This document shows positions 1 through 64,000 of a stretch of 64,000 nt of DNA, in pieces. The DNA lies in NCBI RefSeq assembly GCF_002920915.1, contig NZ_PQVF01000006.1:124001-188000 (forward strand), in the 5' to 3' direction. The stretch comes from Solitalea longa. Lineage in GTDB: Bacteria; Bacteroidota; Bacteroidia; Sphingobacteriales; Sphingobacteriaceae. Position 1 is the stretch's first letter, and each line of letters begins with the position of its first letter. A program made the position numbers and the translations under genes. The notes under the pieces are model-generated. The model worked only from the letters and a program-made list of their open reading frames with translations, made no database searches and was not told where the DNA came from.

Positions 1-239
1 TTAAGTAATTCGATATGTTCTTTGTATAACGCTACTCCGGCCCTAGGTTGAATTAGGGTAGTACCATCCTTAACGGCTTGTTCCAACTTAACTCCAAAGC
101 GTTTCTTTGCAGGGATGGATTTCTGGTAAGCAACCGCTTCGTCAAAATCGACATCTTTTCCAGTAGGCCATTGTTGGAGAACCTCTTTACGTTCGGCGAA
201 GAAATCGTCGTTGGATAGTTTTTGATTTTTAATTTCCAT
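1..239 (-). CDS. glmE: Glutamate mutase epsilon subunit, N-terminal part (cut by window edge)
   Basis: This is the catalytic subunit of B12-dependent glutamate mutase (methylaspartate mutase), which interconverts L-glutamate and (2S,3S)-3-methylaspartate. Only the first 79 codons lie in the window; the ATG is at 239. Translating the minus strand gives a start of MEIKNQKLSNDDFFAER and, near the end, the motif IQPRAGVALY. The Arg of PRAG falls at residue 66, the position of a substrate-binding arginine in the clostridial enzyme (family knowledge). It is the third gene after glmS and glmL on the same strand, about 100 bases downstream of glmL, which supports the call. The C-terminal TIM-barrel portion is outside the window. 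Confidence 0.93.
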   Translation of the reverse strand, partial: MEIKNQKLSNDDFFAERKEVLQQWPTGKDVDFDEAVAYQKSIPAKKRFGVKLEQAVKDGTTLIQPRAGVALYKEHIELL

Positions 240-340
240 TGTAATACTGTTTGGGTTTAATCACTGAAGAAACACATGGAATTTATTCAATCTAGGTGTA
301 CTGTGTATTCTTCAGTTTTTTACTATTCTATATCACTTAT

Positions 341-1723
341 CTATGTTGCAAACTGTATTTCCGTCTTCAGAAGACGGAGCGCCGTTTCGGAATCGACCCT
401 GCAGAGCAGTCCCATTGATGCAAAAATGTACCTGGCATCTATCAGGTATTTCGGTTTCTTTGGTTTCATATATAATGCCTTATTCGGATTGAAGAGGGCA
501 CCTTCGAGAATCTTCACGGGGTTAATACTATTGATAATGGCTCCGCCTATACCAATTATATAAGGCACTTCGGTCAAGTCTTTTCCGGTGATAGAGAAAA
601 TTTCACCCATCGGAGTGTAAGTGCTTTCGAGAATTCCACAGTGCCTTTCAACTGCTAATTCAACGGCCTTACGCGCCAGTCCTTCTTCAATTTGAAGTTC
701 ATTATTTGTATAGGCTATGATGTCAGGGTTGGATAAACAAGTCTGAATCCATTGTTCGACCGCTTCTTCATTGATTCCCATTTCTTGCGAGAGTACATTA
801 ACGCCGGCTTCATCGAGTAGGGAATTCAGGCTATAGCGCATTCCGAGATCTCCTTCCACTGTACGCTTACTGTAAGGTTCAGGCAAGCCTTTCATGAGGA
901 TTGTATCTATGGAAGGTTTGCCATCGGTCATGGAATAAATGTCCGTGGTTGCGCCTCCGAGATCGACAGCCAATAAATTGTTTAAACCGGGAGTAGTAGA
1001 AGTGCCTTTGCTTAGGAGTTCGCAGGCGTTCATTACGGCCAGCGGGGTGGGTATGATTTCGATGGAGGATAATTGCTGCACTCCTGAGAGGCCTTTGGCA
1101 TCGATAATCTTCTTGATAAAGAGTTCGCGAATGCACTGTTTTGCGGGTTCGATGTTCAATTTATTGAAAACCGGCATCACATTTTGGGTAATGACATAAT
1201 CTTTACCCGATGGTTGAAAGATGGTCTCGAGTTCGGCCGAAGCACTTTTGTTTCCGGCCACGATGACCGAGAAGTTCCTTTGTATTTCGCACAGCTTTCT
1301 GGCATTAGCAAGGATCACCTCCTTATTTCCGCCGTCGGTGCCTCCGCAGAGCAAAACTAAATCGGGGTTGATGTTGTAAATCTCCGCTTGTTCTTCGGTG
1401 GATATTTCAAATGCATACGTCTTTACGACTTTTGCCCCCGCGCTTGACGCCGCCAACTTTGCTGCCTTAGAAGTTAGTTCGGGTACAAGACCCAATGCTA
1501 CCATCTTTAAACCGCCTCCGGCGCTGCTGCAGCAGAGCAGCTTGTCGTACGGGAACTTGCCAACCTTCATTTCCAGGTCGGCCAATGCGGCACGGAACCC
1601 ATCCATAATGTCAGTTTCGATCGTAGTAAATGCATTTGCCGTTCCCACGATTCGAGCTTCACTGCTGTCAATAGCCGTCAGCTTTGTATATGTACTACCG
1701 AAGTCGGCTGTTAAGAACTTCAT
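341..1723 (-). CDS. glmL: Glutamate mutase-associated reactivating ATPase GlmL (MutL family)
   Basis: This 460-aa protein has the actin/Hsp70-like ATPase fold of GlmL/MutL, the family thought to maintain or reactivate B12-dependent glutamate mutase. A phosphate-1 loop opens the protein (LTADFGSTYTKLTAID), a second phosphate motif is AVDLGGATTDIYS near residue 252, and an adenosine-type glycine motif (IGIGGAIIN) lies near the C-terminus. It sits between the sigma and epsilon subunit genes, as in clostridial glutamate mutase operons. One base separates it from the glmS stop codon, so translation is probably coupled. The protein carries no signal peptide and is cytoplasmic. Confidence 0.93.
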   Translation of the reverse strand: MKFLTADFGSTYTKLTAIDSSEARIVGTANAFTTIETDIMDGFRAALADLEMKVGKFPYDKLLCCSSAGGGLKMVALGLVPELTSKAAKLAASSAGAKVVKTYAFEISTEEQAEIYNINPDLVLLCGGTDGGNKEVILANARKLCEIQRNFSVIVAGNKSASAELETIFQPSGKDYVITQNVMPVFNKLNIEPAKQCIRELFIKKIIDAKGLSGVQQLSSIEIIPTPLAVMNACELLSKGTSTTPGLNNLLAVDLGGATTDIYSMTDGKPSIDTILMKGLPEPYSKRTVEGDLGMRYSLNSLLDEAGVNVLSQEMGINEEAVEQWIQTCLSNPDIIAYTNNELQIEEGLARKAVELAVERHCGILESTYTPMGEIFSITGKDLTEVPYIIGIGGAIINSINPVKILEGALFNPNKALYMKPKKPKYLIDARYIFASMGLLCRVDSETALRLLKTEIQFAT

Positions 1724-1724
1724 G

Positions 1725-2135
1725 TTAGTTTTCGGTAAAGGCTTTCAGATCGGCTATCGTTGTTTCCAGAGATGTTCCGGGAGGATATGCTTTAGTGAAT
1801 CCCATTTCCATGAAGCGTTTTTCTACTTCTGCAAAATCCTGTTTACCCACCACAAGGTTACCTCCAACCAAGAGAGGGATATTTTTCAGTCCCGCCTCCT
1901 CGCATTTCTGTCTCAGGCCATTACAATCTATCTCTCCGTGACCATAAAGGGAAGACACAACAATGGCATCTGCATTGGTTTCCAGAGCGGCATCAATGTA
2001 TTCTTCCTGTGACACCATTACCCCTAGATTTACAACTTTGAATCCTGCGTCTTCTAAAGCGAAGGCGATGATTTTGTTACCAACTGCATGTGCATCTGCG
2101 CCAATTACTCCAGTGATTATCGTTTTGGTTTCCAT
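1725..2135 (-). CDS. glmS: Glutamate mutase sigma subunit (B12-binding)
   Basis: The 136-aa product is the cobalamin-binding subunit of glutamate mutase. The base-off/His-on B12 motif is complete: D14-x-H16-x-x-G19, then a Ser-rich segment at 61-63 (SSLYGHGE) and the GG pair at 91-92 (LLVGGN). H16 is the lower axial ligand to cobalt in this family. The length matches known sigma subunits (about 137 aa). It is the first gene of the minus-strand glmS-glmL-glmE operon. I looked for a cobalamin riboswitch upstream and did not recognise one. Confidence 0.95.
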
Positions 2136-2672
2136 AAAGTTTATTCGTTTTTAATACCCTCTAATAACTTTAGCTTTTTTGCTAATTGAGCTTCTTGTTT
2201 AATGCTCGGCAAAGGTATCACCTGCACTACCGCATATGTAATGACATTTATCATGTATTGACTTGTAGCTCAGATCGCAATATCCCACCCGATTCATGTT
2301 TTAAACACACCATTTACGGTCTGCGGTTCGCTTATAAAGCAATGGGCTTAAATGAACTTCATTGGGGAATTCCTAATATCAAGAGGGAATAAAAGCTATT
2401 GGATGTACTCAGCAAGCAGGGGGGAGGCGCTTGATTACGACGCTTAAATTGTTAAAACATCGTATGCTCATCGGATTGTTATAGGGCTGGAGTTAAGCAG
2501 TTTTGAGGTTAAATCAATCCTCAAAAGGATTTTAGCTGGATATACTATTAGACAGATGAAGGTTCATTGAAGAGGGGGCAGGAGGAAGACTGCATTTCCT
2601 GTGGGGGTAGAAAAAAATCAGGTTCAACGCTTGTTGAAATCAATATTGTACATCTCAACTCAAAACGCCATT
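2136..2672. other. Intergenic region upstream of glmS, no gene recognised
   Basis: These roughly 540 bases hold no convincing gene. A nested inverted repeat is visible at 2501-2531: TTTTGAGG at 2501-2508 pairs with CCTCAAAA at 2519-2526, and AATCCT at 2516-2521 pairs with AGGATT at 2526-2531 followed by a T run. It could be a weak terminator or operator. The stretch ends where the displaced tRNA terminator begins. Confidence 0.5.
2210..2217 (-). promoter_or_regulatory. Possible -7 box for glmSLE
   Basis: On the minus strand this octamer reads TACCTTTG, matching the Bacteroidota -7 consensus TAnnTTTG. It lies about 75 bases upstream of the glmS ATG. I see no clear -33 TTTG at the expected spacing, so the assignment is tentative. 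A short inverted repeat (TTAGC and GCTAA around an A run) lies between the box and the start codon. Confidence 0.35.
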
Positions 2673-2717
2673 AAAAAAGCCTATATCTTCCGTCTTTCAA
2701 CTTCAAATATAGGCTTA
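2673..2717 (-). terminator. Rho-independent terminator left of the tRNA remnant
   Basis: On the minus strand AAGCCTATAT (2716-2707) pairs perfectly with ATATAGGCTT (2686-2677) around a 20-base loop and is followed by a run of T. Its stem is identical to that of the terminator downstream of the intact tRNA-Ala at 20080-20124, but the loop differs. It therefore looks like the original tRNA terminator, separated from its gene. Confidence 0.75.
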
Positions 2718-2747
2718 AACTAAGCTTTAATTGTGGAGAATACCGGA
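2704..2747 (-). repeat. Left 44-bp direct repeat with displaced tRNA-Ala 3' end (putative att site)
   Basis: Bases 2704-2747 match 20111-20154 with a single mismatch. The last 14 bases of the block (2734-2747) equal the 3' terminal acceptor and T-stem bases of the intact tRNA-Ala gene. Homology stops inside the T arm, so there is no second tRNA gene here. Position and orientation fit a displaced attB remnant left by site-specific integration at the tRNA 3' end. The crossover and its direction are inferred. Confidence 0.75.
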
Positions 2748-2926
2748 GAAAATCCGCTTGATCTTCCCGATTGCTTTCGAGACTGTTTAGTCAGTTTTGG
2801 TTTATGTTAAATGTTTATATTTCAAAATATTAACTATCTATTGATGGTTAACACTATTATTTGAAGATACACTAAAAGGTACATTTCTATTATAAATCTG
2901 ACCAAATAGGCAAAACCATTAACCTG

Positions 2927-3877
2927 TTACTTCAGCGTTTTCTTCATTTGATCACCCAAAGCATCAACTAATTTACCTGAATTGTCAATAACTAATTGAT
3001 TAACAAAACTGTTTTTAGAACTCTCTTTGACCTTAATCGAAATATTATAAGCCCCTTGGCTATAAGAAGGCTCCGATGTATAGTTACCTACAATATGATT
3101 GCCAAAAGAACGGGGTACAATAAAGCTTTGACCTACAAGTTTTTGACCTTTTATTCTTTGATAATATTCAGCGTATCCATCTTTAGTTATATCAAGAGGT
3201 GCTTTACGCACAAACAAATAAAACTTACCTAACTCAACATTTTTAAATAATTGCCCCTCTGCGTTTACATATGAAGTATTAAACGTAATTTCAAAATCTA
3301 CATTCAACAGCTTATCACTATTGGCTGCCACTTTTGCTTTCGCATAATTGATCTTCAAATCTTTTAATCGCAAACGAAATACGGAATTATTGATGATCGA
3401 ATACGGATTTTCAATATCCAGTTCAAATTCAGCCACCATAGCAGTATCCTGTTTTCCGTTATTTTCAAACGTGCGTACCAATTTAAAGCTATTGAATTGC
3501 ATTCCAATAGGATCAAAAGGACCTGTAGTTGATAACTGATCATAGAAATACAAATCGGTTAAAGCATATCCATATTCTGCAGTGTATTTTTTCTTGTCAT
3601 TATCTATCATTTGTTTAACCGCATTGGTAGCAAGAGAAATAACACTACCTGCCATACCTGCAACAGGGAGCCCTCGACTAGCGCCGCCACCGCGACTGGC
3701 TAAATCAGGAACTGTTTGTTGATGAAGTAAAGCATAATCGATTACATCGGATTTTTCTTTGATCTTCGCAGAAAGGTCTTCATTTTGTTTAGCAGACCCA
3801 AGTTTTGATCCTATGCACCCAGTAAAAACAAATGCAAAAGCGCCAAAGAAAAGTAATAATTGTAAATTTTTATTCAT
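2927..3877 (-). CDS. Lipoprotein of unknown function, last gene of CHASE2-caspase operon
   Basis: I do not recognise a family for this protein. I place the start at the ATG ending at 3877 rather than upstream, because it gives a clean lipoprotein signal: MNKNLQLLLFFGAFAFVF followed by TGC, with the lipidated Cys at residue 21. The 316-aa product has a Gly-rich low-complexity stretch (around RGGGASRG) and then a beta-rich region, and it ends in a helical segment (LVDALGDQMKKTLK). With this start the gene overlaps the upstream gene by 8 bases (ATGAATAA), which indicates translational coupling. It is the last gene of a five-gene operon with a caspase and a CHASE2 protein, so a role in the same envelope-located module is likely but unproven. 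Confidence 0.72.
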   Translation of the reverse strand: MNKNLQLLLFFGAFAFVFTGCIGSKLGSAKQNEDLSAKIKEKSDVIDYALLHQQTVPDLASRGGGASRGLPVAGMAGSVISLATNAVKQMIDNDKKKYTAEYGYALTDLYFYDQLSTTGPFDPIGMQFNSFKLVRTFENNGKQDTAMVAEFELDIENPYSIINNSVFRLRLKDLKINYAKAKVAANSDKLLNVDFEITFNTSYVNAEGQLFKNVELGKFYLFVRKAPLDITKDGYAEYYQRIKGQKLVGQSFIVPRSFGNHIVGNYTSEPSYSQGAYNISIKVKESSKNSFVNQLVIDNSGKLVDALGDQMKKTLK

Positions 3878-4733
3878 AAAATTTTGCTTGTGTGTTTTTA
3901 TAGAGTTGGTTAGTTGGCTCCAACTCAAAAGCCTTTAAATATTTCTTTGCAGCATCCACAAGAAAATGGTTTTCTTCTAGAATATAGCCTTGCATATAGG
4001 CCGTTTCGGCGGCAGAAGTTGGAACAACAGTGCTTAATAATGCATTTACTGCATTTCTGTAATCTTTTTCATTCCAAATACGCAAATAGTTTCTTTGACA
4101 AGGAATATTATTTTCTGGAGCTAACTCCCAATAATACTCCCCGATATCCCAATTCTTTAACACATTTTCTATTCGTATTGAATTGCCACTAAGATTGTGC
4201 GTATATAATAAACGTCCATCAATCGCATCAGAATAAAAGCTTGTAACAAAAGAAGCATTAGATGGCTCCCACCGTACAAGTAGTTTATCGTTATAATAGT
4301 GTATTGTATCAATAGAAACCAGTGTTTGTAGCAAAGGGCATCCTCTGTTTACTGCCCCTACATTTTTCATGTAATGACGAGGATCTTTTTCTGGTGATCC
4401 ATGCGGATGTGTGAATTCAGCCCATACATACTTAAAATAAGACGACGTTAGAGATGATCCTTCGTTGCTGCAATCTGTTAACGATTTTAATGACTTTAGA
4501 TTTTTTTGAGTCAATTGAATAGCCTTAAAATTTTTACAAATTAACACCAGTCTTGAATCATTGCTCAATACAAGTTGATCTGAAGCCAATAATTTATCTC
4601 CTTTTTTTACTACTTCCGTTTTACCTCCTGTCTTTTTCAAGCATTTACCGGTCGTGTAATACACAACATAGTCTGGCGGTGTACCATATGCACGTATCGA
4701 TAAAAACGATATTAATACTAATAAATATTTCAT
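3870..4733 (-). CDS. Exported protein of unknown function in caspase operon (FecR-like N-terminus possible)
   Basis: The 287-aa product begins with a signal peptide (MKYLLVLISFLSIRAYG). The N-terminal 90 residues are beta-rich, with a segment resembling the exported FecR-like beta domains (VVKKGDKLLASDQLVLSNDSRLVLI). The last 45 residues look like a single TPR-type helical hairpin (AAKKYLKAFELEPTNQLYKN). Four bases separate it from the CHASE2 gene upstream, and its stop overlaps the start of the lipoprotein gene downstream, so it belongs to the same operon. It may be an adaptor between envelope sensor and protease. That role is a guess from context. Confidence 0.68.
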   Translation of the reverse strand: MKYLLVLISFLSIRAYGTPPDYVVYYTTGKCLKKTGGKTEVVKKGDKLLASDQLVLSNDSRLVLICKNFKAIQLTQKNLKSLKSLTDCSNEGSSLTSSYFKYVWAEFTHPHGSPEKDPRHYMKNVGAVNRGCPLLQTLVSIDTIHYYNDKLLVRWEPSNASFVTSFYSDAIDGRLLYTHNLSGNSIRIENVLKNWDIGEYYWELAPENNIPCQRNYLRIWNEKDYRNAVNALLSTVVPTSAAETAYMQGYILEENHFLVDAAKKYLKAFELEPTNQLYKNTQAKFYE

Positions 4734-4737
4734 ATGA

Positions 4738-5919
4738 TTAATGATGAGATGTTAAGGAAAACAAGGATTCATACCGATACTTTTTATATAACCACTTACA
4801 AAGAGCCTCATATAAATACAGTACATCAACAGCAACAACAATAGCTGTTAATGTGATCGTCATGTTAATTTGCATATTAGAACCGTAAAAAAGTCGTAGG
4901 CCCAGATAAACAAAAAATATAGCAGAAAGCAACTGCGCAACTTTTGCTGCAAGATGAAACCAAATATGCTTATCCAGGAAGTATTTTATAAAGAAGGCCA
5001 TATGTAACCAACACAAGACCAGAGCGATTACCCAGTTTAACCATTTTGGCGACTGCTTAATATAGCTACCTTCTTGTAGCATATTAATAATATTTGCATG
5101 TATAAAAACACCATTAAGGTCAGGGATGCTTTTACCGATAAAACGAGTGTTTAAAGGAGTAAAATGTTTATCCTGAACATCCTGATCGCTTTTTGAAACA
5201 TAACCAAGTAACACTATTTTATTTAATAAAACGGATGTGTCTACCTTATTTGTAAACAAGCTATGTCCATCAATAACTATATACTTATCAGCATTTCTGC
5301 TATAATTTATGGTCTCTAATTCTTTATTTCTATTGATGAATTGTTGAAATCGGGCTGTATCAACTATTTTTACAATAGTAGCAGCAAAGGGCAAATATTT
5401 ATTATCATGATCCTGCAAAACTGATTGAACCGAGCGATTTACGCCACCCTCTTCGCCCACAAAGTTTACAAAACCTTTGTTTTTAGCCTGTTCAAAAAAA
5501 TAACCATCATGAGATAAATGATGGTCCACTTCCTGCAAGTTATAAGCCATTACAATCTTCGGATCAGCTGCAAAAGCAGTCCTCAGCATACTATCTGCAA
5601 CCGAATCCTTCTTTTCATTAAATAAAACATCAACTCCTATTACTTTCGGGCTACAGGCGGAGACCTTCTTAATCATATTTGCGATAGCCAACCTATCAGC
5701 ATCTTCAATATTTACTACCACAATGGATGTATCAATCGGGATATCATTGTTTTTACCCAGTCGTGAATAAGCCATGTCGTTGTAATCAAAATCCTGCAAG
5801 GCAAGTTTCAAAGGGTCCAGAACATGCGTATTCAATGGGATGAATGATAAAAGACCCATGACCAGGAATACAGACAAAGTGGCAAAAATGGTATCTTTCT
5901 TAAAGAGATATTTGAACAT
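4738..5919 (-). CDS. CHASE2-domain membrane protein without fused output domain
   Basis: This 393-aa protein has one N-terminal membrane segment (about residues 11-29), a roughly 250-residue extracytoplasmic domain, and three C-terminal membrane segments (about 293-315, 323-343 and 351-372). That is the layout of CHASE2 sensors. The domain shows typical CHASE2 features: early DTSIVVVNIEDAD, then KVIGVDVLFNEK, and GVFIHANIINMLQEGSYI just before the first C-terminal membrane segment. CHASE2 usually feeds a kinase, cyclase or protease domain, but here only a short tail follows. The caspase gene lies directly upstream (11 bases away), so the output may be supplied in trans. CHASE2 ligands are generally unknown. 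Confidence 0.85.
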   Translation of the reverse strand: MFKYLFKKDTIFATLSVFLVMGLLSFIPLNTHVLDPLKLALQDFDYNDMAYSRLGKNNDIPIDTSIVVVNIEDADRLAIANMIKKVSACSPKVIGVDVLFNEKKDSVADSMLRTAFAADPKIVMAYNLQEVDHHLSHDGYFFEQAKNKGFVNFVGEEGGVNRSVQSVLQDHDNKYLPFAATIVKIVDTARFQQFINRNKELETINYSRNADKYIVIDGHSLFTNKVDTSVLLNKIVLLGYVSKSDQDVQDKHFTPLNTRFIGKSIPDLNGVFIHANIINMLQEGSYIKQSPKWLNWVIALVLCWLHMAFFIKYFLDKHIWFHLAAKVAQLLSAIFFVYLGLRLFYGSNMQINMTITLTAIVVAVDVLYLYEALCKWLYKKYRYESLFSLTSHH

Positions 5920-5930
5920 TACTAGTGTAT

Positions 5931-8174
5931 TTATTCTATTGTACGAAATGCTTTTTTAGTGATTGACCAATTAACAGGTGTGATTGTTACGCTTCGTGAT
6001 TTAGAACCAGTGGCAAGTATTGATTCCAAGGCACTCGGTGGACGACCGGTCTTACTACCTATATCTTCCCCTCTGGAAAGCACCCCCTCTTGTTGAAATA
6101 CACTAAGGTTATTAATTGCTTCTTCTGATGAGAGTAAAAAATAATTATCACTTCCGGCAGGAGGTGTAATCAAAATATCAGCAATGTGTGTTTGAACCTG
6201 CGGATTTCCATCACTATTGGTTATTGGAAAACGATTCTCAACATTCCCGCCACTTGGATCAGGGAACATTAAATTCATTGCACCTTTACTATCAATAGAG
6301 AAAACATAGATATACCTTTTCTTATAGTTCCAACTTCCAGCATCTTCTAAAGATAAGTACACAGAAAGTGTATCATTCACTTTCACCATATCAGATGTAA
6401 CCGGTTTACCTGAAGTATAATACAAGAAATCTAATTTAAAAGGAAATCTATTTGGACCTCCCGGACCTGTTAACATTAGCCAATCGCGCATTTTGGCAAT
6501 ACGAAATGCAAATTCTGATAGCTTATCGGCAACTTGCTCTCCACTCGTGGGGCTGTCTGTATAAGCAACAAAATCCGTTCGTTGGGGTAGACTCTCTGTT
6601 GTATCCTGTACAGTAACCTGACTTTTCACCAATGCATATTCAAGCTGATTATTTTCATTTAATCGACCTACTAAAGTATACTGTGAATCATTAGGATCAC
6701 TTACCACCTTAATATTATTGAATTCCTTAAATTGTTGTTGCAATTGGTTTTGTAATGTGGTTGTAGGTGGAAAATTTACAAATGCAGCAGTTGATTTACC
6801 TAGTGATGCCTGTAAAGCTGAGGCTGAAAACGATTTACCAATTTCCTGCTTTCCATTTTTGGCATCGGAATACACCCATTTATTATTATCATAAAAATAA
6901 ATTCTATCCAGATTTGTATTGACAATATCATTTTTCCATTTTCCCTTAATACTTTGACGAAATGATTGATATACTTTGGAATAACCTGTAAGTGTTTTAT
7001 CATCAATTGCTACTGAAGGAATATATACTTTAAGAGCAGGCGCTTTTGAAGAAGTCCAGTTGATTACTTCAAACAACGAACCCGGTTGTATTTTAGATGG
7101 AGATCCCGTTAAAACTCTTGCTAAACTTTTATTTGCACCACGCATCTGCATGATTTCTAACGTATCTTTTGAGCTCATAGCGGCCAGTTTTACACCTTCC
7201 GACAGGCCAAAAGCATACCCTCCTTGTAATTCTACTCCTTTAGCTTCAATTTTACTAACTCCAATAGCCAATTTATTTTTTATAGTTCCTTTCGGTAATC
7301 CAAACAAACTACCGGCCTTTCGTTGTTCACTTGCTGCTAATACCGGTTCTTGAGTCTTCCCATAGTACTTCATAATAGCCGTGATGCTGCTATAAATATT
7401 GGTTACAGATGCATCCGGAGTAAGTTGTTGTAAAGCTTTTAATAAGGCTATAGTAAATGCACCATGCGGTACATTATTTTCATCATACTGTTCTTTGGCA
7501 AATTCAAAATCCTGGGCCGCGGAGATCATTAGCGCTCCTCTCGACTCAGGTTTTTCCGGTGTTGACGCATCTTTTGCATCCGCATTACTTTCTTCAAGAT
7601 TACGTGTCTTAGGAGGATCATTTAAATAACCTCTTCCCGCTGATCCACTATGACAACTATCAAAGATGATGGTTAGCAAAACGCCCTTATCCAATAGTTT
7701 ATTGAACATTGCAGCCAATTCTTTATCCCTTATATCGGCAGCTCCTTTGTAAGAATCAGCCGGCACCATTGATTCATCTTTTTTATCCGTTTCCAGTGAT
7801 AAAGAATTATATACCTGACTTCCATGCCCCGCGTAATAAATAAAAACTACATCGTTCTTACTTAATTTAGGATCTGCAATCAGTTTATTAATTTCGGCAA
7901 TAATACGACTGCGGGATGCTTCCTGATTAAATAAGGTAGTGATACTTTCGGGTGCAAAAGAATATCGGGCAATCATCAAATCCTTTACGGAAGATGCATC
8001 ATTTACGCATCCATCTAAGTCAGTCCAACTTCCGCGTGAAGCATTCTCAGCTACAACACCTTGCGGCGGATTATATTTGTCAATGCCGATAATTAATGCT
8101 TTTTGAGTTTGGGCAATTAGCACCCCCGGCACTAAACTTAGTAACAGGATCGGAATCAATAAACGTATTTTCAT
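5931..8174 (-). CDS. Exported caspase-family (metacaspase-like) protease with C-terminal DUF4384-like region
   Basis: A Sec signal peptide (MKIRLLIPILLLSLVPGVLIAQ) precedes a peptidase C14 domain at residues 24-275. The catalytic dyad is intact: H117 in YYAGHG and C174 in FDSCHSG. The Asp two residues before the Cys is typical of metacaspases that cleave after Arg or Lys (family knowledge). A middle region of about 300 residues is not recognised. Residues 590-700 resemble DUF4384 (VNDTLSVYLSLEDAGSWNYKKRYIYVFSID), a module often found with bacterial caspases. The 747-aa protein should work outside the cytoplasm. It lies between a 93-aa gene (16 bases away) and the CHASE2 gene (11 bases away). 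Confidence 0.9.
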   Translation of the reverse strand: MKIRLLIPILLLSLVPGVLIAQTQKALIIGIDKYNPPQGVVAENASRGSWTDLDGCVNDASSVKDLMIARYSFAPESITTLFNQEASRSRIIAEINKLIADPKLSKNDVVFIYYAGHGSQVYNSLSLETDKKDESMVPADSYKGAADIRDKELAAMFNKLLDKGVLLTIIFDSCHSGSAGRGYLNDPPKTRNLEESNADAKDASTPEKPESRGALMISAAQDFEFAKEQYDENNVPHGAFTIALLKALQQLTPDASVTNIYSSITAIMKYYGKTQEPVLAASEQRKAGSLFGLPKGTIKNKLAIGVSKIEAKGVELQGGYAFGLSEGVKLAAMSSKDTLEIMQMRGANKSLARVLTGSPSKIQPGSLFEVINWTSSKAPALKVYIPSVAIDDKTLTGYSKVYQSFRQSIKGKWKNDIVNTNLDRIYFYDNNKWVYSDAKNGKQEIGKSFSASALQASLGKSTAAFVNFPPTTTLQNQLQQQFKEFNNIKVVSDPNDSQYTLVGRLNENNQLEYALVKSQVTVQDTTESLPQRTDFVAYTDSPTSGEQVADKLSEFAFRIAKMRDWLMLTGPGGPNRFPFKLDFLYYTSGKPVTSDMVKVNDTLSVYLSLEDAGSWNYKKRYIYVFSIDSKGAMNLMFPDPSGGNVENRFPITNSDGNPQVQTHIADILITPPAGSDNYFLLSSEEAINNLSVFQQEGVLSRGEDIGSKTGRPPSALESILATGSKSRSVTITPVNWSITKKAFRTIE

Positions 8175-8190
8175 ATTTGTAGTAATTTGA

Positions 8191-8472
8191 TTAATACCAG
8201 AGGTTTTGCTTCAATAAATCAATGTTGGCAGAGATCAGGATAAGCTTCGTTTTATAGTTTGATTCTAGACCAGGCTTACCGCCTTTTTTAAACAAAACGA
8301 GATCAACAACTCCTGTAAGTCCGCTTAAACGGGCAGCACTTCCAATTTCCGCCAGTTCATTAATCCGCCAAAGTGATTGATTAGTTTGAGTTTTGTTTTT
8401 TTGATAGGTAAACATAACAGCTAACGTTTCCAGGAATAAACATACCATTGTCCTTTTTGCAATAAGACTCAT
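8191..8472 (-). CDS. Small protein of unknown function, first gene of caspase operon
   Basis: The 93-aa product matches no family I know. It starts 16 bases upstream of the caspase gene on the same strand and directly follows a candidate promoter, so it would be the leader gene of the operon. The N-terminus (MSLIAKRTMVCLFLETLAVMFTY) is hydrophobic and could be a membrane or signal segment. The rest is mixed, with a Gly/Lys patch (FKKGGKPG). It may be a truncated relic of a longer gene. Coding status is plausible from the tight spacing only. Confidence 0.5.
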   Translation of the reverse strand: MSLIAKRTMVCLFLETLAVMFTYQKNKTQTNQSLWRINELAEIGSAARLSGLTGVVDLVLFKKGGKPGLESNYKTKLILISANIDLLKQNLWY

Positions 8473-8511
8473 AGAATCCTGTTGATTAAATTATTAAGAT
8501 AAAAATTCCAC

Positions 8512-8519
8512 CAAAAATA
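8512..8519 (-). promoter_or_regulatory. Candidate -7 promoter box for the caspase-CHASE2 operon
   Basis: The minus strand reads TATTTTTG, matching TAnnTTTG, about 40 bases upstream of the first gene of the operon. It abuts the 22-bp palindrome at 8519-8540, so a factor bound to the palindrome could block or assist polymerase. No clear -33 TTTG was found. Confidence 0.4.
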
Positions 8520-8540
8520 TAGTTTTTTTAAAAAAACTAT
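8519..8540. repeat. Perfect 22-bp palindrome between divergent genes
   Basis: The sequence is ATAG, seven T, seven A, CTAT: perfectly self-complementary over 22 bases. It lies between the divergently transcribed caspase operon (start 8472) and the exported-protein gene (start 8615), next to a candidate -7 box. It could be an operator or a bent A/T tract. With no loop it is a poor hairpin, so I do not call it a terminator. Confidence 0.7.
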
Positions 8541-8614
8541 CAGGAATTTTAGCAACATCTATTATATCTATTATATTTACCGCTAGGTACTTTTATTTAC
8601 TTTAAAGAAAATTT

Positions 8615-9064
8615 ATGAAAAAACTTACATTAAGCATCTGTGCGTTATTAGGCACGTTTTTGTTATTAACACTATCCACTTCAGGCGCCCTAGCCCAAAG
8701 CAAACAAGCAAAGAAAAAGCAAACAATTGAAACAAAGGCAAGTAATGTCAAATCGGATGCTACAGAAGCATTAAAAAGGCCGGAAAACGATAAAAATAAT
8801 AAAGAAGGTAAGGGTCGTGGGGATGTTTATGGAGATGATTACAGTGATATCGTTGTTGATAATTACACTAATTACAATATCGACATCTATGTAGATGGAA
8901 AATATAGAGGAACTTTAGGGCCATGGGAGAAAAAAGTGACCTGGGCAGTACCTGGTAAAACCCGTATGTATGCAAAAGCTGAATTCAGTGATGGGTCTTA
9001 CTCGACCTGGGGACCAAATGTTGCAGAAACAGGTTATGAATACAAGTGGAATTTGAGATACTAA
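8615..9064 (+). CDS. Small exported protein of unknown function
   Basis: The 149-aa product has a signal peptide (MKKLTLSICALLGTFLLLTLSTSGALAQ), then a Lys/Glu-rich low-complexity linker (about residues 30-72). A compact beta-rich domain of about 70 residues follows, with IDIYVDGKYRGTLGPWEKKVTWAVPGK and an aromatic end (YEYKWNLRY). The domain recalls small PEGA-like beta modules, but I do not claim membership. It is the only plus-strand gene between the two caspase groups, has its own terminator at 9093-9124, and shares its intergenic region with the caspase operon. Co-regulation with that operon is possible. Confidence 0.7.
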   Translation: MKKLTLSICALLGTFLLLTLSTSGALAQSKQAKKKQTIETKASNVKSDATEALKRPENDKNNKEGKGRGDVYGDDYSDIVVDNYTNYNIDIYVDGKYRGTLGPWEKKVTWAVPGKTRMYAKAEFSDGSYSTWGPNVAETGYEYKWNLRY

Positions 9065-9092
9065 TTTTTAGTGATTTAATCGCTACAATTTT

Positions 9093-9124
9093 AAAAGAGA
9101 TTGCCTCGAAAGGCAATCTCTTTT
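9093..9124 (+). terminator. Strong terminator hairpin between convergent genes
   Basis: AAAAGAGATTGCCT at 9093-9106 pairs with AGGCAATCTCTTTT at 9111-9124 around a 4-base loop, and more T follows (CTTTTT). It sits between the exported-protein gene and the convergent WD40-caspase gene, so it can act in both directions. Confidence 0.85.
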
Positions 9125-9177
9125 CTTTTTGCAGTATTCTAGCAGCTTAACATACCCTATCTAAGCCATACTTGTTT

Positions 9178-12100
9178 TTACCAGACCTCCCAATCAACTG
9201 CAATGACCTCGTTCCTGCTGGTTGGCTTTTGTAATCCATTGGTTAACTCTTCCACTCTTGCACCAACAATACGTTTCAATTCACTAACTTTTAACTGTGG
9301 GTATTTATTCATGGCTTCGATTAGACTGTAGGTAAATACTCCGTTTTTCAGATCACCACGCTCTAGAGCAAATTGGGTACCTGCCGCTGCTGAAATAACC
9401 GTAGCTCCAGTGCTCTTACCTACATTTACAAAAAGCTCCTGCATTAACTCAAAGCTGTTTTTAATACCTACACGTTTTTTGGAACTGTCAGTAAACAAAA
9501 TAGATCCCTTGGTTCCGATACTATTGTCCGCTACCATTTTTTGCATCTGAGTAAGTTCCTCTTTATCTACTTCACCACTATGACAGGCATCAATCAGCAT
9601 TAGTTTTTTTCGGGCAGGTATACTGTCCAGCAGGCTTTCCAGTTCATCATAAGGGAGGCCTTTTTGTTCGGGATTCTCAAAATTAACATTGTAGGTGGAA
9701 AGGTAATAGTCATAGTCCTTGCTCAACAATCCGTGCCCGGAATAAGCAATAATTACTTTGTCGTTCACTGTAGTTTGTTGCAGCTTTTGTTTTAGTGCTT
9801 TAACATTGCTAACGGTTACATTGCTATTGAACAGTGTATCAATCGTAATCGCTTCACCATATTTTTGCTTGAGTTTCACCGACAGATCGCGAATATCTTT
9901 GGCGCTATATCGAAGATTGTATTTGCTGTCGGCAAATTGATCAATGCCGATGCCGATAAAGCGTGTGATTTCTTTTTCCTTGACGGCAGGGCTATAGTTT
10001 ACAAACAATGGCATGCGATAACTTTCAATACCGTTTATATTGGTAATGGATGTTTCAATTCTGTTTTCGCCTTGTGATAATGTAATAGTGATCGTTGTGT
10101 CGATATTGTTGCTTTTGCTTTTTTTAATATTAAAGCCTCTCAAACCAAACACCGGCACTTCATTCACCCACACATTAAAGCGATCCAATAAACAAGTGCT
10201 GTCTGCTCCTTTGAAGCGAAGTTTAAGTTTTTCATTCTTCTGTTCGTACTCAATATTATCCCTGCTTACAAAATCTGCCTCGGGCACGCTATAACCATCA
10301 CGAAAGGCCGTTGTATCGATTCTCAATTTCTTAATTCTTTTTTCGTAAGCTTTCCGATACGACTTTATTAAGACTGTATCTGTATTACCAATAGCTTCGA
10401 GTACTTTATCGGGGCGGTTGTATTTTACATCGAGCTGTTCAAAGCTAATAATCCTTGAATCACTGGTTACATAATGCAATTGCCTGGAGGCATTCCGAGA
10501 CCCCTTGTAATAACCTGAAGGGATAGTAGTGATATATTCATTGAATTTGAAAGGAACGGTTTGCGAAACAGGGTAAAGATTTTGCCGATCATATTTCCAA
10601 TACTTAATGGTCCCATCTTCTGAAGATGTTATAAGCCTGGAACTGTCAATAAAACAAGGTACTACTCCCGAAGCATGTGCCTTGGCCGTAAATAATAAAC
10701 GGCCTGATTCAAGGTCCCACATCAAAAGCCCTCCACGCCCCGATCCTGCAGCGAGCAGTGTCCCGCTTTTATCAATTGAAAAACGATGATAACCCCAGCG
10801 GTTGTCAATTGCAAATGTCCTGTAGAGTTTTCCCGTATTGTAATCATATAATTCCACAGAAATATCTGTCAACACCTCAATGTATTTTCCGTTTTGTGAT
10901 TGCCTTGCATCAAATTCCCAACCAGCAGATTTTATTTTACGGAGAGGCCGCAAGGTTATATCACAAATTACAGTCGTGCTGTCAGATTGGTTACAGTAAA
11001 AAATAAATTTACCATCGTTGCTGAAGCGGCCGGAAACGATCCGTTCATTGCTTTTAATCGAGTTTATCGTTTTGTTGCTCATTAGGTCAAATACTTCAAT
11101 AACAGTATTTGCTTTATCGTTACGGGTTATTATTAAATCACTGGAAACAATAACGGCCCGTTGCAATTGATCGTTAACATCCGCGGTTAAAATGGGGTAA
11201 TTTCGGACAATCTTTTTCATCTCCTTTCTTGTGGCGGGATCCCATAATTTAAGAGTAGAATCAATGGATGTAGACAGAATCAAATGGCTGTGGGAAGAGT
11301 AGGACAAGTCGCTCAGATAGTCAGGATGTGCATCATAGCTTGCTGTCACTTCTGCTTTGCCGATATCCATGAACTTTATATACCCATTGCCGTCCCCCAA
11401 AAAAATAAGTTCCTTGCTGAAAGCAGTCGCATCAATACCTTCAGTTTCCCCCCTAAATAACTGGGAAAGCATACTGGTGTCACCCTGAATCTTATATTCC
11501 CGTATAACGTTGTCTTGAAGGACGAAATAAAACTTTTTTAATTGATTATTTACTATAATGGGTGCTTCCACATTTTTGAGATTCCTGCTTTCAGCGAAAT
11601 AGTCAATTTGTTGTACAACATTGCCTTCTTTTGTATCAAAGTATACTGCCCAGTAATCATCGCTCATAACAAAATGTCGCCCTGAATCGACAAAACTTAC
11701 ATTGTCGAACCCATATTTAAACTTATTAAACGAATAAATCAATCCATCGTTTATGTTAAAAAGATGCAGGGAACTATCTTCCATTCCGACGAGCAGGTTC
11801 CCGTCAAACTTCGAAAAACTGAATTTAGAAGGTTTACTGCCAATACTGTCGATCATGCATGTAGTTCTTATTTTCAGGCTGTCGTAATCTAGCTGGCGGA
11901 TATAAGCATGCTGCCCATCAAACTGGGTTACATATAAACAGTCTCGGAATTCCGAAAAATAACCCGGTACCTGCACAGGAAAATTCAGTTGCCGGATCAA
12001 GTGCAATGTTGAATCAAGAACGTAATAAGATGATTGGCCCCGGCTTTTTTTCTCCACCAATATATTGCGGTCATGATTGATGTAGCTTGCAGAAGCAATG

Positions 12101-12564
12101 GTGTCTTTTGAAAAATAAGTATGTAGGAGTTGCCCCTTTTCCGGGTTCCAGATTTGCAGGCTGGTATCTTTGTTGGTCAGCAGGAAATCTCCGTTGGCAG
12201 AATAGGATACTCCGTTAAAAACTTGCTTCATTGCAAGGTCAAAATTTCCGGTACAAACGTTGAAAATAAAACTTGAATCTCTTCCGGAAATAAACAAATG
12301 CTTTCCGGAAGGGCTGAGCTTTACAAATAAAGATCCGTCAACAATATTAATGTCATGCAGCAGTTTACCTGTTCGTGTATCCCAAATCTTTGTGTGAATG
12401 TCGTTGAATGATTCGGAGACGAGGTATTTCCCATCCTCACTCACAAGTATATCTGTAATACCCTGTGGGTGTCCGATTGGCAGCATCAGTTTCGGTTGCT
12501 GCGCAAGAGATGACATTGACAATATTGATAAAATAAAAATTAAACACGTTTTTACGAAATACAT
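9178..12564 (-). CDS. Exported WD40-caspase fusion protein, copy 1
   Basis: The 1128-aa protein starts with a signal peptide (MYFVKTCLIFILSILSMSSLAQ). Residues 30-690 form a degenerate WD40-type propeller region with recurring blade ends such as KIWDTRTGKLL, QIWNPEKGQLL, KLWDPATRKEM and LMWDLESGRLL. A linker of about 150 residues (from 702) leads to a peptidase C14 domain from 855. The dyad is H944 (AYSGHG) and C994 (IDACHSG), so it should be active. From residue 702 to the end it is closely similar to the neighbouring 1291-aa protein, while the propellers differ widely. It lies 50 bases downstream of that gene and is probably cotranscribed. The WD40 part presumably binds a ligand or partner outside the cytoplasm. 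Confidence 0.9.
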   Translation of the reverse strand: MYFVKTCLIFILSILSMSSLAQQPKLMLPIGHPQGITDILVSEDGKYLVSESFNDIHTKIWDTRTGKLLHDINIVDGSLFVKLSPSGKHLFISGRDSSFIFNVCTGNFDLAMKQVFNGVSYSANGDFLLTNKDTSLQIWNPEKGQLLHTYFSKDTIASASYINHDRNILVEKKSRGQSSYYVLDSTLHLIRQLNFPVQVPGYFSEFRDCLYVTQFDGQHAYIRQLDYDSLKIRTTCMIDSIGSKPSKFSFSKFDGNLLVGMEDSSLHLFNINDGLIYSFNKFKYGFDNVSFVDSGRHFVMSDDYWAVYFDTKEGNVVQQIDYFAESRNLKNVEAPIIVNNQLKKFYFVLQDNVIREYKIQGDTSMLSQLFRGETEGIDATAFSKELIFLGDGNGYIKFMDIGKAEVTASYDAHPDYLSDLSYSSHSHLILSTSIDSTLKLWDPATRKEMKKIVRNYPILTADVNDQLQRAVIVSSDLIITRNDKANTVIEVFDLMSNKTINSIKSNERIVSGRFSNDGKFIFYCNQSDSTTVICDITLRPLRKIKSAGWEFDARQSQNGKYIEVLTDISVELYDYNTGKLYRTFAIDNRWGYHRFSIDKSGTLLAAGSGRGGLLMWDLESGRLLFTAKAHASGVVPCFIDSSRLITSSEDGTIKYWKYDRQNLYPVSQTVPFKFNEYITTIPSGYYKGSRNASRQLHYVTSDSRIISFEQLDVKYNRPDKVLEAIGNTDTVLIKSYRKAYEKRIKKLRIDTTAFRDGYSVPEADFVSRDNIEYEQKNEKLKLRFKGADSTCLLDRFNVWVNEVPVFGLRGFNIKKSKSNNIDTTITITLSQGENRIETSITNINGIESYRMPLFVNYSPAVKEKEITRFIGIGIDQFADSKYNLRYSAKDIRDLSVKLKQKYGEAITIDTLFNSNVTVSNVKALKQKLQQTTVNDKVIIAYSGHGLLSKDYDYYLSTYNVNFENPEQKGLPYDELESLLDSIPARKKLMLIDACHSGEVDKEELTQMQKMVADNSIGTKGSILFTDSSKKRVGIKNSFELMQELFVNVGKSTGATVISAAAGTQFALERGDLKNGVFTYSLIEAMNKYPQLKVSELKRIVGARVEELTNGLQKPTSRNEVIAVDWEVW

Positions 12565-12614
12565 ACAGCGAATTTCTAAAAGCTACCTATAAATTATTCG
12601 TGCGGGGAAAACCT

Positions 12615-15600
12615 TTACCACACATTCCAATCCACCGCGATCGTTTCATTTCTTGATGTTGGCTTTTGCAAACCCTTTGTCAACTCTTCCACGCGTTTAC
12701 CAACAATCGTTTTCAGCTCGCCTATTTTCATGGAGGGATGTGTTTTCATTGCTTCCAGAATGGAATAAGTGAACACCCCATTCTTCAGGTCATTTCTTTC
12801 CAATGCAAACTGGGTTCCAGCTGCAGCCGAAATAATAGTGGCACCGGTGCTTTTGCCTACATTCACAAAGAGACTTTGCATCAGCTCAAAACTGTTTTTC
12901 AATCCGAGTTGGCCTTCTTTTTTATAGGCTATCGGCTTCATGCCTTTGATCAATGTATCTGAAGTACCATTGAGCCTGACCAGGTCATCCTTGTCTACTT
13001 CGCCGCTGTGGCAGGCATCGATCAACATCAGCTTTTTTCGCGCAGGAATGCCATCGAGCAAGTTTTCCAGTTCATCATAAGGCAGGCCGTTTTGTTCTGG
13101 ATTCTCAAAATTGACATTGTAGGTGGAAAGGTAATAGTCGTAGTCCTTGCTCAGCATGCCGTGACCCGAATAAGCAATAATTACTTTGTCGTTCACTGTA
13201 GTTTGTTGAAGCTTTTGTTTCAGTGCTTTTACATTGCTGACGGTTACATTGTTGTTGAACAGTGTATCAATCGTAATTGCTTCACCATATTTTTCCTTGA
13301 GTTTCACCGACAGATCGCGAATGTCTTTGGCGCTATATCGAAGATTGTATTTGCTGTCGGCAAATTGATCAATGCCGATGCCGATAAAGCGTGTGGTTTC
13401 TTTTTCCTTGACGGCAGGGCTGTAGTTTACAAACAATGGCATGCGGTAGCTTTCCGTTCCGTTCACATTGGTGATGGAAGTCTCAATTCTGTTTTCTCCC
13501 TGCGATAGTTTTATTGTAATAGTCGTATCAAGACTGTTGGCGTTTCTTTTGCGGATGCTGATGCCTCTTTGTCCGAAGATAGGCGTTTCGTTGACCCAGA
13601 TATTGAAGCGATCCAGTTTGTAAGTGCTGTCCCTTCCTCTTATTTGGAGCGAGAGTTTCCCGGACATCTGTTCGAATTCAATGCCGTCACGATTGGTAAA
13701 GTCGGCTTCGGGCACACTGTAGCCGGAACGGAATGCGGTTGTATCAATACTCAGTTTCTTTATTCTTTTTTCATAAGCTTTACGATATGATCTTATCAAT
13801 GCAGTATCGGTACTGCCGATGGCTTCCAAAACTTTATCCGGGCGGTTGTATTTAACATCTAGTTGTTCGAAAGTAATGACTTTTAATTCTTTTGTGACGT
13901 AGTGAAGTAGCTTTGCTGCATCAGGCGAACATTGATAATACCCACCCTGTATCTGGTTAAAAAAACCAGTTTCTCCTACCTGAAAAAAAGTATTGATTAG
14001 TTTGCCATTAACACTATTCCACACCTTAATTGTATTGTCTGATGCAGTGGTAAGGATACTGTTTTTATTTGAACCAAATTTTACACAAGGTATATATGAG
14101 TTTTCATGAGCCCTTATACTTTTGATCTGGATACCACTTTCAGTATCCCAAATTGTAACATTCCCTTTAATATCCGCAATAGCGACCTGTTTTAAATCGG
14201 GGCTGTAATCAAAGTCAGTAGTATTTTCTTCTGCACTCATTGAATGAATCAAATTTCCTGTATTAATTTCCCACAATCTAACAGACCTATCTCCGCCACG
14301 GCTTATCAATATTCTACTGTCAGAACTGAATTTAACTTGCAATGTCCTACGTTCATGACCACTCAGTACGCGAAGTAGCTGCCCATTTTCAGCACTCCAA
14401 ATCTTTATATCATCATCAAACATGGCCGTCGTTACTATATATTTCCAATCCGGAGTTACACTTAAAGACCATAGTTCATTTTTACTTACGATTAAATTAG
14501 CAATCAGCTTTGCACGTTCGATATCCCATAATTTTACTACGTTGTCATTATATGAACCAGTAAGCAATTTCTTATTGTCAGGGCTAATCATAAAATCTCT
14601 AATTGTACCCTTATGCCCTGTTATGTTCATAATAATCCTTCCCGATCCTATCTCCAAAATCTTGGCTGAATGATCGCTACTTGTTGAAATCATCCAATTG
14701 TTGTTTTCGACAAGTTTAATGTTGTTAATGGGTTTTTCGTGCAGTTTTTTTGCTAATATCAACCTGCCAGATTCAGTTTCCCTAATCATAGCCATATTAT
14801 CGTTATCAACTGATATTATATACTTATTATCCGCTGTCATAAGGAGGTCATTAATAGTTTCCTTATTGACGGACTTAAACTCTTTTATCAAAGTCCCGTT
14901 ATTGATATTCCACAGGCGGATAGTATTGTCGATATCACTGGTAACCAGCTTTTGCTCATCTGCGGAAAACGCCCACCTTATGATATAGGATGAAAGTTTT
15001 TTGTCAAGTACAGACCTAAGTATGCCAGATTTAATATCCCAAATTTCAATGGAATGATCCGACTTCTGTTTAAATGCACTGTTGAAGGACGTGCTATAAT
15101 GTAGAGCTTTTATATTGTTCTGATTATACAATTCCTTAGCGACTAAAACTCCTCTTAGTGGATCCCAAATTCTTGTTTCGAGGATATTAGCTGTTTTCGT
15201 AACGATTTTATTGGCAACCGTAACAACTTCAATTTTTCGAACAGGAATTGTAAATCCTTTCAAAGTAGCCACTAAAGCTTTCTTTTCGATATCCCATATC
15301 TGTGCAGTATTGTCGGATGAAGAAAGGACAATCTTTTTATGATCCGGACTATATTCAATATCAGTAAAGCCATTGCGTGAACCTTGCACAGAAAAAATAA
15401 GAGTTCCAGTTTGTGCGTCCCAGATGTTGGCCATCCCATACCAATCTGTCGTAATCAATTTAGTATCATCAAAGTTAAATATGGCATCACTAATTGCGCC
15501 ATAATGTCCTTTTAAGGCTCTTATCAATTCGCCACTTTCCGATTTCCAAATTTTTACGGTTCCATTTTCGGATCCGGTTACAATCATCTTTGCATTATTG

Positions 15601-16490
15601 GAAAAAATCACAACACGTGCTGTTTCATTTTGTTTTGTGAGGTCATTAATCAGTTTACCGGTTTGGACGTCCCATAATTTTAATTGACAATCATATTCAT
15701 TACTTCTTGTTATTAGCCGTTGGCCAAAGGGGGCAAAAATTCCCTTCCTTATCTGATCAGGCATAGTAAATGTATGTAACAACTTCCCGCTGTTTCCATC
15801 CCAGATTTTTGCAGTTTTGTCATTTGAAGCAGTTACAACTTTTGAATTATCGTTGCTAAATTCCGCATCATTTATCATTTCACTGTGATCTGCAAGCTCT
15901 GATAGAACTGCTCCGGTTTCAGCATCCCATACTATTGCTTTATCCGCTCCAGCCGTTACTATTTTCCTTCCATCAGAACTGAATCTGGCTGAAAATAAAA
16001 TACTTTGATGGCCGGTAAATTTCTTAATCAGATCGCCAGTTGCTGCATCCCAAGTACAGGCTGTTTTGTCCATGGAGGCAGTAACAATTAAATTCCCATT
16101 AGGACTAAATTCGGCATACTCAATAGGGGCGGTGTGTGTCAATTCTTTTATGACCTCCCCTGTTTGTGCATTCCATAAAGTGATAAAATTGCTTCCCCCT
16201 GCAACTTCAGATCGACCGAGGATCCTGTTACCTGGTTTATTGTAAACAACTGACTCAACGTGTTTACTTCTGCTTTTGAGCTCTGTAATACACATTCCTG
16301 TTTCTATATCCCATATAACTATTTTATCTTCTGATATTGTAGTGGCCTTTTTACCATCTGGACTTATTTTCGATTTCAGAACAGCGCTGGTATGTCCTAT
16401 TGGTAGTACCAATTTGGGATCCTGCGCCCAGGCTTGAAAACAGAAAAATGAAATGATTAAAATGACAACAACGGTTTTTTTTGTGCACAT
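12615..16490 (-). CDS. Exported WD40-caspase fusion protein, copy 2 (19 WD-type motifs)
   Basis: The 1291-aa protein has a signal peptide (ending FCFQAWAQ) and then about 830 residues of WD40 repeats. I count 19 blade-end motifs of the type xIWDxxTGxLI; two are degenerate (MIRETESGRLI and KILEIGSGRII). This is enough for two or three propellers. A shared linker starts near residue 868 and the caspase domain near 1021. The catalytic dyad is H1110 (AYSGHG) and C1160 (IDACHSG). The C-terminal 424 residues are nearly the same as in the downstream gene, but an insertion-like segment after the active-site Cys differs. As first gene of a two-gene operon it may form a family of sensor variants on one effector. 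Confidence 0.9.
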   Translation of the reverse strand: MCTKKTVVVILIISFFCFQAWAQDPKLVLPIGHTSAVLKSKISPDGKKATTISEDKIVIWDIETGMCITELKSRSKHVESVVYNKPGNRILGRSEVAGGSNFITLWNAQTGEVIKELTHTAPIEYAEFSPNGNLIVTASMDKTACTWDAATGDLIKKFTGHQSILFSARFSSDGRKIVTAGADKAIVWDAETGAVLSELADHSEMINDAEFSNDNSKVVTASNDKTAKIWDGNSGKLLHTFTMPDQIRKGIFAPFGQRLITRSNEYDCQLKLWDVQTGKLINDLTKQNETARVVIFSNNAKMIVTGSENGTVKIWKSESGELIRALKGHYGAISDAIFNFDDTKLITTDWYGMANIWDAQTGTLIFSVQGSRNGFTDIEYSPDHKKIVLSSSDNTAQIWDIEKKALVATLKGFTIPVRKIEVVTVANKIVTKTANILETRIWDPLRGVLVAKELYNQNNIKALHYSTSFNSAFKQKSDHSIEIWDIKSGILRSVLDKKLSSYIIRWAFSADEQKLVTSDIDNTIRLWNINNGTLIKEFKSVNKETINDLLMTADNKYIISVDNDNMAMIRETESGRLILAKKLHEKPINNIKLVENNNWMISTSSDHSAKILEIGSGRIIMNITGHKGTIRDFMISPDNKKLLTGSYNDNVVKLWDIERAKLIANLIVSKNELWSLSVTPDWKYIVTTAMFDDDIKIWSAENGQLLRVLSGHERRTLQVKFSSDSRILISRGGDRSVRLWEINTGNLIHSMSAEENTTDFDYSPDLKQVAIADIKGNVTIWDTESGIQIKSIRAHENSYIPCVKFGSNKNSILTTASDNTIKVWNSVNGKLINTFFQVGETGFFNQIQGGYYQCSPDAAKLLHYVTKELKVITFEQLDVKYNRPDKVLEAIGSTDTALIRSYRKAYEKRIKKLSIDTTAFRSGYSVPEADFTNRDGIEFEQMSGKLSLQIRGRDSTYKLDRFNIWVNETPIFGQRGISIRKRNANSLDTTITIKLSQGENRIETSITNVNGTESYRMPLFVNYSPAVKEKETTRFIGIGIDQFADSKYNLRYSAKDIRDLSVKLKEKYGEAITIDTLFNNNVTVSNVKALKQKLQQTTVNDKVIIAYSGHGMLSKDYDYYLSTYNVNFENPEQNGLPYDELENLLDGIPARKKLMLIDACHSGEVDKDDLVRLNGTSDTLIKGMKPIAYKKEGQLGLKNSFELMQSLFVNVGKSTGATIISAAAGTQFALERNDLKNGVFTYSILEAMKTHPSMKIGELKTIVGKRVEELTKGLQKPTSRNETIAVDWNVW

Positions 16491-16954
16491 ATAGTTTTGC
16501 TGTTAGTTTTTACAACCCTCAGATCTTTCATCATCCAGAGTCATAATTGTTTTATTATCGGCAAGATACTTTAATAAGAGAGTCGATCATTTTTTCATCT
16601 GGAGAAAGAAAGCCCTTGTCTGATGGCACGAAACCCGGTCGTAATAAATAATAATATTAGCAGCACTCGATACATATAAATAATTATATAGTGATATTTT
16701 CACCTATTATATTCAAATAAATTTAAATTATAAATTAAAAGGAAAGTGTTTTAGCCAACTCAGCGTCAGGTGCGCAAAGTAAGCAAAACTTAACTTCCGA
16801 CCTTGCGATGATTAAGTTAATTTACCTTTTCCACTCCCGGTTATCCATTTTGTTTCAGAATGATTTTTAGAGGAGGGCTAACCAACCCGACACAGTCCAT
16901 TTTATAGACCCATAATTAATCGAACTCAGGTTAAAGATTAAAAACATAACATTT
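16491..16954. other. AT-rich intergenic region, no gene seen
   Basis: The 464 bases between the divergent WD40-caspase gene and the 146-aa gene are strongly AT-rich around 16660-16740. I find no coding region, RNA gene or clear TAnnTTTG box. Promoters for both flanking genes must lie here. Confidence 0.5.
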
Positions 16955-17395
16955 ATGCTTGAAATAGAAACACTTTACACCGGCATACAAACCCATCAAG
17001 GAGAAAAAATATATCTCGGTGATAAATTATTGGCCCCTTATATGCACCCTGGCCTTGTGCAATATGATTTTCAGAATAAGCGTTTTGTGGTAACAGGCAC
17101 CGGAAAGGATCATGCTTATTATCGTTTTTACGAATTGACTGCTATAGTTGAAGCCTATCCTAAATTACGGGTTGTGCATAACCAGATTATTTATAAGCAT
17201 GCTTTTGTTGGCGATAATATTAAAGTTTCGGTAGATAATGTTAAAAATAGTGCCTTATTTTTAGGTGAATTGGCAACTGTATCAGAAGTACGGGAATGGG
17301 ATATAACCGCGGCATCGGTAACCGATCCTGAACGAACAGCTGTGCTGCAGTTCGGTCAGTTTTTAGAAAGCTGGCGGTTAAGAGAGGATGAATAA
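16955..17395 (+). CDS. Small soluble protein of unknown function
   Basis: The 146-aa product has no signal peptide and no family I recognise. It is mixed alpha/beta with aromatic-rich stretches (KDHAYYRFYELTAIVEAYPKL) and an acidic C-terminus (SWRLREDE). It stands alone on the plus strand, divergent from the WD40-caspase pair, inside the tRNA-bracketed island. The reading frame is clean over its whole length and the ATG follows an AT-rich leader, which supports a real gene. No function can be offered. Confidence 0.65.
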   Translation: MLEIETLYTGIQTHQGEKIYLGDKLLAPYMHPGLVQYDFQNKRFVVTGTGKDHAYYRFYELTAIVEAYPKLRVVHNQIIYKHAFVGDNIKVSVDNVKNSALFLGELATVSEVREWDITAASVTDPERTAVLQFGQFLESWRLREDE

Positions 17396-17762
17396 GCGTG
17401 AAACAGGAGCCAAAAGCTTACTGGTATGAGAAAGTATTTAGGACCATTGTGCCATAGCCCTCGTTATTCTACATCCATCCATTAAGGTTTGTACCTAGTC
17501 TTCGCGTGCTTTTTAGTTGGTAAGAAGATGGAATAAAAGCATTAAGAGCCGCTAAGCACTTTTTCAACCGTTATCTTAAAGTGCAAAATTTGGCTAGAAC
17601 AATTGAGGCACTTTTTCATAATAAGGTCTTACCCCTTAAAATTCATTGTCCACATAATAGTTGGGATAAAAACTTTTTCAAAAAAACACTTTATAAGAGG
17701 ATGAAATAAATTTTGTCCTAAACTTGTTATCCTTTTAAAAACTCGAACTGATGTAAATTACT
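17396..17762. other. Intergenic region, no gene seen
   Basis: These 367 bases separate the convergent 146-aa and hydroxylase genes. I see no coding region and no strong terminator hairpin. Confidence 0.5.
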
Positions 17763-18506
17763 CTACTTGAAAGTATCCTTGTGTATTGTTTTGAACAACT
17801 GGTCACACCAAGTAAAGTAGTAGCCATAATTTTCGTTTACTTTTTGATGATGCAGGTTGTGATGCGTTGAAGAAGTAAAAAACATCCCAATTTTACTGCT
17901 ACGGAAGCGTTGCGACATGAATTCAAAACCAAGATGTCCCATTACATTCATCAGGAGAACAAGAAAAGTAAACAATAAAAAAGCAAACAGGTTTATTGGC
18001 AAAATAGTTACAAACGGAAATACAATTAACGATTGAAGAATTGCTTCAACAGGATGGAAACAATAAGCAGCTAACGGAGTGGGGTTAACAGACCGATGAT
18101 GCACTGAATGAACATTGCGTAACAGCCAACGTGTATGTAACAAGCGGTGGGTTAAATAAAAATATATATCGTGTAGTAGAATCATGATAACCAGGCTGCA
18201 GAAAAAATACACCCAGCCATGTTCATTTATATCAAGGTAAATGGTGGTCCGTTCCTTCCTGTAAAGAAAGTAAACAATGATGCCTACAAGGGAAAAAATG
18301 CTGATGGTTGACAATGAAAACAATAATTCATTTTTTATCTGCTTTTCCGCTGGTGATTTGGGTTGTATTTTATACCGATGTAAAAGCTTTATTCCTAATT
18401 TATAGCATATCAAATAAGCAGAGCCTGCGAGAAATAAGTATCTGCCAAGAGCAATAAAAAAGATAAGCAAGCTCATTACTTTCCAATCAGTTATTAAACT
18501 CTGCAT
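17763..18506 (-). CDS. Membrane fatty-acid/sterol hydroxylase family protein
   Basis: This 247-aa membrane protein belongs to the fatty acid hydroxylase superfamily of di-iron oxygenases. The histidine clusters that bind iron are in place: H112, H120 and H124 (LHDIYFYLTHRLLH), H133/H136/H137 (VHSVHH), H151, H191, and H215/H216/H219/H220 (THHNLHH). There are about five membrane segments. The substrate could be a sterol, carotenoid, fatty acid or sphingolipid, and the sequence does not decide. Its start overlaps the end of the desaturase gene by 20 bases, so the two are probably translated together and act on the same membrane lipid. Confidence 0.85.
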   Translation of the reverse strand: MQSLITDWKVMSLLIFFIALGRYLFLAGSAYLICYKLGIKLLHRYKIQPKSPAEKQIKNELLFSLSTISIFSLVGIIVYFLYRKERTTIYLDINEHGWVYFFCSLVIMILLHDIYFYLTHRLLHTRWLLRNVHSVHHRSVNPTPLAAYCFHPVEAILQSLIVFPFVTILPINLFAFLLFTFLVLLMNVMGHLGFEFMSQRFRSSKIGMFFTSSTHHNLHHQKVNENYGYYFTWCDQLFKTIHKDTFK

Positions 18507-19608
18507 GGGTGGTTTTTTTGAGTGTAACTTGTTCTACCTTCTTCTCATTGCTTAGTAGTTTAAGAAGTTTGAAATGCGAGGTAAGGGCCCCGGTTAAGGA
18601 GTTGTAGCGGTACCTTAATCCAAACTCTTTAGCTGTGGCTCTTACAATTTTGGTAATAGCAGGATAGTGCACATGACTGTATTTCGGAAAAAGATGATGT
18701 GCCACATGATGGTTTAATCCACTAAAAAGATAGCTAAGTAATTTTGAGTCGGGGCTATAATCATCAGTGGTGCGTAACTGGTGCTCACCCCAACTGCATT
18801 CAATCATCCCATCTTCTCCTGGGGTAATGAATAAAGAATCTTCTACTACGTGATTGGCCAATAAGGCAAACATAGCTATTAAGCCAGAGCCTACCTGCAT
18901 GCATAAAAAACCAGCGAGAATGATGAAAAAGGAAACATTTAAAACCAATGTCGGAATAACTAACATGTAGCCCAGGTAAAAAAGTTTAGAAAAAATCAGC
19001 ACGAACCAATGAATAGGTGCATGGTGTGCATCTACAAGTCCGATTTTTTTCTTCTTATAATATTTGAAATCCCGAAGCAACACCCAGAACAAAATAAAAA
19101 AGGGGTACAGTGCTTTCATGTAAAACGATTGGTACCTGTGTGGCTTTTTTGAAGGTGTAAAAGGAGAAACTTTTACAATGCCACTTTGTTCCAGGTCAAT
19201 ATCAATACCGTGGATATTAGTATAGGGATGATGAGAGATGGTATGCTTGTATTTATACATATACCCATCGCCACCTACAAGATTGGCAAATCTTAATAAT
19301 ACCTCATTAACCCATGGCTTAGGGGAATAAACACCATGTGCGGCATCGTGTACCAAACTCATAGCAGCCAGGATTAAAAATACTCCCATCATAAACCAGG
19401 TTAATAAAAATAACCCTACTGGCATGGCCGTTGTAAGTATCAGCACATAAGTGCCAATAAACAGGGAAGCAAACAAAATCGACTTAGTGATGACTTCCAT
19501 GTTGGAGTACCTGCTGATATTATTCTCCTTAAAATAGGTGTGTACTCTTTTTTTGAGTGTGATATAAAAACCGTTCATCGGTTCAGGCTCAAACTTGATT
19601 TTTTCCAT
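18487..19608 (-). CDS. Membrane fatty acid desaturase (front-end/acyl-lipid type)
   Basis: The 373-aa protein has the three histidine boxes of membrane desaturases: HDAAH at 87-91, HTISHH at 122-127 and HHVAHH at 300-305. Four to six hydrophobic segments lie between them. It resembles the linoleoyl-CoA/acyl-lipid desaturases of Bacteroidota, but it lacks an obvious N-terminal cytochrome b5 domain. It introduces a double bond into a membrane acyl chain using di-iron and reduced ferredoxin or cytochrome (family knowledge). It is first in a two-gene operon with the hydroxylase. The pair lies at the right end of the island, next to the tRNA attachment site. Confidence 0.88.
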   Translation of the reverse strand: MEKIKFEPEPMNGFYITLKKRVHTYFKENNISRYSNMEVITKSILFASLFIGTYVLILTTAMPVGLFLLTWFMMGVFLILAAMSLVHDAAHGVYSPKPWVNEVLLRFANLVGGDGYMYKYKHTISHHPYTNIHGIDIDLEQSGIVKVSPFTPSKKPHRYQSFYMKALYPFFILFWVLLRDFKYYKKKKIGLVDAHHAPIHWFVLIFSKLFYLGYMLVIPTLVLNVSFFIILAGFLCMQVGSGLIAMFALLANHVVEDSLFITPGEDGMIECSWGEHQLRTTDDYSPDSKLLSYLFSGLNHHVAHHLFPKYSHVHYPAITKIVRATAKEFGLRYRYNSLTGALTSHFKLLKLLSNEKKVEQVTLKKTTHAEFNN

Positions 19609-20078
19609 GGTAAAGCATTTTTAGTGATGGCTCAAGACTGACGAAAGAGTAGGGGTCATTAGAAGTAATATAGTATTTAGAATACCTGTAGCATTCATTT
19701 TTATTGCCGTAAAAAATTCCAAGTGTAAATCAACAACATCAAATCTCTTTCCAATGTACAAATCACGAAGAACTATGATTTGTAAGGTTTTACAATAATA
19801 AAAATGTCCTTAAAAGGGTACGAGGGATGGAGGCTTTTTGTACTGCCGGAATGCAGGATTCAATAAAGAGGAGCTATAACAAGCCAGGATCTTATTGGTT
19901 CTGTTTAAAAGCAAAACTTTGAATTTCTCAATAAATTCAATCAGCTCCCTATCCCGGTTCGCAGAAAGAACTGATAAACTTCTTTTGAGTTCGTGATTTT
20001 TAATGCTAGTGATAATTGAATGGCTGATTTTTAGAATTGCAGCGGTAGAACTATAGGAAAACGAAGCTACATCATAAA
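19609..20078. other. Region between desaturase and tRNA terminator; inverted repeat, no convincing gene
   Basis: A 98-codon frame at 19810-20106 (minus) begins inside the tRNA terminator and has no homologue I know, so I do not call it. A perfect 9-bp inverted repeat lies at 19757-19765 (TACAAATCA) and 19776-19784 (TGATTTGTA) with a 10-base loop, about 150 bases upstream of the desaturase. It could be an operator or a terminator. Confidence 0.5.
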
Positions 20079-20124
20079 GAAAAAGCCTATATCCGAGGTT
20101 AACCAACCATCAAATATAGGCTTA
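20079..20124 (-). terminator. tRNA-Ala terminator
   Basis: Downstream of the tRNA on the minus strand, AAGCCTATAT (20123-20114) pairs with ATATAGGCTT (20092-20083) and a T run follows. The stem is identical to the terminator at 2673-2717; the 21-base loop is different. Confidence 0.85.
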
Positions 20125-20154
20125 AACTAAGCTTTAATCGTGGAGAATACCGGA
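20111..20154 (-). repeat. Right 44-bp direct repeat overlapping tRNA-Ala 3' end (putative att site)
   Basis: This block matches 2704-2747 with one mismatch (C here, T there, at the base just before GTGG). It includes the final 14 bases of the tRNA gene and 30 bases beyond it. In the integration model this copy completes the tRNA and forms one end of the element. Confidence 0.75.
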
Positions 20155-20214
20155 TTCGAACCGGTGACCCCTTGCCTGCCAGGCAAGTACTCTAGCCAGC
20201 TGAGCTAATTCCCC
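20141..20214 (-). tRNA. tRNA-Ala (anticodon GGC)
   Basis: The minus strand folds into a full cloverleaf. The acceptor stem pairs GGGGAAT with ATTCTCC (one G-U), the D arm is GCTC/GAGT, and the anticodon stem is CTTGC/GCAAG with loop CTGGCAG (anticodon GGC, alanine GCC). The variable loop is GGGTC, and the T arm is ACCGG-TTCGAAT-CCGGT. The discriminator base is A and CCA is not encoded. A terminator follows. The 3' end is duplicated at 2734-2747. Confidence 0.96.
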
Positions 20215-20357
20215 TTAGCGCCTGCAAAACTAAAAGTTCAGATTTATTATCCAAATAAATTTTAATATTTAATTAAAGAAGCTTGATGCTTAGTAAATTA
20301 TGAGCTCATGGAACTTAAGGGTCTTCCTGATTCAAATAATTTACCTTAAAAACGGGC

Positions 20358-20377
20358 CAGTTTTCAGCGGAAAACTG
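20358..20377. repeat. Perfect 8-bp inverted repeat upstream of phosphatase-like gene
   Basis: CAGTTTTC and GAAAACTG flank a 4-base loop AGCG, ending 38 bases before the TTG start at 20416. It could form a hairpin in the 5' leader or be an operator. Function is not known. Confidence 0.6.
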
Positions 20378-20415
20378 AAAAGGCTTACTAATTTTAAGGC
20401 GATAATTTTTGAAAT

Positions 20416-20739
20416 TTGAACCTACTTTTCATCTGCAGTAAAAATCAATGGCGCAGCCCAACAGCGGAGGCCGTCTTTAAAAATCATCCTTATCATCATG
20501 CTCAATCGGCAGGAACCGAAAATGGAGCGCGTATAAAAGTATCCGAAAAGCATATTCGCTGGGCGGATCTTATTTTTGTGATGGAGAAAAAGCATAAGCA
20601 ACGTTTGCAGCAGTTTTTTCCTGAACTAATTAACCAAAAGGAGGTTATTGTTCTTGATATTCCTGACGATTACCAATTTATGGATGCTGAACTAATAGAA
20701 ATGATCAAGGTTTCGGTAAATTCATATCTTGAGGCATAG
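20416..20739 (+). CDS. Short low-molecular-weight protein tyrosine phosphatase-like protein
   Basis: The 107-aa product carries the LMW-PTP P-loop C7-x5-R13-S14 (CSKNQWRS) at its N-terminus and a C-terminal VLDIPDDY segment that may hold the general-acid Asp. It is about a third shorter than classical LMW-PTPs (about 150 aa). Similar short forms in Bacteroidota are annotated as protein tyrosine phosphatases. The start is a TTG at 20416: an in-frame TGA lies three bases before it, so no upstream start is possible, and starting later would remove the P-loop. It lies outside the tRNA-bracketed segment and reads away from the tRNA. Confidence 0.78.
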   Translation: MNLLFICSKNQWRSPTAEAVFKNHPYHHAQSAGTENGARIKVSEKHIRWADLIFVMEKKHKQRLQQFFPELINQKEVIVLDIPDDYQFMDAELIEMIKVSVNSYLEA

Positions 20740-20854
20740 ACCAGGTGTTAGAACTGCGACATTTTCATTCGCAATCACCCCCTGAAACTGTCGTTTTGTG
20801 TCATTTTATATCTGCTTTATCTGCTTATTTTAGCCTTACAAAAACTACGGTAAT

Positions 20855-21265
20855 ATGGAAACGGTAAAAATCGATACTGATATTAAGGTAATGTATGTTA
20901 CAGCCAAGTCATTTCCTGATGGAGTGCTGGAAGCACACCAAAGCCTGCATTCAAAAATTTCATTTACTACTCAACGGAAATACTTTGGCATTTCTCGCCC
21001 CGAAAATAATCATGGTATTGTGTATCGTGCTGCTGCTGAAGAACTAAAAACAGGTGAGGCTGAAGAATGGGGCTACGAAACGTTGACTCTTAAAAAGGGT
21101 AATTACATCAGCCAAACGATCAACGATTACATGAAAGACCTGGAAAGCATTGGTCGTACTTTTCAAGAGTTATTGCAGCATCCCAATATCGATCCAGAGG
21201 GCTATTGCGTAGAACTTTACCTAAGTGACAAGGACGTACAATGCATGGTGAGGTTAGCTGAATAA
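20855..21265 (+). CDS. Conserved small soluble protein, possibly GyrI/effector-binding-like
   Basis: The 136-aa product has no signal peptide. Its alpha/beta pattern (DIKVMYVTAKSFPDGVLEAHQSL near the start, VELYLSDKDVQCMVRL at the end) recalls the small GyrI-like or AraC effector-binding fold. The similarity is impressionistic and I give it low weight. It stands alone between the phosphatase-like gene and the SRPBCC gene, with 115 and 100 bases of flanking sequence. No operon partners are evident. Confidence 0.6.
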   Translation: METVKIDTDIKVMYVTAKSFPDGVLEAHQSLHSKISFTTQRKYFGISRPENNHGIVYRAAAEELKTGEAEEWGYETLTLKKGNYISQTINDYMKDLESIGRTFQELLQHPNIDPEGYCVELYLSDKDVQCMVRLAE

Positions 21266-21365
21266 TAGTATAAAAACTTTAAACCGAATTGTAAATTTAG
21301 CCTAGGAAAGGATCGCTATCCCTTTTTATCAATTTAATCCTATAACAATAAATCAATAATATAAC

Positions 21366-21785
21366 ATGGAAAACAGAACGAAAGTAACGGTTGAAACCAC
21401 TGTAAACGCTCCGGTAGAAAAAGTTTGGCAATACTGGTTGGGCCCTGAACACATCACTAAATGGAACAGTGCATCTGAGGATTGGCATACACCATATGCC
21501 GAAAATGATGTGCGTATAGGCGGCCAGTTTTTGGCACGTATGGAGGCTAAAGATGGAAGTATGGGCTTTGATTTTGGGGGCGTTTATGACGATGTAAAAG
21601 AAAATGAACTGATTGTTTATTCGTTGGGCGATGGCCGTCAGGTGGAAGTAAAGTTTGCTGGTAGCGGTAACGAAACGCATGTGACCGAAACTTTTGATGC
21701 TGAAACTCAAAATCCGGTGGAGTTGCAAAAAAACGGCTGGCAGGCAATTTTGGATAACTTTAAGAAGTACACCGAAGAAAACTAA
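21366..21785 (+). CDS. SRPBCC / AHSA1-family protein
   Basis: This 139-aa protein has the START-like fold of the AHSA1 (Aha1 C-terminal) family. It opens with TVNAPVEKVWQYWLGPEHITKWN and continues with GGQFLARMEAKDGSMGFDFGGVYDDV, a central beta strand, and a C-terminal helix (NGWQAILDNFKKYTEE). The family binds hydrophobic ligands in a deep cavity; the ligand here is not known. It is cytoplasmic and precedes a patch of dispersed repeats. Confidence 0.85.
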   Translation: MENRTKVTVETTVNAPVEKVWQYWLGPEHITKWNSASEDWHTPYAENDVRIGGQFLARMEAKDGSMGFDFGGVYDDVKENELIVYSLGDGRQVEVKFAGSGNETHVTETFDAETQNPVELQKNGWQAILDNFKKYTEEN

Positions 21786-21864
21786 GGAAAGTACAAAGGG
21801 AAGTACAAAGGAAGAAGTACAAAGTACAAGGGATGGTAGATTGTAGATTTAAGAAGTACTAAAA

Positions 21865-21981
21865 GTCTCGCTGCGCGGAGTCGAAGCGTTTTGTCGCAAG
21901 CCTTCGACTCGGCTCAGGCTGACCACATAAATAAGGCTCATAATCTTATCATCGATCGTCACGCTGAGCGGAGTCGAAGCG
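21865..21981. repeat. Dispersed inverted-repeat element (GTCACGCTGAGCGGAGTCGAAGCG type), three units
   Basis: Unit A-like copies lie at 21865-21888 and 21958-21981. An inverted copy (GCCTTCGACTC...CAGGCTGAC) lies at 21900-21923. The same units occur at 23939-24127. Just before, at 21787-21835, short direct repeats of GTACAAAGG occur. These fit the small dispersed non-coding repeats seen between genes in many Bacteroidota genomes (general knowledge). They may end transcripts or derive from miniature mobile elements. Confidence 0.8.
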
Positions 21982-22093
21982 TCTCTGTCAATTAAAACTC
22001 TGTGCATCCCTGTGGTTTATAAATCGATCATCACCATGGTCCATGGTCTATGAACTATCGTCGGTGGACTATGGACTTACTAACTGGCAAAAA

Positions 22094-22648
22094 ATGGCAA
22101 AGCTCAATGTATTTAATTTTATCACGTTAAATGGCTTTTATAAAGGGCCCAACGAGGATATCAGCTGGCATAAGCACGGTTCAGAAGAGAATGAGTTTGC
22201 CGGTGATATGCTTCAGTTCGACAGTGTTTTGCTGTTTGGCCGTGTTACTTATCAGATGATGGCAAGTTACTGGCCAACGCCTTTTGCTATGGAGAATGAC
22301 CCTGTGGTGGCCGAAGGCATGAATAAAGCCGAGAAAATCGTATTCTCGAAAACGCTTAAAAATGCGACTTGGCAGAATACAAAAATATTAGGCGGAGACC
22401 TGGCTGAAGAAGTGAAAAGTCTTAAGCAAATCTCCGCTAAAAGCCTGTCCGTTTTGGGCAGTGGAAGCATTGTAACGCAATTGGCAGAAGCAGGACTGAT
22501 CGATGAGTATCAGATCATGATCGATCCGGTGGCCATTGGTAAGGGAACGCCCATCTTTAATAACATCAAGCATCAGCTCGATCTTAAACTTATCGATACA
22601 AAAACCTTTAAAAGTGGAGTAGTGATGTTGACCTATCTGCCTGCATAA
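22094..22648 (+). CDS. Dihydrofolate reductase/RibD C-terminal-domain family protein
   Basis: I take the ATG at 22094, because the 17 residues before it encode a repeat-derived stretch and homologues begin near MAKLNVFNFITLNGF. The 184-aa protein belongs to the RibD_C/DHFR-like reductase family. It shows FITLNGFYKGPNEDISW at the N-terminus, LLFGRVTYQMMASYW in the middle, KIVFSKTL, and the nucleotide-binding glycine motif LSVLGSGSIVTQLAEAGLIDEYQI. It probably reduces a small substrate with NAD(P)H. The family is broad and the true substrate cannot be read from sequence. A second relative lies at 24160. Confidence 0.85.
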   Translation: MAKLNVFNFITLNGFYKGPNEDISWHKHGSEENEFAGDMLQFDSVLLFGRVTYQMMASYWPTPFAMENDPVVAEGMNKAEKIVFSKTLKNATWQNTKILGGDLAEEVKSLKQISAKSLSVLGSGSIVTQLAEAGLIDEYQIMIDPVAIGKGTPIFNNIKHQLDLKLIDTKTFKSGVVMLTYLPA

Positions 22649-22707
22649 ATACACCAACAAACACAAGTGTGATTTATCCGGAAATTATTATTATTGATTA
22701 AAAAACA

Positions 22708-23529
22708 ATGATCATGTCTACTTATAGCCGTTCTTTATTACGAGTGCTGTTGAAGTCAGTGCTTGTTGGTTTTATTTTAATTAATGTATCCTTCCAGGTT
22801 TTTTCGCAGCACATTGTTATCAGTGATAGTTTGGCTGCCAATTCAGAGCAATTGCAATTGAAAATGGGCGTCGCGGGCATTGGTAGAATGTATAAATATC
22901 GGTTTGGCAATTATGGGCTTATTTCAAGCAGGGAAGGCTGGACAACCATCAATTCAAAAACTAATTTTTGGGGTACTAAAGTAGAGAGTAGTTCCGATCA
23001 AAAGTTTTCGTTTGTATTTGGCAATAAAACAACCGATACGGCATTTGTAAATGCTAGTACAAAAACTAAGATCAAAGAGCTTCAGGAGATTCAGGTAAAT
23101 GAACACTTTTCATTAGGTGACTATGCTTTATTGGAAAGCACCGATTGGTTATCAGCTATGATCAGTTTAAAAAGTAATGCCGATGAAAGCTGGCTATTGT
23201 TAATGAATGCCAGTAAAGGCTTAAAAGCCCCTAATTTCAACGAAGGAGTTTTATCCAACGGCAGTCGCAAAATTATTGTTCGTGCTATAACTTCTAATGA
23301 AAACGGTACTGATAAACGCATGTTCCCGGCGAAAGGGTATGAATTATTTGAAAATGGACGATCTTTGGGCGCCGTGCAATATTTTGGAGGAGGGTCTTTT
23401 GGTATGAATAAAGGTATTGTATGGTTAAGTAAAAATAATGATGCTTCAACTAACCTGATGCTTGGGGCAGCAATGACAGCTATTTATCACTTTAAATTTT
23501 CAACATTAGCAAATGACGAATGGAATTAA
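22708..23529 (+). CDS. Exported protein of unknown function
   Basis: The 273-aa product begins with a hydrophobic signal or anchor segment (LLRVLLKSVLVGFILINVSFQVFSQ). The rest is beta-rich, with repeated Trp/Phe-containing strands (SREGWTTINSKTNFWG, WLSAMISLKS, GGGSFGMNKGIVWLSKN). I recognise no domain. A start two codons later (MSTYSRS) is equally possible. Its end overlaps the next gene by 17 bases, which suggests a two-gene operon with the STAS-like protein. Confidence 0.7.
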   Translation: MIMSTYSRSLLRVLLKSVLVGFILINVSFQVFSQHIVISDSLAANSEQLQLKMGVAGIGRMYKYRFGNYGLISSREGWTTINSKTNFWGTKVESSSDQKFSFVFGNKTTDTAFVNASTKTKIKELQEIQVNEHFSLGDYALLESTDWLSAMISLKSNADESWLLLMNASKGLKAPNFNEGVLSNGSRKIIVRAITSNENGTDKRMFPAKGYELFENGRSLGAVQYFGGGSFGMNKGIVWLSKNNDASTNLMLGAAMTAIYHFKFSTLANDEWN

Positions 23530-23911
23530 ACCACCAACCGACAGAGAAATTATAGAAGGAGAAATCGCCACTTACTGGATGGATGAAGGAATTTTAGTAT
23601 CGCTTTCAAAAAGTATAAAACGAACGGTGGCCAATATTGGTGGCAATGTGAAACTGGTAAAAGAAATTACAGGAAATAAACCGGTTCCCTTATTGATCTA
23701 CCTTGCTAATTCGCCTATGCCGGATAAAGAAACCCGCAGGTTTTCAACCGAAAAGCTTCCGGAGATCTATACTGCCATGGCCATGGTTTCTAAACCCGGG
23801 CTAACTCAATTGATCATGAATATCTTGTTTAAATTTAAGCAACCACCTATTCCGATGAAGAACTTCCAGGATGTGGAAGAAGCCAAAGAATGGTTGAAGC
23901 AGTATTTATAA
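23513..23911 (+). CDS. STAS/SpoIIAA-like domain protein
   Basis: The 132-aa soluble protein resembles the STAS/SEC14-like proteins common in Bacteroidota. It has an early strand (EIATYWMDEGILVSLSK), a central helix (TVANIGGNVKLVKEITG) followed by VPLLIYL, and the C-terminal segment FQDVEEAKEWLKQYL typical of the group. Function is not established for the family; some members sit near signalling genes. It overlaps the upstream exported-protein gene by 17 bases and is followed directly by dispersed repeats. Confidence 0.72.
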   Translation: MTNGIKPPTDREIIEGEIATYWMDEGILVSLSKSIKRTVANIGGNVKLVKEITGNKPVPLLIYLANSPMPDKETRRFSTEKLPEIYTAMAMVSKPGLTQLIMNILFKFKQPPIPMKNFQDVEEAKEWLKQYL

Positions 23912-23938
23912 AAAAGTACAAAGTGTCTTCTGGCTTGT

Positions 23939-24127
23939 GTCACGCTGAGCAAAGTCGAAGCGTTTTCTCACTAGCCTTCGACTACGCTCAGGCTGACAGC
24001 AGGAGGAGGAGTGATGTGATTTTATCATTGGCCGTTAGGCTGTGCGGGCCTTCGACTCCGCTCAGGCTGACTGCATCGTCATGTATTATAGAATCATTGA
24101 ATAGTCACGCTGAGCGAATTCGAAGCG
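23939..24127. repeat. Dispersed inverted-repeat cluster, four units
   Basis: Units at 23939-23962 and 24104-24127 (GTCACGCTGAGC...CGAAGCG) alternate with inverted units at 23974-23997 and 24048-24071 (GCCTTCGACT...CAGGCTGAC). The first pair can form a long imperfect hairpin. An 84-codon frame crossing the cluster (23890-24144) is an artefact of the repeats. Confidence 0.85.
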
Positions 24128-24159
24128 TAAAAAGCATAACCTAATTATCAACCTTTATT

Positions 24160-24786
24160 ATGAGCAAAGTTTTTGTAAGTGTTGGAATTACGTTGGATGG
24201 CTTTATGGCCGGATTAAATGGTGGTCCACAAAAGCCCTTGGGCGAGGGCGGTTTGGCCATTCATGAATGGGTTTTTAAGCAGCAGATTTTTCGCCAGCAT
24301 TTGGGTTGGGGTAATGACGGTGAAACCGGTAAGGATAACGAAATTGCTAAAGGGATATTCGATAGGATAGGGGCGAATATTTTAGGTAAAAATATGTTTA
24401 TCGAAGGTGAAGCCAATTGGCCGGAGGATGCTCCTTTTCATTGCCCGGTTTTTGTATTAACCCACGAAACCCGCGAACCTTGGGTGCGAAAGGGCGGTAC
24501 TACCTTCTATTTTGAAAATGATGGAATTTACGCCGCTCTTGAAAAAGCGAAAGCAGTGGCGGGAGATAAGGATATTCGCATTTCGGGCGGAGCGAAGGTT
24601 ATTCAACAGTACTTAAATGCGGGATTGGTTGAGGAATTTATCATTCACCAGGTGCCGCTGCTGTTAGGAAAAGGTGTTCGTTTGTTTGAAAATCTGGATA
24701 CTGATAAGTATTCTTTTGAAATTATTGAAGCCATAAATTCTCCAGAGGTAACTCATATTCGTTATAAAGTGATTAATAAAAAGTAG
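24160..24786 (+). CDS. Dihydrofolate reductase/RibD C-terminal-domain family protein, second copy
   Basis: This 208-aa protein is another RibD_C/DHFR-like reductase. It shows VFVSVGITLDGFMAGLNGGP at the start, ANILGKNMFIEGE, the strand PVFVLTHETREPW, and the glycine motif IRISGGAKVIQQYLNAGLVEEFIIHQVPLLLGKG. The family uses NAD(P)H, and the substrate is unknown. It is only distantly related to the protein at 22094, so this is not a recent tandem copy. It is flanked by dispersed repeats on both sides. Confidence 0.88.
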   Translation: MSKVFVSVGITLDGFMAGLNGGPQKPLGEGGLAIHEWVFKQQIFRQHLGWGNDGETGKDNEIAKGIFDRIGANILGKNMFIEGEANWPEDAPFHCPVFVLTHETREPWVRKGGTTFYFENDGIYAALEKAKAVAGDKDIRISGGAKVIQQYLNAGLVEEFIIHQVPLLLGKGVRLFENLDTDKYSFEIIEAINSPEVTHIRYKVINKK

Positions 24787-24881
24787 ACACGCAAAGTCAC
24801 GAAGACGCAAATAACAATAAGATTTCTTTACCTCTCTATATTCCTTTTGATTTTTAATACTCTTGCGTTTCTGTGCTTTTT
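24787..24881. repeat. Dispersed repeat with inverted arms (ACGCAAAG / TTGCG type)
   Basis: The left arm at 24787-24810 (ACACGCAAAGTCACGAAGACG) and the right arm at 24862-24881 (CTTGCGTTTCTGTGC) are imperfect inverted copies. This is another family of small intergenic repeats. It lies between convergent genes and could serve as a terminator for either. Confidence 0.55.
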
Positions 24882-24910
24882 TCTATTTTTTTAATCCTTT
24901 GCGAGTAATC

Positions 24911-25789
24911 TTAGATAAACACCCTCGAACCACTTGTATAACTATCCCTGAACTCTTTTGGGGTGCAGTTTTTCTTCTTTTTAAATATCCGGTTGAAGTT
25001 AGAGATATTGTTGAACCCGCAGCGATAAGCGATTTCGGCAACGGTTTGCGTACTGTCGATCAGCATACGTGTTGCGTGTCCCAATCGGATCTCATTTAAG
25101 CTGTCAATAAAGGTGTTTCCTGTACGTTTTTTTATAAACCTACTGAACGAAACCTCTGGCATATTGGCCAGTTTTGAAACTTCGGCTAACGAAATTTGCT
25201 TGCCATAGTTCACATTCATATACTCAAATACCTTTTCAATACGGCGACTGTTGTAATTAAACTGTTCGTTATTGAAACTCGAATCAGACAATGTACGCAT
25301 GTTCCGTGAGGAAGAAAGATCGTGCAAAATCGACAAAAGTTCCAGTACGGAGTCGAAGCCTTTCTTTTGGTTCAGTGTTAAAATGCGTGTTTTCAGGCGG
25401 TCAATCGTTTCTTCAGAAAATAAAATACCCTTTTGCGAGTGCTCAAACATGTTTCGGATCAGGCTGAGTTGATTTCTCTTCATCAGTTTAGTGTCAAACA
25501 GGTCTTTATGGAACTGAATGGTCACCTCAACAATAGCCTGACTGGTGCATTGATGAGTAAACCAGGCATGCGTTAAATTCGGGCCTACAAATACCAGCTC
25601 TGCATCGTTGATCACATCTATATGGTCGCCCACAATTCTTTTGGCGCCTTTTGCATTTAAAATTAAGTTAAGCTCGTACTCGTCATGGTAGTGTAAAGGG
25701 AAGTCGAATTCTTTCTTTGTTCTCGAAAAAATAGTGAAACAATCGCTCTGGGTAAGCGGTGTAATTTCGCGTGTAATGTTATTATTCAT
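24911..25789 (-). CDS. AraC-family regulator with N-terminal cupin domain (mannan PUL regulator)
   Basis: The 292-aa protein has an N-terminal cupin-like sensor (FDFPLHYHDEYELNLILNAKGAKRIVGDH, about residues 25-110). A C-terminal AraC DNA-binding domain with two helix-turn-helix units spans about residues 190-285; the second reads AYRCGFNNISNFNRIFKKKKNCTPKEFR. It is divergent from the mannan PUL, sharing a 221-base upstream region with the GH26 gene, so it is the obvious candidate regulator. The ligand is probably a mannan-derived sugar, which is inferred from context alone. Confidence 0.88.
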   Translation of the reverse strand: MNNNITREITPLTQSDCFTIFSRTKKEFDFPLHYHDEYELNLILNAKGAKRIVGDHIDVINDAELVFVGPNLTHAWFTHQCTSQAIVEVTIQFHKDLFDTKLMKRNQLSLIRNMFEHSQKGILFSEETIDRLKTRILTLNQKKGFDSVLELLSILHDLSSSRNMRTLSDSSFNNEQFNYNSRRIEKVFEYMNVNYGKQISLAEVSKLANMPEVSFSRFIKKRTGNTFIDSLNEIRLGHATRMLIDSTQTVAEIAYRCGFNNISNFNRIFKKKKNCTPKEFRDSYTSGSRVFI

Positions 25790-25955
25790 TAGTTAATGAT
25801 AAATAAATGCATAATAGGGTGTGAATATACATCAATTATTGAGTAAAAAAAGTATTGCTTAAAATATTTGTTATATGGTGTTGTATTCAGCTATTTTGAT
25901 TTCTTTGTATAATTAAAAGTTAAAATAATATTAATTAATTCGTGCAAACGGAATT

Positions 25956-25963
25956 AGTTTTGT
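25956..25963 (+). promoter_or_regulatory. Candidate -7 box of the first mannan operon
   Basis: TAGTTTTG matches TAnnTTTG and lies 48 bases upstream of the GH26 start. No clear -33 TTTG is seen at the usual spacing, which would fit a promoter that needs an activator such as the divergent AraC protein. Confidence 0.45.
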
Positions 25964-26010
25964 CATTAACCAATTTATTATTTGCAACCTATTTTAAGTA
26001 TTAGAATACT

Positions 26011-27123
26011 GTGGTAAAAAAAGTGTACCTATTTATTGCTTTATGTTCCGTGATCAGCAGTGGCTGTTACGCTCAAAAGAGTGATCGGCCGGCTGATAAA
26101 AAAGCAAATTCAGAAACCAAGGCTCTCTATATAAATCTTAAAAAACTTGCTGCAAAACATACTTTGTTCGGGCATCAGGACGCACTGGCTTATGGTGTGG
26201 GATGGAGGAATGAAGAAGGCCGTTCAGATGTAAAAAGTGTTAGCGGTGCTTACCCTGCAGTGTACGGTTGGGATATGGGGCATATCGAATTGGATAGCTT
26301 AAAAGAATTGGATGGTGTTCCTTTTGATCAACTGCGTCAATTTGTTAAGGAAGCCTATAGTCGTGGAGGTATTAATACGTTTAGCTGGCATACCACCAAT
26401 CCAATTGACCATAAATCGGCTTGGGATACAACTCAATTAATTGTTAAGCAAATTATCCCTGGTGGAGCAAAGCACGAATTATACAAAGCTTACTTAGACA
26501 AAGTGGCTGCATTTTTAGGTAGTTTGAAAACTGACGATGGTAAAGCTATTCCGGTTATCTTCCGTCCATTTCATGAGCATACCGGTACCTGGTTCTGGTG
26601 GTGCGAAAACGTATCTACAGTGGATGAATTTAAATCGATGTGGCATTTTACGTTTGATTACCTGACTAAAACCAAAGGTTTACACAACCTGCTATTCTCT
26701 TATTCAGCTGCTGATTTTGCTACCAAAGAAAAATATGAAGAACGTTACCCTGGCGATGATTATGTGGATATGCTTGGTTTCGATATTTATTGTTTTGAAG
26801 ATTTAAAAGGATATCAAACCAAATTAGACAGGCAATTATCCATACTGCAGGAAGTCGCCATCGCGCATAATAAAATTCCGGCTTTAACAGAAACCGGCTA
26901 TGAGCGTGTCCCAAATTCAACCTGGTGGACCGAAACCCTGATGCCTGTGTTGGCAAAGTACAATATGGCCTATGTGTTGGTTTGGCGAAACGATCGTCCG
27001 GCACATCATTACGCTCCTTATCCGGGTCAGCAAAGTGCAGATGATTTCAAGAAATTTTACGCTGATCCGAAGATCATTTTTCAAGATAAACTTACCCCGC
27101 TCTCCATTTATAAAAGTAAATAG
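26011..27123 (+). CDS. GH26 beta-mannanase / mannobiohydrolase
   Basis: This 370-aa exported glycoside hydrolase family 26 enzyme cleaves beta-1,4-mannan. The start is GTG at 26011, since no ATG precedes the signal peptide (VYLFIALCSVISSGCYAQ). The catalytic residues are visible: acid/base E189 in FRPFHEH and nucleophile E294 in ALTETG. The substrate-binding FWWCEN motif follows the acid/base. It is the first gene of an operon with a symporter, GH130 and epimerase. That order matches the Bacteroides fragilis mannan cluster, where the GH26 releases mannobiose, so mannobiose release is likely here too. Confidence 0.93.
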   Translation: MVKKVYLFIALCSVISSGCYAQKSDRPADKKANSETKALYINLKKLAAKHTLFGHQDALAYGVGWRNEEGRSDVKSVSGAYPAVYGWDMGHIELDSLKELDGVPFDQLRQFVKEAYSRGGINTFSWHTTNPIDHKSAWDTTQLIVKQIIPGGAKHELYKAYLDKVAAFLGSLKTDDGKAIPVIFRPFHEHTGTWFWWCENVSTVDEFKSMWHFTFDYLTKTKGLHNLLFSYSAADFATKEKYEERYPGDDYVDMLGFDIYCFEDLKGYQTKLDRQLSILQEVAIAHNKIPALTETGYERVPNSTWWTETLMPVLAKYNMAYVLVWRNDRPAHHYAPYPGQQSADDFKKFYADPKIIFQDKLTPLSIYKSK

Positions 27124-27148
27124 CTAATAAACAACCGATTTATTTAAT

Positions 27149-29023
27149 ATGAGACTTCAACTGATTGACATAGCGATAGTTGTGACCTATTTGATCACAA
27201 CTGTGCTAATTGGCTTATGGTACCGCAAAAAAGCGAAAGAGAACAAGGATAGTTATTTAATGGGCGGTAAATCAATGCCTTGGTATAAGCTGGGTTTAAG
27301 TGATGCGTCTGACATGTTCGACATTAGCGGAACCATGTGGATGGTAAGCTTGTGCTTTGTTTATGGTATGAAGAGCATTTGGATCCCATGGCTGTGGCCG
27401 GTGTTTAATCAGGTTTTCTTAATGATGTTTTTGTCGAAATGGTTGCGCCGTTCAAATGCCAATACGGGTGCTGAGTGGCTGGCAACTCGTTTTGGCGTAA
27501 CTGATAAAGGAGTAAATCTATCACATAAAGTAGTTATTGCCTTTGCCTTGTTAAGCTGTTTGGGCTTTTTGGCCTACGGTTTTGTGGGCTTGGGGAAATT
27601 TGTAGAGATCTTCCTTCCATGGGATATCGTGAAAGCCTATGTTCCTTTTGATATAGCTCCTCAGTATGTTCCGCATTTCTACGGGATCATTTTTACCATG
27701 TTTGCCATGTTCTATTCCATTTTGGGTGGATTGCACAGCATTGTATTAGGTGATATGATCAAGTACGCTATCATGACAGTGGCTTGTTTTTCCATAGCCA
27801 TTATTGCTGTTATCAATTTACGTGGTAACGAGCTGAACGTTCCAAGCGATTGGTACAGCCCGTTCTTTGGTTCAAAACTCGATTTAGACTGGAGTGGAAT
27901 TATTGCTGATGTAAATGAGAAGATAAAGAGCGACGGATTTTCATTGTTCGGTATCTTCTTTATGATGATGACTTTCAAAGGGATCTTTGCTGCCCTTGCC
28001 GGTCCCGCACCTAACTACGATATGCAAAAGATCCTTTCTACCCGTTCGCCGGAAGAGGCCAGCAAAATGAGTGGATTTGTTTCGATCATTTTATTGCCTA
28101 TCCGTTATTCGCTGGTAATTGGATTAACCGTTTTGGGTTTATTGTATTACCACCAAATGGATTTGAAAAACGCCGAGGGTGTTATCGATTTTGAACGCAT
28201 TTTACCGGCAACCATTAATAATTTCTTGCCGGTAGGTTTAATGGGTCTTGTGTTAACCGGTCTGTTAGGAGCCTTTATGGGAACCTTTAGCGGTACAGTA
28301 AATGCGGCTCAGGCTTATATTGTTAACGACATTTACCTGAAATATGTAAATCCGAATGCATCTACTAAAAAAGTAATATCCATGAACTACATGGTTGGTG
28401 TAGCGGTGGTTGCTGTGGGTGTTTTCCTCGGATTCTTTGCCAAAGATGTAAATAGCATACTGCAATGGATCGTATCCGCTCTATATGGAGGTTACGTTGC
28501 CTCAAATGTGTTGAAATGGTATTGGTGGCGCTTTAATGCAAACGGTTTCTTCTGGGGGATGCTTACCGGTATTGTTTCGGCAATGGTGTTCACTCGTTTC
28601 TTCGAAGGTATTGAGTTCCTTTATTTCTTCCCTGTTTTATTTGCCCTTTCATTGGCCGGTTCAATTATCGGTTCGTATATGGCCCCGCCAACTAATGCCG
28701 AAACCCTTAAAAGTTTCTATAAGAATGTTCGTCCATGGGGATTCTGGAAACCGGTTCATGAAATGGTTGTCGCCGAGGACCCTTCGTTTGAAGCCAATAA
28801 GAACTTTAAAAAAGACATGTTTAACGTAGTGCTGGGGGTTATCGCGCAGTTATGTCTTACTATTCTTCCGATGTATGCAGTATTAATGATGAAAGTTCCA
28901 TTGCTGGTTACCATAGGGATATTGGCGGTTATCATTTTTATTCTAAAAAGAACATGGTGGGATGTATTGGAAAAGGAAGAGAAAAAAGCAAATAATAAAA
29001 AAGAACCTGCTCTTACAAACTAA
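27149..29023 (+). CDS. Sodium:solute symporter (SSS family), probable mannobiose transporter
   Basis: The 624-aa inner-membrane protein has about 14 membrane segments and SSS-family features: a first helix (IDIAIVVTYLITTVLIGLWYRKKAKENKDSYLMGG), then GLSDASDMFDISGTMWMVS and MFYSILGGLHSIVLGD. A second half holds GLLGAFMGTFSGTVNAAQAYIVNDIY. It probably imports mannobiose or other manno-oligosaccharides with Na+. It lies 25 bases after the GH26 gene and 18 before the GH130 gene, in the same order as known mannan clusters. Substrate is inferred from context. Confidence 0.92.
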   Translation: MRLQLIDIAIVVTYLITTVLIGLWYRKKAKENKDSYLMGGKSMPWYKLGLSDASDMFDISGTMWMVSLCFVYGMKSIWIPWLWPVFNQVFLMMFLSKWLRRSNANTGAEWLATRFGVTDKGVNLSHKVVIAFALLSCLGFLAYGFVGLGKFVEIFLPWDIVKAYVPFDIAPQYVPHFYGIIFTMFAMFYSILGGLHSIVLGDMIKYAIMTVACFSIAIIAVINLRGNELNVPSDWYSPFFGSKLDLDWSGIIADVNEKIKSDGFSLFGIFFMMMTFKGIFAALAGPAPNYDMQKILSTRSPEEASKMSGFVSIILLPIRYSLVIGLTVLGLLYYHQMDLKNAEGVIDFERILPATINNFLPVGLMGLVLTGLLGAFMGTFSGTVNAAQAYIVNDIYLKYVNPNASTKKVISMNYMVGVAVVAVGVFLGFFAKDVNSILQWIVSALYGGYVASNVLKWYWWRFNANGFFWGMLTGIVSAMVFTRFFEGIEFLYFFPVLFALSLAGSIIGSYMAPPTNAETLKSFYKNVRPWGFWKPVHEMVVAEDPSFEANKNFKKDMFNVVLGVIAQLCLTILPMYAVLMMKVPLLVTIGILAVIIFILKRTWWDVLEKEEKKANNKKEPALTN

Positions 29024-29041
29024 CATAGAACAACAAACACA

Positions 29042-30226
29042 ATGAAGATAGATTTTGAAAAAAGGCTGCAAGAGCTGACAGAAGCGCAAGAGCAACTGAT
29101 CAGCTTGCCAAATGTAAAAGAACCCTTGGGGAATGGCATATTTAGCCGTTTTAAAAACCCGGTTCTTACGGCGGCACATGTGCCGTTAAACTGGCGCTTC
29201 GACTTAAATCCTAAAACCAATCCATACCTGATGGAACGCATTCAGGTGAATGCTGCTTTTAATGCCGGAGCTATAAAATGGGACGGCAAGTATCTGATGG
29301 TGGTGAGGGTAGAAGGTGCCGATCGTAAATCTTTTTTTGCTATAGCTGAAAGTCCTAATGGTATAGATAATTTCCGTTTTTGGGATAAGCCCATTGAATT
29401 GCCTCAAACCGAAATTCCGGATACGAATGTTTACGATATGCGCTTAACCGCTCACGAAGATGGTTTTGTATATGGTTTATTCTGTACGGAGCGTCGCGAT
29501 CCTTCGGCTCCTGAAGGCGACCAGTCGGCGGCTTTGGCGCAATGTGGCATTGCCCGAACCAAAGATCTTATCACTTGGGAACGCCTTGCCGATCTTAAAA
29601 CATCATCTCCTCAGCAACGTAATGTGGTGCTGCATCCGGAGTTTGTAAACGGTAAATACGCATTTTATACTCGTCCCCAGGATAGTTTTATTGAAGCCGG
29701 AAAGGGTGGGGGCATTGCCTTTGGATTAAGCGAAAGTATTGAAAATGCGAAAGTTTTTGCCGAAACCATTCTCGATAAAAAAGTGTACCACACTGTGTAC
29801 GAAGCTAAAAACGGTCAGGGGCCAACTCCAATTAAAACCGATAAAGGTTGGTTGCATCTGGCTCATGGGGTTAGAAATACAGCCGCCGGCTTACGTTATG
29901 TATTGTACATGTTCATGACCGACTTGAATGATCTGTCGAAAGTTACCCATAAGCCGGGTGGTTATTTTATAGCCCCGGAAGGTGAAGAACGTGTAGGCGA
30001 TGTTTCCAACGTTGTTTTTAGCAATGGTTGGATAGCGGATGATAATGGTAAAGTATTTATTTACTATGCTTCATCAGATACCCGCATGCACGTTGCCAGT
30101 ACAACTATAGAGCAACTGATTGATTATGTAGAAAACACCCCTGAAGATGGACTAACTTCGGCCTCTTCAGTAAATCAAATTATAAAATTAGTTAACAAGA
30201 ATAACAGCGTAAAGGTAAATGTATAA
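29042..30226 (+). CDS. GH130 4-O-beta-D-mannosyl-D-glucose phosphorylase
   Basis: This 394-aa cytoplasmic GH130 enzyme breaks beta-1,4-mannosylglucose with phosphate to mannose-1-phosphate and glucose. The proton-donor Asp is D132 in NVYDMRLT, matching the catalytic Asp of the B. fragilis enzyme. Further signatures are NAAFNAGAIKWDGKY, FCTERRDPSAPEGDQSAA, and VLHPEFVNGKYAFYTRPQ with its phosphate-contacting Arg. Its ATG-to-stop span overlaps the epimerase gene by 8 bases. The pairing of phosphorylase and epimerase makes mannosylglucose the likely substrate rather than mannobiose. Confidence 0.92.
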   Translation: MKIDFEKRLQELTEAQEQLISLPNVKEPLGNGIFSRFKNPVLTAAHVPLNWRFDLNPKTNPYLMERIQVNAAFNAGAIKWDGKYLMVVRVEGADRKSFFAIAESPNGIDNFRFWDKPIELPQTEIPDTNVYDMRLTAHEDGFVYGLFCTERRDPSAPEGDQSAALAQCGIARTKDLITWERLADLKTSSPQQRNVVLHPEFVNGKYAFYTRPQDSFIEAGKGGGIAFGLSESIENAKVFAETILDKKVYHTVYEAKNGQGPTPIKTDKGWLHLAHGVRNTAAGLRYVLYMFMTDLNDLSKVTHKPGGYFIAPEGEERVGDVSNVVFSNGWIADDNGKVFIYYASSDTRMHVASTTIEQLIDYVENTPEDGLTSASSVNQIIKLVNKNNSVKVNV

Positions 30227-31427
30227 TACCGACACAACAGTTGTCAGATACCGTAGTGAGCTGGATCGCATACTCCAATATTGGAGTACTGTTGCATTCG
30301 ATTCAGCTAAAGGCCGTTTTTATGGCAAGGTGAATAATGATAATGGAGTTGATCCCGATGCGATGTTGGGTTCAGTGTTGTATGCTAGAATTTTATGGTC
30401 GTTTTCGGCAGGATATCATCTGACTAAAGATGAAAACTACCTGCCTTATGCTAAAATAGCTTTCGACTATATAGCTGATCAGTTTTGGGATAATGAGTTT
30501 GGTGGAGTTTATTGGACAATTGATGCCCAGGAACAACCTGCCGACGACAAAAAGCAGATCTATGCATTGGCTTTTGCTATGTATGGCTGCACCGAGTACT
30601 ATCGAATTACTAATAACAAAAAAGCCTTAGACCGTTCGATAGAACTTTTCAATTTAATTGAAAAATACAGTTTCGATGCAGAAAAAGGTGGCTACCTGGA
30701 GGCTTTTAGCCGAAACTGGGGCGATGCCGGTGATTTAAGGCTTAGCGCAAAGGATGAGAATGAGAAAAAGACAATGAATACTCATCTGCATGTGCTGGAG
30801 GCTTATACCAATTTGTACCGGATTTGGCCGGCAAAAAAGGTGGCTGTTCAGATTCAAAATCTGCTTAATGTTTTTTTTGATCATATAATTGATGCCAAGA
30901 CTTCTCATTTGCTTTTGTTTTTTGATGAAAACTGGGTTTCAAAGACTGATCTGATTTCATATGGGCATGATATAGAAGCATCATGGCTATTGCTTGAAGC
31001 CGCGGAAGTTTTAGGAGATGAATCGTTAATAGCTAAAGCAAAAGAATATTCAATAAAAATGGCTGTGGCTGCCGCCGAAGGACTTGAGAAAGATGGCAGT
31101 CTTAACTACGAGTTCGAACCTAAGAGCAATCATTTGATTGCTGAAAAACACTGGTGGGTGCAGGCCGAAGCTGTAGTTGGTTTCATGAATGCCTGGCAGC
31201 TAAGCGGAAATTCTGAATTTTTAACCTATGTAAATAACTCATGGTCATTTATTGATCAATATATCCTGGATAAGCAAAATGGAGAATGGTTTTGGGGAGT
31301 GAATGATGACTATTCTTTAATGCTAGGAGAGGATAAGGCCGGATTGTGGAAATGTCCATATCATAATAGTCGGGCTTGCATGGAAATGATCCTTAGGTTC
31401 ACGAAGTGCTATAATGTTGTTAATTAA
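30219..31427 (+). CDS. Cellobiose/mannobiose 2-epimerase (AGE family)
   Basis: The 402-aa protein has the (alpha/alpha)6 barrel of the N-acylglucosamine 2-epimerase family. Conserved His-bearing helices are seen: NTHLHVLEAYTNLYR, LISYGHDIEASWLLLEAAE, EKHWWVQAEAVVGF and WKCPYHNSRACMEM. It converts mannobiose to mannosylglucose, feeding the GH130 phosphorylase. Its start lies inside the end of the phosphorylase gene (8-base overlap), so translation is coupled. It closes the first mannan operon; 169 bases then separate it from the SusC gene. Confidence 0.92.
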   Translation: MYNTDTTVVRYRSELDRILQYWSTVAFDSAKGRFYGKVNNDNGVDPDAMLGSVLYARILWSFSAGYHLTKDENYLPYAKIAFDYIADQFWDNEFGGVYWTIDAQEQPADDKKQIYALAFAMYGCTEYYRITNNKKALDRSIELFNLIEKYSFDAEKGGYLEAFSRNWGDAGDLRLSAKDENEKKTMNTHLHVLEAYTNLYRIWPAKKVAVQIQNLLNVFFDHIIDAKTSHLLLFFDENWVSKTDLISYGHDIEASWLLLEAAEVLGDESLIAKAKEYSIKMAVAAAEGLEKDGSLNYEFEPKSNHLIAEKHWWVQAEAVVGFMNAWQLSGNSEFLTYVNNSWSFIDQYILDKQNGEWFWGVNDDYSLMLGEDKAGLWKCPYHNSRACMEMILRFTKCYNVVN

Positions 31428-31575
31428 GTATGGAGTGGGTGGTAAAAATCATATCGGCTTCTAAAGATGATTTATCACCTATATATCAACTTAATAAATG
31501 TATTTAATAAGAGTTGATGGTATTTGTATACCAATAAAAGCTAAAAAAGTATTATATGTTATGTGTTATAGCATA

Positions 31576-31583
31576 TAGATTTG
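31576..31583 (+). promoter_or_regulatory. Candidate -7 box before susC
   Basis: TAGATTTG matches TAnnTTTG and lies just upstream of the SusC gene, within a 169-base gap after the epimerase. If this is the promoter, the leader is very short and the second ATG of the SusC gene (31609) becomes the better start. No -33 TTTG was found at standard spacing. Confidence 0.35.
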
Positions 31584-31596
31584 AATAGACCAATTT

Positions 31597-34500
31597 ATGT
31601 ATAAGAACATGCGAAAAATTCTACTAACAGTAATGCTGTCGGCAATGCTGGTTGTGTGTTTTCAGTTTTTGGCCCAGGCGCAAAACAATTCCGTTAGCGG
31701 AACTGTAGTCGACGGTCAAGGAATTCCACTTCCAGGTGTAACCGTATTAGTAAAAAAATCTACGGTTTCTGCTGGTACCGACCAGGATGGTAAGTATACC
31801 ATTAAAGCTTCAAAAGGCTCAATCCTTGTATTTTCATTTATCGGAATGGCAACCAAGGAAATTACCGTTGGAAACTCCAACGTAATTAACGTGGCCATGG
31901 AAGAGGAGAGCAAAAAACTTCAGGAAGTAGTTGTGGTGGGTTACGGAACTCAGAAAAGAGCGGATGTAACCACATCAATTGCCTCAATCTCTACAAAAGA
32001 TTTAAAAGACCTTCAGGTGGCTGGTATCGACCAGGCCATGCAGGGTAAGGTTTCAGGGGTAACCGTTACAAATAATGGTGGTCAACCGGGTGGTGGTGTA
32101 TCCGTACGCGTACGTGGTATTACTTCTATTAACGGTAATGAGCCATTGTATGTGATCGACGGAGTTCCAATTGCAGCAACTAAAACTACTACTGCGCAAG
32201 ATCAATTAGGTGGTATGCCTGGTCAAACTACTCAAAGTGCAATTGCTGGTGTCGATCCTAATGACATCGCTTCAATTGATATTTTGAAAGATGCTTCCGC
32301 CCAGGCTATCTACGGTTCTCGTGGCGCTAACGGGGTGGTGATCATCACTACTAAAAGAGGTAAATCAGGCGAAGGAAAACTTTCTTATGATTTTTATATC
32401 GGTCAGCAGCAAACCCCTACTCACTTAAATATGATGGATTTAAGCCAGTATGCTACTTACCAAAATGAGATCATGAAAGAAATGGCTGATGTAAACGGTA
32501 CTGAATATTTTCCAATTGGAGAATTTGCCAATCCTGCTATTTTAGGTAAAGGTACTGACTGGCAGGATGCAGTTTTCCAAACTGGTTTAATGCAAAATCA
32601 CCAATTATCGTTTAGCGGGGGGCAGGAGAAATCTTCTTACTACCTTTCATTAAACTATTTTGATCAGCAGGGAACTATCATAGGATCAGGATTCGATCGT
32701 TTATCATTACGTTTAAATTTAGATAATCAATTAAAAAGCTGGCTAAAGGTAGGATTAAGCTCTTTCTTAACTCGTACTAACCAAAGAACTACCTTAACCA
32801 ATGGTTCAGAAGCAGTTGTTAACTGGGCAACCGGAAACAGTCCTGCAGCTCCGGTAATGTCAGGTGATGATTTTGCTGGTCCGATCAATGTTGGTGGTTA
32901 CAACTATGGAAACCCTTATAACCCGGTAGCGTACGCATCCTTGCGTAATGTTGGTGGGGTAGATTCTCGCGCGAACGGTAATGTTTATGGCGATATCATT
33001 TTCAATAAGCACTTTACTTTAAAAAATCAGTTTGGTTTCAATTACAGTGTAAGTGAAAATAAAGCATTCCAACCTTATGCTACCAGTGGAAGTTTCATCA
33101 TCATGTCTCCAAGTAAGTTATCCGAAGACAGAGGTGTTGGAACATTCTGGCAATTAAGTAACTATTTAGATTACAACCAAAGCTTCGGAAAACATAATGT
33201 AAATGCTCAGTTAGGTCACGAGGCTTCTGAGTCTCATTATAGCGGTTTAAATGCTGCTCGTCAGAATCTGACAATGAATTTCCAGTCGATCAACGCAGGT
33301 TCTGCAACTGATCAGTCTGTTGGTGGTGGTATCTATGAAAATGCACTTGAATCTTACTTTGCTCGTGCAGGATATTCATACGCTGATCGTTACTCGGCAA
33401 ACTTCTCTATTCGTCGTGACGGTTCTTCTACATTCGGTCCTGACAGTAGAATAGGTTTTTTCCCTGCCGGTTCAGTTGGATGGACAGTTACCAATGAAAA
33501 ATTTGCCAAAGAATGGAAGGGGCTTAACTATTTGAAATTCAGAGCTGGAGCAGGTGTGGTAGGTGGACAAAACTTTGCAGGATCAGGTAATGCATATGAA
33601 ACCAATATTCGCTTGTTTGCTATTGCTCCGTTTGGTCCTGGAGGTATTCCTGACAATGTTGGTAACCCTGGTTATCAATGGGAAGAAACAGTTACTTATA
33701 ACACTGGTTTAGATTTCGGATTTTTAAACAATAGAATCGAATTATCGGTAGATGCCTATAAGAAATCAACTTCTAATATGTTAATGGCTATTCAATTGCC
33801 GGTTTATACTGGTATTGGTAACGCTTGGAATGATATTAAGGCTCCGGTTGTTAATGCCGGTAAAATGACCAATACTGGTTTCGATTTCAAATTAACTACT
33901 TACAATATAAATAAAAACGATTTCTCTTGGCAGTCGAATCTGGTTGTCTCAACTTACAAAAACAAATTGGATAAGTTGAATGACGAATCAGCTGCACTTT
34001 ATACCTATACCGAGTACTCAAATGCAGTAACTTTAACTAAATCAGCACCAGGAGGCCCGGTAGGTCGCTTCTTTGGTTATCAAACAGATGGTTTGTTTAC
34101 TTCTGAAGAACAGATCAGAAACAGTGCTGATCAGCAAGTGGGTATCGGACCTAAAGGTACCTGGTTAGGTGATATTAAGTATAAAGACAGAGATGGAAGT
34201 GGAACGATTGACGCGGGCGATATGACTTACATTGGAGATCCTAACCCTAATTTCACTTTCGGTTTTACCAATACATTTAAATACAAAGGATTTGATCTGT
34301 CATTGTTCTTACAAGGAAGTCAAGGTGGCGATATCTTAAACTATTCAAGGAAAATTACTGAAGGAATGGTGGGTGTCTATTATAATCAGCTAACTGATGT
34401 AGCAAATCGTTATACTGCAACCAATACAAGTTCCTCTATTCCTCGCTTTAACCCTTGGCATCAGCAGAATATTGTAATGTCTGATCGCTTTATAGAGGAT

Positions 34501-34746
34501 GGTTCATACTTACGTATTCAAAACTTAACTATTGGTTATAATTTACCTTCACGTATCATTTCTAAGGCAAAACTTTCGAATGCGCGAATTTATTTGACTG
34601 GACAGAATTTATATACTTTCACCAAGTATACCGGCTTCGATCCTGAACTAGGAGCATTTAACAATAATGCCTTGATGATGAATGTAGATAATGGTAATTA
34701 TCCAACCCCTCGTACATTCACCATGGGAGTTAACCTAACCTTTTAA
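31597..34746 (+). CDS. susC: SusC-like TonB-dependent outer-membrane transporter (mannan PUL)
   Basis: The 1049-aa outer-membrane transporter has a signal peptide ending AQA-Q. A CarboxypepD_reg-like domain spans about residues 30-110 (VSGTVVDGQGIPLPGVTVLVKK), followed by a TonB-box-like stretch (LQEVVVVGYGTQKRADVTTSIASI). The plug domain shows GVTVTNNGGQPGGGVSVRVRG and ILKDASAQAIYGSRGANGVVIITTK, and the barrel ends in an aromatic strand. It imports oligosaccharides from the surface with the SusD partner five bases downstream. A second ATG at 31609 is an equally good start. The substrate is inferred as (gluco)mannan oligosaccharides. Confidence 0.94.
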   Translation: MYKNMRKILLTVMLSAMLVVCFQFLAQAQNNSVSGTVVDGQGIPLPGVTVLVKKSTVSAGTDQDGKYTIKASKGSILVFSFIGMATKEITVGNSNVINVAMEEESKKLQEVVVVGYGTQKRADVTTSIASISTKDLKDLQVAGIDQAMQGKVSGVTVTNNGGQPGGGVSVRVRGITSINGNEPLYVIDGVPIAATKTTTAQDQLGGMPGQTTQSAIAGVDPNDIASIDILKDASAQAIYGSRGANGVVIITTKRGKSGEGKLSYDFYIGQQQTPTHLNMMDLSQYATYQNEIMKEMADVNGTEYFPIGEFANPAILGKGTDWQDAVFQTGLMQNHQLSFSGGQEKSSYYLSLNYFDQQGTIIGSGFDRLSLRLNLDNQLKSWLKVGLSSFLTRTNQRTTLTNGSEAVVNWATGNSPAAPVMSGDDFAGPINVGGYNYGNPYNPVAYASLRNVGGVDSRANGNVYGDIIFNKHFTLKNQFGFNYSVSENKAFQPYATSGSFIIMSPSKLSEDRGVGTFWQLSNYLDYNQSFGKHNVNAQLGHEASESHYSGLNAARQNLTMNFQSINAGSATDQSVGGGIYENALESYFARAGYSYADRYSANFSIRRDGSSTFGPDSRIGFFPAGSVGWTVTNEKFAKEWKGLNYLKFRAGAGVVGGQNFAGSGNAYETNIRLFAIAPFGPGGIPDNVGNPGYQWEETVTYNTGLDFGFLNNRIELSVDAYKKSTSNMLMAIQLPVYTGIGNAWNDIKAPVVNAGKMTNTGFDFKLTTYNINKNDFSWQSNLVVSTYKNKLDKLNDESAALYTYTEYSNAVTLTKSAPGGPVGRFFGYQTDGLFTSEEQIRNSADQQVGIGPKGTWLGDIKYKDRDGSGTIDAGDMTYIGDPNPNFTFGFTNTFKYKGFDLSLFLQGSQGGDILNYSRKITEGMVGVYYNQLTDVANRYTATNTSSSIPRFNPWHQQNIVMSDRFIEDGSYLRIQNLTIGYNLPSRIISKAKLSNARIYLTGQNLYTFTKYTGFDPELGAFNNNALMMNVDNGNYPTPRTFTMGVNLTF

Positions 34747-34763
34747 TTCTAATGACGTTTCAA

Positions 34764-36332
34764 ATGAAAACAAAAATATTAGGCTTAACAGCGGCAGTAT
34801 TGCTTACTGTTACATCGTGTAAAGATGATTTTTTAGATCGTCCTTCACAAAATGCGCCAACTCTTGATACTTATTATACCAATGCCGAGCAGGTTAATGC
34901 GGCAACAGGTTTATTATACAATACCATTTGGTACGAATATCAGGATAAAGCATTCCATTCGATTGGCGAAGTATTAAGTGGTAACATGTATACTAATGAT
35001 ACAAAGTATGCTACTTTTTATAATTTCACTGTTTCAGGTAACGATGAACAAGTGAGTCGCAGCTGGTACTCTTTCTATAAGCTTGCCGGTAATGCTACCG
35101 TACTAGTTAAATCTTTTGAGCAAAAGAAAGCACAAGTGAGTGAGGGATCTTACCTTGATAAAGGTATTGCCGAATCTCGGTTTATGCGTGGTATGGCTTA
35201 TTTCTACCTGGCACGTGTTTTTAAAGATGTGCCAATTGTGGAAGACCCTGTAAAACTTGCAACATCAGGCTCCTATAACGTTCCTCGTTATATTCAGAGC
35301 GATGTTTTAAAATTCGTTATTGAAGACCTTAAAGCTGCAGAAGCTGGTTTAAGTGAAACTGATGCTCCTGGTCGTGCTACAAAATATGCTGCAAAAGGAA
35401 TGTTGGCTAAAGTGTATTTATACATGCATGATTATGCCAATGCAAAAACCTATGCGGAGCAGGTGATCAATTCTAAAAAGTATCAGTTGTACGGTGATTA
35501 TAATAAAATGTTCACCAGTTCAACTGCAAATAACAACGTGGAGTCGATTTTTGCTCTTCAGTGGAAAGCTTCAGGAGGTTATTCAATTGGTAATCCAATT
35601 CAGGCTTATTGTGGTCCTTCAACTTTACTGAAACCTACTACCGGAGCAGGTTGGTCGGCAATTATCCCTTCAATTGATGTTTTACGTTCTTACGAGCCTG
35701 CAGATAAACGTCGTCAATGGTCCGTTATGGAGCATGGTTTCGCTCGTGCTGACTGGAAAAACGTAAACTTCCCTAATGGATTTACTTATGACACCACCTG
35801 GGTTAACTCAAATGACGATGCTACGAAAGTTAAAACCGGTACCCGTTCTAATGCGCTTAAATATGTAGTTGGTCCGGGCTCAAATGGCGAAGCTGTTAAC
35901 GGTACTTCAACCGATATCTGTACTTATATTTTACGTTATGCTGATGTGTTGTTGATTTATGCAGAGGCGGTATTAGGTGATCAGGCAAGTACTGCTGATG
36001 CAAATGCTTTAAAGGCCTTCAATGATGTTCGTCATCGTGCTGGTTTCTCGCCTTCAGTTGATAAAACTTCGCTTACTAAAGATATGATCCTTCATGAGCG
36101 TCGTGTAGAATTTGCTTTCGAAGGTGATTATTGGTTCGATATTCAACGTCAGGGCTTTACAAAGGCTAAGCAGATGATCGATGCGCAAGAGCGTGGTATT
36201 TACAACTGGAATGGGGTGGTAGAGCACGTAGGTGTTACCTTAAATTCTGAAAGTCAGTTGTACCTTCCAATTCCGTCGAACGAAGTTGCAGCTAATCCTT
36301 TATTGGCTCAGCCTGCCGTTCCTTATTATTAA
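34764..36332 (+). CDS. susD: SusD/RagB-like surface glycan-binding lipoprotein
   Basis: I place the start at the ATG at 34764, which gives a proper lipoprotein signal (MKTKILGLTAAVLLTVTSCKDD, Cys 19); an in-frame ATG four codons upstream is also possible. The 522-aa protein has the SusD/RagB layout: FLDRPSQNAPTLDTYYTNAEQVNAA at the N-terminus, helical repeats (ESRFMRGMAYFYLARVFKDVPIVEDP), and the C-terminal RagB part (YILRYADVLLIYAEAVLG, HERRVEFAFEGDYWFDIQRQG). It forms the lid of the SusC transporter. The five-base spacing after SusC is typical of the pair. Confidence 0.94.
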   Translation: MKTKILGLTAAVLLTVTSCKDDFLDRPSQNAPTLDTYYTNAEQVNAATGLLYNTIWYEYQDKAFHSIGEVLSGNMYTNDTKYATFYNFTVSGNDEQVSRSWYSFYKLAGNATVLVKSFEQKKAQVSEGSYLDKGIAESRFMRGMAYFYLARVFKDVPIVEDPVKLATSGSYNVPRYIQSDVLKFVIEDLKAAEAGLSETDAPGRATKYAAKGMLAKVYLYMHDYANAKTYAEQVINSKKYQLYGDYNKMFTSSTANNNVESIFALQWKASGGYSIGNPIQAYCGPSTLLKPTTGAGWSAIIPSIDVLRSYEPADKRRQWSVMEHGFARADWKNVNFPNGFTYDTTWVNSNDDATKVKTGTRSNALKYVVGPGSNGEAVNGTSTDICTYILRYADVLLIYAEAVLGDQASTADANALKAFNDVRHRAGFSPSVDKTSLTKDMILHERRVEFAFEGDYWFDIQRQGFTKAKQMIDAQERGIYNWNGVVEHVGVTLNSESQLYLPIPSNEVAANPLLAQPAVPYY

Positions 36333-36359
36333 TAGATATTACTCATATAAGTATTTAAT

Positions 36360-37358
36360 ATGAAAAAAGTAATTAAAAGTATAGCCATCTTATCAATAAC
36401 AGCACTTGCTATTGCAGGTTGTAAGAAAGATGATTTAGGTGTAGAGAATCCAACCATCAAGGAGATAAGCGCAAGTGAAGGCTCTGGAGGTGATGTGATC
36501 ACTATTACCGGAAGTGATTTAGCAGAAGTGGAATCGATTGTTTTCGATAATCACAATGTTCCTGCAAGTTTTAACCCTGTGTTTAACAATCCTGGTGCAA
36601 TTATTTTCCGTGTGCCAGATACAGCTTACGGGGGTGCTCAGAACATTTTGATCAAAAACTCAAAAGGTCATCAATTGACAGTTCCGTTTTCGGTAATTGC
36701 ATTACCTACCATTACTACTGCTTACCCAACTGATTTTGCAGCGGGTTCAACGGTAACAATTACAGGTAACAACCTTGAAACTGCTGAGAAAGTGATACTT
36801 GACGGGACTACTTCTGAAGCTACCATTGTTTCTAAATCTCGTAAGGAGTTAGTAATCAAAATGCCTGCTTCAACCTTAACCAAGGCGAAACTTAGAATCA
36901 CCAATTCTTCAGGTGATAGAGTATCGACAATGGATTTCATCAATGTTGATGCTGCTTATTCAATATTTACTGAGTCATTAAGTTTTGATAACTGGTCATG
37001 GGGAGGAAACTATACACCTTCTTCTGAGACTGCAGTAACTGGTGAAAAAGGTATTAAAGGAGACATGGTAGGCAACGCATGGGGAGCATTATCATTACAC
37101 TCTGGTGGTGTTGACTTAGCACCTTATAATTCAGTAGGATTCTGGATCAAAGGTGGTACTGCGGTTTCAACCTACCGTTTCTTCGTAAACTGGCAAGAAC
37201 AGCAAACCATTACAGTTCCGGCCAACCAATGGACCTACTTCACTTTCCCTCTTTCTATTTGGAAGAATAAAGGGATTACGTCGATGACAGATATTATCTG
37301 GCAGGTAGAAGGCGATGGTCAGTTGATCTACTTTGACAACGTAGTTTTAATAAAATAG
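36360..37358 (+). CDS. Surface glycan-binding lipoprotein with two IPT/TIG domains and a C-terminal CBM-like domain
   Basis: The 332-aa lipoprotein (lipobox AIAGC, Cys 21) follows SusD. Two immunoglobulin-like IPT/TIG repeats span about residues 30-115 (EISASEGSGGDVITITGSDL) and 115-195 (TAYPTDFAAGSTVTITGNNL). The last 130 residues form a beta-sandwich, with FDNWSWGGNYTP, GFWIKGGTAVSTYRFFVNWQ, WTYFTFPLSIW and IYFDNVVLIK. It looks like carbohydrate-binding jelly-roll domains, with exposed Trp/Tyr. The likely role is capture of mannan at the surface. A terminator-like hairpin follows, so it may end the susCD transcript. Confidence 0.82.
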   Translation: MKKVIKSIAILSITALAIAGCKKDDLGVENPTIKEISASEGSGGDVITITGSDLAEVESIVFDNHNVPASFNPVFNNPGAIIFRVPDTAYGGAQNILIKNSKGHQLTVPFSVIALPTITTAYPTDFAAGSTVTITGNNLETAEKVILDGTTSEATIVSKSRKELVIKMPASTLTKAKLRITNSSGDRVSTMDFINVDAAYSIFTESLSFDNWSWGGNYTPSSETAVTGEKGIKGDMVGNAWGALSLHSGGVDLAPYNSVGFWIKGGTAVSTYRFFVNWQEQQTITVPANQWTYFTFPLSIWKNKGITSMTDIIWQVEGDGQLIYFDNVVLIK

Positions 37359-37378
37359 TAGATACAATAAATTTAGAG

Positions 37379-37424
37379 AACCTGTCCCATTATGGTTACA
37401 AATCGGTAATGGGCAGGTTTTTTT
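37379..37424 (+). terminator. Terminator or attenuator after SusCD-SGBP genes
   Basis: AACCTGTCCCATTA (37379-37392) pairs with TAATGGGCAGGTT (37407-37419) with one bulge, followed by a run of eight or nine T. It should stop much of the SusCD transcript. Downstream enzyme genes would then depend on read-through or on another promoter. Confidence 0.75.
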
Positions 37425-37463
37425 ATGACTGAAAAAGTCATATAGCAATAAAAAATTAAGTAT

Positions 37464-38768
37464 ATGCGCGTAACTCCAAGATCCTTTCTTCTCCTTTTAG
37501 CTGTTCTGTTTGTCTCTTCAGCTTTTGCCCAATCTCCATTTGTAAAGGTTAAAAACAATCAGTTCATCTTAAATAACAAGCCTTATTACTACATAGGCAC
37601 CAATTACTGGTACGGTGGTTTACTGGCTTTGGTAAAAGATAAGGCACATGGCAAAGAGCGACTAAAAAAGGAACTTGATTTTTTAAAGGCGCATGGAGTT
37701 ACCAATTTGAGGGTGTTGGCCGGTTCAGAAGGCGTTGGCTTAGTGAACGGCGTTGAACGTGTTAAACCTACCCTACAGTCTAAGCATGGTGTGTTTAACG
37801 AAGAGTTATTGGACGGTTTAGATTATTTGCTGTTTGAAATGGGTAAACGCAAAATGCATGCGGTACTGTTTTTAAGCAATAACTGGGAGTGGAGTGGAGG
37901 CTTTCTTCAGTATTTAAGCTGGAATAAAGTGATCACTGACTCTACTATGAAAAGCAAACTTAACTGGGATGACCTGAGGGACAATACCAGTAAATTTTAT
38001 ACCTGCGAGGCATGCATCAATGATTACAAGAAACAGGTAGCGCTTATTGTTAAGCGTGTAAATAAATATAGTAAGAAAACATATATCAACGATCCGGCTA
38101 TTATGGCCTGGGAACTAGCCAATGAGCCTCGCCCTATGCGTACTTCGGCCGTTGAAGCGTATAAAAAATGGACCTCAGGAATGGCGGCATACCTGAAATC
38201 ATTGGATAAAAACCACTTGGTTACTTTAGGAACCGAGGGGATTATGGGAACCGATGAATCAGCCGAATTATTTGAAGAAGTTCATAAACCTAAACAAGTA
38301 GATTATTTGACTTTGCACATATGGCCAAAAAACTGGAGCTGGTTTAAAGATACCAGCATTGTTCAGGGTTTGGATTCTGTTAAAGCTAAGTCGTCACGAT
38401 ATATTCGTCAGCAGGCCTTAATTGCTGATAAACTTCAAAAACCATTGGTGGTAGAAGAGTTCGGATTGCCTAGGGATGGCCATTCCTTCAGTCCTGCAGC
38501 GGCCACCACTTCAAGGGATGCTTATTATGCAACAGTTTTTGCCGAATGGAAGAAAAGTGTAGAGCGTTCGGGCTCTATTGCAGGCTGTAATTTCTGGGCA
38601 TTCGGTGGCTCTGCCCGTCCGGTAAATGGCCAAACATTTTGGAAAGAAGGCGATGATTTTATGGGCGATCCTCCGCAAGAAGAGCAGGGCCTAAATACCG
38701 TTTTCGATAGTGACCTTTCTACCTGGAAACTAATAAAAGGCTTTACACAAGGCTTAAAAAATAAATAG
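37464..38768 (+). CDS. GH5 (probable subfamily 7) endo-beta-1,4-mannanase
   Basis: The 434-aa enzyme has a signal peptide (SFLLLLAVLFVSSAFAQ) and a GH5 barrel. Acid/base E221 lies in AWELANEPRP and the nucleophile is E331 or E332 in VVEEFGLPRD. The N-terminal NNKPYYYIGTNYWYGG, the NWEWSGG motif and the conserved LHIWPKNWSW region are typical of subfamily 7 mannanases. It should cleave mannan or glucomannan internally. It is the first enzyme gene after the terminator-like hairpin and is followed 50 bases later by the GH3 gene. Confidence 0.9.
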   Translation: MRVTPRSFLLLLAVLFVSSAFAQSPFVKVKNNQFILNNKPYYYIGTNYWYGGLLALVKDKAHGKERLKKELDFLKAHGVTNLRVLAGSEGVGLVNGVERVKPTLQSKHGVFNEELLDGLDYLLFEMGKRKMHAVLFLSNNWEWSGGFLQYLSWNKVITDSTMKSKLNWDDLRDNTSKFYTCEACINDYKKQVALIVKRVNKYSKKTYINDPAIMAWELANEPRPMRTSAVEAYKKWTSGMAAYLKSLDKNHLVTLGTEGIMGTDESAELFEEVHKPKQVDYLTLHIWPKNWSWFKDTSIVQGLDSVKAKSSRYIRQQALIADKLQKPLVVEEFGLPRDGHSFSPAAATTSRDAYYATVFAEWKKSVERSGSIAGCNFWAFGGSARPVNGQTFWKEGDDFMGDPPQEEQGLNTVFDSDLSTWKLIKGFTQGLKNK

Positions 38769-38818
38769 TAAAAGTTAGAGGAATGGCCCTCTTCCTACAT
38801 AAAAAACACATTGCAAAC

Positions 38819-41080
38819 ATGAAACGACAATTTTTAACATACCTGCTTTCGGCTAGCATGTTGGCGGGTTATGCTCAAAATAAAAACACCAACCCAATGA
38901 TTGAGAAACAGGTGGATCAGTTGGTATCAAAAATGACCTTGGAAGAAAAAGTGGGTCAAATGACACAGATCAGTGTTGAAGCCTTATTGAAAACAACTAA
39001 TGGCGTTGTTAACGAGCCTCATATAATTGATCCTGAGAAATTGGCTACCTGTATCAAAAAATACAAAGTTGGTTCAATTTTAAATATTGGCGGCGATGCA
39101 CAAACCCGCGAAAACTGGCAGCAATTGATTCGTGCTATTCAGAAAATGGCTTTGGAAGAGCGCTTGAAAATTCCTGTTTTATACGGAATTGACGCTATCC
39201 GCGGAAACAATTATACCTTAAATACGGTATTATTTCCTCAGCAAATAGCACAGGCGGCTTCTTTTAATACGTCTATGATTAAAAAAGTATCCGAAATTTC
39301 TGCCTATGAAACACGTGCTTCTTTTATACCATGGACATTCAGTCCGGTATTAGATTTGGGTCGCCAACCGGTATGGCCACGTATTTGGGAAACTTTTGGA
39401 GAAGATCCATTCCTTGCGGCCGAGCTGGGTAAGGCTACCGTTGAAGGTTTCCAGGGAGATAATCAGGTAACCGACAAATATCACGTTGCTGCTTGTTTAA
39501 AACACTATATGGGCTACAGCATGCCGTTGAGTGGCCATGATCGTACACCTGCATGGATTCCTGAACGCGAGCTTCGCGAATATTTCCTTCCTCAGTTTGC
39601 AACTGCCGTTAAAAACGGCGCTAAAACGGTGATGGTGAACAGCGGTGAGATCAATGGTGTTCCGGTGCATGCCAACAAACATATTCTTACTGAGATATTA
39701 AAGGGCGAATTACAGTTTAGTGGCTTTGCGGTAAGCGACTGGCAGGATATTCAATACCTGTACCAGCGCCATCATGTTGCCAAAGACAATAAAGAAGCGG
39801 TAATGATTGCCATTAATGCCGGAATTGATATGAGCATGGTGCCAACAGATTACACTTTTTGCGAAGATTTAATAGCACTTGCCAAAGAAGGTAAAGTGCC
39901 AATGAGCCGTATCGACGATGCCGTAAAACGCATTTTGAAAGTAAAATACGAAGTTGATCTGTTTAACAATCCAACCGGTAATGCGGCTGATTATCCTGAA
40001 GTTAACAGCCTTGCACATAATAAGGTGAACTATGATGCTGCTTCAGAATGTATCACCTTATTAAAAAATACTAATGGGATTTTGCCTTTAGCTGTAGGTA
40101 AGAAGATTTTAGTTTGCGGCCCGGCGGCAAATTCTATGCGTGTATTAAATGGAGGATGGAGCCGTAATTGGCAGGGTACCAATAGTAACGAGACTGAAAA
40201 AGATAAAAACACAATCCTTGAGGCTATTCAGAAAACCTTTGGCGCAGCCAATGTTGATTACAGCGAAGGCGCAACCTTTACCGAAGCGACAACGATCAGT
40301 GAATCGGTGGCTAAAGCCGAAAAATCGGATGTCATTGTGCTTTGTATTGGCGAGAACAGCTATACCGAAACGCCTGGCAATATTGGCGACCTTAATATTT
40401 CCGCTCCTCAAATTGAGCTTGCTAAAGCATTGGCAGCAACAGGAAAACCTATAGTTTTTGTTTTAACTGAGGGGCGTCCACGGGTAATTTCGGCAATTGA
40501 GCCGCTAAGTGCTGCCGTTTTACATACTTATTTATTGGGTAACGAAGGCGGTAATGTAGTGGCTGATGTATTGGCCGGTAAAATCAACCCAAGCGGTAAA
40601 TTGCCCTACACTTATCCGCGTACTGCAAACAGTCTTCATAACTATTATCACAAACATACCGAAACCCTCAAGTTTGATGAGTGGGCCGGATTTAACCCTC
40701 AATGGGAGTTTGGTTACGGCTTAAGCTATACCAGCTTTGCTTATTCAAATTTGAAATTAAGCACTGATCAGCTGGCTGATAATAGCAAGATCACCGTTAC
40801 GGTTGATGTTGCCAATACGGGTAAAATTGCAGGTAAGGAAGCGGCACTTTTATTTGTGAGCGATAAGGTGGCTTCAATTACTCCCGAAGTGAAACGTTTA
40901 CGTGCGTTCGACAAGGTTGAGCTTCAGCCCGGGCAATCAAAAACAATCACTTTTACAATTGATAAAGAACAGCTTTCATTTATAAACAACGATTTGAAAC
41001 GAGTGACAGAGCCGGGCGACTTTTCGTTGTCGATAGGTGGTTTAACTGCTGATTTTAAATATGTTTCAGCTATAAATTAA
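38819..41080 (+). CDS. GH3 beta-glucosidase-type enzyme
   Basis: I use the ATG at 38819, which starts a signal peptide (MKRQFLTYLLSASMLAGYAQ); an ATG 12 codons earlier gives a poorer N-terminus. The 753-aa protein has the full GH3 three-domain layout. Nucleophile D307 is in AVSDWQD. The motifs GRQPVWPRIWETFGEDP and LKHYMGYS are present. The second domain has VLCIGENSYTETPG and a fibronectin type III-like tail is at the C-terminus (PEVKRLRAFDKVELQPGQSKTI). In this locus it probably removes glucose units from glucomannan oligosaccharides in the periplasm. Confidence 0.92.
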   Translation: MKRQFLTYLLSASMLAGYAQNKNTNPMIEKQVDQLVSKMTLEEKVGQMTQISVEALLKTTNGVVNEPHIIDPEKLATCIKKYKVGSILNIGGDAQTRENWQQLIRAIQKMALEERLKIPVLYGIDAIRGNNYTLNTVLFPQQIAQAASFNTSMIKKVSEISAYETRASFIPWTFSPVLDLGRQPVWPRIWETFGEDPFLAAELGKATVEGFQGDNQVTDKYHVAACLKHYMGYSMPLSGHDRTPAWIPERELREYFLPQFATAVKNGAKTVMVNSGEINGVPVHANKHILTEILKGELQFSGFAVSDWQDIQYLYQRHHVAKDNKEAVMIAINAGIDMSMVPTDYTFCEDLIALAKEGKVPMSRIDDAVKRILKVKYEVDLFNNPTGNAADYPEVNSLAHNKVNYDAASECITLLKNTNGILPLAVGKKILVCGPAANSMRVLNGGWSRNWQGTNSNETEKDKNTILEAIQKTFGAANVDYSEGATFTEATTISESVAKAEKSDVIVLCIGENSYTETPGNIGDLNISAPQIELAKALAATGKPIVFVLTEGRPRVISAIEPLSAAVLHTYLLGNEGGNVVADVLAGKINPSGKLPYTYPRTANSLHNYYHKHTETLKFDEWAGFNPQWEFGYGLSYTSFAYSNLKLSTDQLADNSKITVTVDVANTGKIAGKEAALLFVSDKVASITPEVKRLRAFDKVELQPGQSKTITFTIDKEQLSFINNDLKRVTEPGDFSLSIGGLTADFKYVSAIN

Positions 41081-41086
41081 ATCGAA

Positions 41087-42340
41087 ATGCAAACCTTAGC
41101 ATCTTCATATAAATTGCGATTGGCTTTTTTTACGGTTGCAGCAATACTTTTGGCTGCTTCCTGTAAAAAAGGAGATTCGGGTACTCCTGATGACACAGAT
41201 ATCACTCCACCCGGATCGGAGGTTCCTTCATTGGCAACTGTACGCTCATGGCTGGCGGATAAAAACGCAACCGAGGAAACGGCGGCCTTGTTTTATAATC
41301 TGAAAAAAATGGCTAAAACCAATGTTCTATTCGGGCACCAGGATGCTACCAAACGTGGGGTTACTGATGCCAACACCCAATGGGCGAATGAACAACAGTT
41401 TTCAGGGGTATCAAGCTTAAAATCGGATGTGAAAGATGTAACCGGAGCTTATCCGGCAGTATATGGTTTCGATTATTTGCAGATTTCAGGTTTCTTTGAT
41501 GATACCTGGGGCTGGTTTTCATACGAAAAACAGATAGCTCGTCAGTTATCCATTGAAGCATATAACCGTGGTGGAGTTTGTACCTATAGCTGGCATTATG
41601 GCAACCCGGTTTCAAAAGGGAGTTTTTACTGGAGCGATTCTCCGGTGGAAGCGGTTAGTAAAATATTGCCGGGAGGAAGCGAACATGAAACGTTCAAAAA
41701 CTCATTAAAAATAGTTGCCGATCATGCCAAAACACTAGTTGGAGCCGACGGTAAATTGGTGCCGGTAATCTTCCGACCTTTTCATGAGTTTGATGGCGAT
41801 TGGTTTTGGTGGGGGAAAGCACATTGCACAGCCGAACAATACAAAGCATTATATAAGTTTACGGTTACCTATTTACGTGACGAGCTAGGAGTGCATAACT
41901 TTATATATGCCTGGTCGCCGGGAGAATCCTACACCTCGGAAGCGCAGTATTTAGAGCGTTATCCGGGTGATGCTTATGTTGATTTAGTGGGAACGGATAA
42001 CTATGGTGACATGAAAGTGAGTAGTAATCCAACCACAGCGGCCAACAAATTTAAAATTGTTTCGGATTATGCTAAACGTCAAAATAAACTGGCAGCATTA
42101 ACAGAAACAGGTTTGCAAAACCTACCTAAATCAGATTGGTACACTCAGATCTTGTTAAAATCTCTGAAACAAAATAAGTTGGAGTTTTGCTACGCTATGG
42201 TTTGGGCCAATACCAAAGATGCTTATTGGACACCATACAAAGGGCATGCGGCCGAAAGTGATTTTAAAACTTTTAAGTCCGATCCATACATGCTCTTTGG
42301 CGATAAGCTTACCGCCACAACAATGTATAAAATCAAGTAA
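41087..42340 (+). CDS. GH26 beta-mannanase lipoprotein (second GH26)
   Basis: The 417-aa protein is a lipoprotein (ILLAASC, Cys 26) with an acidic, Pro/Gly-rich linker and a GH26 catalytic domain. Acid/base E234 is in FRPFHEFDGDWFWWG and nucleophile E340 in ALTETG. It resembles the first GH26 (26011) in fold but differs strongly in sequence and in its lipid anchor. Likely at the cell surface, it could make the first cuts, leaving mannobiose release to the periplasmic enzyme. It starts six bases after the GH3 stop. Confidence 0.92.
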   Translation: MQTLASSYKLRLAFFTVAAILLAASCKKGDSGTPDDTDITPPGSEVPSLATVRSWLADKNATEETAALFYNLKKMAKTNVLFGHQDATKRGVTDANTQWANEQQFSGVSSLKSDVKDVTGAYPAVYGFDYLQISGFFDDTWGWFSYEKQIARQLSIEAYNRGGVCTYSWHYGNPVSKGSFYWSDSPVEAVSKILPGGSEHETFKNSLKIVADHAKTLVGADGKLVPVIFRPFHEFDGDWFWWGKAHCTAEQYKALYKFTVTYLRDELGVHNFIYAWSPGESYTSEAQYLERYPGDAYVDLVGTDNYGDMKVSSNPTTAANKFKIVSDYAKRQNKLAALTETGLQNLPKSDWYTQILLKSLKQNKLEFCYAMVWANTKDAYWTPYKGHAAESDFKTFKSDPYMLFGDKLTATTMYKIK

Positions 42341-42352
42341 GAATGTATTTTA

Positions 42353-42433
42353 TCTCTGCGCTACTCTGTGAAACTTCGTGGTTATATTTTAACACAGAGT
42401 TTCACAAAGTTGAATCACTGAGTTACACAGAGT
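42353..42433. repeat. Dispersed repeat with ACACAGAG/CTCTGTG arms inside the PUL
   Basis: This 80-base patch between the GH26 and GH27 genes has several partly inverted copies of a CTCTGTG/CACAGAG motif around GTTTCAC. It resembles other small dispersed intergenic repeats in the window and may fold in RNA. Confidence 0.5.
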
Positions 42434-42460
42434 ATGTTATACCATCCAAATATATAGTAG

Positions 42461-43699
42461 ATGAAAAAGTTTAGTTTTTTAGCGCTGTTCCTATCAATAA
42501 CCATTACCGCATTCTCTCAAGGAAACAACTACGTTCAAAATTATAATAAATACGAAAATCTGGCTTTAACGCCTCCTATGGGCTGGAACAGCTGGAACAA
42601 ATTTGCCTGTAATGTGGATGAAAACATGATCAGGCAAATTGCGGATGCAATGGTTTCAACCGGAATGAAAGATGCCGGTTATACCTATATCAATATTGAT
42701 GATTGCTGGCACGGCGGCCGTGACAGCCTGGGTTTTATTTATCCTGATCCTGTTCGTTTTCCTTCAGGAATGAAAGCCCTTGCTGATTATATTCATTCCA
42801 AAGGGTTAAAAATTGGTATTTATTCTGATGCAGGTTCACAAACTTGTGGCGGTCGTCCGGGTAGCCGTGGCTATGAATTTCAGGATGCATTAACCTACGC
42901 AGCCTGGGGAATTGATTATTTAAAATACGACTGGTGTAACACCGAAGGCTTAAAAGCTGAAGGAGCTTACAAAACTATTACGGCTGCTTTACGCAGAGCT
43001 GGTCGTCCTATTGTGTTGAGCATTTGTGAATGGGGTAACGACAAGCCGTGGGAGTGGGGTCCGCAGGTGGGTCATTTATGGCGCACTACCGGAGATATTT
43101 ACAACTGTTTCGATTGTATCAAGGATCATGGTACCTGGAAAGCTTTTGGTGTTATGCAGATTCTGGATAAACAGGACGGTTTAAGGAGATACGCCGGTCC
43201 AGGGCACTGGAATGATCCTGACATGATGGAAATTGGTAACGGACAATTAACGCCTGCTGAAGATCGTGCTCACTTCTCGATGTGGGCCATGTTGGCGGCA
43301 CCATTGATTGCAGGAAACGATATTCGTAGTATGGACAAAGAAACCCAAGAGGTATTGACCAATAAAGATGTTATAGCCGTAAACCAGGATTCACTGGGAG
43401 TGCAGGGTTTTAAGCATGAAACCCGTGATAGTGTTGAGACCTGGCTAAAGCCAATGAAAAATGGAGCCTGGGCGGTTTGTTTCCTAAACAGAAGCACTAA
43501 AGTTAAGTCGATAGAATTTAACTGGCAGGAAAAGCCTATTGTGGATGAACTATCGAAAAGAGAGTTGAACACCGCTGTTCGTCAATATAAAATGAAAAAC
43601 CTTTGGACGAAGAAGGATGCCGGAACCACTAAAAAAGTGTTAAAGGCAACAATTCAGGGTCACGATGTTTTGATGCTCGCTTTGACAGAAATTAAATAG
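42461..43699 (+). CDS. GH27 alpha-galactosidase
   Basis: This 412-aa exported enzyme (signal peptide FSFLALFLSITITAFSQ) belongs to GH27. The conserved opening LTPPMGWNSWNKFACNV is followed by nucleophile D157 in YLKYDWCN and a probable acid/base D212 in WRTTGDIY. A C-terminal beta domain completes the fold. In a mannan locus it removes alpha-1,6-galactose side chains from galactomannan. Three bases separate it from the esterase gene that follows. Confidence 0.93.
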   Translation: MKKFSFLALFLSITITAFSQGNNYVQNYNKYENLALTPPMGWNSWNKFACNVDENMIRQIADAMVSTGMKDAGYTYINIDDCWHGGRDSLGFIYPDPVRFPSGMKALADYIHSKGLKIGIYSDAGSQTCGGRPGSRGYEFQDALTYAAWGIDYLKYDWCNTEGLKAEGAYKTITAALRRAGRPIVLSICEWGNDKPWEWGPQVGHLWRTTGDIYNCFDCIKDHGTWKAFGVMQILDKQDGLRRYAGPGHWNDPDMMEIGNGQLTPAEDRAHFSMWAMLAAPLIAGNDIRSMDKETQEVLTNKDVIAVNQDSLGVQGFKHETRDSVETWLKPMKNGAWAVCFLNRSTKVKSIEFNWQEKPIVDELSKRELNTAVRQYKMKNLWTKKDAGTTKKVLKATIQGHDVLMLALTEIK

Positions 43700-43702
43700 C
43701 AG

Positions 43703-44785
43703 ATGAAATTGAACCTTCGCAGTATACTTTTAGGAACTTTAATGATGATCGGCAGTTCGGTTTACGCAGCCTCGGCAACAGATTCATTGGCTTTTTTTAA
43801 GGCAAGTGAGGCTGTCATTCAATACACAGGTCGCATCGATTTTTCAAATCCACAATTGCCTCGTTTTTGGCAGCCGGGAGTATACATTAAAATCGGATTC
43901 AAGGGCCCATATTGCCAGTTGCATATCAATGATGAGGTGCTTTACGGCTCTTCGCACAACTACATTACCATTGTAGTTGATAATGGTAAGCCTCAGCGCA
44001 TGCAGTTGAAAGATAAAACCAATGTGATTAAGGTAGCCGAGAATTTAAGCGATGGTGAACACACGGTGCTTATTTGTAAAGATACCGAGGCCAATATTGG
44101 TTATATAGAATTCGCAGGGATTAACTGCCGAGAGCTTACAGCCCTGCCTGACAAGCCAAAACATTTGATTGAGTATATCGGTGATTCCATTACTTGTGGA
44201 ACCGGTAGCGACGAGTCGGCTGTGCCTTGCGGAAAAGGAGCCTGGCATGATCAGCATAATGCTTACTTAGCTTATGGCCCGATAACAGCCCGAGAGCTTA
44301 ACGCGCAATGGCACCTGTCGTCGGTTTCAGGAATTGGTTTAATGCACAGCTGCTGCGATATGAACATTATCATGCCTCAGGTTTTTGATAAGGTGAGTAT
44401 GCGCGATAATAAGATCAAGTGGGATTTTAAGAACTATCAGCCCGATGTGGTTTCGGTTTGCTTAGGGCAAAATGACGGCATTCAGGATGCAACTGCGTTC
44501 TGCAATAATTACATCGCATTCGTTAAGTTGTTACGGGTATATTATCCAAAGGCCACTATCGTTTGCATGAGCAGTCCTATGGCCGATGAAAAGCTGCGTA
44601 ATTTCCAGAAAGAGCAGCTAAATGCGGTGGTTTCAACATTAAAGGCTTCGGGATTAAAAGATATTTACATGCATTGCTTCGAAAAAAGTTATAACGCGGG
44701 CTGCGACTGGCACCCGAGTTTAGCCGAACATCAGGTAATTGCTGCAGAATTAACGGATTTCTTGAAGAAAATTATGAAGTGGTAA
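43703..44785 (+). CDS. CE2-like acetylesterase (SGNH with N-terminal beta domain)
   Basis: The 360-aa exported protein has an N-terminal beta-sandwich (residues 30-150) and an SGNH hydrolase domain. The nucleophile is S162 in YIGDSITCG. The catalytic Asp/His motif near the end is CDWHPS (D335, H337), and CLGQNDG carries the Asn. This is the layout of carbohydrate esterase family 2, which removes acetyl groups from mannan or xylan. It sits between the alpha-galactosidase and an aldo/keto reductase, in tight linkage. Acetylated glucomannan is the likely substrate. Confidence 0.88.
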   Translation: MKLNLRSILLGTLMMIGSSVYAASATDSLAFFKASEAVIQYTGRIDFSNPQLPRFWQPGVYIKIGFKGPYCQLHINDEVLYGSSHNYITIVVDNGKPQRMQLKDKTNVIKVAENLSDGEHTVLICKDTEANIGYIEFAGINCRELTALPDKPKHLIEYIGDSITCGTGSDESAVPCGKGAWHDQHNAYLAYGPITARELNAQWHLSSVSGIGLMHSCCDMNIIMPQVFDKVSMRDNKIKWDFKNYQPDVVSVCLGQNDGIQDATAFCNNYIAFVKLLRVYYPKATIVCMSSPMADEKLRNFQKEQLNAVVSTLKASGLKDIYMHCFEKSYNAGCDWHPSLAEHQVIAAELTDFLKKIMKW

Positions 44786-44815
44786 TTATATTTAGTGTCG
44801 AAATAACACTTTAGT

Positions 44816-45814
44816 ATGTACACACCTTCAACTACTCGCTACAAAGACATGAAATACAACCGCTGCGGCAAAAGCGGTTTGTTACTACCGGCTGTTTCTT
44901 TAGGCTTATGGCATAATTTCGGATCGGTAGATGTTTTTGATAACGGACGATCGATCATCAGACAAGCATTCGACAGGGGCGTAACCCATTTCGATTTGGC
45001 TAATAACTACGGGCCGGAACCGGGTTCGGCAGAAGAGAACTTTGGGGAGATCCTGAAAAAGGATTTTGGCGGCAACTTGCGCGATGAACTGATCATTTCA
45101 ACCAAAGCAGGTTATCATATGTGGGAAGGCCCATATGGTGAGTGGGGTTCAAGAAAATATTTAATATCGAGTTTAGATCAGAGTTTGAAACGCATGAAAC
45201 TTGATTACGTGGATATCTTCTACTCGCATCGTCCTGATCCTGAAACTCCGTTGGAGGAAACAATGGGAGCTTTGGATACGGCAGTAAGAAGTGGTAAAGC
45301 TTTATATGCAGGACTTTCGAATTATAAAGCTGAAGAAGCTCAAAAAGCAATTGAAATTTTAAAACAATTGGGTACACCTTGTCTTATCCATCAGCCTAAA
45401 TACTCCATGTTTGAACGTTGGGTAGAAGGCGGATTACTGGATGTACTGGAGAAGAACGGCGTGGGCTGCATTCCATTTTCGCCATTGGCGCAGGGAATGT
45501 TAACCGATAAATACTTGAAGGGAATTCCTGAAAATTCAAGGGCAGCTAAATCACATGGATTTTTACAAACGAGCGATATTACGGAACATCGTTTACAACA
45601 GATCCAGCAATTAAATAACATCGCACAACAACGTAATCAGTCGCTGGCACAAATGGCGCTGGCCTGGTTACTGAAAGATAATCGAATTACAACTGTATTG
45701 ATCGGAGCTAGCTCGGTGGCACAGCTCAACAACAACCTCGATAGCTTGAATAATTTATCGTTTACCAATGATGAATTAACGGCCATTGGTGCAGTGCTCG
45801 GTCAGAAAGAATAA
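44816..45814 (+). CDS. Aldo/keto reductase (YghZ-like)
   Basis: The 332-aa cytoplasmic protein is an aldo/keto reductase resembling YghZ/L-glyceraldehyde-3-phosphate reductase. It has MKYNRCGKSGLLLPAVSLGLWHNFG at the N-terminus and the catalytic region HFDLANNYGPEPGSAEENFG with Asp and Tyr. ELIISTKAGYHMWEGPYGEWGS supplies the Lys, and the His lies in YVDIFYSHRPDPETPLEETM. A C-terminal NADPH segment reads RITTVLIGASSVAQL. Its role in mannan use is not obvious; it may reduce sugar aldehydes released by the pathway. Three bases separate it from the GH5 gene. Confidence 0.88.
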   Translation: MYTPSTTRYKDMKYNRCGKSGLLLPAVSLGLWHNFGSVDVFDNGRSIIRQAFDRGVTHFDLANNYGPEPGSAEENFGEILKKDFGGNLRDELIISTKAGYHMWEGPYGEWGSRKYLISSLDQSLKRMKLDYVDIFYSHRPDPETPLEETMGALDTAVRSGKALYAGLSNYKAEEAQKAIEILKQLGTPCLIHQPKYSMFERWVEGGLLDVLEKNGVGCIPFSPLAQGMLTDKYLKGIPENSRAAKSHGFLQTSDITEHRLQQIQQLNNIAQQRNQSLAQMALAWLLKDNRITTVLIGASSVAQLNNNLDSLNNLSFTNDELTAIGAVLGQKE

Positions 45815-45817
45815 GCA

Positions 45818-46840
45818 ATGAGAAAAAAAATATTTCTTTTCGTTTTTGTAAATGCCGTTTGTGGACTTATCACAGCGGCATTTGCACAAACAGCTCCCAG
45901 AGCAATTGATCAGCATGGAGCTTTAAGTGTTCAGCACAATATAATTGTTGATAAAAATGGTGTTCCACCACAATTAAGGGGAATCAGCATGTCGTGGAGC
46001 ATTTGGGCTGGAAAGAAATATTACAATAATAATGTCGTCGATTGGCTGGTGGATGATTTTAAAATCAGCGTATTGCGTGCTTCCATGGCGGTGCAGCCTG
46101 ATGGTGGCTACCTGCAACAACCCGAAGAGCAATTACAGCTAATTACTCAAACTATTGACAAGGCAGTTGAAAGAGGAATTTATGTATTAATTGATTGGCA
46201 TGATCATAATGCCGAAAAACATCTTTCTGAATCCAAAGCATTCTTTGCCCAAATGGCCAAACGTTATGCAGGTAAGCCAAATGTGATTTATGAGATTTGG
46301 AATGAACCTGAGCATCAGTCTTGGCCGGTGATTAAGCAATACGCAATAGAGGTTATTAATGAAATCAGAAAATACGATGCTGATAATTTAATAATTGTTG
46401 GCAGTACAAAATGGGATCAGGAGGTGGATGTAACCGCCAAAGACCCAATTACAGGCTATAAAAATATTGCCTATTCTTTTCACTTCTATGCTTCTGATCC
46501 TAATCACCAGGATCGGTTACGTTCAAAAGCGGAGAAGGCCATGAAGAAAGGCTTGCCGCTTTTTGTCACCGAATGGGGAGTGGGAGAATCTAATGGCGAC
46601 GGTGTTTTTGATTTGAAGAAAACAGAAACATGGTTTAACTGGATGGAAACCCATAAACTAAGCTGGGCAAACTGGAATATTACCGATAAAAAGGAAACTA
46701 CCGCTTTGTTACAGCCGGGTGCATCGGTAAATGCCAACTGGACAAAAGAAGAATTGACTCCTGCCGGAATTTATATCCGTGAGCAGTTAAGAAAGTTTAA
46801 TAATCCGCAGAAATCATCCGAAACTCAATCCAACAACTAA
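45818..46840 (+). CDS. GH5 endoglucanase/mannanase-type enzyme
   Basis: The 340-aa exported protein has a compact GH5 catalytic domain. It opens with VVDKNGVPPQLRGISMSW-type sequence (NIIVDKNGVPPQLRG), has LIDWHDHN, acid/base E163 in IYEIWNEPEH and nucleophile E252 in FVTEWGVGE. Its motifs resemble bacterial subfamily 2 endoglucanases more than the subfamily 7 mannanase at 37464. It may cut glucose-linked sites in glucomannan. It shares one base with the start of the SASA gene (TAATG), so they are coupled. Confidence 0.9.
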   Translation: MRKKIFLFVFVNAVCGLITAAFAQTAPRAIDQHGALSVQHNIIVDKNGVPPQLRGISMSWSIWAGKKYYNNNVVDWLVDDFKISVLRASMAVQPDGGYLQQPEEQLQLITQTIDKAVERGIYVLIDWHDHNAEKHLSESKAFFAQMAKRYAGKPNVIYEIWNEPEHQSWPVIKQYAIEVINEIRKYDADNLIIVGSTKWDQEVDVTAKDPITGYKNIAYSFHFYASDPNHQDRLRSKAEKAMKKGLPLFVTEWGVGESNGDGVFDLKKTETWFNWMETHKLSWANWNITDKKETTALLQPGASVNANWTKEELTPAGIYIREQLRKFNNPQKSSETQSNN

Positions 46841-48810
46841 TGAAAAAAGCCGCCTTACTTTTCGTTTTGTCTGTTTTTGCTTGTACACTAAAAGCCGAAG
46901 TAAAATTACCTGCCTTGGTAGGGGATCATATGGTTTTACAACGCGATAAGCCTTTAAACATTTGGGGATATGCCAATTCGGGTGAAGCGGTTACTATCAA
47001 CTTCGCTAATAAAACAGTAAAAACTACAACGGCCGCTAATGGTAAATGGACTGCTGTTTTACCGGCAATGAAAGCTGGCGGGCCTTATCAAATGAAAATT
47101 AAAGGAACGAATGAGATCCTTTTAAACGATATTTTAATAGGCGATGTGTGGATCTGTTCAGGGCAGTCGAATATGGATTTCCCTTTGAAAGATGCTAGTA
47201 ACGGTACCGTTGCAGTTGAGAAATCGGTTAATAATCAAATCAGGCTATTTACAGTCGAAAAGAAGATCTTTTTACAGCCACAGGAAGAGGCGAGGGGACA
47301 ATGGTCGGTTTGCTCTCCCGAAACAACTAAATGGTTTACGGCGGTAGGTTATTTCTTCGGAAAAGAGCTTAATCAAAAACTGAACATTCCAATTGGTTTA
47401 ATTCACTCATGTTGGGGAGGAACAGTTGTGGAAAGCTGGATCAGCGCGGATGGATTGAAAGGTGAAACAACTTTTGGTAATAAAGCATTGCAAACAGCCA
47501 CATTCGATACATTAAGCTATAACAACGAACATCGGAAACTGAATGATACCTGGATGAACAAATTCGATAATAGTGATATAGGGAAAGTGGGTGGAAAATA
47601 TGTTTGGGCTGACAATGATATCAATACCAGCGATTGGAAACCGATTCAGTTGCCAATCGTTTGGGAGTTTTTAGGCAAAGGTGTTTTTGAATACCTGGAT
47701 GGCGTGGTTTGGTTTCGTAAACAGTTTAGTTTAAAGCCTGAAGATTTAAAATCAGACTGCGTGGCCAGCTTAGGTTATATCCAAAACAGTGATGTAACGT
47801 TTGTAAATGGAACTCAAATTGGTTCTTCGCCTGATAAATGGGGATTGATGCGTAACTACACTATACCAAAGAACTTATTGAAAGAAGGCCAGAATACCAT
47901 AACTGTAAGAGTGAACAATTATGGCGGCGACGGTGGTTTTGCGGCAAAGAGCGCTGATTTTTATATTAAAACAAACAATGCCACCATTTCCTTAATCGGT
48001 GAATGGCTGTATAAAGTGGGTTATACGCTAAAAGTTTATGACAGGCCAGAAAAAGAATTTGGTCCGAATACTTCACCTTCTGTATTATATAATTCGATGA
48101 TCAATCCATTGGTAAATCTGTCTATCAAAGGAGTGATCTGGTACCAGGGTGAATCGAACTGGGATCGGGGTTATCAATACCGCGATTTGTTTCCTCGGAT
48201 GATCACTGATTGGAGAAGCCAATTTAAGCAAGGCGAATTCCCCTTTTTGTTTGTGCAGCTTGCCAATCATCATCAGAAACAGGATAAACCTGAAAACGCT
48301 TATTGGGCTGAAGTTCGTGAAGCGCAGGATATGACACTGAAACTTAATAATACCGGAATGGTAACCGCCATTGATTTAGGCAATGCTGGTAATATTCACC
48401 CAACCAACAAGCAGGATGTAGGACTTCGTTTGGCTTGGGAAGCCGAACGAACTGTTTATAAAGTTTCACAGATAGGCCCAGGGCCACGTTTTAAATCGGT
48501 GGAGTTTAAGGAGGGTTATGCACTTATTAAGTTCGATAATGTAGGTAATGGTTTGAAGTTGAAAGAAAAGACTTCGTGGCTCGGTGGTTTTGCTATTGCC
48601 GGAGCTAACCAGCAATTTGTTTGGTCCGAAGCTATTATTGTGGATAAGAACACTGTTAAAGTTTATCAAAATAATATAAAACAACCTGAAGCCGTGCGCT
48701 ATGCCTGGGAAGATAACCCTGCAGATGCAAGCTTGTACAGCAGTGATAACTTACCGGCTTTTCCGTTTAGAACTGATAACTGGAAAGGAATTACGGCTGA
48801 AAATCGCTAA
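46840..48810 (+). CDS. SASA-family (sialate O-acetylesterase-like) carbohydrate esterase
   Basis: The 656-aa exported protein carries the sialate O-acetylesterase/SGNH signature, with nucleophile S110 in VWICSGQSNMDFPL. A middle beta domain (residues 220-370) resembles a galactose-binding or sugar-binding module (WLGGF, VWFRKQFSL, GDGGFAAKSADFYI). The second part of the SASA domain includes GVIWYQGESNW. Here it is more likely to remove acetyl groups from glucomannan than from sialic acids, since no sialic-acid gene is nearby. It is the last gene of the PUL. Confidence 0.9.
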   Translation: MKKAALLFVLSVFACTLKAEVKLPALVGDHMVLQRDKPLNIWGYANSGEAVTINFANKTVKTTTAANGKWTAVLPAMKAGGPYQMKIKGTNEILLNDILIGDVWICSGQSNMDFPLKDASNGTVAVEKSVNNQIRLFTVEKKIFLQPQEEARGQWSVCSPETTKWFTAVGYFFGKELNQKLNIPIGLIHSCWGGTVVESWISADGLKGETTFGNKALQTATFDTLSYNNEHRKLNDTWMNKFDNSDIGKVGGKYVWADNDINTSDWKPIQLPIVWEFLGKGVFEYLDGVVWFRKQFSLKPEDLKSDCVASLGYIQNSDVTFVNGTQIGSSPDKWGLMRNYTIPKNLLKEGQNTITVRVNNYGGDGGFAAKSADFYIKTNNATISLIGEWLYKVGYTLKVYDRPEKEFGPNTSPSVLYNSMINPLVNLSIKGVIWYQGESNWDRGYQYRDLFPRMITDWRSQFKQGEFPFLFVQLANHHQKQDKPENAYWAEVREAQDMTLKLNNTGMVTAIDLGNAGNIHPTNKQDVGLRLAWEAERTVYKVSQIGPGPRFKSVEFKEGYALIKFDNVGNGLKLKEKTSWLGGFAIAGANQQFVWSEAIIVDKNTVKVYQNNIKQPEAVRYAWEDNPADASLYSSDNLPAFPFRTDNWKGITAENR

Positions 48811-48911
48811 CCTTTCAATAAAATGCCCTTCATAGGCTAAAAGAATTGCTCGTCAAACAGGAGGGTTGAACCATCATCTACTTTATTAGTTAATTAACTT
48901 AAACTGAAAGC

Positions 48912-49598
48912 TTACTTTTTCAACCCTGCAATAATATTAATAGTGAGTGCCACTACAAAGGTGTTAAGGCAAAACGATAAAAGGCTATGGAAAAGTGCCG
49001 TGCGGCGGATCTGGCGTGATGAAATTTCTACATCTGATACCTGGAAGGTCATCCCAATAACAAACGAGAAATAAGCGAAATCGATATAGTCAGGATGACT
49101 CTCATTGGGGAAATCTAAACCTCCATTATGTTTAGTATGATCGGTTTTATCACCATCATAAAACATGTTAGCATAATGGAAGGTAAATACGGTATGTACA
49201 AGCGACCATGACAGGAGAATTGCTGAAAGTAAAATTGGAATGTAATATAAAGCAGCCATTTTATCGGCTACGTTTGATAGCATTAACATCAATACAGAAA
49301 GCATACCGGCAAAGGAGGAAATAAGAATGGAGGCAAGAACAAAAACTCGACTTCCATCTTCGGTTCTAGCTTCAGTTTTAATATGATGAATAGAATGGGT
49401 GACAAAAACCAACCAGCTCGCTCCAACAAACGCAAAAGCAAAAACATCCCACAGTAAGGTCACTAATACCAAATGATCACTTATCTTATTCCATAAAAAC
49501 AGAAAGAGAATAACTGTTAGTAAGGCACTCAATAAAACACGATAAAGAGGTTTGTGAAGAAATGAAATGAGTTTCGGAAGGCTTTTGGGAGGTTGCAT
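48912..49598 (-). CDS. DUF1345 integral membrane protein
   Basis: The 228-aa protein has five or six membrane segments and the DUF1345 signature: an opening basic segment, WDVFAFAFVGASWLVF, SWSLVHTVFTFHYANMFYDGD, and NESHPDYIDFAYFSFVIGMTFQVSDVEI. The function of the family is not known. It is convergent with the PUL and has no operon partner. A strong terminator lies just upstream of it (49628-49663), separating it from the 134-aa gene. Confidence 0.85.
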   Translation of the reverse strand: MQPPKSLPKLISFLHKPLYRVLLSALLTVILFLFLWNKISDHLVLVTLLWDVFAFAFVGASWLVFVTHSIHHIKTEARTEDGSRVFVLASILISSFAGMLSVLMLMLSNVADKMAALYYIPILLSAILLSWSLVHTVFTFHYANMFYDGDKTDHTKHNGGLDFPNESHPDYIDFAYFSFVIGMTFQVSDVEISSRQIRRTALFHSLLSFCLNTFVVALTINIIAGLKK

Positions 49599-49627
49599 GC
49601 TTCATTGTTTAATAGCTATAAATTATT

Positions 49628-49663
49628 AAAAATCCTTCCGTTTTTTCAAAAGGAAGGATTTTT
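49628..49663. terminator. Bidirectional terminator
   Basis: AAAAATCCTTCC (49628-49639) pairs perfectly with GGAAGGATTTTT (49652-49663) around a 12-base loop. With A and T runs at both ends it can act on either strand; it would stop transcription from the 134-aa gene on the minus strand. Confidence 0.88.
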
Positions 49664-49679
49664 AATTATGCTGCATGTG

Positions 49680-50084
49680 TTATTCTAGCTTTTGAAACAG
49701 GTACTCTTCCGTTTCCAAAATTGATTTACCTTTTTTGTTCTTAGTTTCAGATTGGCTGAGGAGTAGCTTATTTCCATCAAAAGAATAGTTATAGGTATCC
49801 TTATCAATGGTTATGGTACCGTTACCGTATGAAGCTGTGATGGTCTTTGCTTGCTTACCGCTTTCATTGATTATTACGCTTGTAGCTGTAAATTCGTAAG
49901 ACTTCTCTCCGGTTTTATAGCTCTGGTTTTTTGATGAAACAACAATAGGTCCGTCTTTTTCAGTATCTGATTTTACTAATAATTGCCATTTTCCAGCCAG
50001 TTTAGGGTCGGATTGTGCAAAAACATTGGCTGAGCCTTTTAGGAGAAAGACAGTCAATAAAGTGAACAATAATTTCCATTTCAT
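49680..50084 (-). CDS. Small exported lipocalin-like protein
   Basis: The 134-aa product has a signal peptide (LLFTLLTVFLLKGSANVFAQ) and a beta-barrel pattern of about 100 residues starting LAGKWQLL. It continues with YEFTATSVIINESG, ITIDKDTYNYSFDGNKLLLSQSE and EEYLFQKLE. This is the layout of small lipocalin-like proteins common in Bacteroidota. A role in ligand binding is likely but not known. It stands alone, between a terminator and cysM. Confidence 0.72.
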   Translation of the reverse strand: MKWKLLFTLLTVFLLKGSANVFAQSDPKLAGKWQLLVKSDTEKDGPIVVSSKNQSYKTGEKSYEFTATSVIINESGKQAKTITASYGNGTITIDKDTYNYSFDGNKLLLSQSETKNKKGKSILETEEYLFQKLE

Positions 50085-50156
50085 AAGCGATAAATTTTAT
50101 AAGGATATGGTTATAAATGTTTCAGTATAAATCTACTAATAATCTATAACAAACAT

Positions 50157-51065
50157 TTATACTCCAAATAAGTCAGATGATAAATACCGATCTCCGCGGT
50201 CGCAAATGATACAAACAATTACACCCTCATTAATTTCTTGTGCTATGCGTAAAGCTGCCGAAACAGCGCCTCCTGAGCTCATACCGCCGAACACGCCTTC
50301 AACTTTGGCCAATTTACGTGTGGTTTCAGTAGCCTCTTCCTGTGAAATGTCCATTACACGGTCAACACGTTCAGGTTCAAATATTTTAGGCAGGTATTCT
50401 TTAGGCCAGCGGCGAATGCCTGGTATTTTTGAGTTATCGGTAGGTTGGCAACCAACGATCTGAATATCCGGATTCTGTTCTTTTAAGAATCTTGAAACTC
50501 CCATAATGGTTCCGGTGGTACCCATTGACGAAACAAAATGGGTGATGGTTCCTTGCGTGTCTCTCCAAATTTCGGGACCGGTGGTGCGATAATGCATACC
50601 GTAATTATCAGGGTTGGCAAACTGGTTAAGCATTAAATAACCACCTTTTGCTACCTGGGCATGGGCATAGTCAATTGCGGCTTCCATTGAACCTTCGGCG
50701 GGTGTTAAAGTAACCTTAGCGCCAAACGCTTCCATTGTTAAAACCCGTTCGCGGGTAGAATTTTCGGGCATCACCAGCTCAATTTCTACGTCAAACAATC
50801 GGGCTATCATGGCCAGGGCTATACCGGTGTTTCCGCTGGTGGCTTCAATAAGCCGCATGCCGGGTTTCAATTCACCCCGATCTAAGGCGCCTTTGATCAT
50901 TCCATAAGCGGCACGGTCTTTTACACTTCCACCCGGATTATCGCCTTCGAGTTTTGCTAATATTTTAACACCTGGTTTAGTATTTAATCGGGCTAGTTCT
51001 ACTAGTGGAGTATTTCCAATCAGATCAACCAGCTTATTCGTTTTTAATTCAGTAACTGTTGTCAT
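50157..51065 (-). CDS. cysM: Cysteine synthase (O-acetylserine sulfhydrylase, CysM type)
   Basis: The 302-aa cytoplasmic PLP enzyme makes L-cysteine from O-acetylserine and sulfide or thiosulfate. PLP-binding K49 lies in DNPGGSVKDRAA, and the substrate loop is ATSGNTGIALAM. The phosphate loop is SSMGTTGTIMG and the cofactor Ser lies in GGMSSGGAV. I use the ATG at 51065; an in-frame TTG two codons upstream is less likely. It follows cysE by 11 bases, in one operon. GDNPGGSVKD and the short length (about 300 aa) favour CysM over CysK. Confidence 0.93.
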   Translation of the reverse strand: MTTVTELKTNKLVDLIGNTPLVELARLNTKPGVKILAKLEGDNPGGSVKDRAAYGMIKGALDRGELKPGMRLIEATSGNTGIALAMIARLFDVEIELVMPENSTRERVLTMEAFGAKVTLTPAEGSMEAAIDYAHAQVAKGGYLMLNQFANPDNYGMHYRTTGPEIWRDTQGTITHFVSSMGTTGTIMGVSRFLKEQNPDIQIVGCQPTDNSKIPGIRRWPKEYLPKIFEPERVDRVMDISQEEATETTRKLAKVEGVFGGMSSGGAVSAALRIAQEINEGVIVCIICDRGDRYLSSDLFGV

Positions 51066-51076
51066 AATCAATTTAA

Positions 51077-51889
51077 TTATTCATCCATACCCATTTCAAT
51101 GTATTTATTCTGGCTCTGATGATAAACTTTGGAATAAGGAGCAATACTAGAGGTTAACCAAACATTACCACCAATTATCGAATCATGGCCGATAATCGTT
51201 TCTCCTCCCAAAATGGTTGCACCTGAATAGATCACCACGTTATCTTCAATAGTGGGGTGGCGTTTTATTGATGCCAAATTTTTGCTCACACTTAAAGCTC
51301 CAAGGGTAATGCCTTGGTAAAGCTTTACATGCTTACCAATTTCACAGGTTTCGCCAATGGTAATGCCCGTGCCATGGTCAATAAAAAAGTGGGTGTCAAT
51401 TTGAGCTGCCGGGTGAATATCAATACCGGTTTTAGAGTGCGCATGTTCAGTTAGAATGCGGGGAATTAATGGAATGTCGAGTTTATGCAGTTCATGCGCC
51501 AATCGATAATATGCAATAGCTAAAAAACCCGGATAGGTTCTTACAACTTCAAATTCACTTTTTGAAGCTGGGTCGCCGGTAAAAATGGCACTCATATCGG
51601 TTAACAACACCTCATACACAAATGGCAGTCGATCCATAAACTGTCTCACCAAACGCGTAGCGTCAGCCGGTAAAACGTGCTGCATGGTCGAAAGCATTTC
51701 AACCCAGCTAGCATCCAGTTTCTGAAATTTTTGCGCTAAATCGTCGGTGCTGAGGTAATGTTTATTGGTCTTCTCCGGAAACATTAACCGAAGTAATTTT
51801 TTTGCCAGTCGATAAATCTCAGTATTCGAGGGATAGGTTCCCGTTGAGCGATGTTTATCGAGTAATATTTGAAGAAATTGTTTGTCCAT
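51077..51889 (-). CDS. cysE: Serine O-acetyltransferase
   Basis: The 270-aa enzyme acetylates L-serine to O-acetylserine. It has the helical N-terminal region and a left-handed beta-helix of hexapeptide repeats (IDTHFFIDHGTGITIGETCEIGKHVKLYQGITLG). The catalytic His/Asp are in that HTFFIDHGTG-type region, and the C-terminus (NVWLTSSIAPYSKVYHQS) closes the helix. It is cotranscribed with cysM, the next enzyme of the pathway. The pair shares the 269-base region upstream with the divergent ClC gene. Confidence 0.94.
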   Translation of the reverse strand: MDKQFLQILLDKHRSTGTYPSNTEIYRLAKKLLRLMFPEKTNKHYLSTDDLAQKFQKLDASWVEMLSTMQHVLPADATRLVRQFMDRLPFVYEVLLTDMSAIFTGDPASKSEFEVVRTYPGFLAIAYYRLAHELHKLDIPLIPRILTEHAHSKTGIDIHPAAQIDTHFFIDHGTGITIGETCEIGKHVKLYQGITLGALSVSKNLASIKRHPTIEDNVVIYSGATILGGETIIGHDSIIGGNVWLTSSIAPYSKVYHQSQNKYIEMGMDE

Positions 51890-52158
51890 TACTAAACTTA
51901 ATACAATTATCAGGCTAAGCTTGTTTCCAGATCCATGATAATTAATTCGTTGATGTTGAAACTTAGTTTGTTACGCTTTTCTAGGATATTTAATAGTTAA
52001 AATATCGATTTAGTCGATTAATGCAGTTTTGCAAATGTATTTGTTTATGTATAGCCAGACAAACATTTTATTCATTTTAAGTACAGCGATGCAAGTTTAA
52101 AGGCGATTTCCAGCTGTTGTTGCGTTATTAATTTTAATATAATTGATTATTTTGATGC

Positions 52159-53943
52159 ATGTTTAATCTTAAATGGATCCGAAAGCCAATCTTTTGGTTA
52201 AAACATAAACTTTCAAGAAACCAGTTTTTAATTGTTGCCGGGGTGTTGGTTGGGTTGACCGCTGGCATGGCCTCGGTTATTCTTAAGACCATTGTTCATT
52301 ACCTCCATCGTTCATTTACCATCGACTTGCCCTATAATTCTGACCGTTATCTGGTATATTTTTTACCGTTAATTGGCTTGGTGTTAAGCGTTTTTATCAC
52401 TCACCAGTTTTTCAAAGGCAAAGACGGCCGGGGAATCGTGAATATTTTAAATGACATCGCTGTTCGGTCGAGTCTGGTTGATAAAACCAAAATGTACTCG
52501 CAAATTATTACCAGTGGAATAACAGTCGGTTTGGGAGGTTCCGCAGGTTTAGAGAGCCCAATTGCAGTAACCGGTTCGGCCATCGGTTCAAATTTCGGAC
52601 GGATTTATGGCCTCAATTATAAAGATCGCACGTTGCTGCTGGCTGCCGGTGCCTCAGCAGGAATAGCAGGTGCTTTTAACGCACCTGTAACAGGAATTAT
52701 GTTTGCCGCCGAAGTTTTACTTGCTGGAATTGGTATAACGGAGTTTATACCCTTGATCATCGCTTCTGTTTGCGGAGCCTTATGTACCAAGATCATCTTT
52801 AACGAAAACATCCTGTTTCATTTCAAATCATTACAACACTTTAATTATTGGAATGTTCCCTTTTATGTTTTGCTGGGTATTTTCTGCGGATTATTGTCGA
52901 TGTATTATGCCAGTATGGCCTTACGAATCGAACATATGTTTTTAAGGTTTAAAACTCAGCCTTATCAACGGGCGCTGGTTGGAGGATTGTTATTGATCGG
53001 GTTGTATTTTCTTTTCCCCCCATTAATGGGCGAAGGTTATGAAAGTGTAAAGAAATTGGCCAATGACGAAGCAATCAGTGTTTTTGCCTCTAGTTGGCTC
53101 GGAACTAAACTCCCTTCATCGGTTTTAATCATCACCTTGTTTATAGGCATCATTGGATTGATAAAAGTTTTTGCTACATCCATAACAATTTTCGGTGGAG
53201 GAAACGGAGGAAACTTCGCACCTTCCTTATTTGTTGGAGCGTATGTAGGTTATTTCTTTTCTTCTATGTTTAACCTGTTGGGTCTCGAACGGCAATTACC
53301 GGTTTCAAATTTTACCTTGGTGGGCATGGCAGGTATTTTAAGTGGTGTGATGTACGCTCCTTTAACCGGAATTTTCCTGATTGCCGAGGTAACCGGTGGT
53401 TATGAGCTGATGATCCCGCTGATGATCGTTTCGGTATCTGCGTACCTGATCACCCGGTCGGTTCATAAACATTCAATGGATAATCGCCTGATGGCTGAAA
53501 AAGGTGAAATATTTACAGATGACCGCGACCGGAATTTATTAACATCAATTAAAATGGCTGAATTTATTGATAGCAGTCAGGAAACTCTGGCTCCTACGGA
53601 TTCGCTGGCCGATCTCATCCGCATATTCCGTATTAATAAGCAGGAACGATTTGCCGTAATTGATGATCAACAAATACTGAAAGGGATAATAACATTTGAT
53701 ATGGTTAGAGATGATGTATTCAGTAATGCTCAGCCCGAAACGGTTTTGATAAGCGATCATATGATAAGTCCAGCGGCAGTGATCAATATTAACGAATCTT
53801 TGCCTCAAATAATGAATAAGTTCGATTCTACCAAAAGCTGGCATTTACCGGTGGTGGAAAATAAAGTATTTAAAGGTTTTATCTCTAAATCAGCAATTTT
53901 AAATAGCTATCGTAAACAACTGATAATTCATTCTGGTAATTAA
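52159..53943 (+). CDS. ClC-family chloride channel/antiporter with C-terminal CBS domains
   Basis: The 594-aa protein has the ClC membrane domain (about residues 20-440) and two CBS domains at the C-terminus (about 455-590; LAPTDSLADLIRIFRINKQERFAVIDD is the first). Conserved ClC motifs are GGSAGLESPIAVTGSAIGSN and GGGNGGNFAPSLFVGAYVGY; GSAGLESP replaces the usual GSGIP-like stretch near helix D. The protein moves chloride or a related anion, as channel or H+ antiporter. The glutamate gate lies in that GLESP motif. It is cytoplasmic-membrane located and is followed by an SGNH hydrolase gene after 11 bases. Confidence 0.92.
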   Translation: MFNLKWIRKPIFWLKHKLSRNQFLIVAGVLVGLTAGMASVILKTIVHYLHRSFTIDLPYNSDRYLVYFLPLIGLVLSVFITHQFFKGKDGRGIVNILNDIAVRSSLVDKTKMYSQIITSGITVGLGGSAGLESPIAVTGSAIGSNFGRIYGLNYKDRTLLLAAGASAGIAGAFNAPVTGIMFAAEVLLAGIGITEFIPLIIASVCGALCTKIIFNENILFHFKSLQHFNYWNVPFYVLLGIFCGLLSMYYASMALRIEHMFLRFKTQPYQRALVGGLLLIGLYFLFPPLMGEGYESVKKLANDEAISVFASSWLGTKLPSSVLIITLFIGIIGLIKVFATSITIFGGGNGGNFAPSLFVGAYVGYFFSSMFNLLGLERQLPVSNFTLVGMAGILSGVMYAPLTGIFLIAEVTGGYELMIPLMIVSVSAYLITRSVHKHSMDNRLMAEKGEIFTDDRDRNLLTSIKMAEFIDSSQETLAPTDSLADLIRIFRINKQERFAVIDDQQILKGIITFDMVRDDVFSNAQPETVLISDHMISPAAVININESLPQIMNKFDSTKSWHLPVVENKVFKGFISKSAILNSYRKQLIIHSGN

Positions 53944-53954
53944 TACGTTAATAA

Positions 53955-54629
53955 ATGAAACAACAAAAAAACGCTTTACTTATTGCAGTTTTGCTGCTTA
54001 CTATGAGTGCAGGTCTTATTACTACGAAGAAAAAAGTGGTGTTTTTTGGCGATTCGATAACGCAGATGGGAGTGAATACCGGAGGTTATATCTGTCGTTT
54101 GGATAGTTTACTTAAAACTAAAGGACAAGGAACTAATTTTGATCTGATTGGTGCCGGTATTGGCGGCAACAAGGTGTATGATCTTTACTTACGCATGGAT
54201 GATGATGTGCTGGCTCAAAATCCAGATGTGGTGGTGATTTGGCTAGGTGTTAATGATGTATGGCATAAGGTATGGGGAACCGGTACTGATGCCGATAAAT
54301 TTGAAGCATTTTATAAGGCGATCATCAAAAAACTGCAAGCCCGAAACATAAAAGTGGTGTTATGCACACCGGCCGTAATAGGTGAAAAAACCGATTTTAC
54401 CAATCAAATGGATGGCGATTTGAACAAGTACTCTCAAACTATACGAGATCTTGCTAAAACTTATAATCTACCGGTTTGCGATCTTCGTAAAACATTCCTT
54501 GAATACAATAAGCTTAATAATCCGGAAAATAAGGAATCGGGGATATTAACTACTGATAAAGTTCACCTAACAAATAAAGGCAATGAACTGGTAGCCGAAG
54601 AGATGCTAAAAGTGCTTGCTAAATTTTAG
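53955..54629 (+). CDS. SGNH/GDSL-family hydrolase
   Basis: The 224-aa exported protein (signal peptide LLIAVLLLTMSAGLITT) has the four SGNH blocks. Ser is in VFFGDSITQMG, Gly in LIGAGIGGNKV, Asn in VIWLGVNDVW, and the Asp/His pair in TTDKVHLTNKGNELVAEE. It is an esterase or lipase-type hydrolase; the substrate is not known. The gene starts 11 bases after the ClC gene and may be cotranscribed. A terminator follows. Confidence 0.87.
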   Translation: MKQQKNALLIAVLLLTMSAGLITTKKKVVFFGDSITQMGVNTGGYICRLDSLLKTKGQGTNFDLIGAGIGGNKVYDLYLRMDDDVLAQNPDVVVIWLGVNDVWHKVWGTGTDADKFEAFYKAIIKKLQARNIKVVLCTPAVIGEKTDFTNQMDGDLNKYSQTIRDLAKTYNLPVCDLRKTFLEYNKLNNPENKESGILTTDKVHLTNKGNELVAEEMLKVLAKF

Positions 54630-54650
54630 TTTCCTTGATATAAATAAAAA

Positions 54651-54689
54651 AGCCCAAAACGCTGAATCTTGTGTTCAATGTTTTGGGCT
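54651..54689. terminator. Bidirectional terminator between convergent genes
   Basis: AGCCCAAAAC (54651-54660) pairs with GTTTTGGGCT (54680-54689). An A run precedes and a T run follows, so it can serve both the SGNH gene and the convergent 162-aa gene. Confidence 0.85.
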
Positions 54690-54708
54690 TTTCACTTAAC
54701 TAAGTAGG

Positions 54709-55197
54709 CTATTTTGCTTTTTTACTTGTTTTGGTAAAGAAATAAGTAATGTGCGAAGTTTTATAATTCAGATTTACGGTTTCATTCCAAACCATGTTTT
54801 TTCCATCAATTGATTGGATCGGCATCTTAAACCCTTGGGTGATTTGCTTTCCTTTTTGTCCTGCCAGTAAGGGTTTTATTCCAAAATAATTGCCTGTTTC
54901 CGCTTTTCCAGTCGACCAAACAAGGGTTTGTGGGGTAGTAGGGCAACCTTCAGCCATTGGCGAAAGAATTTTGCCATCCCAATTGCCGTAAAACGTCCAA
55001 ACGCTATTGATCATACAGGCTGCGTCAACATCACCAAAAACCTTTATTGTTGAGTAAGCTTTAATATTGTCATAAAGTATGCTGTCTAAACGCCAAACTC
55101 CCTGAACCGTTTTACGTTTAATTTCCTGAGCCGAACTTATTTGAAAACTAAATAACAGTGCTCCAAGAAGCAATAGCGAGCATATGATTCGTTTCAT
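54709..55197 (-). CDS. Small exported lipocalin-like protein of unknown function
   Basis: The 162-aa product has a signal peptide (ICSLLLLGALLFSFQISSAQ) and a beta-rich body starting VQGVWRLDSILYDN, with VWTFYGNWDGKIL and a C-terminal strand (SHITYFFTKTSKKAK). Two Cys in the middle (AACMINS and EGCPTT) may form a disulfide. It resembles lipocalin-like exported proteins, but I do not recognise a specific family. It ends just before a shared terminator. Confidence 0.68.
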   Translation of the reverse strand: MKRIICSLLLLGALLFSFQISSAQEIKRKTVQGVWRLDSILYDNIKAYSTIKVFGDVDAACMINSVWTFYGNWDGKILSPMAEGCPTTPQTLVWSTGKAETGNYFGIKPLLAGQKGKQITQGFKMPIQSIDGKNMVWNETVNLNYKTSHITYFFTKTSKKAK

Positions 55198-55490
55198 AAG
55201 TGTTAAAAATTTTTAAGGTGAATGATGATTTGATTAAATATAACAAACTTAGGGCGTATAAAAAACCTTGTGGCAAATTTACGTCAACAGTGGTTGTTTC
55301 TAATTTATTTATCAAAAAATTACCTTACAGATGCTCAACGAGTTGTGAAAATGTTGAAATTTTTAGCAATCTTGGGCCGCTCAGAAAGATTAGATTTGTT
55401 GGTTGAACTTAGAAAAAGAGTGTCTCATCAGCATCTCTTTATCATTTCAATTCTTTTATCTTGATTCTTTACTCTTGTATCATATAAAAT

Positions 55491-57362
55491 ATGGCTGAAG
55501 AAAAAATTGGTTACAGCGAAGACGATATTAAATCCCTCGATTGGAAAGAACATATTCGACTTCGTCCGGGAATGTACATTGGTAAACTGGGCGATGGTTC
55601 GGCTTATGACGATGGTATTTATATTTTGCTGAAAGAGATCATGGACAACTCTATCGACGAGTTTGTGATGGGAGCAGGCAAAACCATTGATATCACCATT
55701 TCTGATCATAAAGTATCGGTACGCGACTACGGCCGTGGAATTCCGCTGGGTAAAGTGATCGATTGTGTTTCGAAGATCAATACCGGGGGGAAATATGATT
55801 CCAAAGCATTCCAGAAATCAGTGGGTTTGAACGGTGTGGGTACCAAGGCGGTTAACGCCTTATCTGCTAATTTCACTGTTCAGTCGTATCGTGATGGAAG
55901 AACCAAGTTTGCCGAGTTCAGCAAGGGTATTATTGTAAAAGATGAGGCCGAGAAGGAAACCTCTCAGCGTAATGGTACCGCCATCAACTTCGTTCCCGAT
56001 GAATATATTTTCCGCAACTTCAAGTTCATTCCGGAGTTTGTGGAGAACATGATCTGGAATTATGTGTACCTGAATTCGGGCTTAACCATCAACTTCAACG
56101 GAAAGAAATATTTTTCAGAAAGAGGGTTGTATGATTTGCTTGTTAAAAACACTGATGCCGAAACCATCCGTTACCCGATCATCCATTTGAAAGGTCACGA
56201 TATAGAAGTAGCCTTAACGCACGATAACCACTACGGTGAAGAGTATTATTCATTCGTTAATGGTCAGCATACTACACAAGGCGGAACTCACCAGGCTGCT
56301 TTTCGTGAGGCGCTGGTAAAAACGGTTCGTGAATATTATAAGAAAGAATTTGACGCTACCGATATCCGCGCATCAGTAGTGGCAGCAATCAGCATAAAAG
56401 TTCAGGAACCGGTTTTCGAATCTCAAACTAAAACCAAATTAGGCTCATTGAACATTGGTCCTGATGGGCCAACGGTGCGTACGTTTATCAATGACTTCCT
56501 GAAAAAGGAATTGGATGATTACCTGCATAAACATCCGGATGCTGCTGATGGCTTGTTGAAACGTATCATGCAATCGGAGCGCGAACGTAAAGACATTGCC
56601 GGGATTAAGAAACTGGCTAACGAACGCGCCAAAAAAGCTTCTCTGCATAACCGTAAACTGCGCGATTGCAAAGTTCACTTTGATGACGATTCAAAGAAAG
56701 ATGATGAGCAAAAGTTCAGAACAACTTTGTTTATCACCGAGGGTGATTCGGCATCAGGTTCAATCACCAAATCAAGGGAAGTTGCCACGCAAGCAGTTTT
56801 TAGCTTAAAAGGTAAGCCATTGAATTGCTATGGTTTAACGAAGAAGATCGTGTACGAAAACGAGGAGTTTAACTTGCTTCAGCATGCCTTAAATATTGAA
56901 GATGGTTTGGAGGGATTGCGTTATAATAACATTGTAATTGCTACCGATGCCGACGTGGACGGTATGCACATTCGTATGTTGTTAATGACGTTTTTCCTTC
57001 AGTTTTTTCCGGATGTGGTAAAGAACGGGCACTTGTACATTCTGCAAACACCATTATTCCGGGTTCGAAATAAGAAAGAAACTATTTACTGTTACAGTGA
57101 CGAAGAACGTAAGAACGCAATTGAAAAATTGGGCAACAAACCGGAGATAACTCGATTTAAAGGATTGGGAGAGATTTCTCCTGATGAGTTCTCTTTGTTT
57201 ATCGGTGAAGATATGCGCCTTGATCCGGTGATCTTGAAAGACTCACATATAAAAAATGTGTTGGAGTATTACATGGGCAAAAACACCCAGGAACGCCAGG
57301 AATTTATTATCAGCAATCTGAGGGTAGAGAAAGACCTGGAAGAAGCGTTGACGGTAGCTTAA
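55491..57362 (+). CDS. parE: DNA topoisomerase IV subunit B
   Basis: The 623-aa ATPase subunit of type IIA topoisomerase relaxes and decatenates DNA with ParC. The GHKL ATPase domain has [27 protein letters not shown] and [12 protein letters not shown]. The transducer domain follows, and the TOPRIM domain has [17 protein letters not shown] and [14 protein letters not shown] (catalytic Glu and Asp). It is one of the Bacteroidota type IIA subunits; pairing with the ParC gene 500 bases downstream, rather than GyrA, is from position and length. An 87-aa gene lies between them. Confidence 0.94.
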
Positions 57363-57383
57363 TATAGATCAATAAGAATAGAT

Positions 57384-57647
57384 ATGTTTATTACATTAAC
57401 GGTTGGCAGTTACTTAATTGTACATGGCTACGACGAACATAATAAGGAGGTTTTGGAGGAAGTGACTGTGCAATCGCCAGCCGAAAAGGTGGTGGCAGTA
57501 AGTCGTATTCAGTCTATTTCAGAAAACTATGTTTTAGTAACCGGCTCTTACGGCCGATTGATGTATTGGGAGTATACCGACGGTTATGCCAACTTAAAGC
57601 GAAAGCTGCATTTGGCAGGGCTAATGGTGGACCAGAACAGAACTTAA
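57384..57647 (+). CDS. Small conserved protein of unknown function between parE and parC
   Basis: The 87-aa product is mostly beta-structured (MFITLTVGSYLIVHGYDEHNKEVL, EEVTVQSPAEKVVAVSRIQSISENYVLVTGSYGRLMYWEY). It has no signal peptide and no family I know. It starts 21 bases after parE on the same strand and lies upstream of parC, so it is probably part of the operon. A link to topoisomerase IV is suggested only by position. Confidence 0.65.
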   Translation: MFITLTVGSYLIVHGYDEHNKEVLEEVTVQSPAEKVVAVSRIQSISENYVLVTGSYGRLMYWEYTDGYANLKRKLHLAGLMVDQNRT

Positions 57648-57805
57648 TATTGATTGTATTACCAACTTTTAATTGATTAACAAGAACTCCGTTAGGAGGA
57701 AGTCTGTGGTTCTTTTCCAAAATAACTGCAAAAAATGTTAACTGATAAATTGCAATAAAGGGTATCGATTACTTATAGCTCAGAAATTATCAAGGTGGCG
57801 ATATT

Positions 57806-57827
57806 CCCCTCCTTGGCTAAGGAGGGG
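57806..57827 (+). repeat. Hairpin-forming dispersed repeat upstream of parC
   Basis: CCCCTCCTT (57806-57814) pairs perfectly with AAGGAGGGG (57819-57827) around GGCT, and the sequence continues GTTAGGGGTGG. This GC-rich 9-bp stem stands out in AT-rich leader DNA and resembles dispersed repeats in Bacteroidota genomes. It lies 33 bases before the parC start and may influence expression of parC. Confidence 0.7.
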
Positions 57828-57860
57828 TTAGGGGTGGTTCGATACAATTTTAAAAGTAAA

Positions 57861-60527
57861 ATGATTAACGAAAACGATATACCAAACGAAGAAAACCAGG
57901 GTAAAGGCCATTTAGATGATGTTATCAAAGTGGACGGCTTGTATGAAAGCTGGTTTTTGGACTATGCATCATACGTAATTCTTGATCGTGCGGTGCCTAA
58001 CATGTACGATGGATTAAAGCCCGTGCAACGCCGCATTCTGCATTCATTGAAAGAAATGGACGATGGCCGCTTTAACAAGGCTGCCAACGTTATCGGTAAC
58101 ACTATGAAGTATCACCCTCATGGAGATGCTTCTATAGGTGATGCCATGGTGAATATCGGTCAAAAGCAATTGTTGATCGACACTCAAGGAAACTGGGGCG
58201 ACCCGGTTACCGGCGACTCTGCTGCTGCTGCCCGTTATATCGAGGCTCGCCTGAGCAAGTTCGCTAACGATGTGGTTTTCAATCCTCAAACCACTGAATG
58301 GCAATTATCATATGATGGTCGTAACCAGGAACCTGTTACTTTACCGGTAAAGTTTCCATTAGTGCTCAGCCAGGGAACTGAAGGTATTGCGGTAGGTTTG
58401 GCTACCAAAATTTTGCCGCATAACTTTATTGAGCTTATTGATGCTTCGATTGGCGTATTAAGAGGTGTTCGTCCTGATTTAGTACCGGATTTTCCTACAG
58501 GTGGATTAGCGGATGTTTCAAAATATAATGAAGGTCAGCGTGGTGGACGTGTGCGTGTCCGTGCAAAAATTAACGAGAAGGATAAGAAAACCCTCGTTAT
58601 CAATGAAATTCCATTCGGTACCACTACTATAGGCTTGATTGACAGTATTATTGCAGCTAACGATAAAGGCAAGATCAAGATCAAAAAGATTGAAGACAAT
58701 ACCGCAAAGGATGTGGAGATTGTGATTCATCTGGCTCCGGGAATTTCTCCTGATATCACCATTGATGCGCTTTATGCATTCACCAACTGCGAAATGTCAT
58801 TGTCGCCGAACACTTGCGTGATCAAGAACGACAAGCCACACTTTATGAGTGTGAATGACATTTTAACAGAGTGTACCAACCATACCAAAGAGCTTTTAAA
58901 ACAAGAACTGGAGATTCGTTTAGCTGAGCTGAAAGAAAAGATCTTCTTCAGTTCACTATTGAAGATCTTCATTCAGGAAGGAATGTATAAGCATCCTGAA
59001 TATGAAAGTTCAGGTACTTTTGATGTGGTGGTGGAAGTGCTGAATAAATTGTTTACACCATTCTTCTCTCAATTCTACCGAGAAATTCTTCCTGAGGACT
59101 ATAAAAAGCTGATCGATAAGCCAATGAGCTCCATCACTCGTTTCGACGTGAAAAAGGCTGATGAGCAGATGAAAGCTTTACAGGAAGAAATCGATGAGGT
59201 GAATCATCATTTAGCTCACTTGATTGATTATGCAATTGATTATTTCGAACGGTTAAGAGCTAAATATGGAAAAGGACGTGAGCGTAGAACTGAGTTAAGA
59301 ACTTTTGATACTGTTCAGGCTGCGCAGGTGGCTTTGGCTAACGTGAAGCTGTACGTTAATAAAGAAGAAGGTTTCGTTGGAACTTCACTTAAAAAAGACG
59401 AGTACGTTTGTGATTGTTCCGATATCGACGATATCATTGCTTTCCGTGCCGATGGTAAATTCCTGGTTTCTAAAGTAAGTGAAAAGGCCTTCATGGGTAA
59501 GAATATTGTGCATGTAGGGGTTTTCAAGAAGAACGACGACCGTACGGTTTACAATATGATCTATCGTGATGGAACCAGCGGAACGTCGTATATGAAGCGT
59601 TTCCCTGTTGGTGGTATCACCCGTGATAAAGAGTATGACCTGACTAAAGGCACTAAAGGATCATCAGTGTTGTGGTTTACGGCTAACGCAAATGGAGAAG
59701 CGGAAGTGGTTAATCTTCAACTTAAACCACATTCAAAATTAAGGAAGCTGCAGTTTGATGTAGACTTCTCCGAATTGGCCATTAAAGGTCGTGGCTCGCA
59801 AGGAAATGTGGTGACTAAATACCCAATCAAAAAGGTTGCTTTCAAGTCGGCTGGAGTTTCAACATTGGCAGGCCGTAAAATATGGTTCGATGATGTTTTG
59901 CAACGACTGAATGCCGATGGCAGAGGAAAATATTTGGGCTCATTTAGTGGTGAAGATAAGATCATCACTGTTTATAAAAATGGTGAATATGAACTAACGA
60001 ATTTCGATCTTACAAATCATTTTGATGATGGTTTGTTGATCATCCGCAAGTTCGATCCTGAAATGGTGCTTTCTGTTGTTCATTTCGAAGGAAAAGCTAA
60101 AAATTTCTTTGTAAAACGCTTTGTACCGGATAATGTGGCAATCGGTAAAAAAGTAAGTTTCATAAGTGATGAAGCAGGGTCAAAATTAGTATTAATCAGC
60201 GCTGATGACCAGCCTCGGATTGCTCTTACAGTACTTAAAGGTAAAGCTAAAGATCAAGAGCTTTCTGAAATTAACCTTACTGAATTTATCGATATCAAAG
60301 GACTTAAAGCTAATGGAAACCGTTTGAGTCAGTTTGAAATTGCCAAAGTGGAGTTATTAGAGCCGATAGAGGAAGAAGAAGCGGAAGTAGCTGAGGAGGA
60401 GGATAATGGTTCAGAAATTGAAGCATCTTCAACGGACGAGGCTGGTCCTTCAAAAAAGATTGATTTTGAAATAACCAATCCTGAGGACACTGATCTGGAA
60501 GATGATGGTCAGGGAAAGTTATTTTAG
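57861..60527 (+). CDS. parC: DNA topoisomerase IV subunit A
   Basis: I start at the ATG at 57861 (MINENDIPNE), since the upstream frame is encoded by the hairpin repeat. The 888-aa protein is the breakage-reunion subunit. It shows LDYASYVILDRAVPNMYDGLKPVQRRIL, KYHPHGDASIGDAM, and the catalytic Tyr126 in AARYIEARLS. The C-terminal beta-pinwheel region (residues 500-830) has blades of the GyrA/ParC type, and the tail is acidic (EEEEAEVAEEEDNGSEIEASS). At the position of E. coli ParC Ser80, a fluoroquinolone contact, there is Ala90; Asp94 is at the Glu84 position. Confidence 0.93.
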   Translation: MINENDIPNEENQGKGHLDDVIKVDGLYESWFLDYASYVILDRAVPNMYDGLKPVQRRILHSLKEMDDGRFNKAANVIGNTMKYHPHGDASIGDAMVNIGQKQLLIDTQGNWGDPVTGDSAAAARYIEARLSKFANDVVFNPQTTEWQLSYDGRNQEPVTLPVKFPLVLSQGTEGIAVGLATKILPHNFIELIDASIGVLRGVRPDLVPDFPTGGLADVSKYNEGQRGGRVRVRAKINEKDKKTLVINEIPFGTTTIGLIDSIIAANDKGKIKIKKIEDNTAKDVEIVIHLAPGISPDITIDALYAFTNCEMSLSPNTCVIKNDKPHFMSVNDILTECTNHTKELLKQELEIRLAELKEKIFFSSLLKIFIQEGMYKHPEYESSGTFDVVVEVLNKLFTPFFSQFYREILPEDYKKLIDKPMSSITRFDVKKADEQMKALQEEIDEVNHHLAHLIDYAIDYFERLRAKYGKGRERRTELRTFDTVQAAQVALANVKLYVNKEEGFVGTSLKKDEYVCDCSDIDDIIAFRADGKFLVSKVSEKAFMGKNIVHVGVFKKNDDRTVYNMIYRDGTSGTSYMKRFPVGGITRDKEYDLTKGTKGSSVLWFTANANGEAEVVNLQLKPHSKLRKLQFDVDFSELAIKGRGSQGNVVTKYPIKKVAFKSAGVSTLAGRKIWFDDVLQRLNADGRGKYLGSFSGEDKIITVYKNGEYELTNFDLTNHFDDGLLIIRKFDPEMVLSVVHFEGKAKNFFVKRFVPDNVAIGKKVSFISDEAGSKLVLISADDQPRIALTVLKGKAKDQELSEINLTEFIDIKGLKANGNRLSQFEIAKVELLEPIEEEEAEVAEEEDNGSEIEASSTDEAGPSKKIDFEITNPEDTDLEDDGQGKLF

Positions 60528-60553
60528 CATAAGATTAACGCATTAAAATTTGG

Positions 60554-60589
60554 CAAAGGCGCAAAGAGACTGCACTCTCTGCGCCTTTG
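60554..60589 (+). repeat. Hairpin after parC (dispersed-repeat type)
   Basis: CAAAGGCGCAAAGAGA (60554-60569) pairs with TCTCTGCGCCTTTG (60576-60589), one bulge. The GC-rich stem without a long T run fits a dispersed repeat that may also stop or stabilise the parC transcript. Confidence 0.65.
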
Positions 60590-60674
60590 ATTTGAAATAA
60601 AAATGATACTTCGTCGTTTCAAATAAATCAATATTTTAAACACCAATTCAATACATATAAAAGCAAACCAAATC

Positions 60675-61406
60675 ATGATCAGAAGAGTATTTTTTACTAT
60701 CGTTCTAGCACTTTCATTAACTTCTTGCGATTCGCAAAGTCTTTTAAAACAGGCTACTGATATTTATAAACAAACCACTGCTAACGGTCAGTTATCCAAC
60801 ACTGATATTGCTAACGGCTTAAAACAGGCATTAAACAAAGGAATTGATACGGCAATTGCCCAAGTAGCCAAAACCGATGGTTTCTTTAAAGATCAGGCTG
60901 TGAAAATTTTGCTGCCTGCAGAACTTCAAAAGGTTGATAAGACATTACGTAGCATTGGTATGTCGAGTTTAGCGGATGAAGGCTTAAAATTAATGAACCG
61001 CGCGGCTGAAGATGCGGCAGGAAAGGCTAAGAATATCTTTGTAAATGCTATTAAGCAAATGACCTTTCAGGATGCTTTTAGTATTTTAATGGGTGAGAAA
61101 AATGCAGCTACTCAGTATTTGAAGAAAACAACAACAACTCAATTGTATTCAGAGTTTAACCCGGTAATTAAAAACTCACTCGATGTAGTAGGAGCTACCA
61201 AAGTTTGGGGACAGATCATGACTAAATATAACCAGCTGCCAATGGTGACAAAGGTTAACCCTGATTTGGCTGATTATGTTACCAATAAAGCTATGGATGG
61301 AGTTTTTTATAAGGTGGAACAGGAAGAGCTGGCTATCAGAAAAGATCCTGTTAACCGCACAACTGATATATTGAAGAAGGTTTTTGCCAAGCAAGACAGC
61401 AAATAG
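60675..61406 (+). CDS. DUF4197 lipoprotein
   Basis: The 243-aa product is a lipoprotein (LALSLTSCDSQ, Cys 18) with a helical body typical of DUF4197. It has NGLKQALNKGIDTAIAQVAKTDGFFKDQAVKILLPAELQKV, LMNRAAEDAAGKAKNIFVNAIKQMTF, and VTNKAMDGVFYKVEQEE at the C-terminus. Its function is not known. It is followed eight bases later by an 81-aa membrane gene, and the two may be cotranscribed. Confidence 0.85.
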   Translation: MIRRVFFTIVLALSLTSCDSQSLLKQATDIYKQTTANGQLSNTDIANGLKQALNKGIDTAIAQVAKTDGFFKDQAVKILLPAELQKVDKTLRSIGMSSLADEGLKLMNRAAEDAAGKAKNIFVNAIKQMTFQDAFSILMGEKNAATQYLKKTTTTQLYSEFNPVIKNSLDVVGATKVWGQIMTKYNQLPMVTKVNPDLADYVTNKAMDGVFYKVEQEELAIRKDPVNRTTDILKKVFAKQDSK

Positions 61407-61414
61407 TTAAGCGA

Positions 61415-61660
61415 ATGGCAATTGGATTAAAGCAGGTCATACTTATTGGCCTGGCGGTATTGGTAGGCCTAAGCCTTTTGTTATTGATTATGGGTTTTCC
61501 TGGTAATTTAGTGTTCGGCATGTGGGGCATTACCCTGGTATTTCTAACGATCTTTCTTATACTTTATGGCATTACTTATTTGTTCTCAAGAGTAAAGAAT
61601 AAAAAAGCAAAGAAACCCGCTAAAAAGCCTGCATTAGCAACGGTAAAAGCTAGAAGATAA
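61415..61660 (+). CDS. Small membrane protein with basic tail
   Basis: The 81-aa product has two hydrophobic helices (VILIGLAVLVGLSLLLLIMGFPG and LVFGMWGITLVFLTIFLILYGITYLF) and a Lys/Ala-rich tail (KNKKAKKPAKKPALATVKARR). The basic tail is expected inside the cell. It starts eight bases after the DUF4197 gene. I recognise no family. Coding is supported by the good ATG and the close spacing. Confidence 0.62.
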   Translation: MAIGLKQVILIGLAVLVGLSLLLLIMGFPGNLVFGMWGITLVFLTIFLILYGITYLFSRVKNKKAKKPAKKPALATVKARR

Positions 61661-61762
61661 TTTTTTAAACTTTTAATAGAGTAAAAAAAAATTTGGGTAA
61701 CTATTGCTTTTGTTTTATTTTATTTCTTAATTGGGAATCTAAACAACCAATTAAACCGAAAT

Positions 61763-61954
61763 ATGAAACAAACTTTACTTATCCCAGCCGTTGCTTGCTT
61801 ATTTTCGCTGATCACCGGTACTTGCCTTAAATTTTTTGAACTTCCCGGGGCTAATATGTTAATATTATTAAGTTCAGTTTTATTGATGGGCTTAATATTA
61901 TTATTCACTTATTCATTGATTAAAGTGGCTTCTGAAGCCGAAAAAATTAAATAA
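61763..61954 (+). CDS. Very small two-helix membrane protein
   Basis: The 63-aa product has two hydrophobic stretches (LLIPAVACLFSLITGTCLKFF and ANMLILLSSVLLMGLILLFTYSLI) and a charged end (KVASEAEKIK). Such small integral membrane proteins are common but often over-predicted. The open frame, ATG and downstream terminator at 61966-62004 favour a real gene. No function can be offered. Confidence 0.5.
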   Translation: MKQTLLIPAVACLFSLITGTCLKFFELPGANMLILLSSVLLMGLILLFTYSLIKVASEAEKIK

Positions 61955-61965
61955 GAAATATATAA

Positions 61966-62004
61966 AAAGGAATGGATCAACTTTTAAAGCTGATCCATTC
62001 CTTT
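61966..62004. terminator. Bidirectional terminator hairpin
   Basis: AAAGGAATGGATCA (61966-61979) pairs perfectly with TGATCCATTCCTTT (61991-62004). It lies between the 63-aa gene and the convergent amidohydrolase gene and can act on either strand. Confidence 0.85.
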
Positions 62005-62016
62005 ATATGTACTACT

Positions 62017-63615
62017 TTATTTGTGGCCTTTTTGTTTAGAATGAAAGCCTCCTCCATAAAGAACCTTTCCATTTTTTGCTCCGGTGTGTTTTCCGCTAGT
62101 TAATGTGAGAACTCCATTAACAATTACATATTCAAATCCTGTGGAAAAAGCATGTGGTTTATCATAAGTGGATAGGTCCTCAACCTTAGTTTCATCAAAA
62201 ACAACAATATCTGCATCCATTCCTTCTCGTATTAATCCTTTGCCTTTTAAATTAAACCGTTGAGCCGGCGCAGAGGTCATTCGCCTGATAGCGTCTTCTA
62301 GCTTAATTACCTGACGCTCCCGTACATATTTGCCTAAAACCCTTGCATTGGTTCCATAGCTCCGCGGGTGTGGCATCCCTTTTCCAAACTCACGTATCGA
62401 ACCGTCACTGGCTACCATGGTGAAGGGATATTTCATAATGGTTTCAATGTCATCTTCATTCATGCCATGAAAAACCATCTGTACCCATCCCTGATCCACC
62501 AAATCGAGCATTGTATTTATTTCATCAGTTAAATTTTCACCACGGCCTTTTAACTTGTTTATCTGAGTGATACTTTTTCCGTTAAGTGCAGTATCGGCAT
62601 TGCAATAAGCCACCACCGCATAAGAAAAATCTTTGTTGCCCCTTCTCGCTGCATCGTTAAGCATTTCATTAACCAATTTGCGGCGTGCTGCAGTATCGGT
62701 TAAGCGCTTGTGATAAGTGCTGTCGTTACCTGCAAATGCCCAGGCAGGGATCAACGACCGAAGCGAGGTGCTGCTAGCCGAATAAGGATATTGGTCACAG
62801 GTTACATCATAACCTTCTGATCGTGCCTTTTCAATGAGTTTTAGCGTCTCTGCCGAACGATTCAGATTAGGGCGGCCAACTTTAAGGTGCGATATTTCAA
62901 CGGGAATATTGGCTTGCTTTCCAATATTAATAGCCTCATCAATGGCCTCAAAAACCTTGACTGTTTCGCTACGCATGTGTGTAGTATAAATGCCATGATA
63001 GCGTGCAACCACTTTGGCTAGTCCCACAATTTCTTCTGTAGTTGAATAAGTCCCTGGAACATAAATCAAACCGGTAGACAATCCCATTGCCCCGTTTTTC
63101 ATTGCTTCCTCAACAATAGTTTCCATCTCTTTTTGTTGCGCAAGAGTAGGAGGCAGGTTTGAATCATTCATTACCTGGCTCCGAACGCTCCCCTGGCCAA
63201 TTAATGAACCAATGTTGATGGAGGTTTTTATTTGGGTGAGTTTGTTAAAATAGCTCTTAAAATCGAGGTTGGAGCTGCCGCAGTTTCCAGTAATTACAGA
63301 AGTCACTCCATCGTAAATAAAATTATCAGCCGTTGGAGTTTTTTCCTCATCATCTTCAATATGCGTATGGATGTCAATAAATCCCGGAGCAATGATCATA
63401 TTTTTGACATCAATGATCTTTCTGGCATTTTTTGAGTCGAAATAGCCGATGGCTACAATCTTGCCTTTTGCAATACCTACATTGCCTTTGAACCAGGTAT
63501 TTCCTGAACCATCGATAATTCGGCCGTTCATTAAAACCAAATCATACTGCGGCATTTGCGCAAAACTGAAAAATGGAAATAAACAGGTAAAAAAGAGAAA
63601 TAGCGCTTTCTTCAT
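62017..63615 (-). CDS. N-acyl-D-amino-acid deacylase family amidohydrolase
   Basis: I use the ATG at 63615, which starts a signal peptide (MKKALFLFFTCLFPFFSFAQ); the upstream frame has no support. The 532-aa exported metalloenzyme belongs to the D-aminoacylase group. It has MNGRIIDGSGNTWFKGNVGI, the metal-binding HTHIEDDEE after FIDI, GVTSVITGNCGSSN, YTTHMRSE and VASDGSIREFGKGMPHPRSYG. D-aminoacylases hydrolyse N-acyl-D-amino acids; the substrate here may come from peptidoglycan or diet-like peptides. It stands alone between two terminators. Confidence 0.9.
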   Translation of the reverse strand: MKKALFLFFTCLFPFFSFAQMPQYDLVLMNGRIIDGSGNTWFKGNVGIAKGKIVAIGYFDSKNARKIIDVKNMIIAPGFIDIHTHIEDDEEKTPTADNFIYDGVTSVITGNCGSSNLDFKSYFNKLTQIKTSINIGSLIGQGSVRSQVMNDSNLPPTLAQQKEMETIVEEAMKNGAMGLSTGLIYVPGTYSTTEEIVGLAKVVARYHGIYTTHMRSETVKVFEAIDEAINIGKQANIPVEISHLKVGRPNLNRSAETLKLIEKARSEGYDVTCDQYPYSASSTSLRSLIPAWAFAGNDSTYHKRLTDTAARRKLVNEMLNDAARRGNKDFSYAVVAYCNADTALNGKSITQINKLKGRGENLTDEINTMLDLVDQGWVQMVFHGMNEDDIETIMKYPFTMVASDGSIREFGKGMPHPRSYGTNARVLGKYVRERQVIKLEDAIRRMTSAPAQRFNLKGKGLIREGMDADIVVFDETKVEDLSTYDKPHAFSTGFEYVIVNGVLTLTSGKHTGAKNGKVLYGGGFHSKQKGHK

Positions 63616-63722
63616 CAAATTAACTTTGTCGAAAAATAAGAAAACAGGGTGTAAGTACCTAATGTCAGAATCCAGTCGCCAGTCTTGAGTCTCCAGTCCT
63701 CTGTCAGCAGTTTTAAAAAAAA

Positions 63723-63750
63723 CAAGCCTGCCGATAAATCGACAGGCTTG
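63723..63750 (-). terminator. Terminator of the partial gene at the right edge
   Basis: CAAGCCTG (63723-63730) pairs with CAGGCTTG (63743-63750). On the minus strand the stem is followed by a long T run, so it ends the transcript of the partial gene to its right. Confidence 0.82.
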
Positions 63751-63774
63751 CATTTTTATCTTTTTCAGTCAGAA

Positions 63775-64000
63775 TTATTGATATTGAATGTATAATGGTT
63801 GCGGGTAAAGCGTTAGTACTTGTGATGGAGTCATGATTGGTTTACCGCATTTAATATCGTTCTTATAAAACAATTTGAATCCGGTATATTGAACAGGCTC
63901 CTTATATACATAGCTTTTATACGAATCTCTTTTTAATGTCGAAGGTCCCCATCCATCCATGTGCATTACCACCTGAACCTCACGATTAAGTTTAATGTTT
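63775..64000 (-). CDS. C-terminal part of an unidentified protein (cut by window edge)
   Basis: The minus-strand frame is open from the window edge to a TAA at 63775, so this is the tail of a longer gene. The visible 74 residues include NREVQVVMHMDGWGPST, a Lys/Tyr-rich stretch (KSYVYKEPVQYTGFKLFYKN), and the end LYPQPLYIQYQ. I do not recognise the family. The high Tyr content and strand-like pattern would fit an exported or surface protein. A terminator follows the stop codon. Confidence 0.6.
   Translation of the reverse strand, partial: NIKLNREVQVVMHMDGWGPSTLKRDSYKSYVYKEPVQYTGFKLFYKNDIKCGKPIMTPSQVLTLYPQPLYIQYQ

Follow-up and report, generated by a model that had tools for sequence, protein, structure and literature searches.

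A five-gene operon in Solitalea longa raises the question of what a CHASE2 sensor without an output enzyme does beside an exported caspase. The usual view of CHASE2 makes it a sensor whose enzyme is fused to it in the cytoplasm, and most bacterial caspases are regarded as proteases of cell death or conflict that act in the cytoplasm. The operon lies in a window of 64,000 nt, the whole stretch of DNA analysed (GCF_002920915.1, NZ_PQVF01000006.1, 124,001–188,000), and all coordinates below are window positions. The five open reading frames (ORFs) of the initial annotation, at 2927–8472, are real and correctly placed, all on the minus strand. They are as tightly packed as was claimed, with gaps of 16, 11 and 4 bases and one 8-base overlap from P0001 to P0005. 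A possible operon terminator (2677..2716, minus strand) consists of a perfect 10-base inverted repeat with 20 bases between its arms, followed by a minus-strand T run; the terminator scan, with its loop limit of 8, did not list it.

The operon joins two modules, a CHASE2/MtxA-like sensor pair (module A) and an exported-protease set (module B). Module A comprises an inner-membrane CHASE2 protein without a cytoplasmic enzyme, P0003, and an exported MtxA-like protein, P0004. P0003 (4738..5919, minus strand, 393 aa) carries CHASE2 (Pfam E 5.8e-24) between transmembrane segments arranged in a 1+3 plan (hydrophobic segments 11–29, 297–315, 319–337 and 351–369). Its 393 residues show CHASE2 and one match below cut-off, with no fused kinase, cyclase or GGDEF domain, bearing out the earlier description of an output-less protein. 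The same plan, called like our signal peptides by hydrophobicity heuristics, recurs in 63 of 83 homologous ORFs of 378–544 aa. These ORFs occupy 80 loci, the best 80 of 331 relatives as ranked by similarity to P0003, a choice that over-represents Chitinophagaceae. The loci overlap the sets of 300 genomes (the order) and 395 genomes used below, at least at L068, L069, L090, L103, L117, L120 and L124. Simple ORF picking missed CHASE2 in L053 and L059 and the partner in L056, which whole-genome searches found.

P0004 (3870..4733, minus strand, 287 aa, predicted exported) is related to the MtxA family, as judged from its predicted fold and its sequence profile. It had been described as an exported protein of no known function; it indeed matches no family above cut-off, but fold and profile make it MtxA-like. 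The AF2 model (mean pLDDT 85.4) contains an N-terminal beta domain like 5ix9, an Ig-like domain and TPR-like helices. Model residues 133–287 match MtxA (4z29) at Z 11.1 over 139 residues (rmsd 4.9), with a low identity of 12% in the structural alignment; another part matches 5ix9 (Z 12.0, 74 aa), and the next structural match stands at Z 7.4. Against the PDB, profile A5 found MtxA at E 2.9e-4, aligning profile positions 28–301 to chain positions 26–288. The families matched at E 0.05 by 26 P0004-family members did not include FecR (PF04773), the N-domain fold lying near 5ix9, and one of the 26 weakly matched DUF928 (E 0.01).

Comparison of gene neighbourhoods identifies the output-less CHASE2 gene and the P0004-type gene, and not the caspase, as the conserved core. 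In 71 of the 80 loci an MtxA-like gene is the direct neighbour of CHASE2, on one side or the other. Of the remaining nine, two (L096 and L137) break off directly behind CHASE2, in L097 the partner follows one gene further on, and L084, L098, L106, L107, L125 and L139 show no MtxA-like partner by profile. Across 395 genomes, 25 of 29 strong P0004-profile places fall no more than 1.5 kb from CHASE2, and such places occur in 26 genomes, all of them among the 27 with CHASE2; these positive counts are partly circular because the profile was trained on CHASE2-adjacent genes, a circularity that does not affect its near-absence from other genomes.

Module B comprises a small protein (N0), a trypsin-type protease, a caspase with a DUF4384-like tail and a lipoprotein. 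Its caspase in the window is P0002 (5931..8174, minus strand, 747 aa), which is predicted to be exported and matches Peptidase_C14 (E 7.7e-26) with H117 and C174 both present, as first reported. The DUF4384-like C-terminal region is visible but weak, at 17.9 bits against a cut-off of 27; linked papains in L045 and L146 also match just under that cut-off (24.4 and 26.1 bits). L070 and L077 have P0002 homologues (59% and 33% identity) in a matching gene order. Far from being missing in most homologues, the His/Cys dyad survives, on alignment to a profile, in 51 of the 52 caspases found at CHASE2 loci, the exception being a 151-aa fragment. This alignment replaced an initial fixed-motif tally (43 His, 30 Cys and 27 both, n=49), whose Cys criterion was too stringent. 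Among linked caspases, 45 of 49 have signal-peptide-like N-termini, as do 75 of 78 MtxA-like ORFs, versus 252 of 674 other ORFs, and from such starts we infer a periplasmic location for these proteins.

The trypsin-type protease survives in the window only as a truncated remnant. P0001 (8191..8472, minus strand, 93 aa), initially called a small leader protein, is by homology most likely what is left of a gene for an exported trypsin-type protease, namely its C-terminal end: the last 62 residues of P0001 share 52% identity with the end of P0006 in L013 (497 aa, Trypsin_2). The match is confined to those residues, so the catalytic trypsin domain is absent, and a Pfam scan of P0001 returned no family. 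Within the class, 15 of 375 genomes, own included, carry the P0001 domain; in the other 14 it lies in frames of 331–532 codons, against 99 codons in the window. It is present in 2 of 300 genomes of the order, the G207 copy in a 511-codon frame. P0001 is therefore not a conserved leader, since no small stand-alone homologue was found among these 375 class and 300 order genomes. A short out-of-frame resemblance upstream of P0001, seen in a three-frame view, was too weak for use.

The remaining members of module B flank the operon or end it. P0005 (2927..3877, minus strand, 316 aa) is a predicted lipoprotein, as annotated, with Cys21 after a hydrophobic start and no family above cut-off. Homologues occur in L013 (52%), L070, L077 and L163, and the gene is rare, at 2 of the best 80 of 331 CHASE2 loci; an AF2 structure built from two sequences (pLDDT 33) was unusable. 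N0 (8615..9064, plus strand, 149 aa), a small, conserved and predicted exported protein missed by the initial annotation, diverges from the operon. Related proteins are encoded beside CHASE2 in the own bacterial family (profile matches in seven of seven loci, the window and L008–L013) and beside trypsin–caspase genes elsewhere; 5 of 10 loci have a match next to a trypsin gene, and in one of these a 73-aa ORF separates the two. In L163, N0, trypsin, a caspase with a DUF4384-like region and a lipoprotein stand in a row without CHASE2. Because the protease set thus also exists on its own, the window unites it with the sensor pair.

Caspases are enriched near CHASE2, in varying company. In 32 CHASE2 genomes, 14 of 67 C14 matches lie within 5 kb of CHASE2, versus about 0.16 expected; this control used rounded genome sizes, 32 of 33 CHASE2 genomes (the weak G394 left out) and 35 of 38 CHASE2 places (without that of G394 and two weak ones of G440). 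The linked caspases come from 11 of the 32 genomes, or 10 of 31 without the window's own, in 8 of 14 families. Among the best 80 of 331 relatives, a caspase-fold profile match lies within 5 kb of CHASE2 in 44 loci and a papain in 7, while 33 have neither. In one of these relatives, Pedobacter planticolens (L068), the pair is retained and a caspase gene lies 3 kb from it. Five of six CHASE2 relatives in the own bacterial family also miss the adjacent DUF4384-caspase, so the CHASE2/MtxA-like pair must work without a protease as well. Protease position and strand vary among lineages; the protein may be a caspase, a trypsin, a papain or a CHAT protein, one replacing another, or may be missing altogether. 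Gene-order comparison thus ruled out the idea of five linked families as one unit: proteases are exchangeable, the lipoprotein is rare and the leader is a remnant. Of the proposed conserved order, the run caspase–CHASE2–MtxA-like–lipoprotein is kept in L070 and L077, but five-family linkage is not. The notion of an envelope sensor coupled to a protease keeps its genetic support (the enrichment, the retained dyads and two fusions) but not its five-gene form.

The two natural fusions tie the modules together. L046 joins CHASE2 to a whole P0004-type protein, and because its third C-terminal membrane segment is weak (1.07 versus a threshold of 1.5), the P0004-type part may lie on either side of the membrane. 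L051/L120 joins a P0004-type N-terminal part to a caspase and an outer-membrane barrel. Since relatives within the phylum keep the sensor pair, often with an exported protease alongside, sensing and cutting are both suggested to occur in the cell envelope. We propose, with an even chance of being right, that the operon pairs a sensor with an exported protease, the MtxA-like protein holding the caspase on CHASE2 so that sensing switches a periplasmic protease. P0004 would bind the CHASE2 domain in the periplasm and, through its Ig and TPR surfaces, hold the caspase on this platform. A change sensed by CHASE2 (a ligand or the envelope state) or by an outer-membrane partner would shift the complex and switch the caspase on or off. 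A cytoplasmic enzyme would not be needed, because the output would act on the same membrane side as the sensor. Binding, direction of control, substrate and signal are what we infer here. More tentatively, and somewhat short of an even chance, the output-less CHASE2 and its MtxA-like partner would form the periplasmic switch of an extracytoplasmic signalling line whose output is an exported caspase (elsewhere CHAT, papain or trypsin), sometimes tied to a barrel.

The same linkage could arise from shared regulation, with pair and proteases answering one envelope stress and travelling together without contact while the pair signals otherwise. Lineage differences in protease type, position and strand fit this account, as do the 33 loci without a nearby protease; both fusions speak against physical independence, and we consider it unlikely, though the strongest competitor. 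A role in conflict or self-killing, in which exported caspases damage the envelope of their own or a neighbouring cell once the sensor pair detects attack, is improbable. It would suit the patchy occurrence in the order (7 of 300 genomes, the window's own among them) and the clustering, at first unnoticed, of the genome's three C14 matches (E up to 1e-5), every one of which falls in this locus. Two of the three are neighbouring WD40-caspases with signal-peptide-like starts, both on the minus strand: one at 9178..12564 (1128 aa, Peptidase_C14 E 3.9e-17) and one at 12615..16490 (1291 aa), which matches 53 families, WD40 among the 25 listed, and has its C14 match at G000:C33:136645-137379.

It would also suit the description of caspases with a membrane partner as conflict systems (EACC1, PMC7159879). 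The EACC1-caspase and EACC2-caspase-CHASE2 systems likewise tie a membrane component genetically to a separate or fused caspase (PMC7159879, PMC8195603). Unlike them, the operon has other partner proteins, and P0002 looks exported and scores 46.8 bits, below the cut-off of 140, against the EACC1-associated type NF047832 (the WD40-caspases reach 71.2 and 62.6 bits). P0001–P0005 match no PADLOC system genes beyond the generic caspase model, hit by P0002; the same model also picks up the WD40-caspases, which in addition match AbiEii, HEAT-ARM_XIII and PDC-S02 models, either weakly or by way of repeats. No phage record matches P0003, and one plasmid record does (Bernardetia, 27.5% identity, CHASE2 then a hypothetical gene), so a mobile origin is not supported. 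Still less probable is an envelope scaffold, in which the pair serves cell-wall or outer-membrane work and the proteases are maintenance enzymes without signalling. The missing output domain and the OmpA-family genes in L048 and L049 are consistent with it; yet CHASE2 acts as a receptor domain in other systems, where signalling enzymes with CHASE2 have partners of the MtxA, FecR and NsrA types.

The operon is a variant of known CHASE2 envelope signalling. In magnetotactic bacteria, mtxA is followed by a CHASE2-adenylate cyclase gene (PMC4439547). P0004 has the Ig–TPR fold of MtxA, aligns with it by profile along most of its sequence and likewise neighbours a CHASE2 gene, whereas P0003 lacks the joined cyclase and has exported proteases beside it. 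The Burkholderia BiofilmReg operon encodes a LysM-FecR protein, a CHASE2 histidine kinase and a response regulator (PMC5192318). There too an exported partner gene adjoins a CHASE2 gene with the 1+3 plan, but the kinase is fused and the partner has a FecR domain, a family that 26 P0004-family members did not match at E 0.05. In Sinorhizobium, the outer-membrane barrel NsrA works with the CHASE2 cyclase CyaK (PMC7529298, PMC13001267). That line from outer-membrane barrel to inner-membrane CHASE2 resembles L120, which combines a barrel with a P0004-type N-terminal domain and a caspase; unlike in the window operon, its output is cAMP in the cytoplasm.

Caspases and WD40 genes have also been linked to CHASE2 before. 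A Trichodesmium metacaspase-CHASE2 fusion (PMC3501461, PMC2853523) connects the same two domains, but in one protein with a caspase predicted to be cytoplasmic, whereas the window has two proteins and a caspase with an export signal. A lineage-specific Nostoc punctiforme cluster holds two WD40 genes, a hypothetical gene, CHASE2 and DUF928 (PMC5587647). Like the window it brings WD40 genes and CHASE2 together, and the single weak DUF928 match among P0004 relatives is a further likeness; the available text draws no caspase link to it. The literature searched, with subscription journals mostly outside its scope, yielded no description of an exported caspase/CHASE2 arrangement.

Several genomes of Bacteroidota, Ignavibacteria and Kapaibacteria combine exported caspases with an MtxA-like protein and a CHASE2 protein that has no output domain, which suggests a periplasmic use of both CHASE2 and caspases. 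The C-terminal structure of MtxA has been solved, and the reading of MtxA-like proteins as CHASE2 partners offers a candidate function for it. If true, they would form a general partner class of CHASE2 across phyla, with cytoplasmic enzymes or periplasmic proteases as output. Relatives are present in the culturable Pedobacter planticolens and Neolewinella aquimaris.

The CHASE2 protein and the gene beside it form the core of this operon. The initial annotation described a five-gene system at 2927–8472, and its five minus-strand reading frames, with spacings of 16, 11 and 4 bases and one 8-base overlap, stand as described. As a unit it reduces to a pair: linkage between the CHASE2 protein (P0003) and the next gene (P0004) is kept among relatives, but the other members are exchangeable. 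P0003 ends about 25 residues past its final transmembrane segment, and homologues occur in 7 of 300 genomes of the order, its own included, and in none of three other same-genus genomes among those listed. All seven loci, from the same bacterial family, carry a P0004-like gene after CHASE2 as well as N0, a small exported protein (149 aa) divergent from the operon. A caspase lies within four (the window, L008, L011 and L013), directly before CHASE2 in two (the window and L011).

The pair recurs across the phylum. The CHASE2 profile matches 27 of 395 sampled genomes, and the partner profile finds 29 strong places (E up to 2.5e-55) in 26 of those 27, with 25 of the 29 within 1.5 kb of CHASE2. Weaker or partial partner matches occur in 30 more genomes (56 of 395 in total at E 1e-5). 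Among the best 80 of 331 relatives, from Pedobacter, Chitinophagaceae, Lacibacter, Ignavibacteria, Kapaibacteria, Winogradskyella, Lewinella and others, the partner adjoins CHASE2 on either side in 71; two of the other nine loci stop right after CHASE2, and L097 has its partner one gene further. The 83 CHASE2 reading frames of these loci span 378–544 aa. Separately, five genomes of one family (G532, G535, G651, G382 and G430) match the P0004 type more weakly (E 1.7e-26 to 5.7e-12) and have no CHASE2 profile match.

P0004 is predicted to be an MtxA-type CHASE2 partner, since fold, profile and gene neighbourhood agree. Family scans including Pfam and NCBIfam placed neither P0004 nor the predicted lipoprotein P0005 in a family above cut-off. 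In an AF2 model of P0004 (44 sequences, mean pLDDT 85.4), residues 133–287 align with 4z29, the C-terminal domain of MtxA (Z 11.1 over 139 residues, rmsd 4.9), well ahead of the next TPR and Ig rows at Z 7.4 or lower. Residues 18–92 resemble 5ix9, whose title is cell surface anchoring domain (Z 12.0 over 74 residues, rmsd 1.9) and which we take to be an adhesin retention module; the NCBIfam LapA retention model hits the same region weakly (E 0.019, 15.2 bits against a cut-off of 50). From sequence alone, the P0004 family profile reaches MtxA at E 2.9e-4 over profile positions 28–301; better-scoring TPR proteins have best stretches beginning at position 217 or later. mtxA itself is described as having after it a conserved gene that encodes adenylate cyclase and CHASE2 domains (PMC4439547).

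The first gene, P0001, is most likely the remnant of a trypsin-type protease gene rather than the small leader protein it was taken for. Its final 62 residues share 52% identity with the C-terminal end of P0006, a 497-aa Trypsin_2 protein whose gene immediately precedes CHASE2 in L013; P0001 in the window precedes the caspase instead. This C-terminal domain occurs in 2 of 300 genomes of the order and 15 of 375 in the class sample, elsewhere always in long frames: 511 codons in G207 and 331–532 in 14 others, against 99 in the window. We fetched 10 of those 14 loci (10–17 kb each). In all ten the domain lies at the end of a gene that is of trypsin type and encodes a GNSGGP motif, split across two frames in L166; a caspase gene adjoins it in seven and N0 in five, and none has a CHASE2 profile match within the fetched sequence. 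L163 carries in a row N0, the trypsin, a caspase with a DUF4384-like region (27% identity to the window caspase P0002 over 359 aa) and a P0005-type lipoprotein (30% identity over 321 aa). By this comparison the window's N0, P0001, P0002 and P0005 correspond to a single set of exported proteases and companions, which is also found where CHASE2 is missing. As a separate, exported two-protease set, N0, a trypsin-type protease and a caspase stand together with no CHASE2 nearby in L163 (6574–11639, with the lipoprotein), L162, L164, L165 and L168. The N0 family (window 8615–9064 (+)) has no Pfam family above cut-off, is present in two copies in some loci and also adjoins trypsin-caspase genes elsewhere.

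Caspases concentrate near CHASE2. Of 67 C14 matches in 32 CHASE2 genomes, 14 lie within 5 kb of CHASE2, against 0.16 expected under uniform placement; they spread over 11 genomes and 8 of 14 families, and 12 of 64 remain, in 10 of 31 genomes, with the window's own genome left out. Among the 80 loci of the best relatives, 44 have a caspase-fold gene (C14 or CHAT profile) within 5 kb, 7 a papain gene and 33 neither. P0002 belongs to the C14 caspases; its N-terminus is signal-peptide-like, and its DUF4384-like tail scores 17.9 bits, under the Pfam cut-off of 27; the trypsin-linked caspase of L170 exceeds it (29.4 bits). The His/Cys dyad, H117/C174 in P0002, proved intact in 51 of 52 caspases, the exception being a fragment. 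Of the 52, the 80 loci contribute 49, each no more than 5 kb from CHASE2, and the window three, one of them 6.7 kb away. Signal-peptide-like N-termini mark 45 of 49 linked caspases and 75 of 78 partner frames, versus 252 of 674 other frames.

The protease arrangement differs between loci. The caspase directly precedes CHASE2 in the window, L011, L070, L077, L109 and L114; a divergent TPR-caspase was scanned in L071, a layout shared by further Chitinophagaceae loci; two upstream caspases occur in Lewinella-type genomes (L099, L117, L127; scanned as L054), a downstream WD40-caspase in Winogradskyella-type genomes (L092 scanned) and an upstream TPR-CHAT gene in L048 (the L103 contig, scanned). 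The order in Ignavibacteria L090 and L091 is CHASE2, partner, papain, small protein, caspase. In L109 (4488–6509), CsgG-like and Glucodextran_B domains are fused to the caspase. Beside CHASE2 in L045 (10182–13791), L090, L091 and L146 (6469–8410) stand a papain-family protease and, after it, a small protein (about 165 aa), with a caspase next in the first three. The two papains scanned (L045, L146) match DUF4384 slightly under cut-off; the one small protein scanned (L045) has no Pfam match.

Two single fusions are the most direct sign that CHASE2, its partner and the caspase work together. L046 encodes CHASE2 and a whole P0004-type protein as one chain, separated by a strong hydrophobic segment (residues 408–426). 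Both parts would be periplasmic if L046 keeps the usual third C-terminal segment, which is weak there (1.07 against a threshold of 1.5). L051 (the L120 contig, Candidatus Kapaibacterium) joins, after a signal-peptide-like start, a P0004-type N-terminal part (profile 6–149 of 305), a dyad-bearing caspase and an outer-membrane barrel domain, and is the most direct sign that the caspase acts outside the cytoplasm.

We propose that CHASE2 and its MtxA-like partner would form a sensor pair governing exported proteases in the periplasm, and that the window operon would be such a pair joined to a protease set whose trypsin was lost. The adjacency, enrichment, fold and fusions behind this reading are computed observations; its binding, direction, signal and substrate we infer. 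CHASE2, MtxA and fused caspase-CHASE2 proteins are already known. FecR-type partners are described beside CHASE2 kinases in Burkholderia (PMC5192318), and signalling through a Sinorhizobium CHASE2 cyclase is described as needing an outer-membrane barrel (PMC7529298, PMC13001267). The known caspase-CHASE2 proteins are described as single chains (PMC3501461, PMC2853523), whereas the window caspase is unfused with a signal-peptide-like start; the literature searched, mostly listings or passages, yielded no description of an exported, unfused caspase with CHASE2. The reading goes beyond the initial annotation in that several families of the phylum share the pattern and it ties in with MtxA.

A 10-base inverted repeat followed by a T run, at 2677–2716, may close the operon, although this candidate terminator is absent from the list of a simple terminator scan. 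Two genes lie at 341–2135 (−), and their translations look like those of a B12-dependent mutase pair, one MutL-like and the other B12-binding. Two tandem WD40-caspases lie at 9178–16490 (−); the genome's three C14 matches are these two and P0002, all at one locus.
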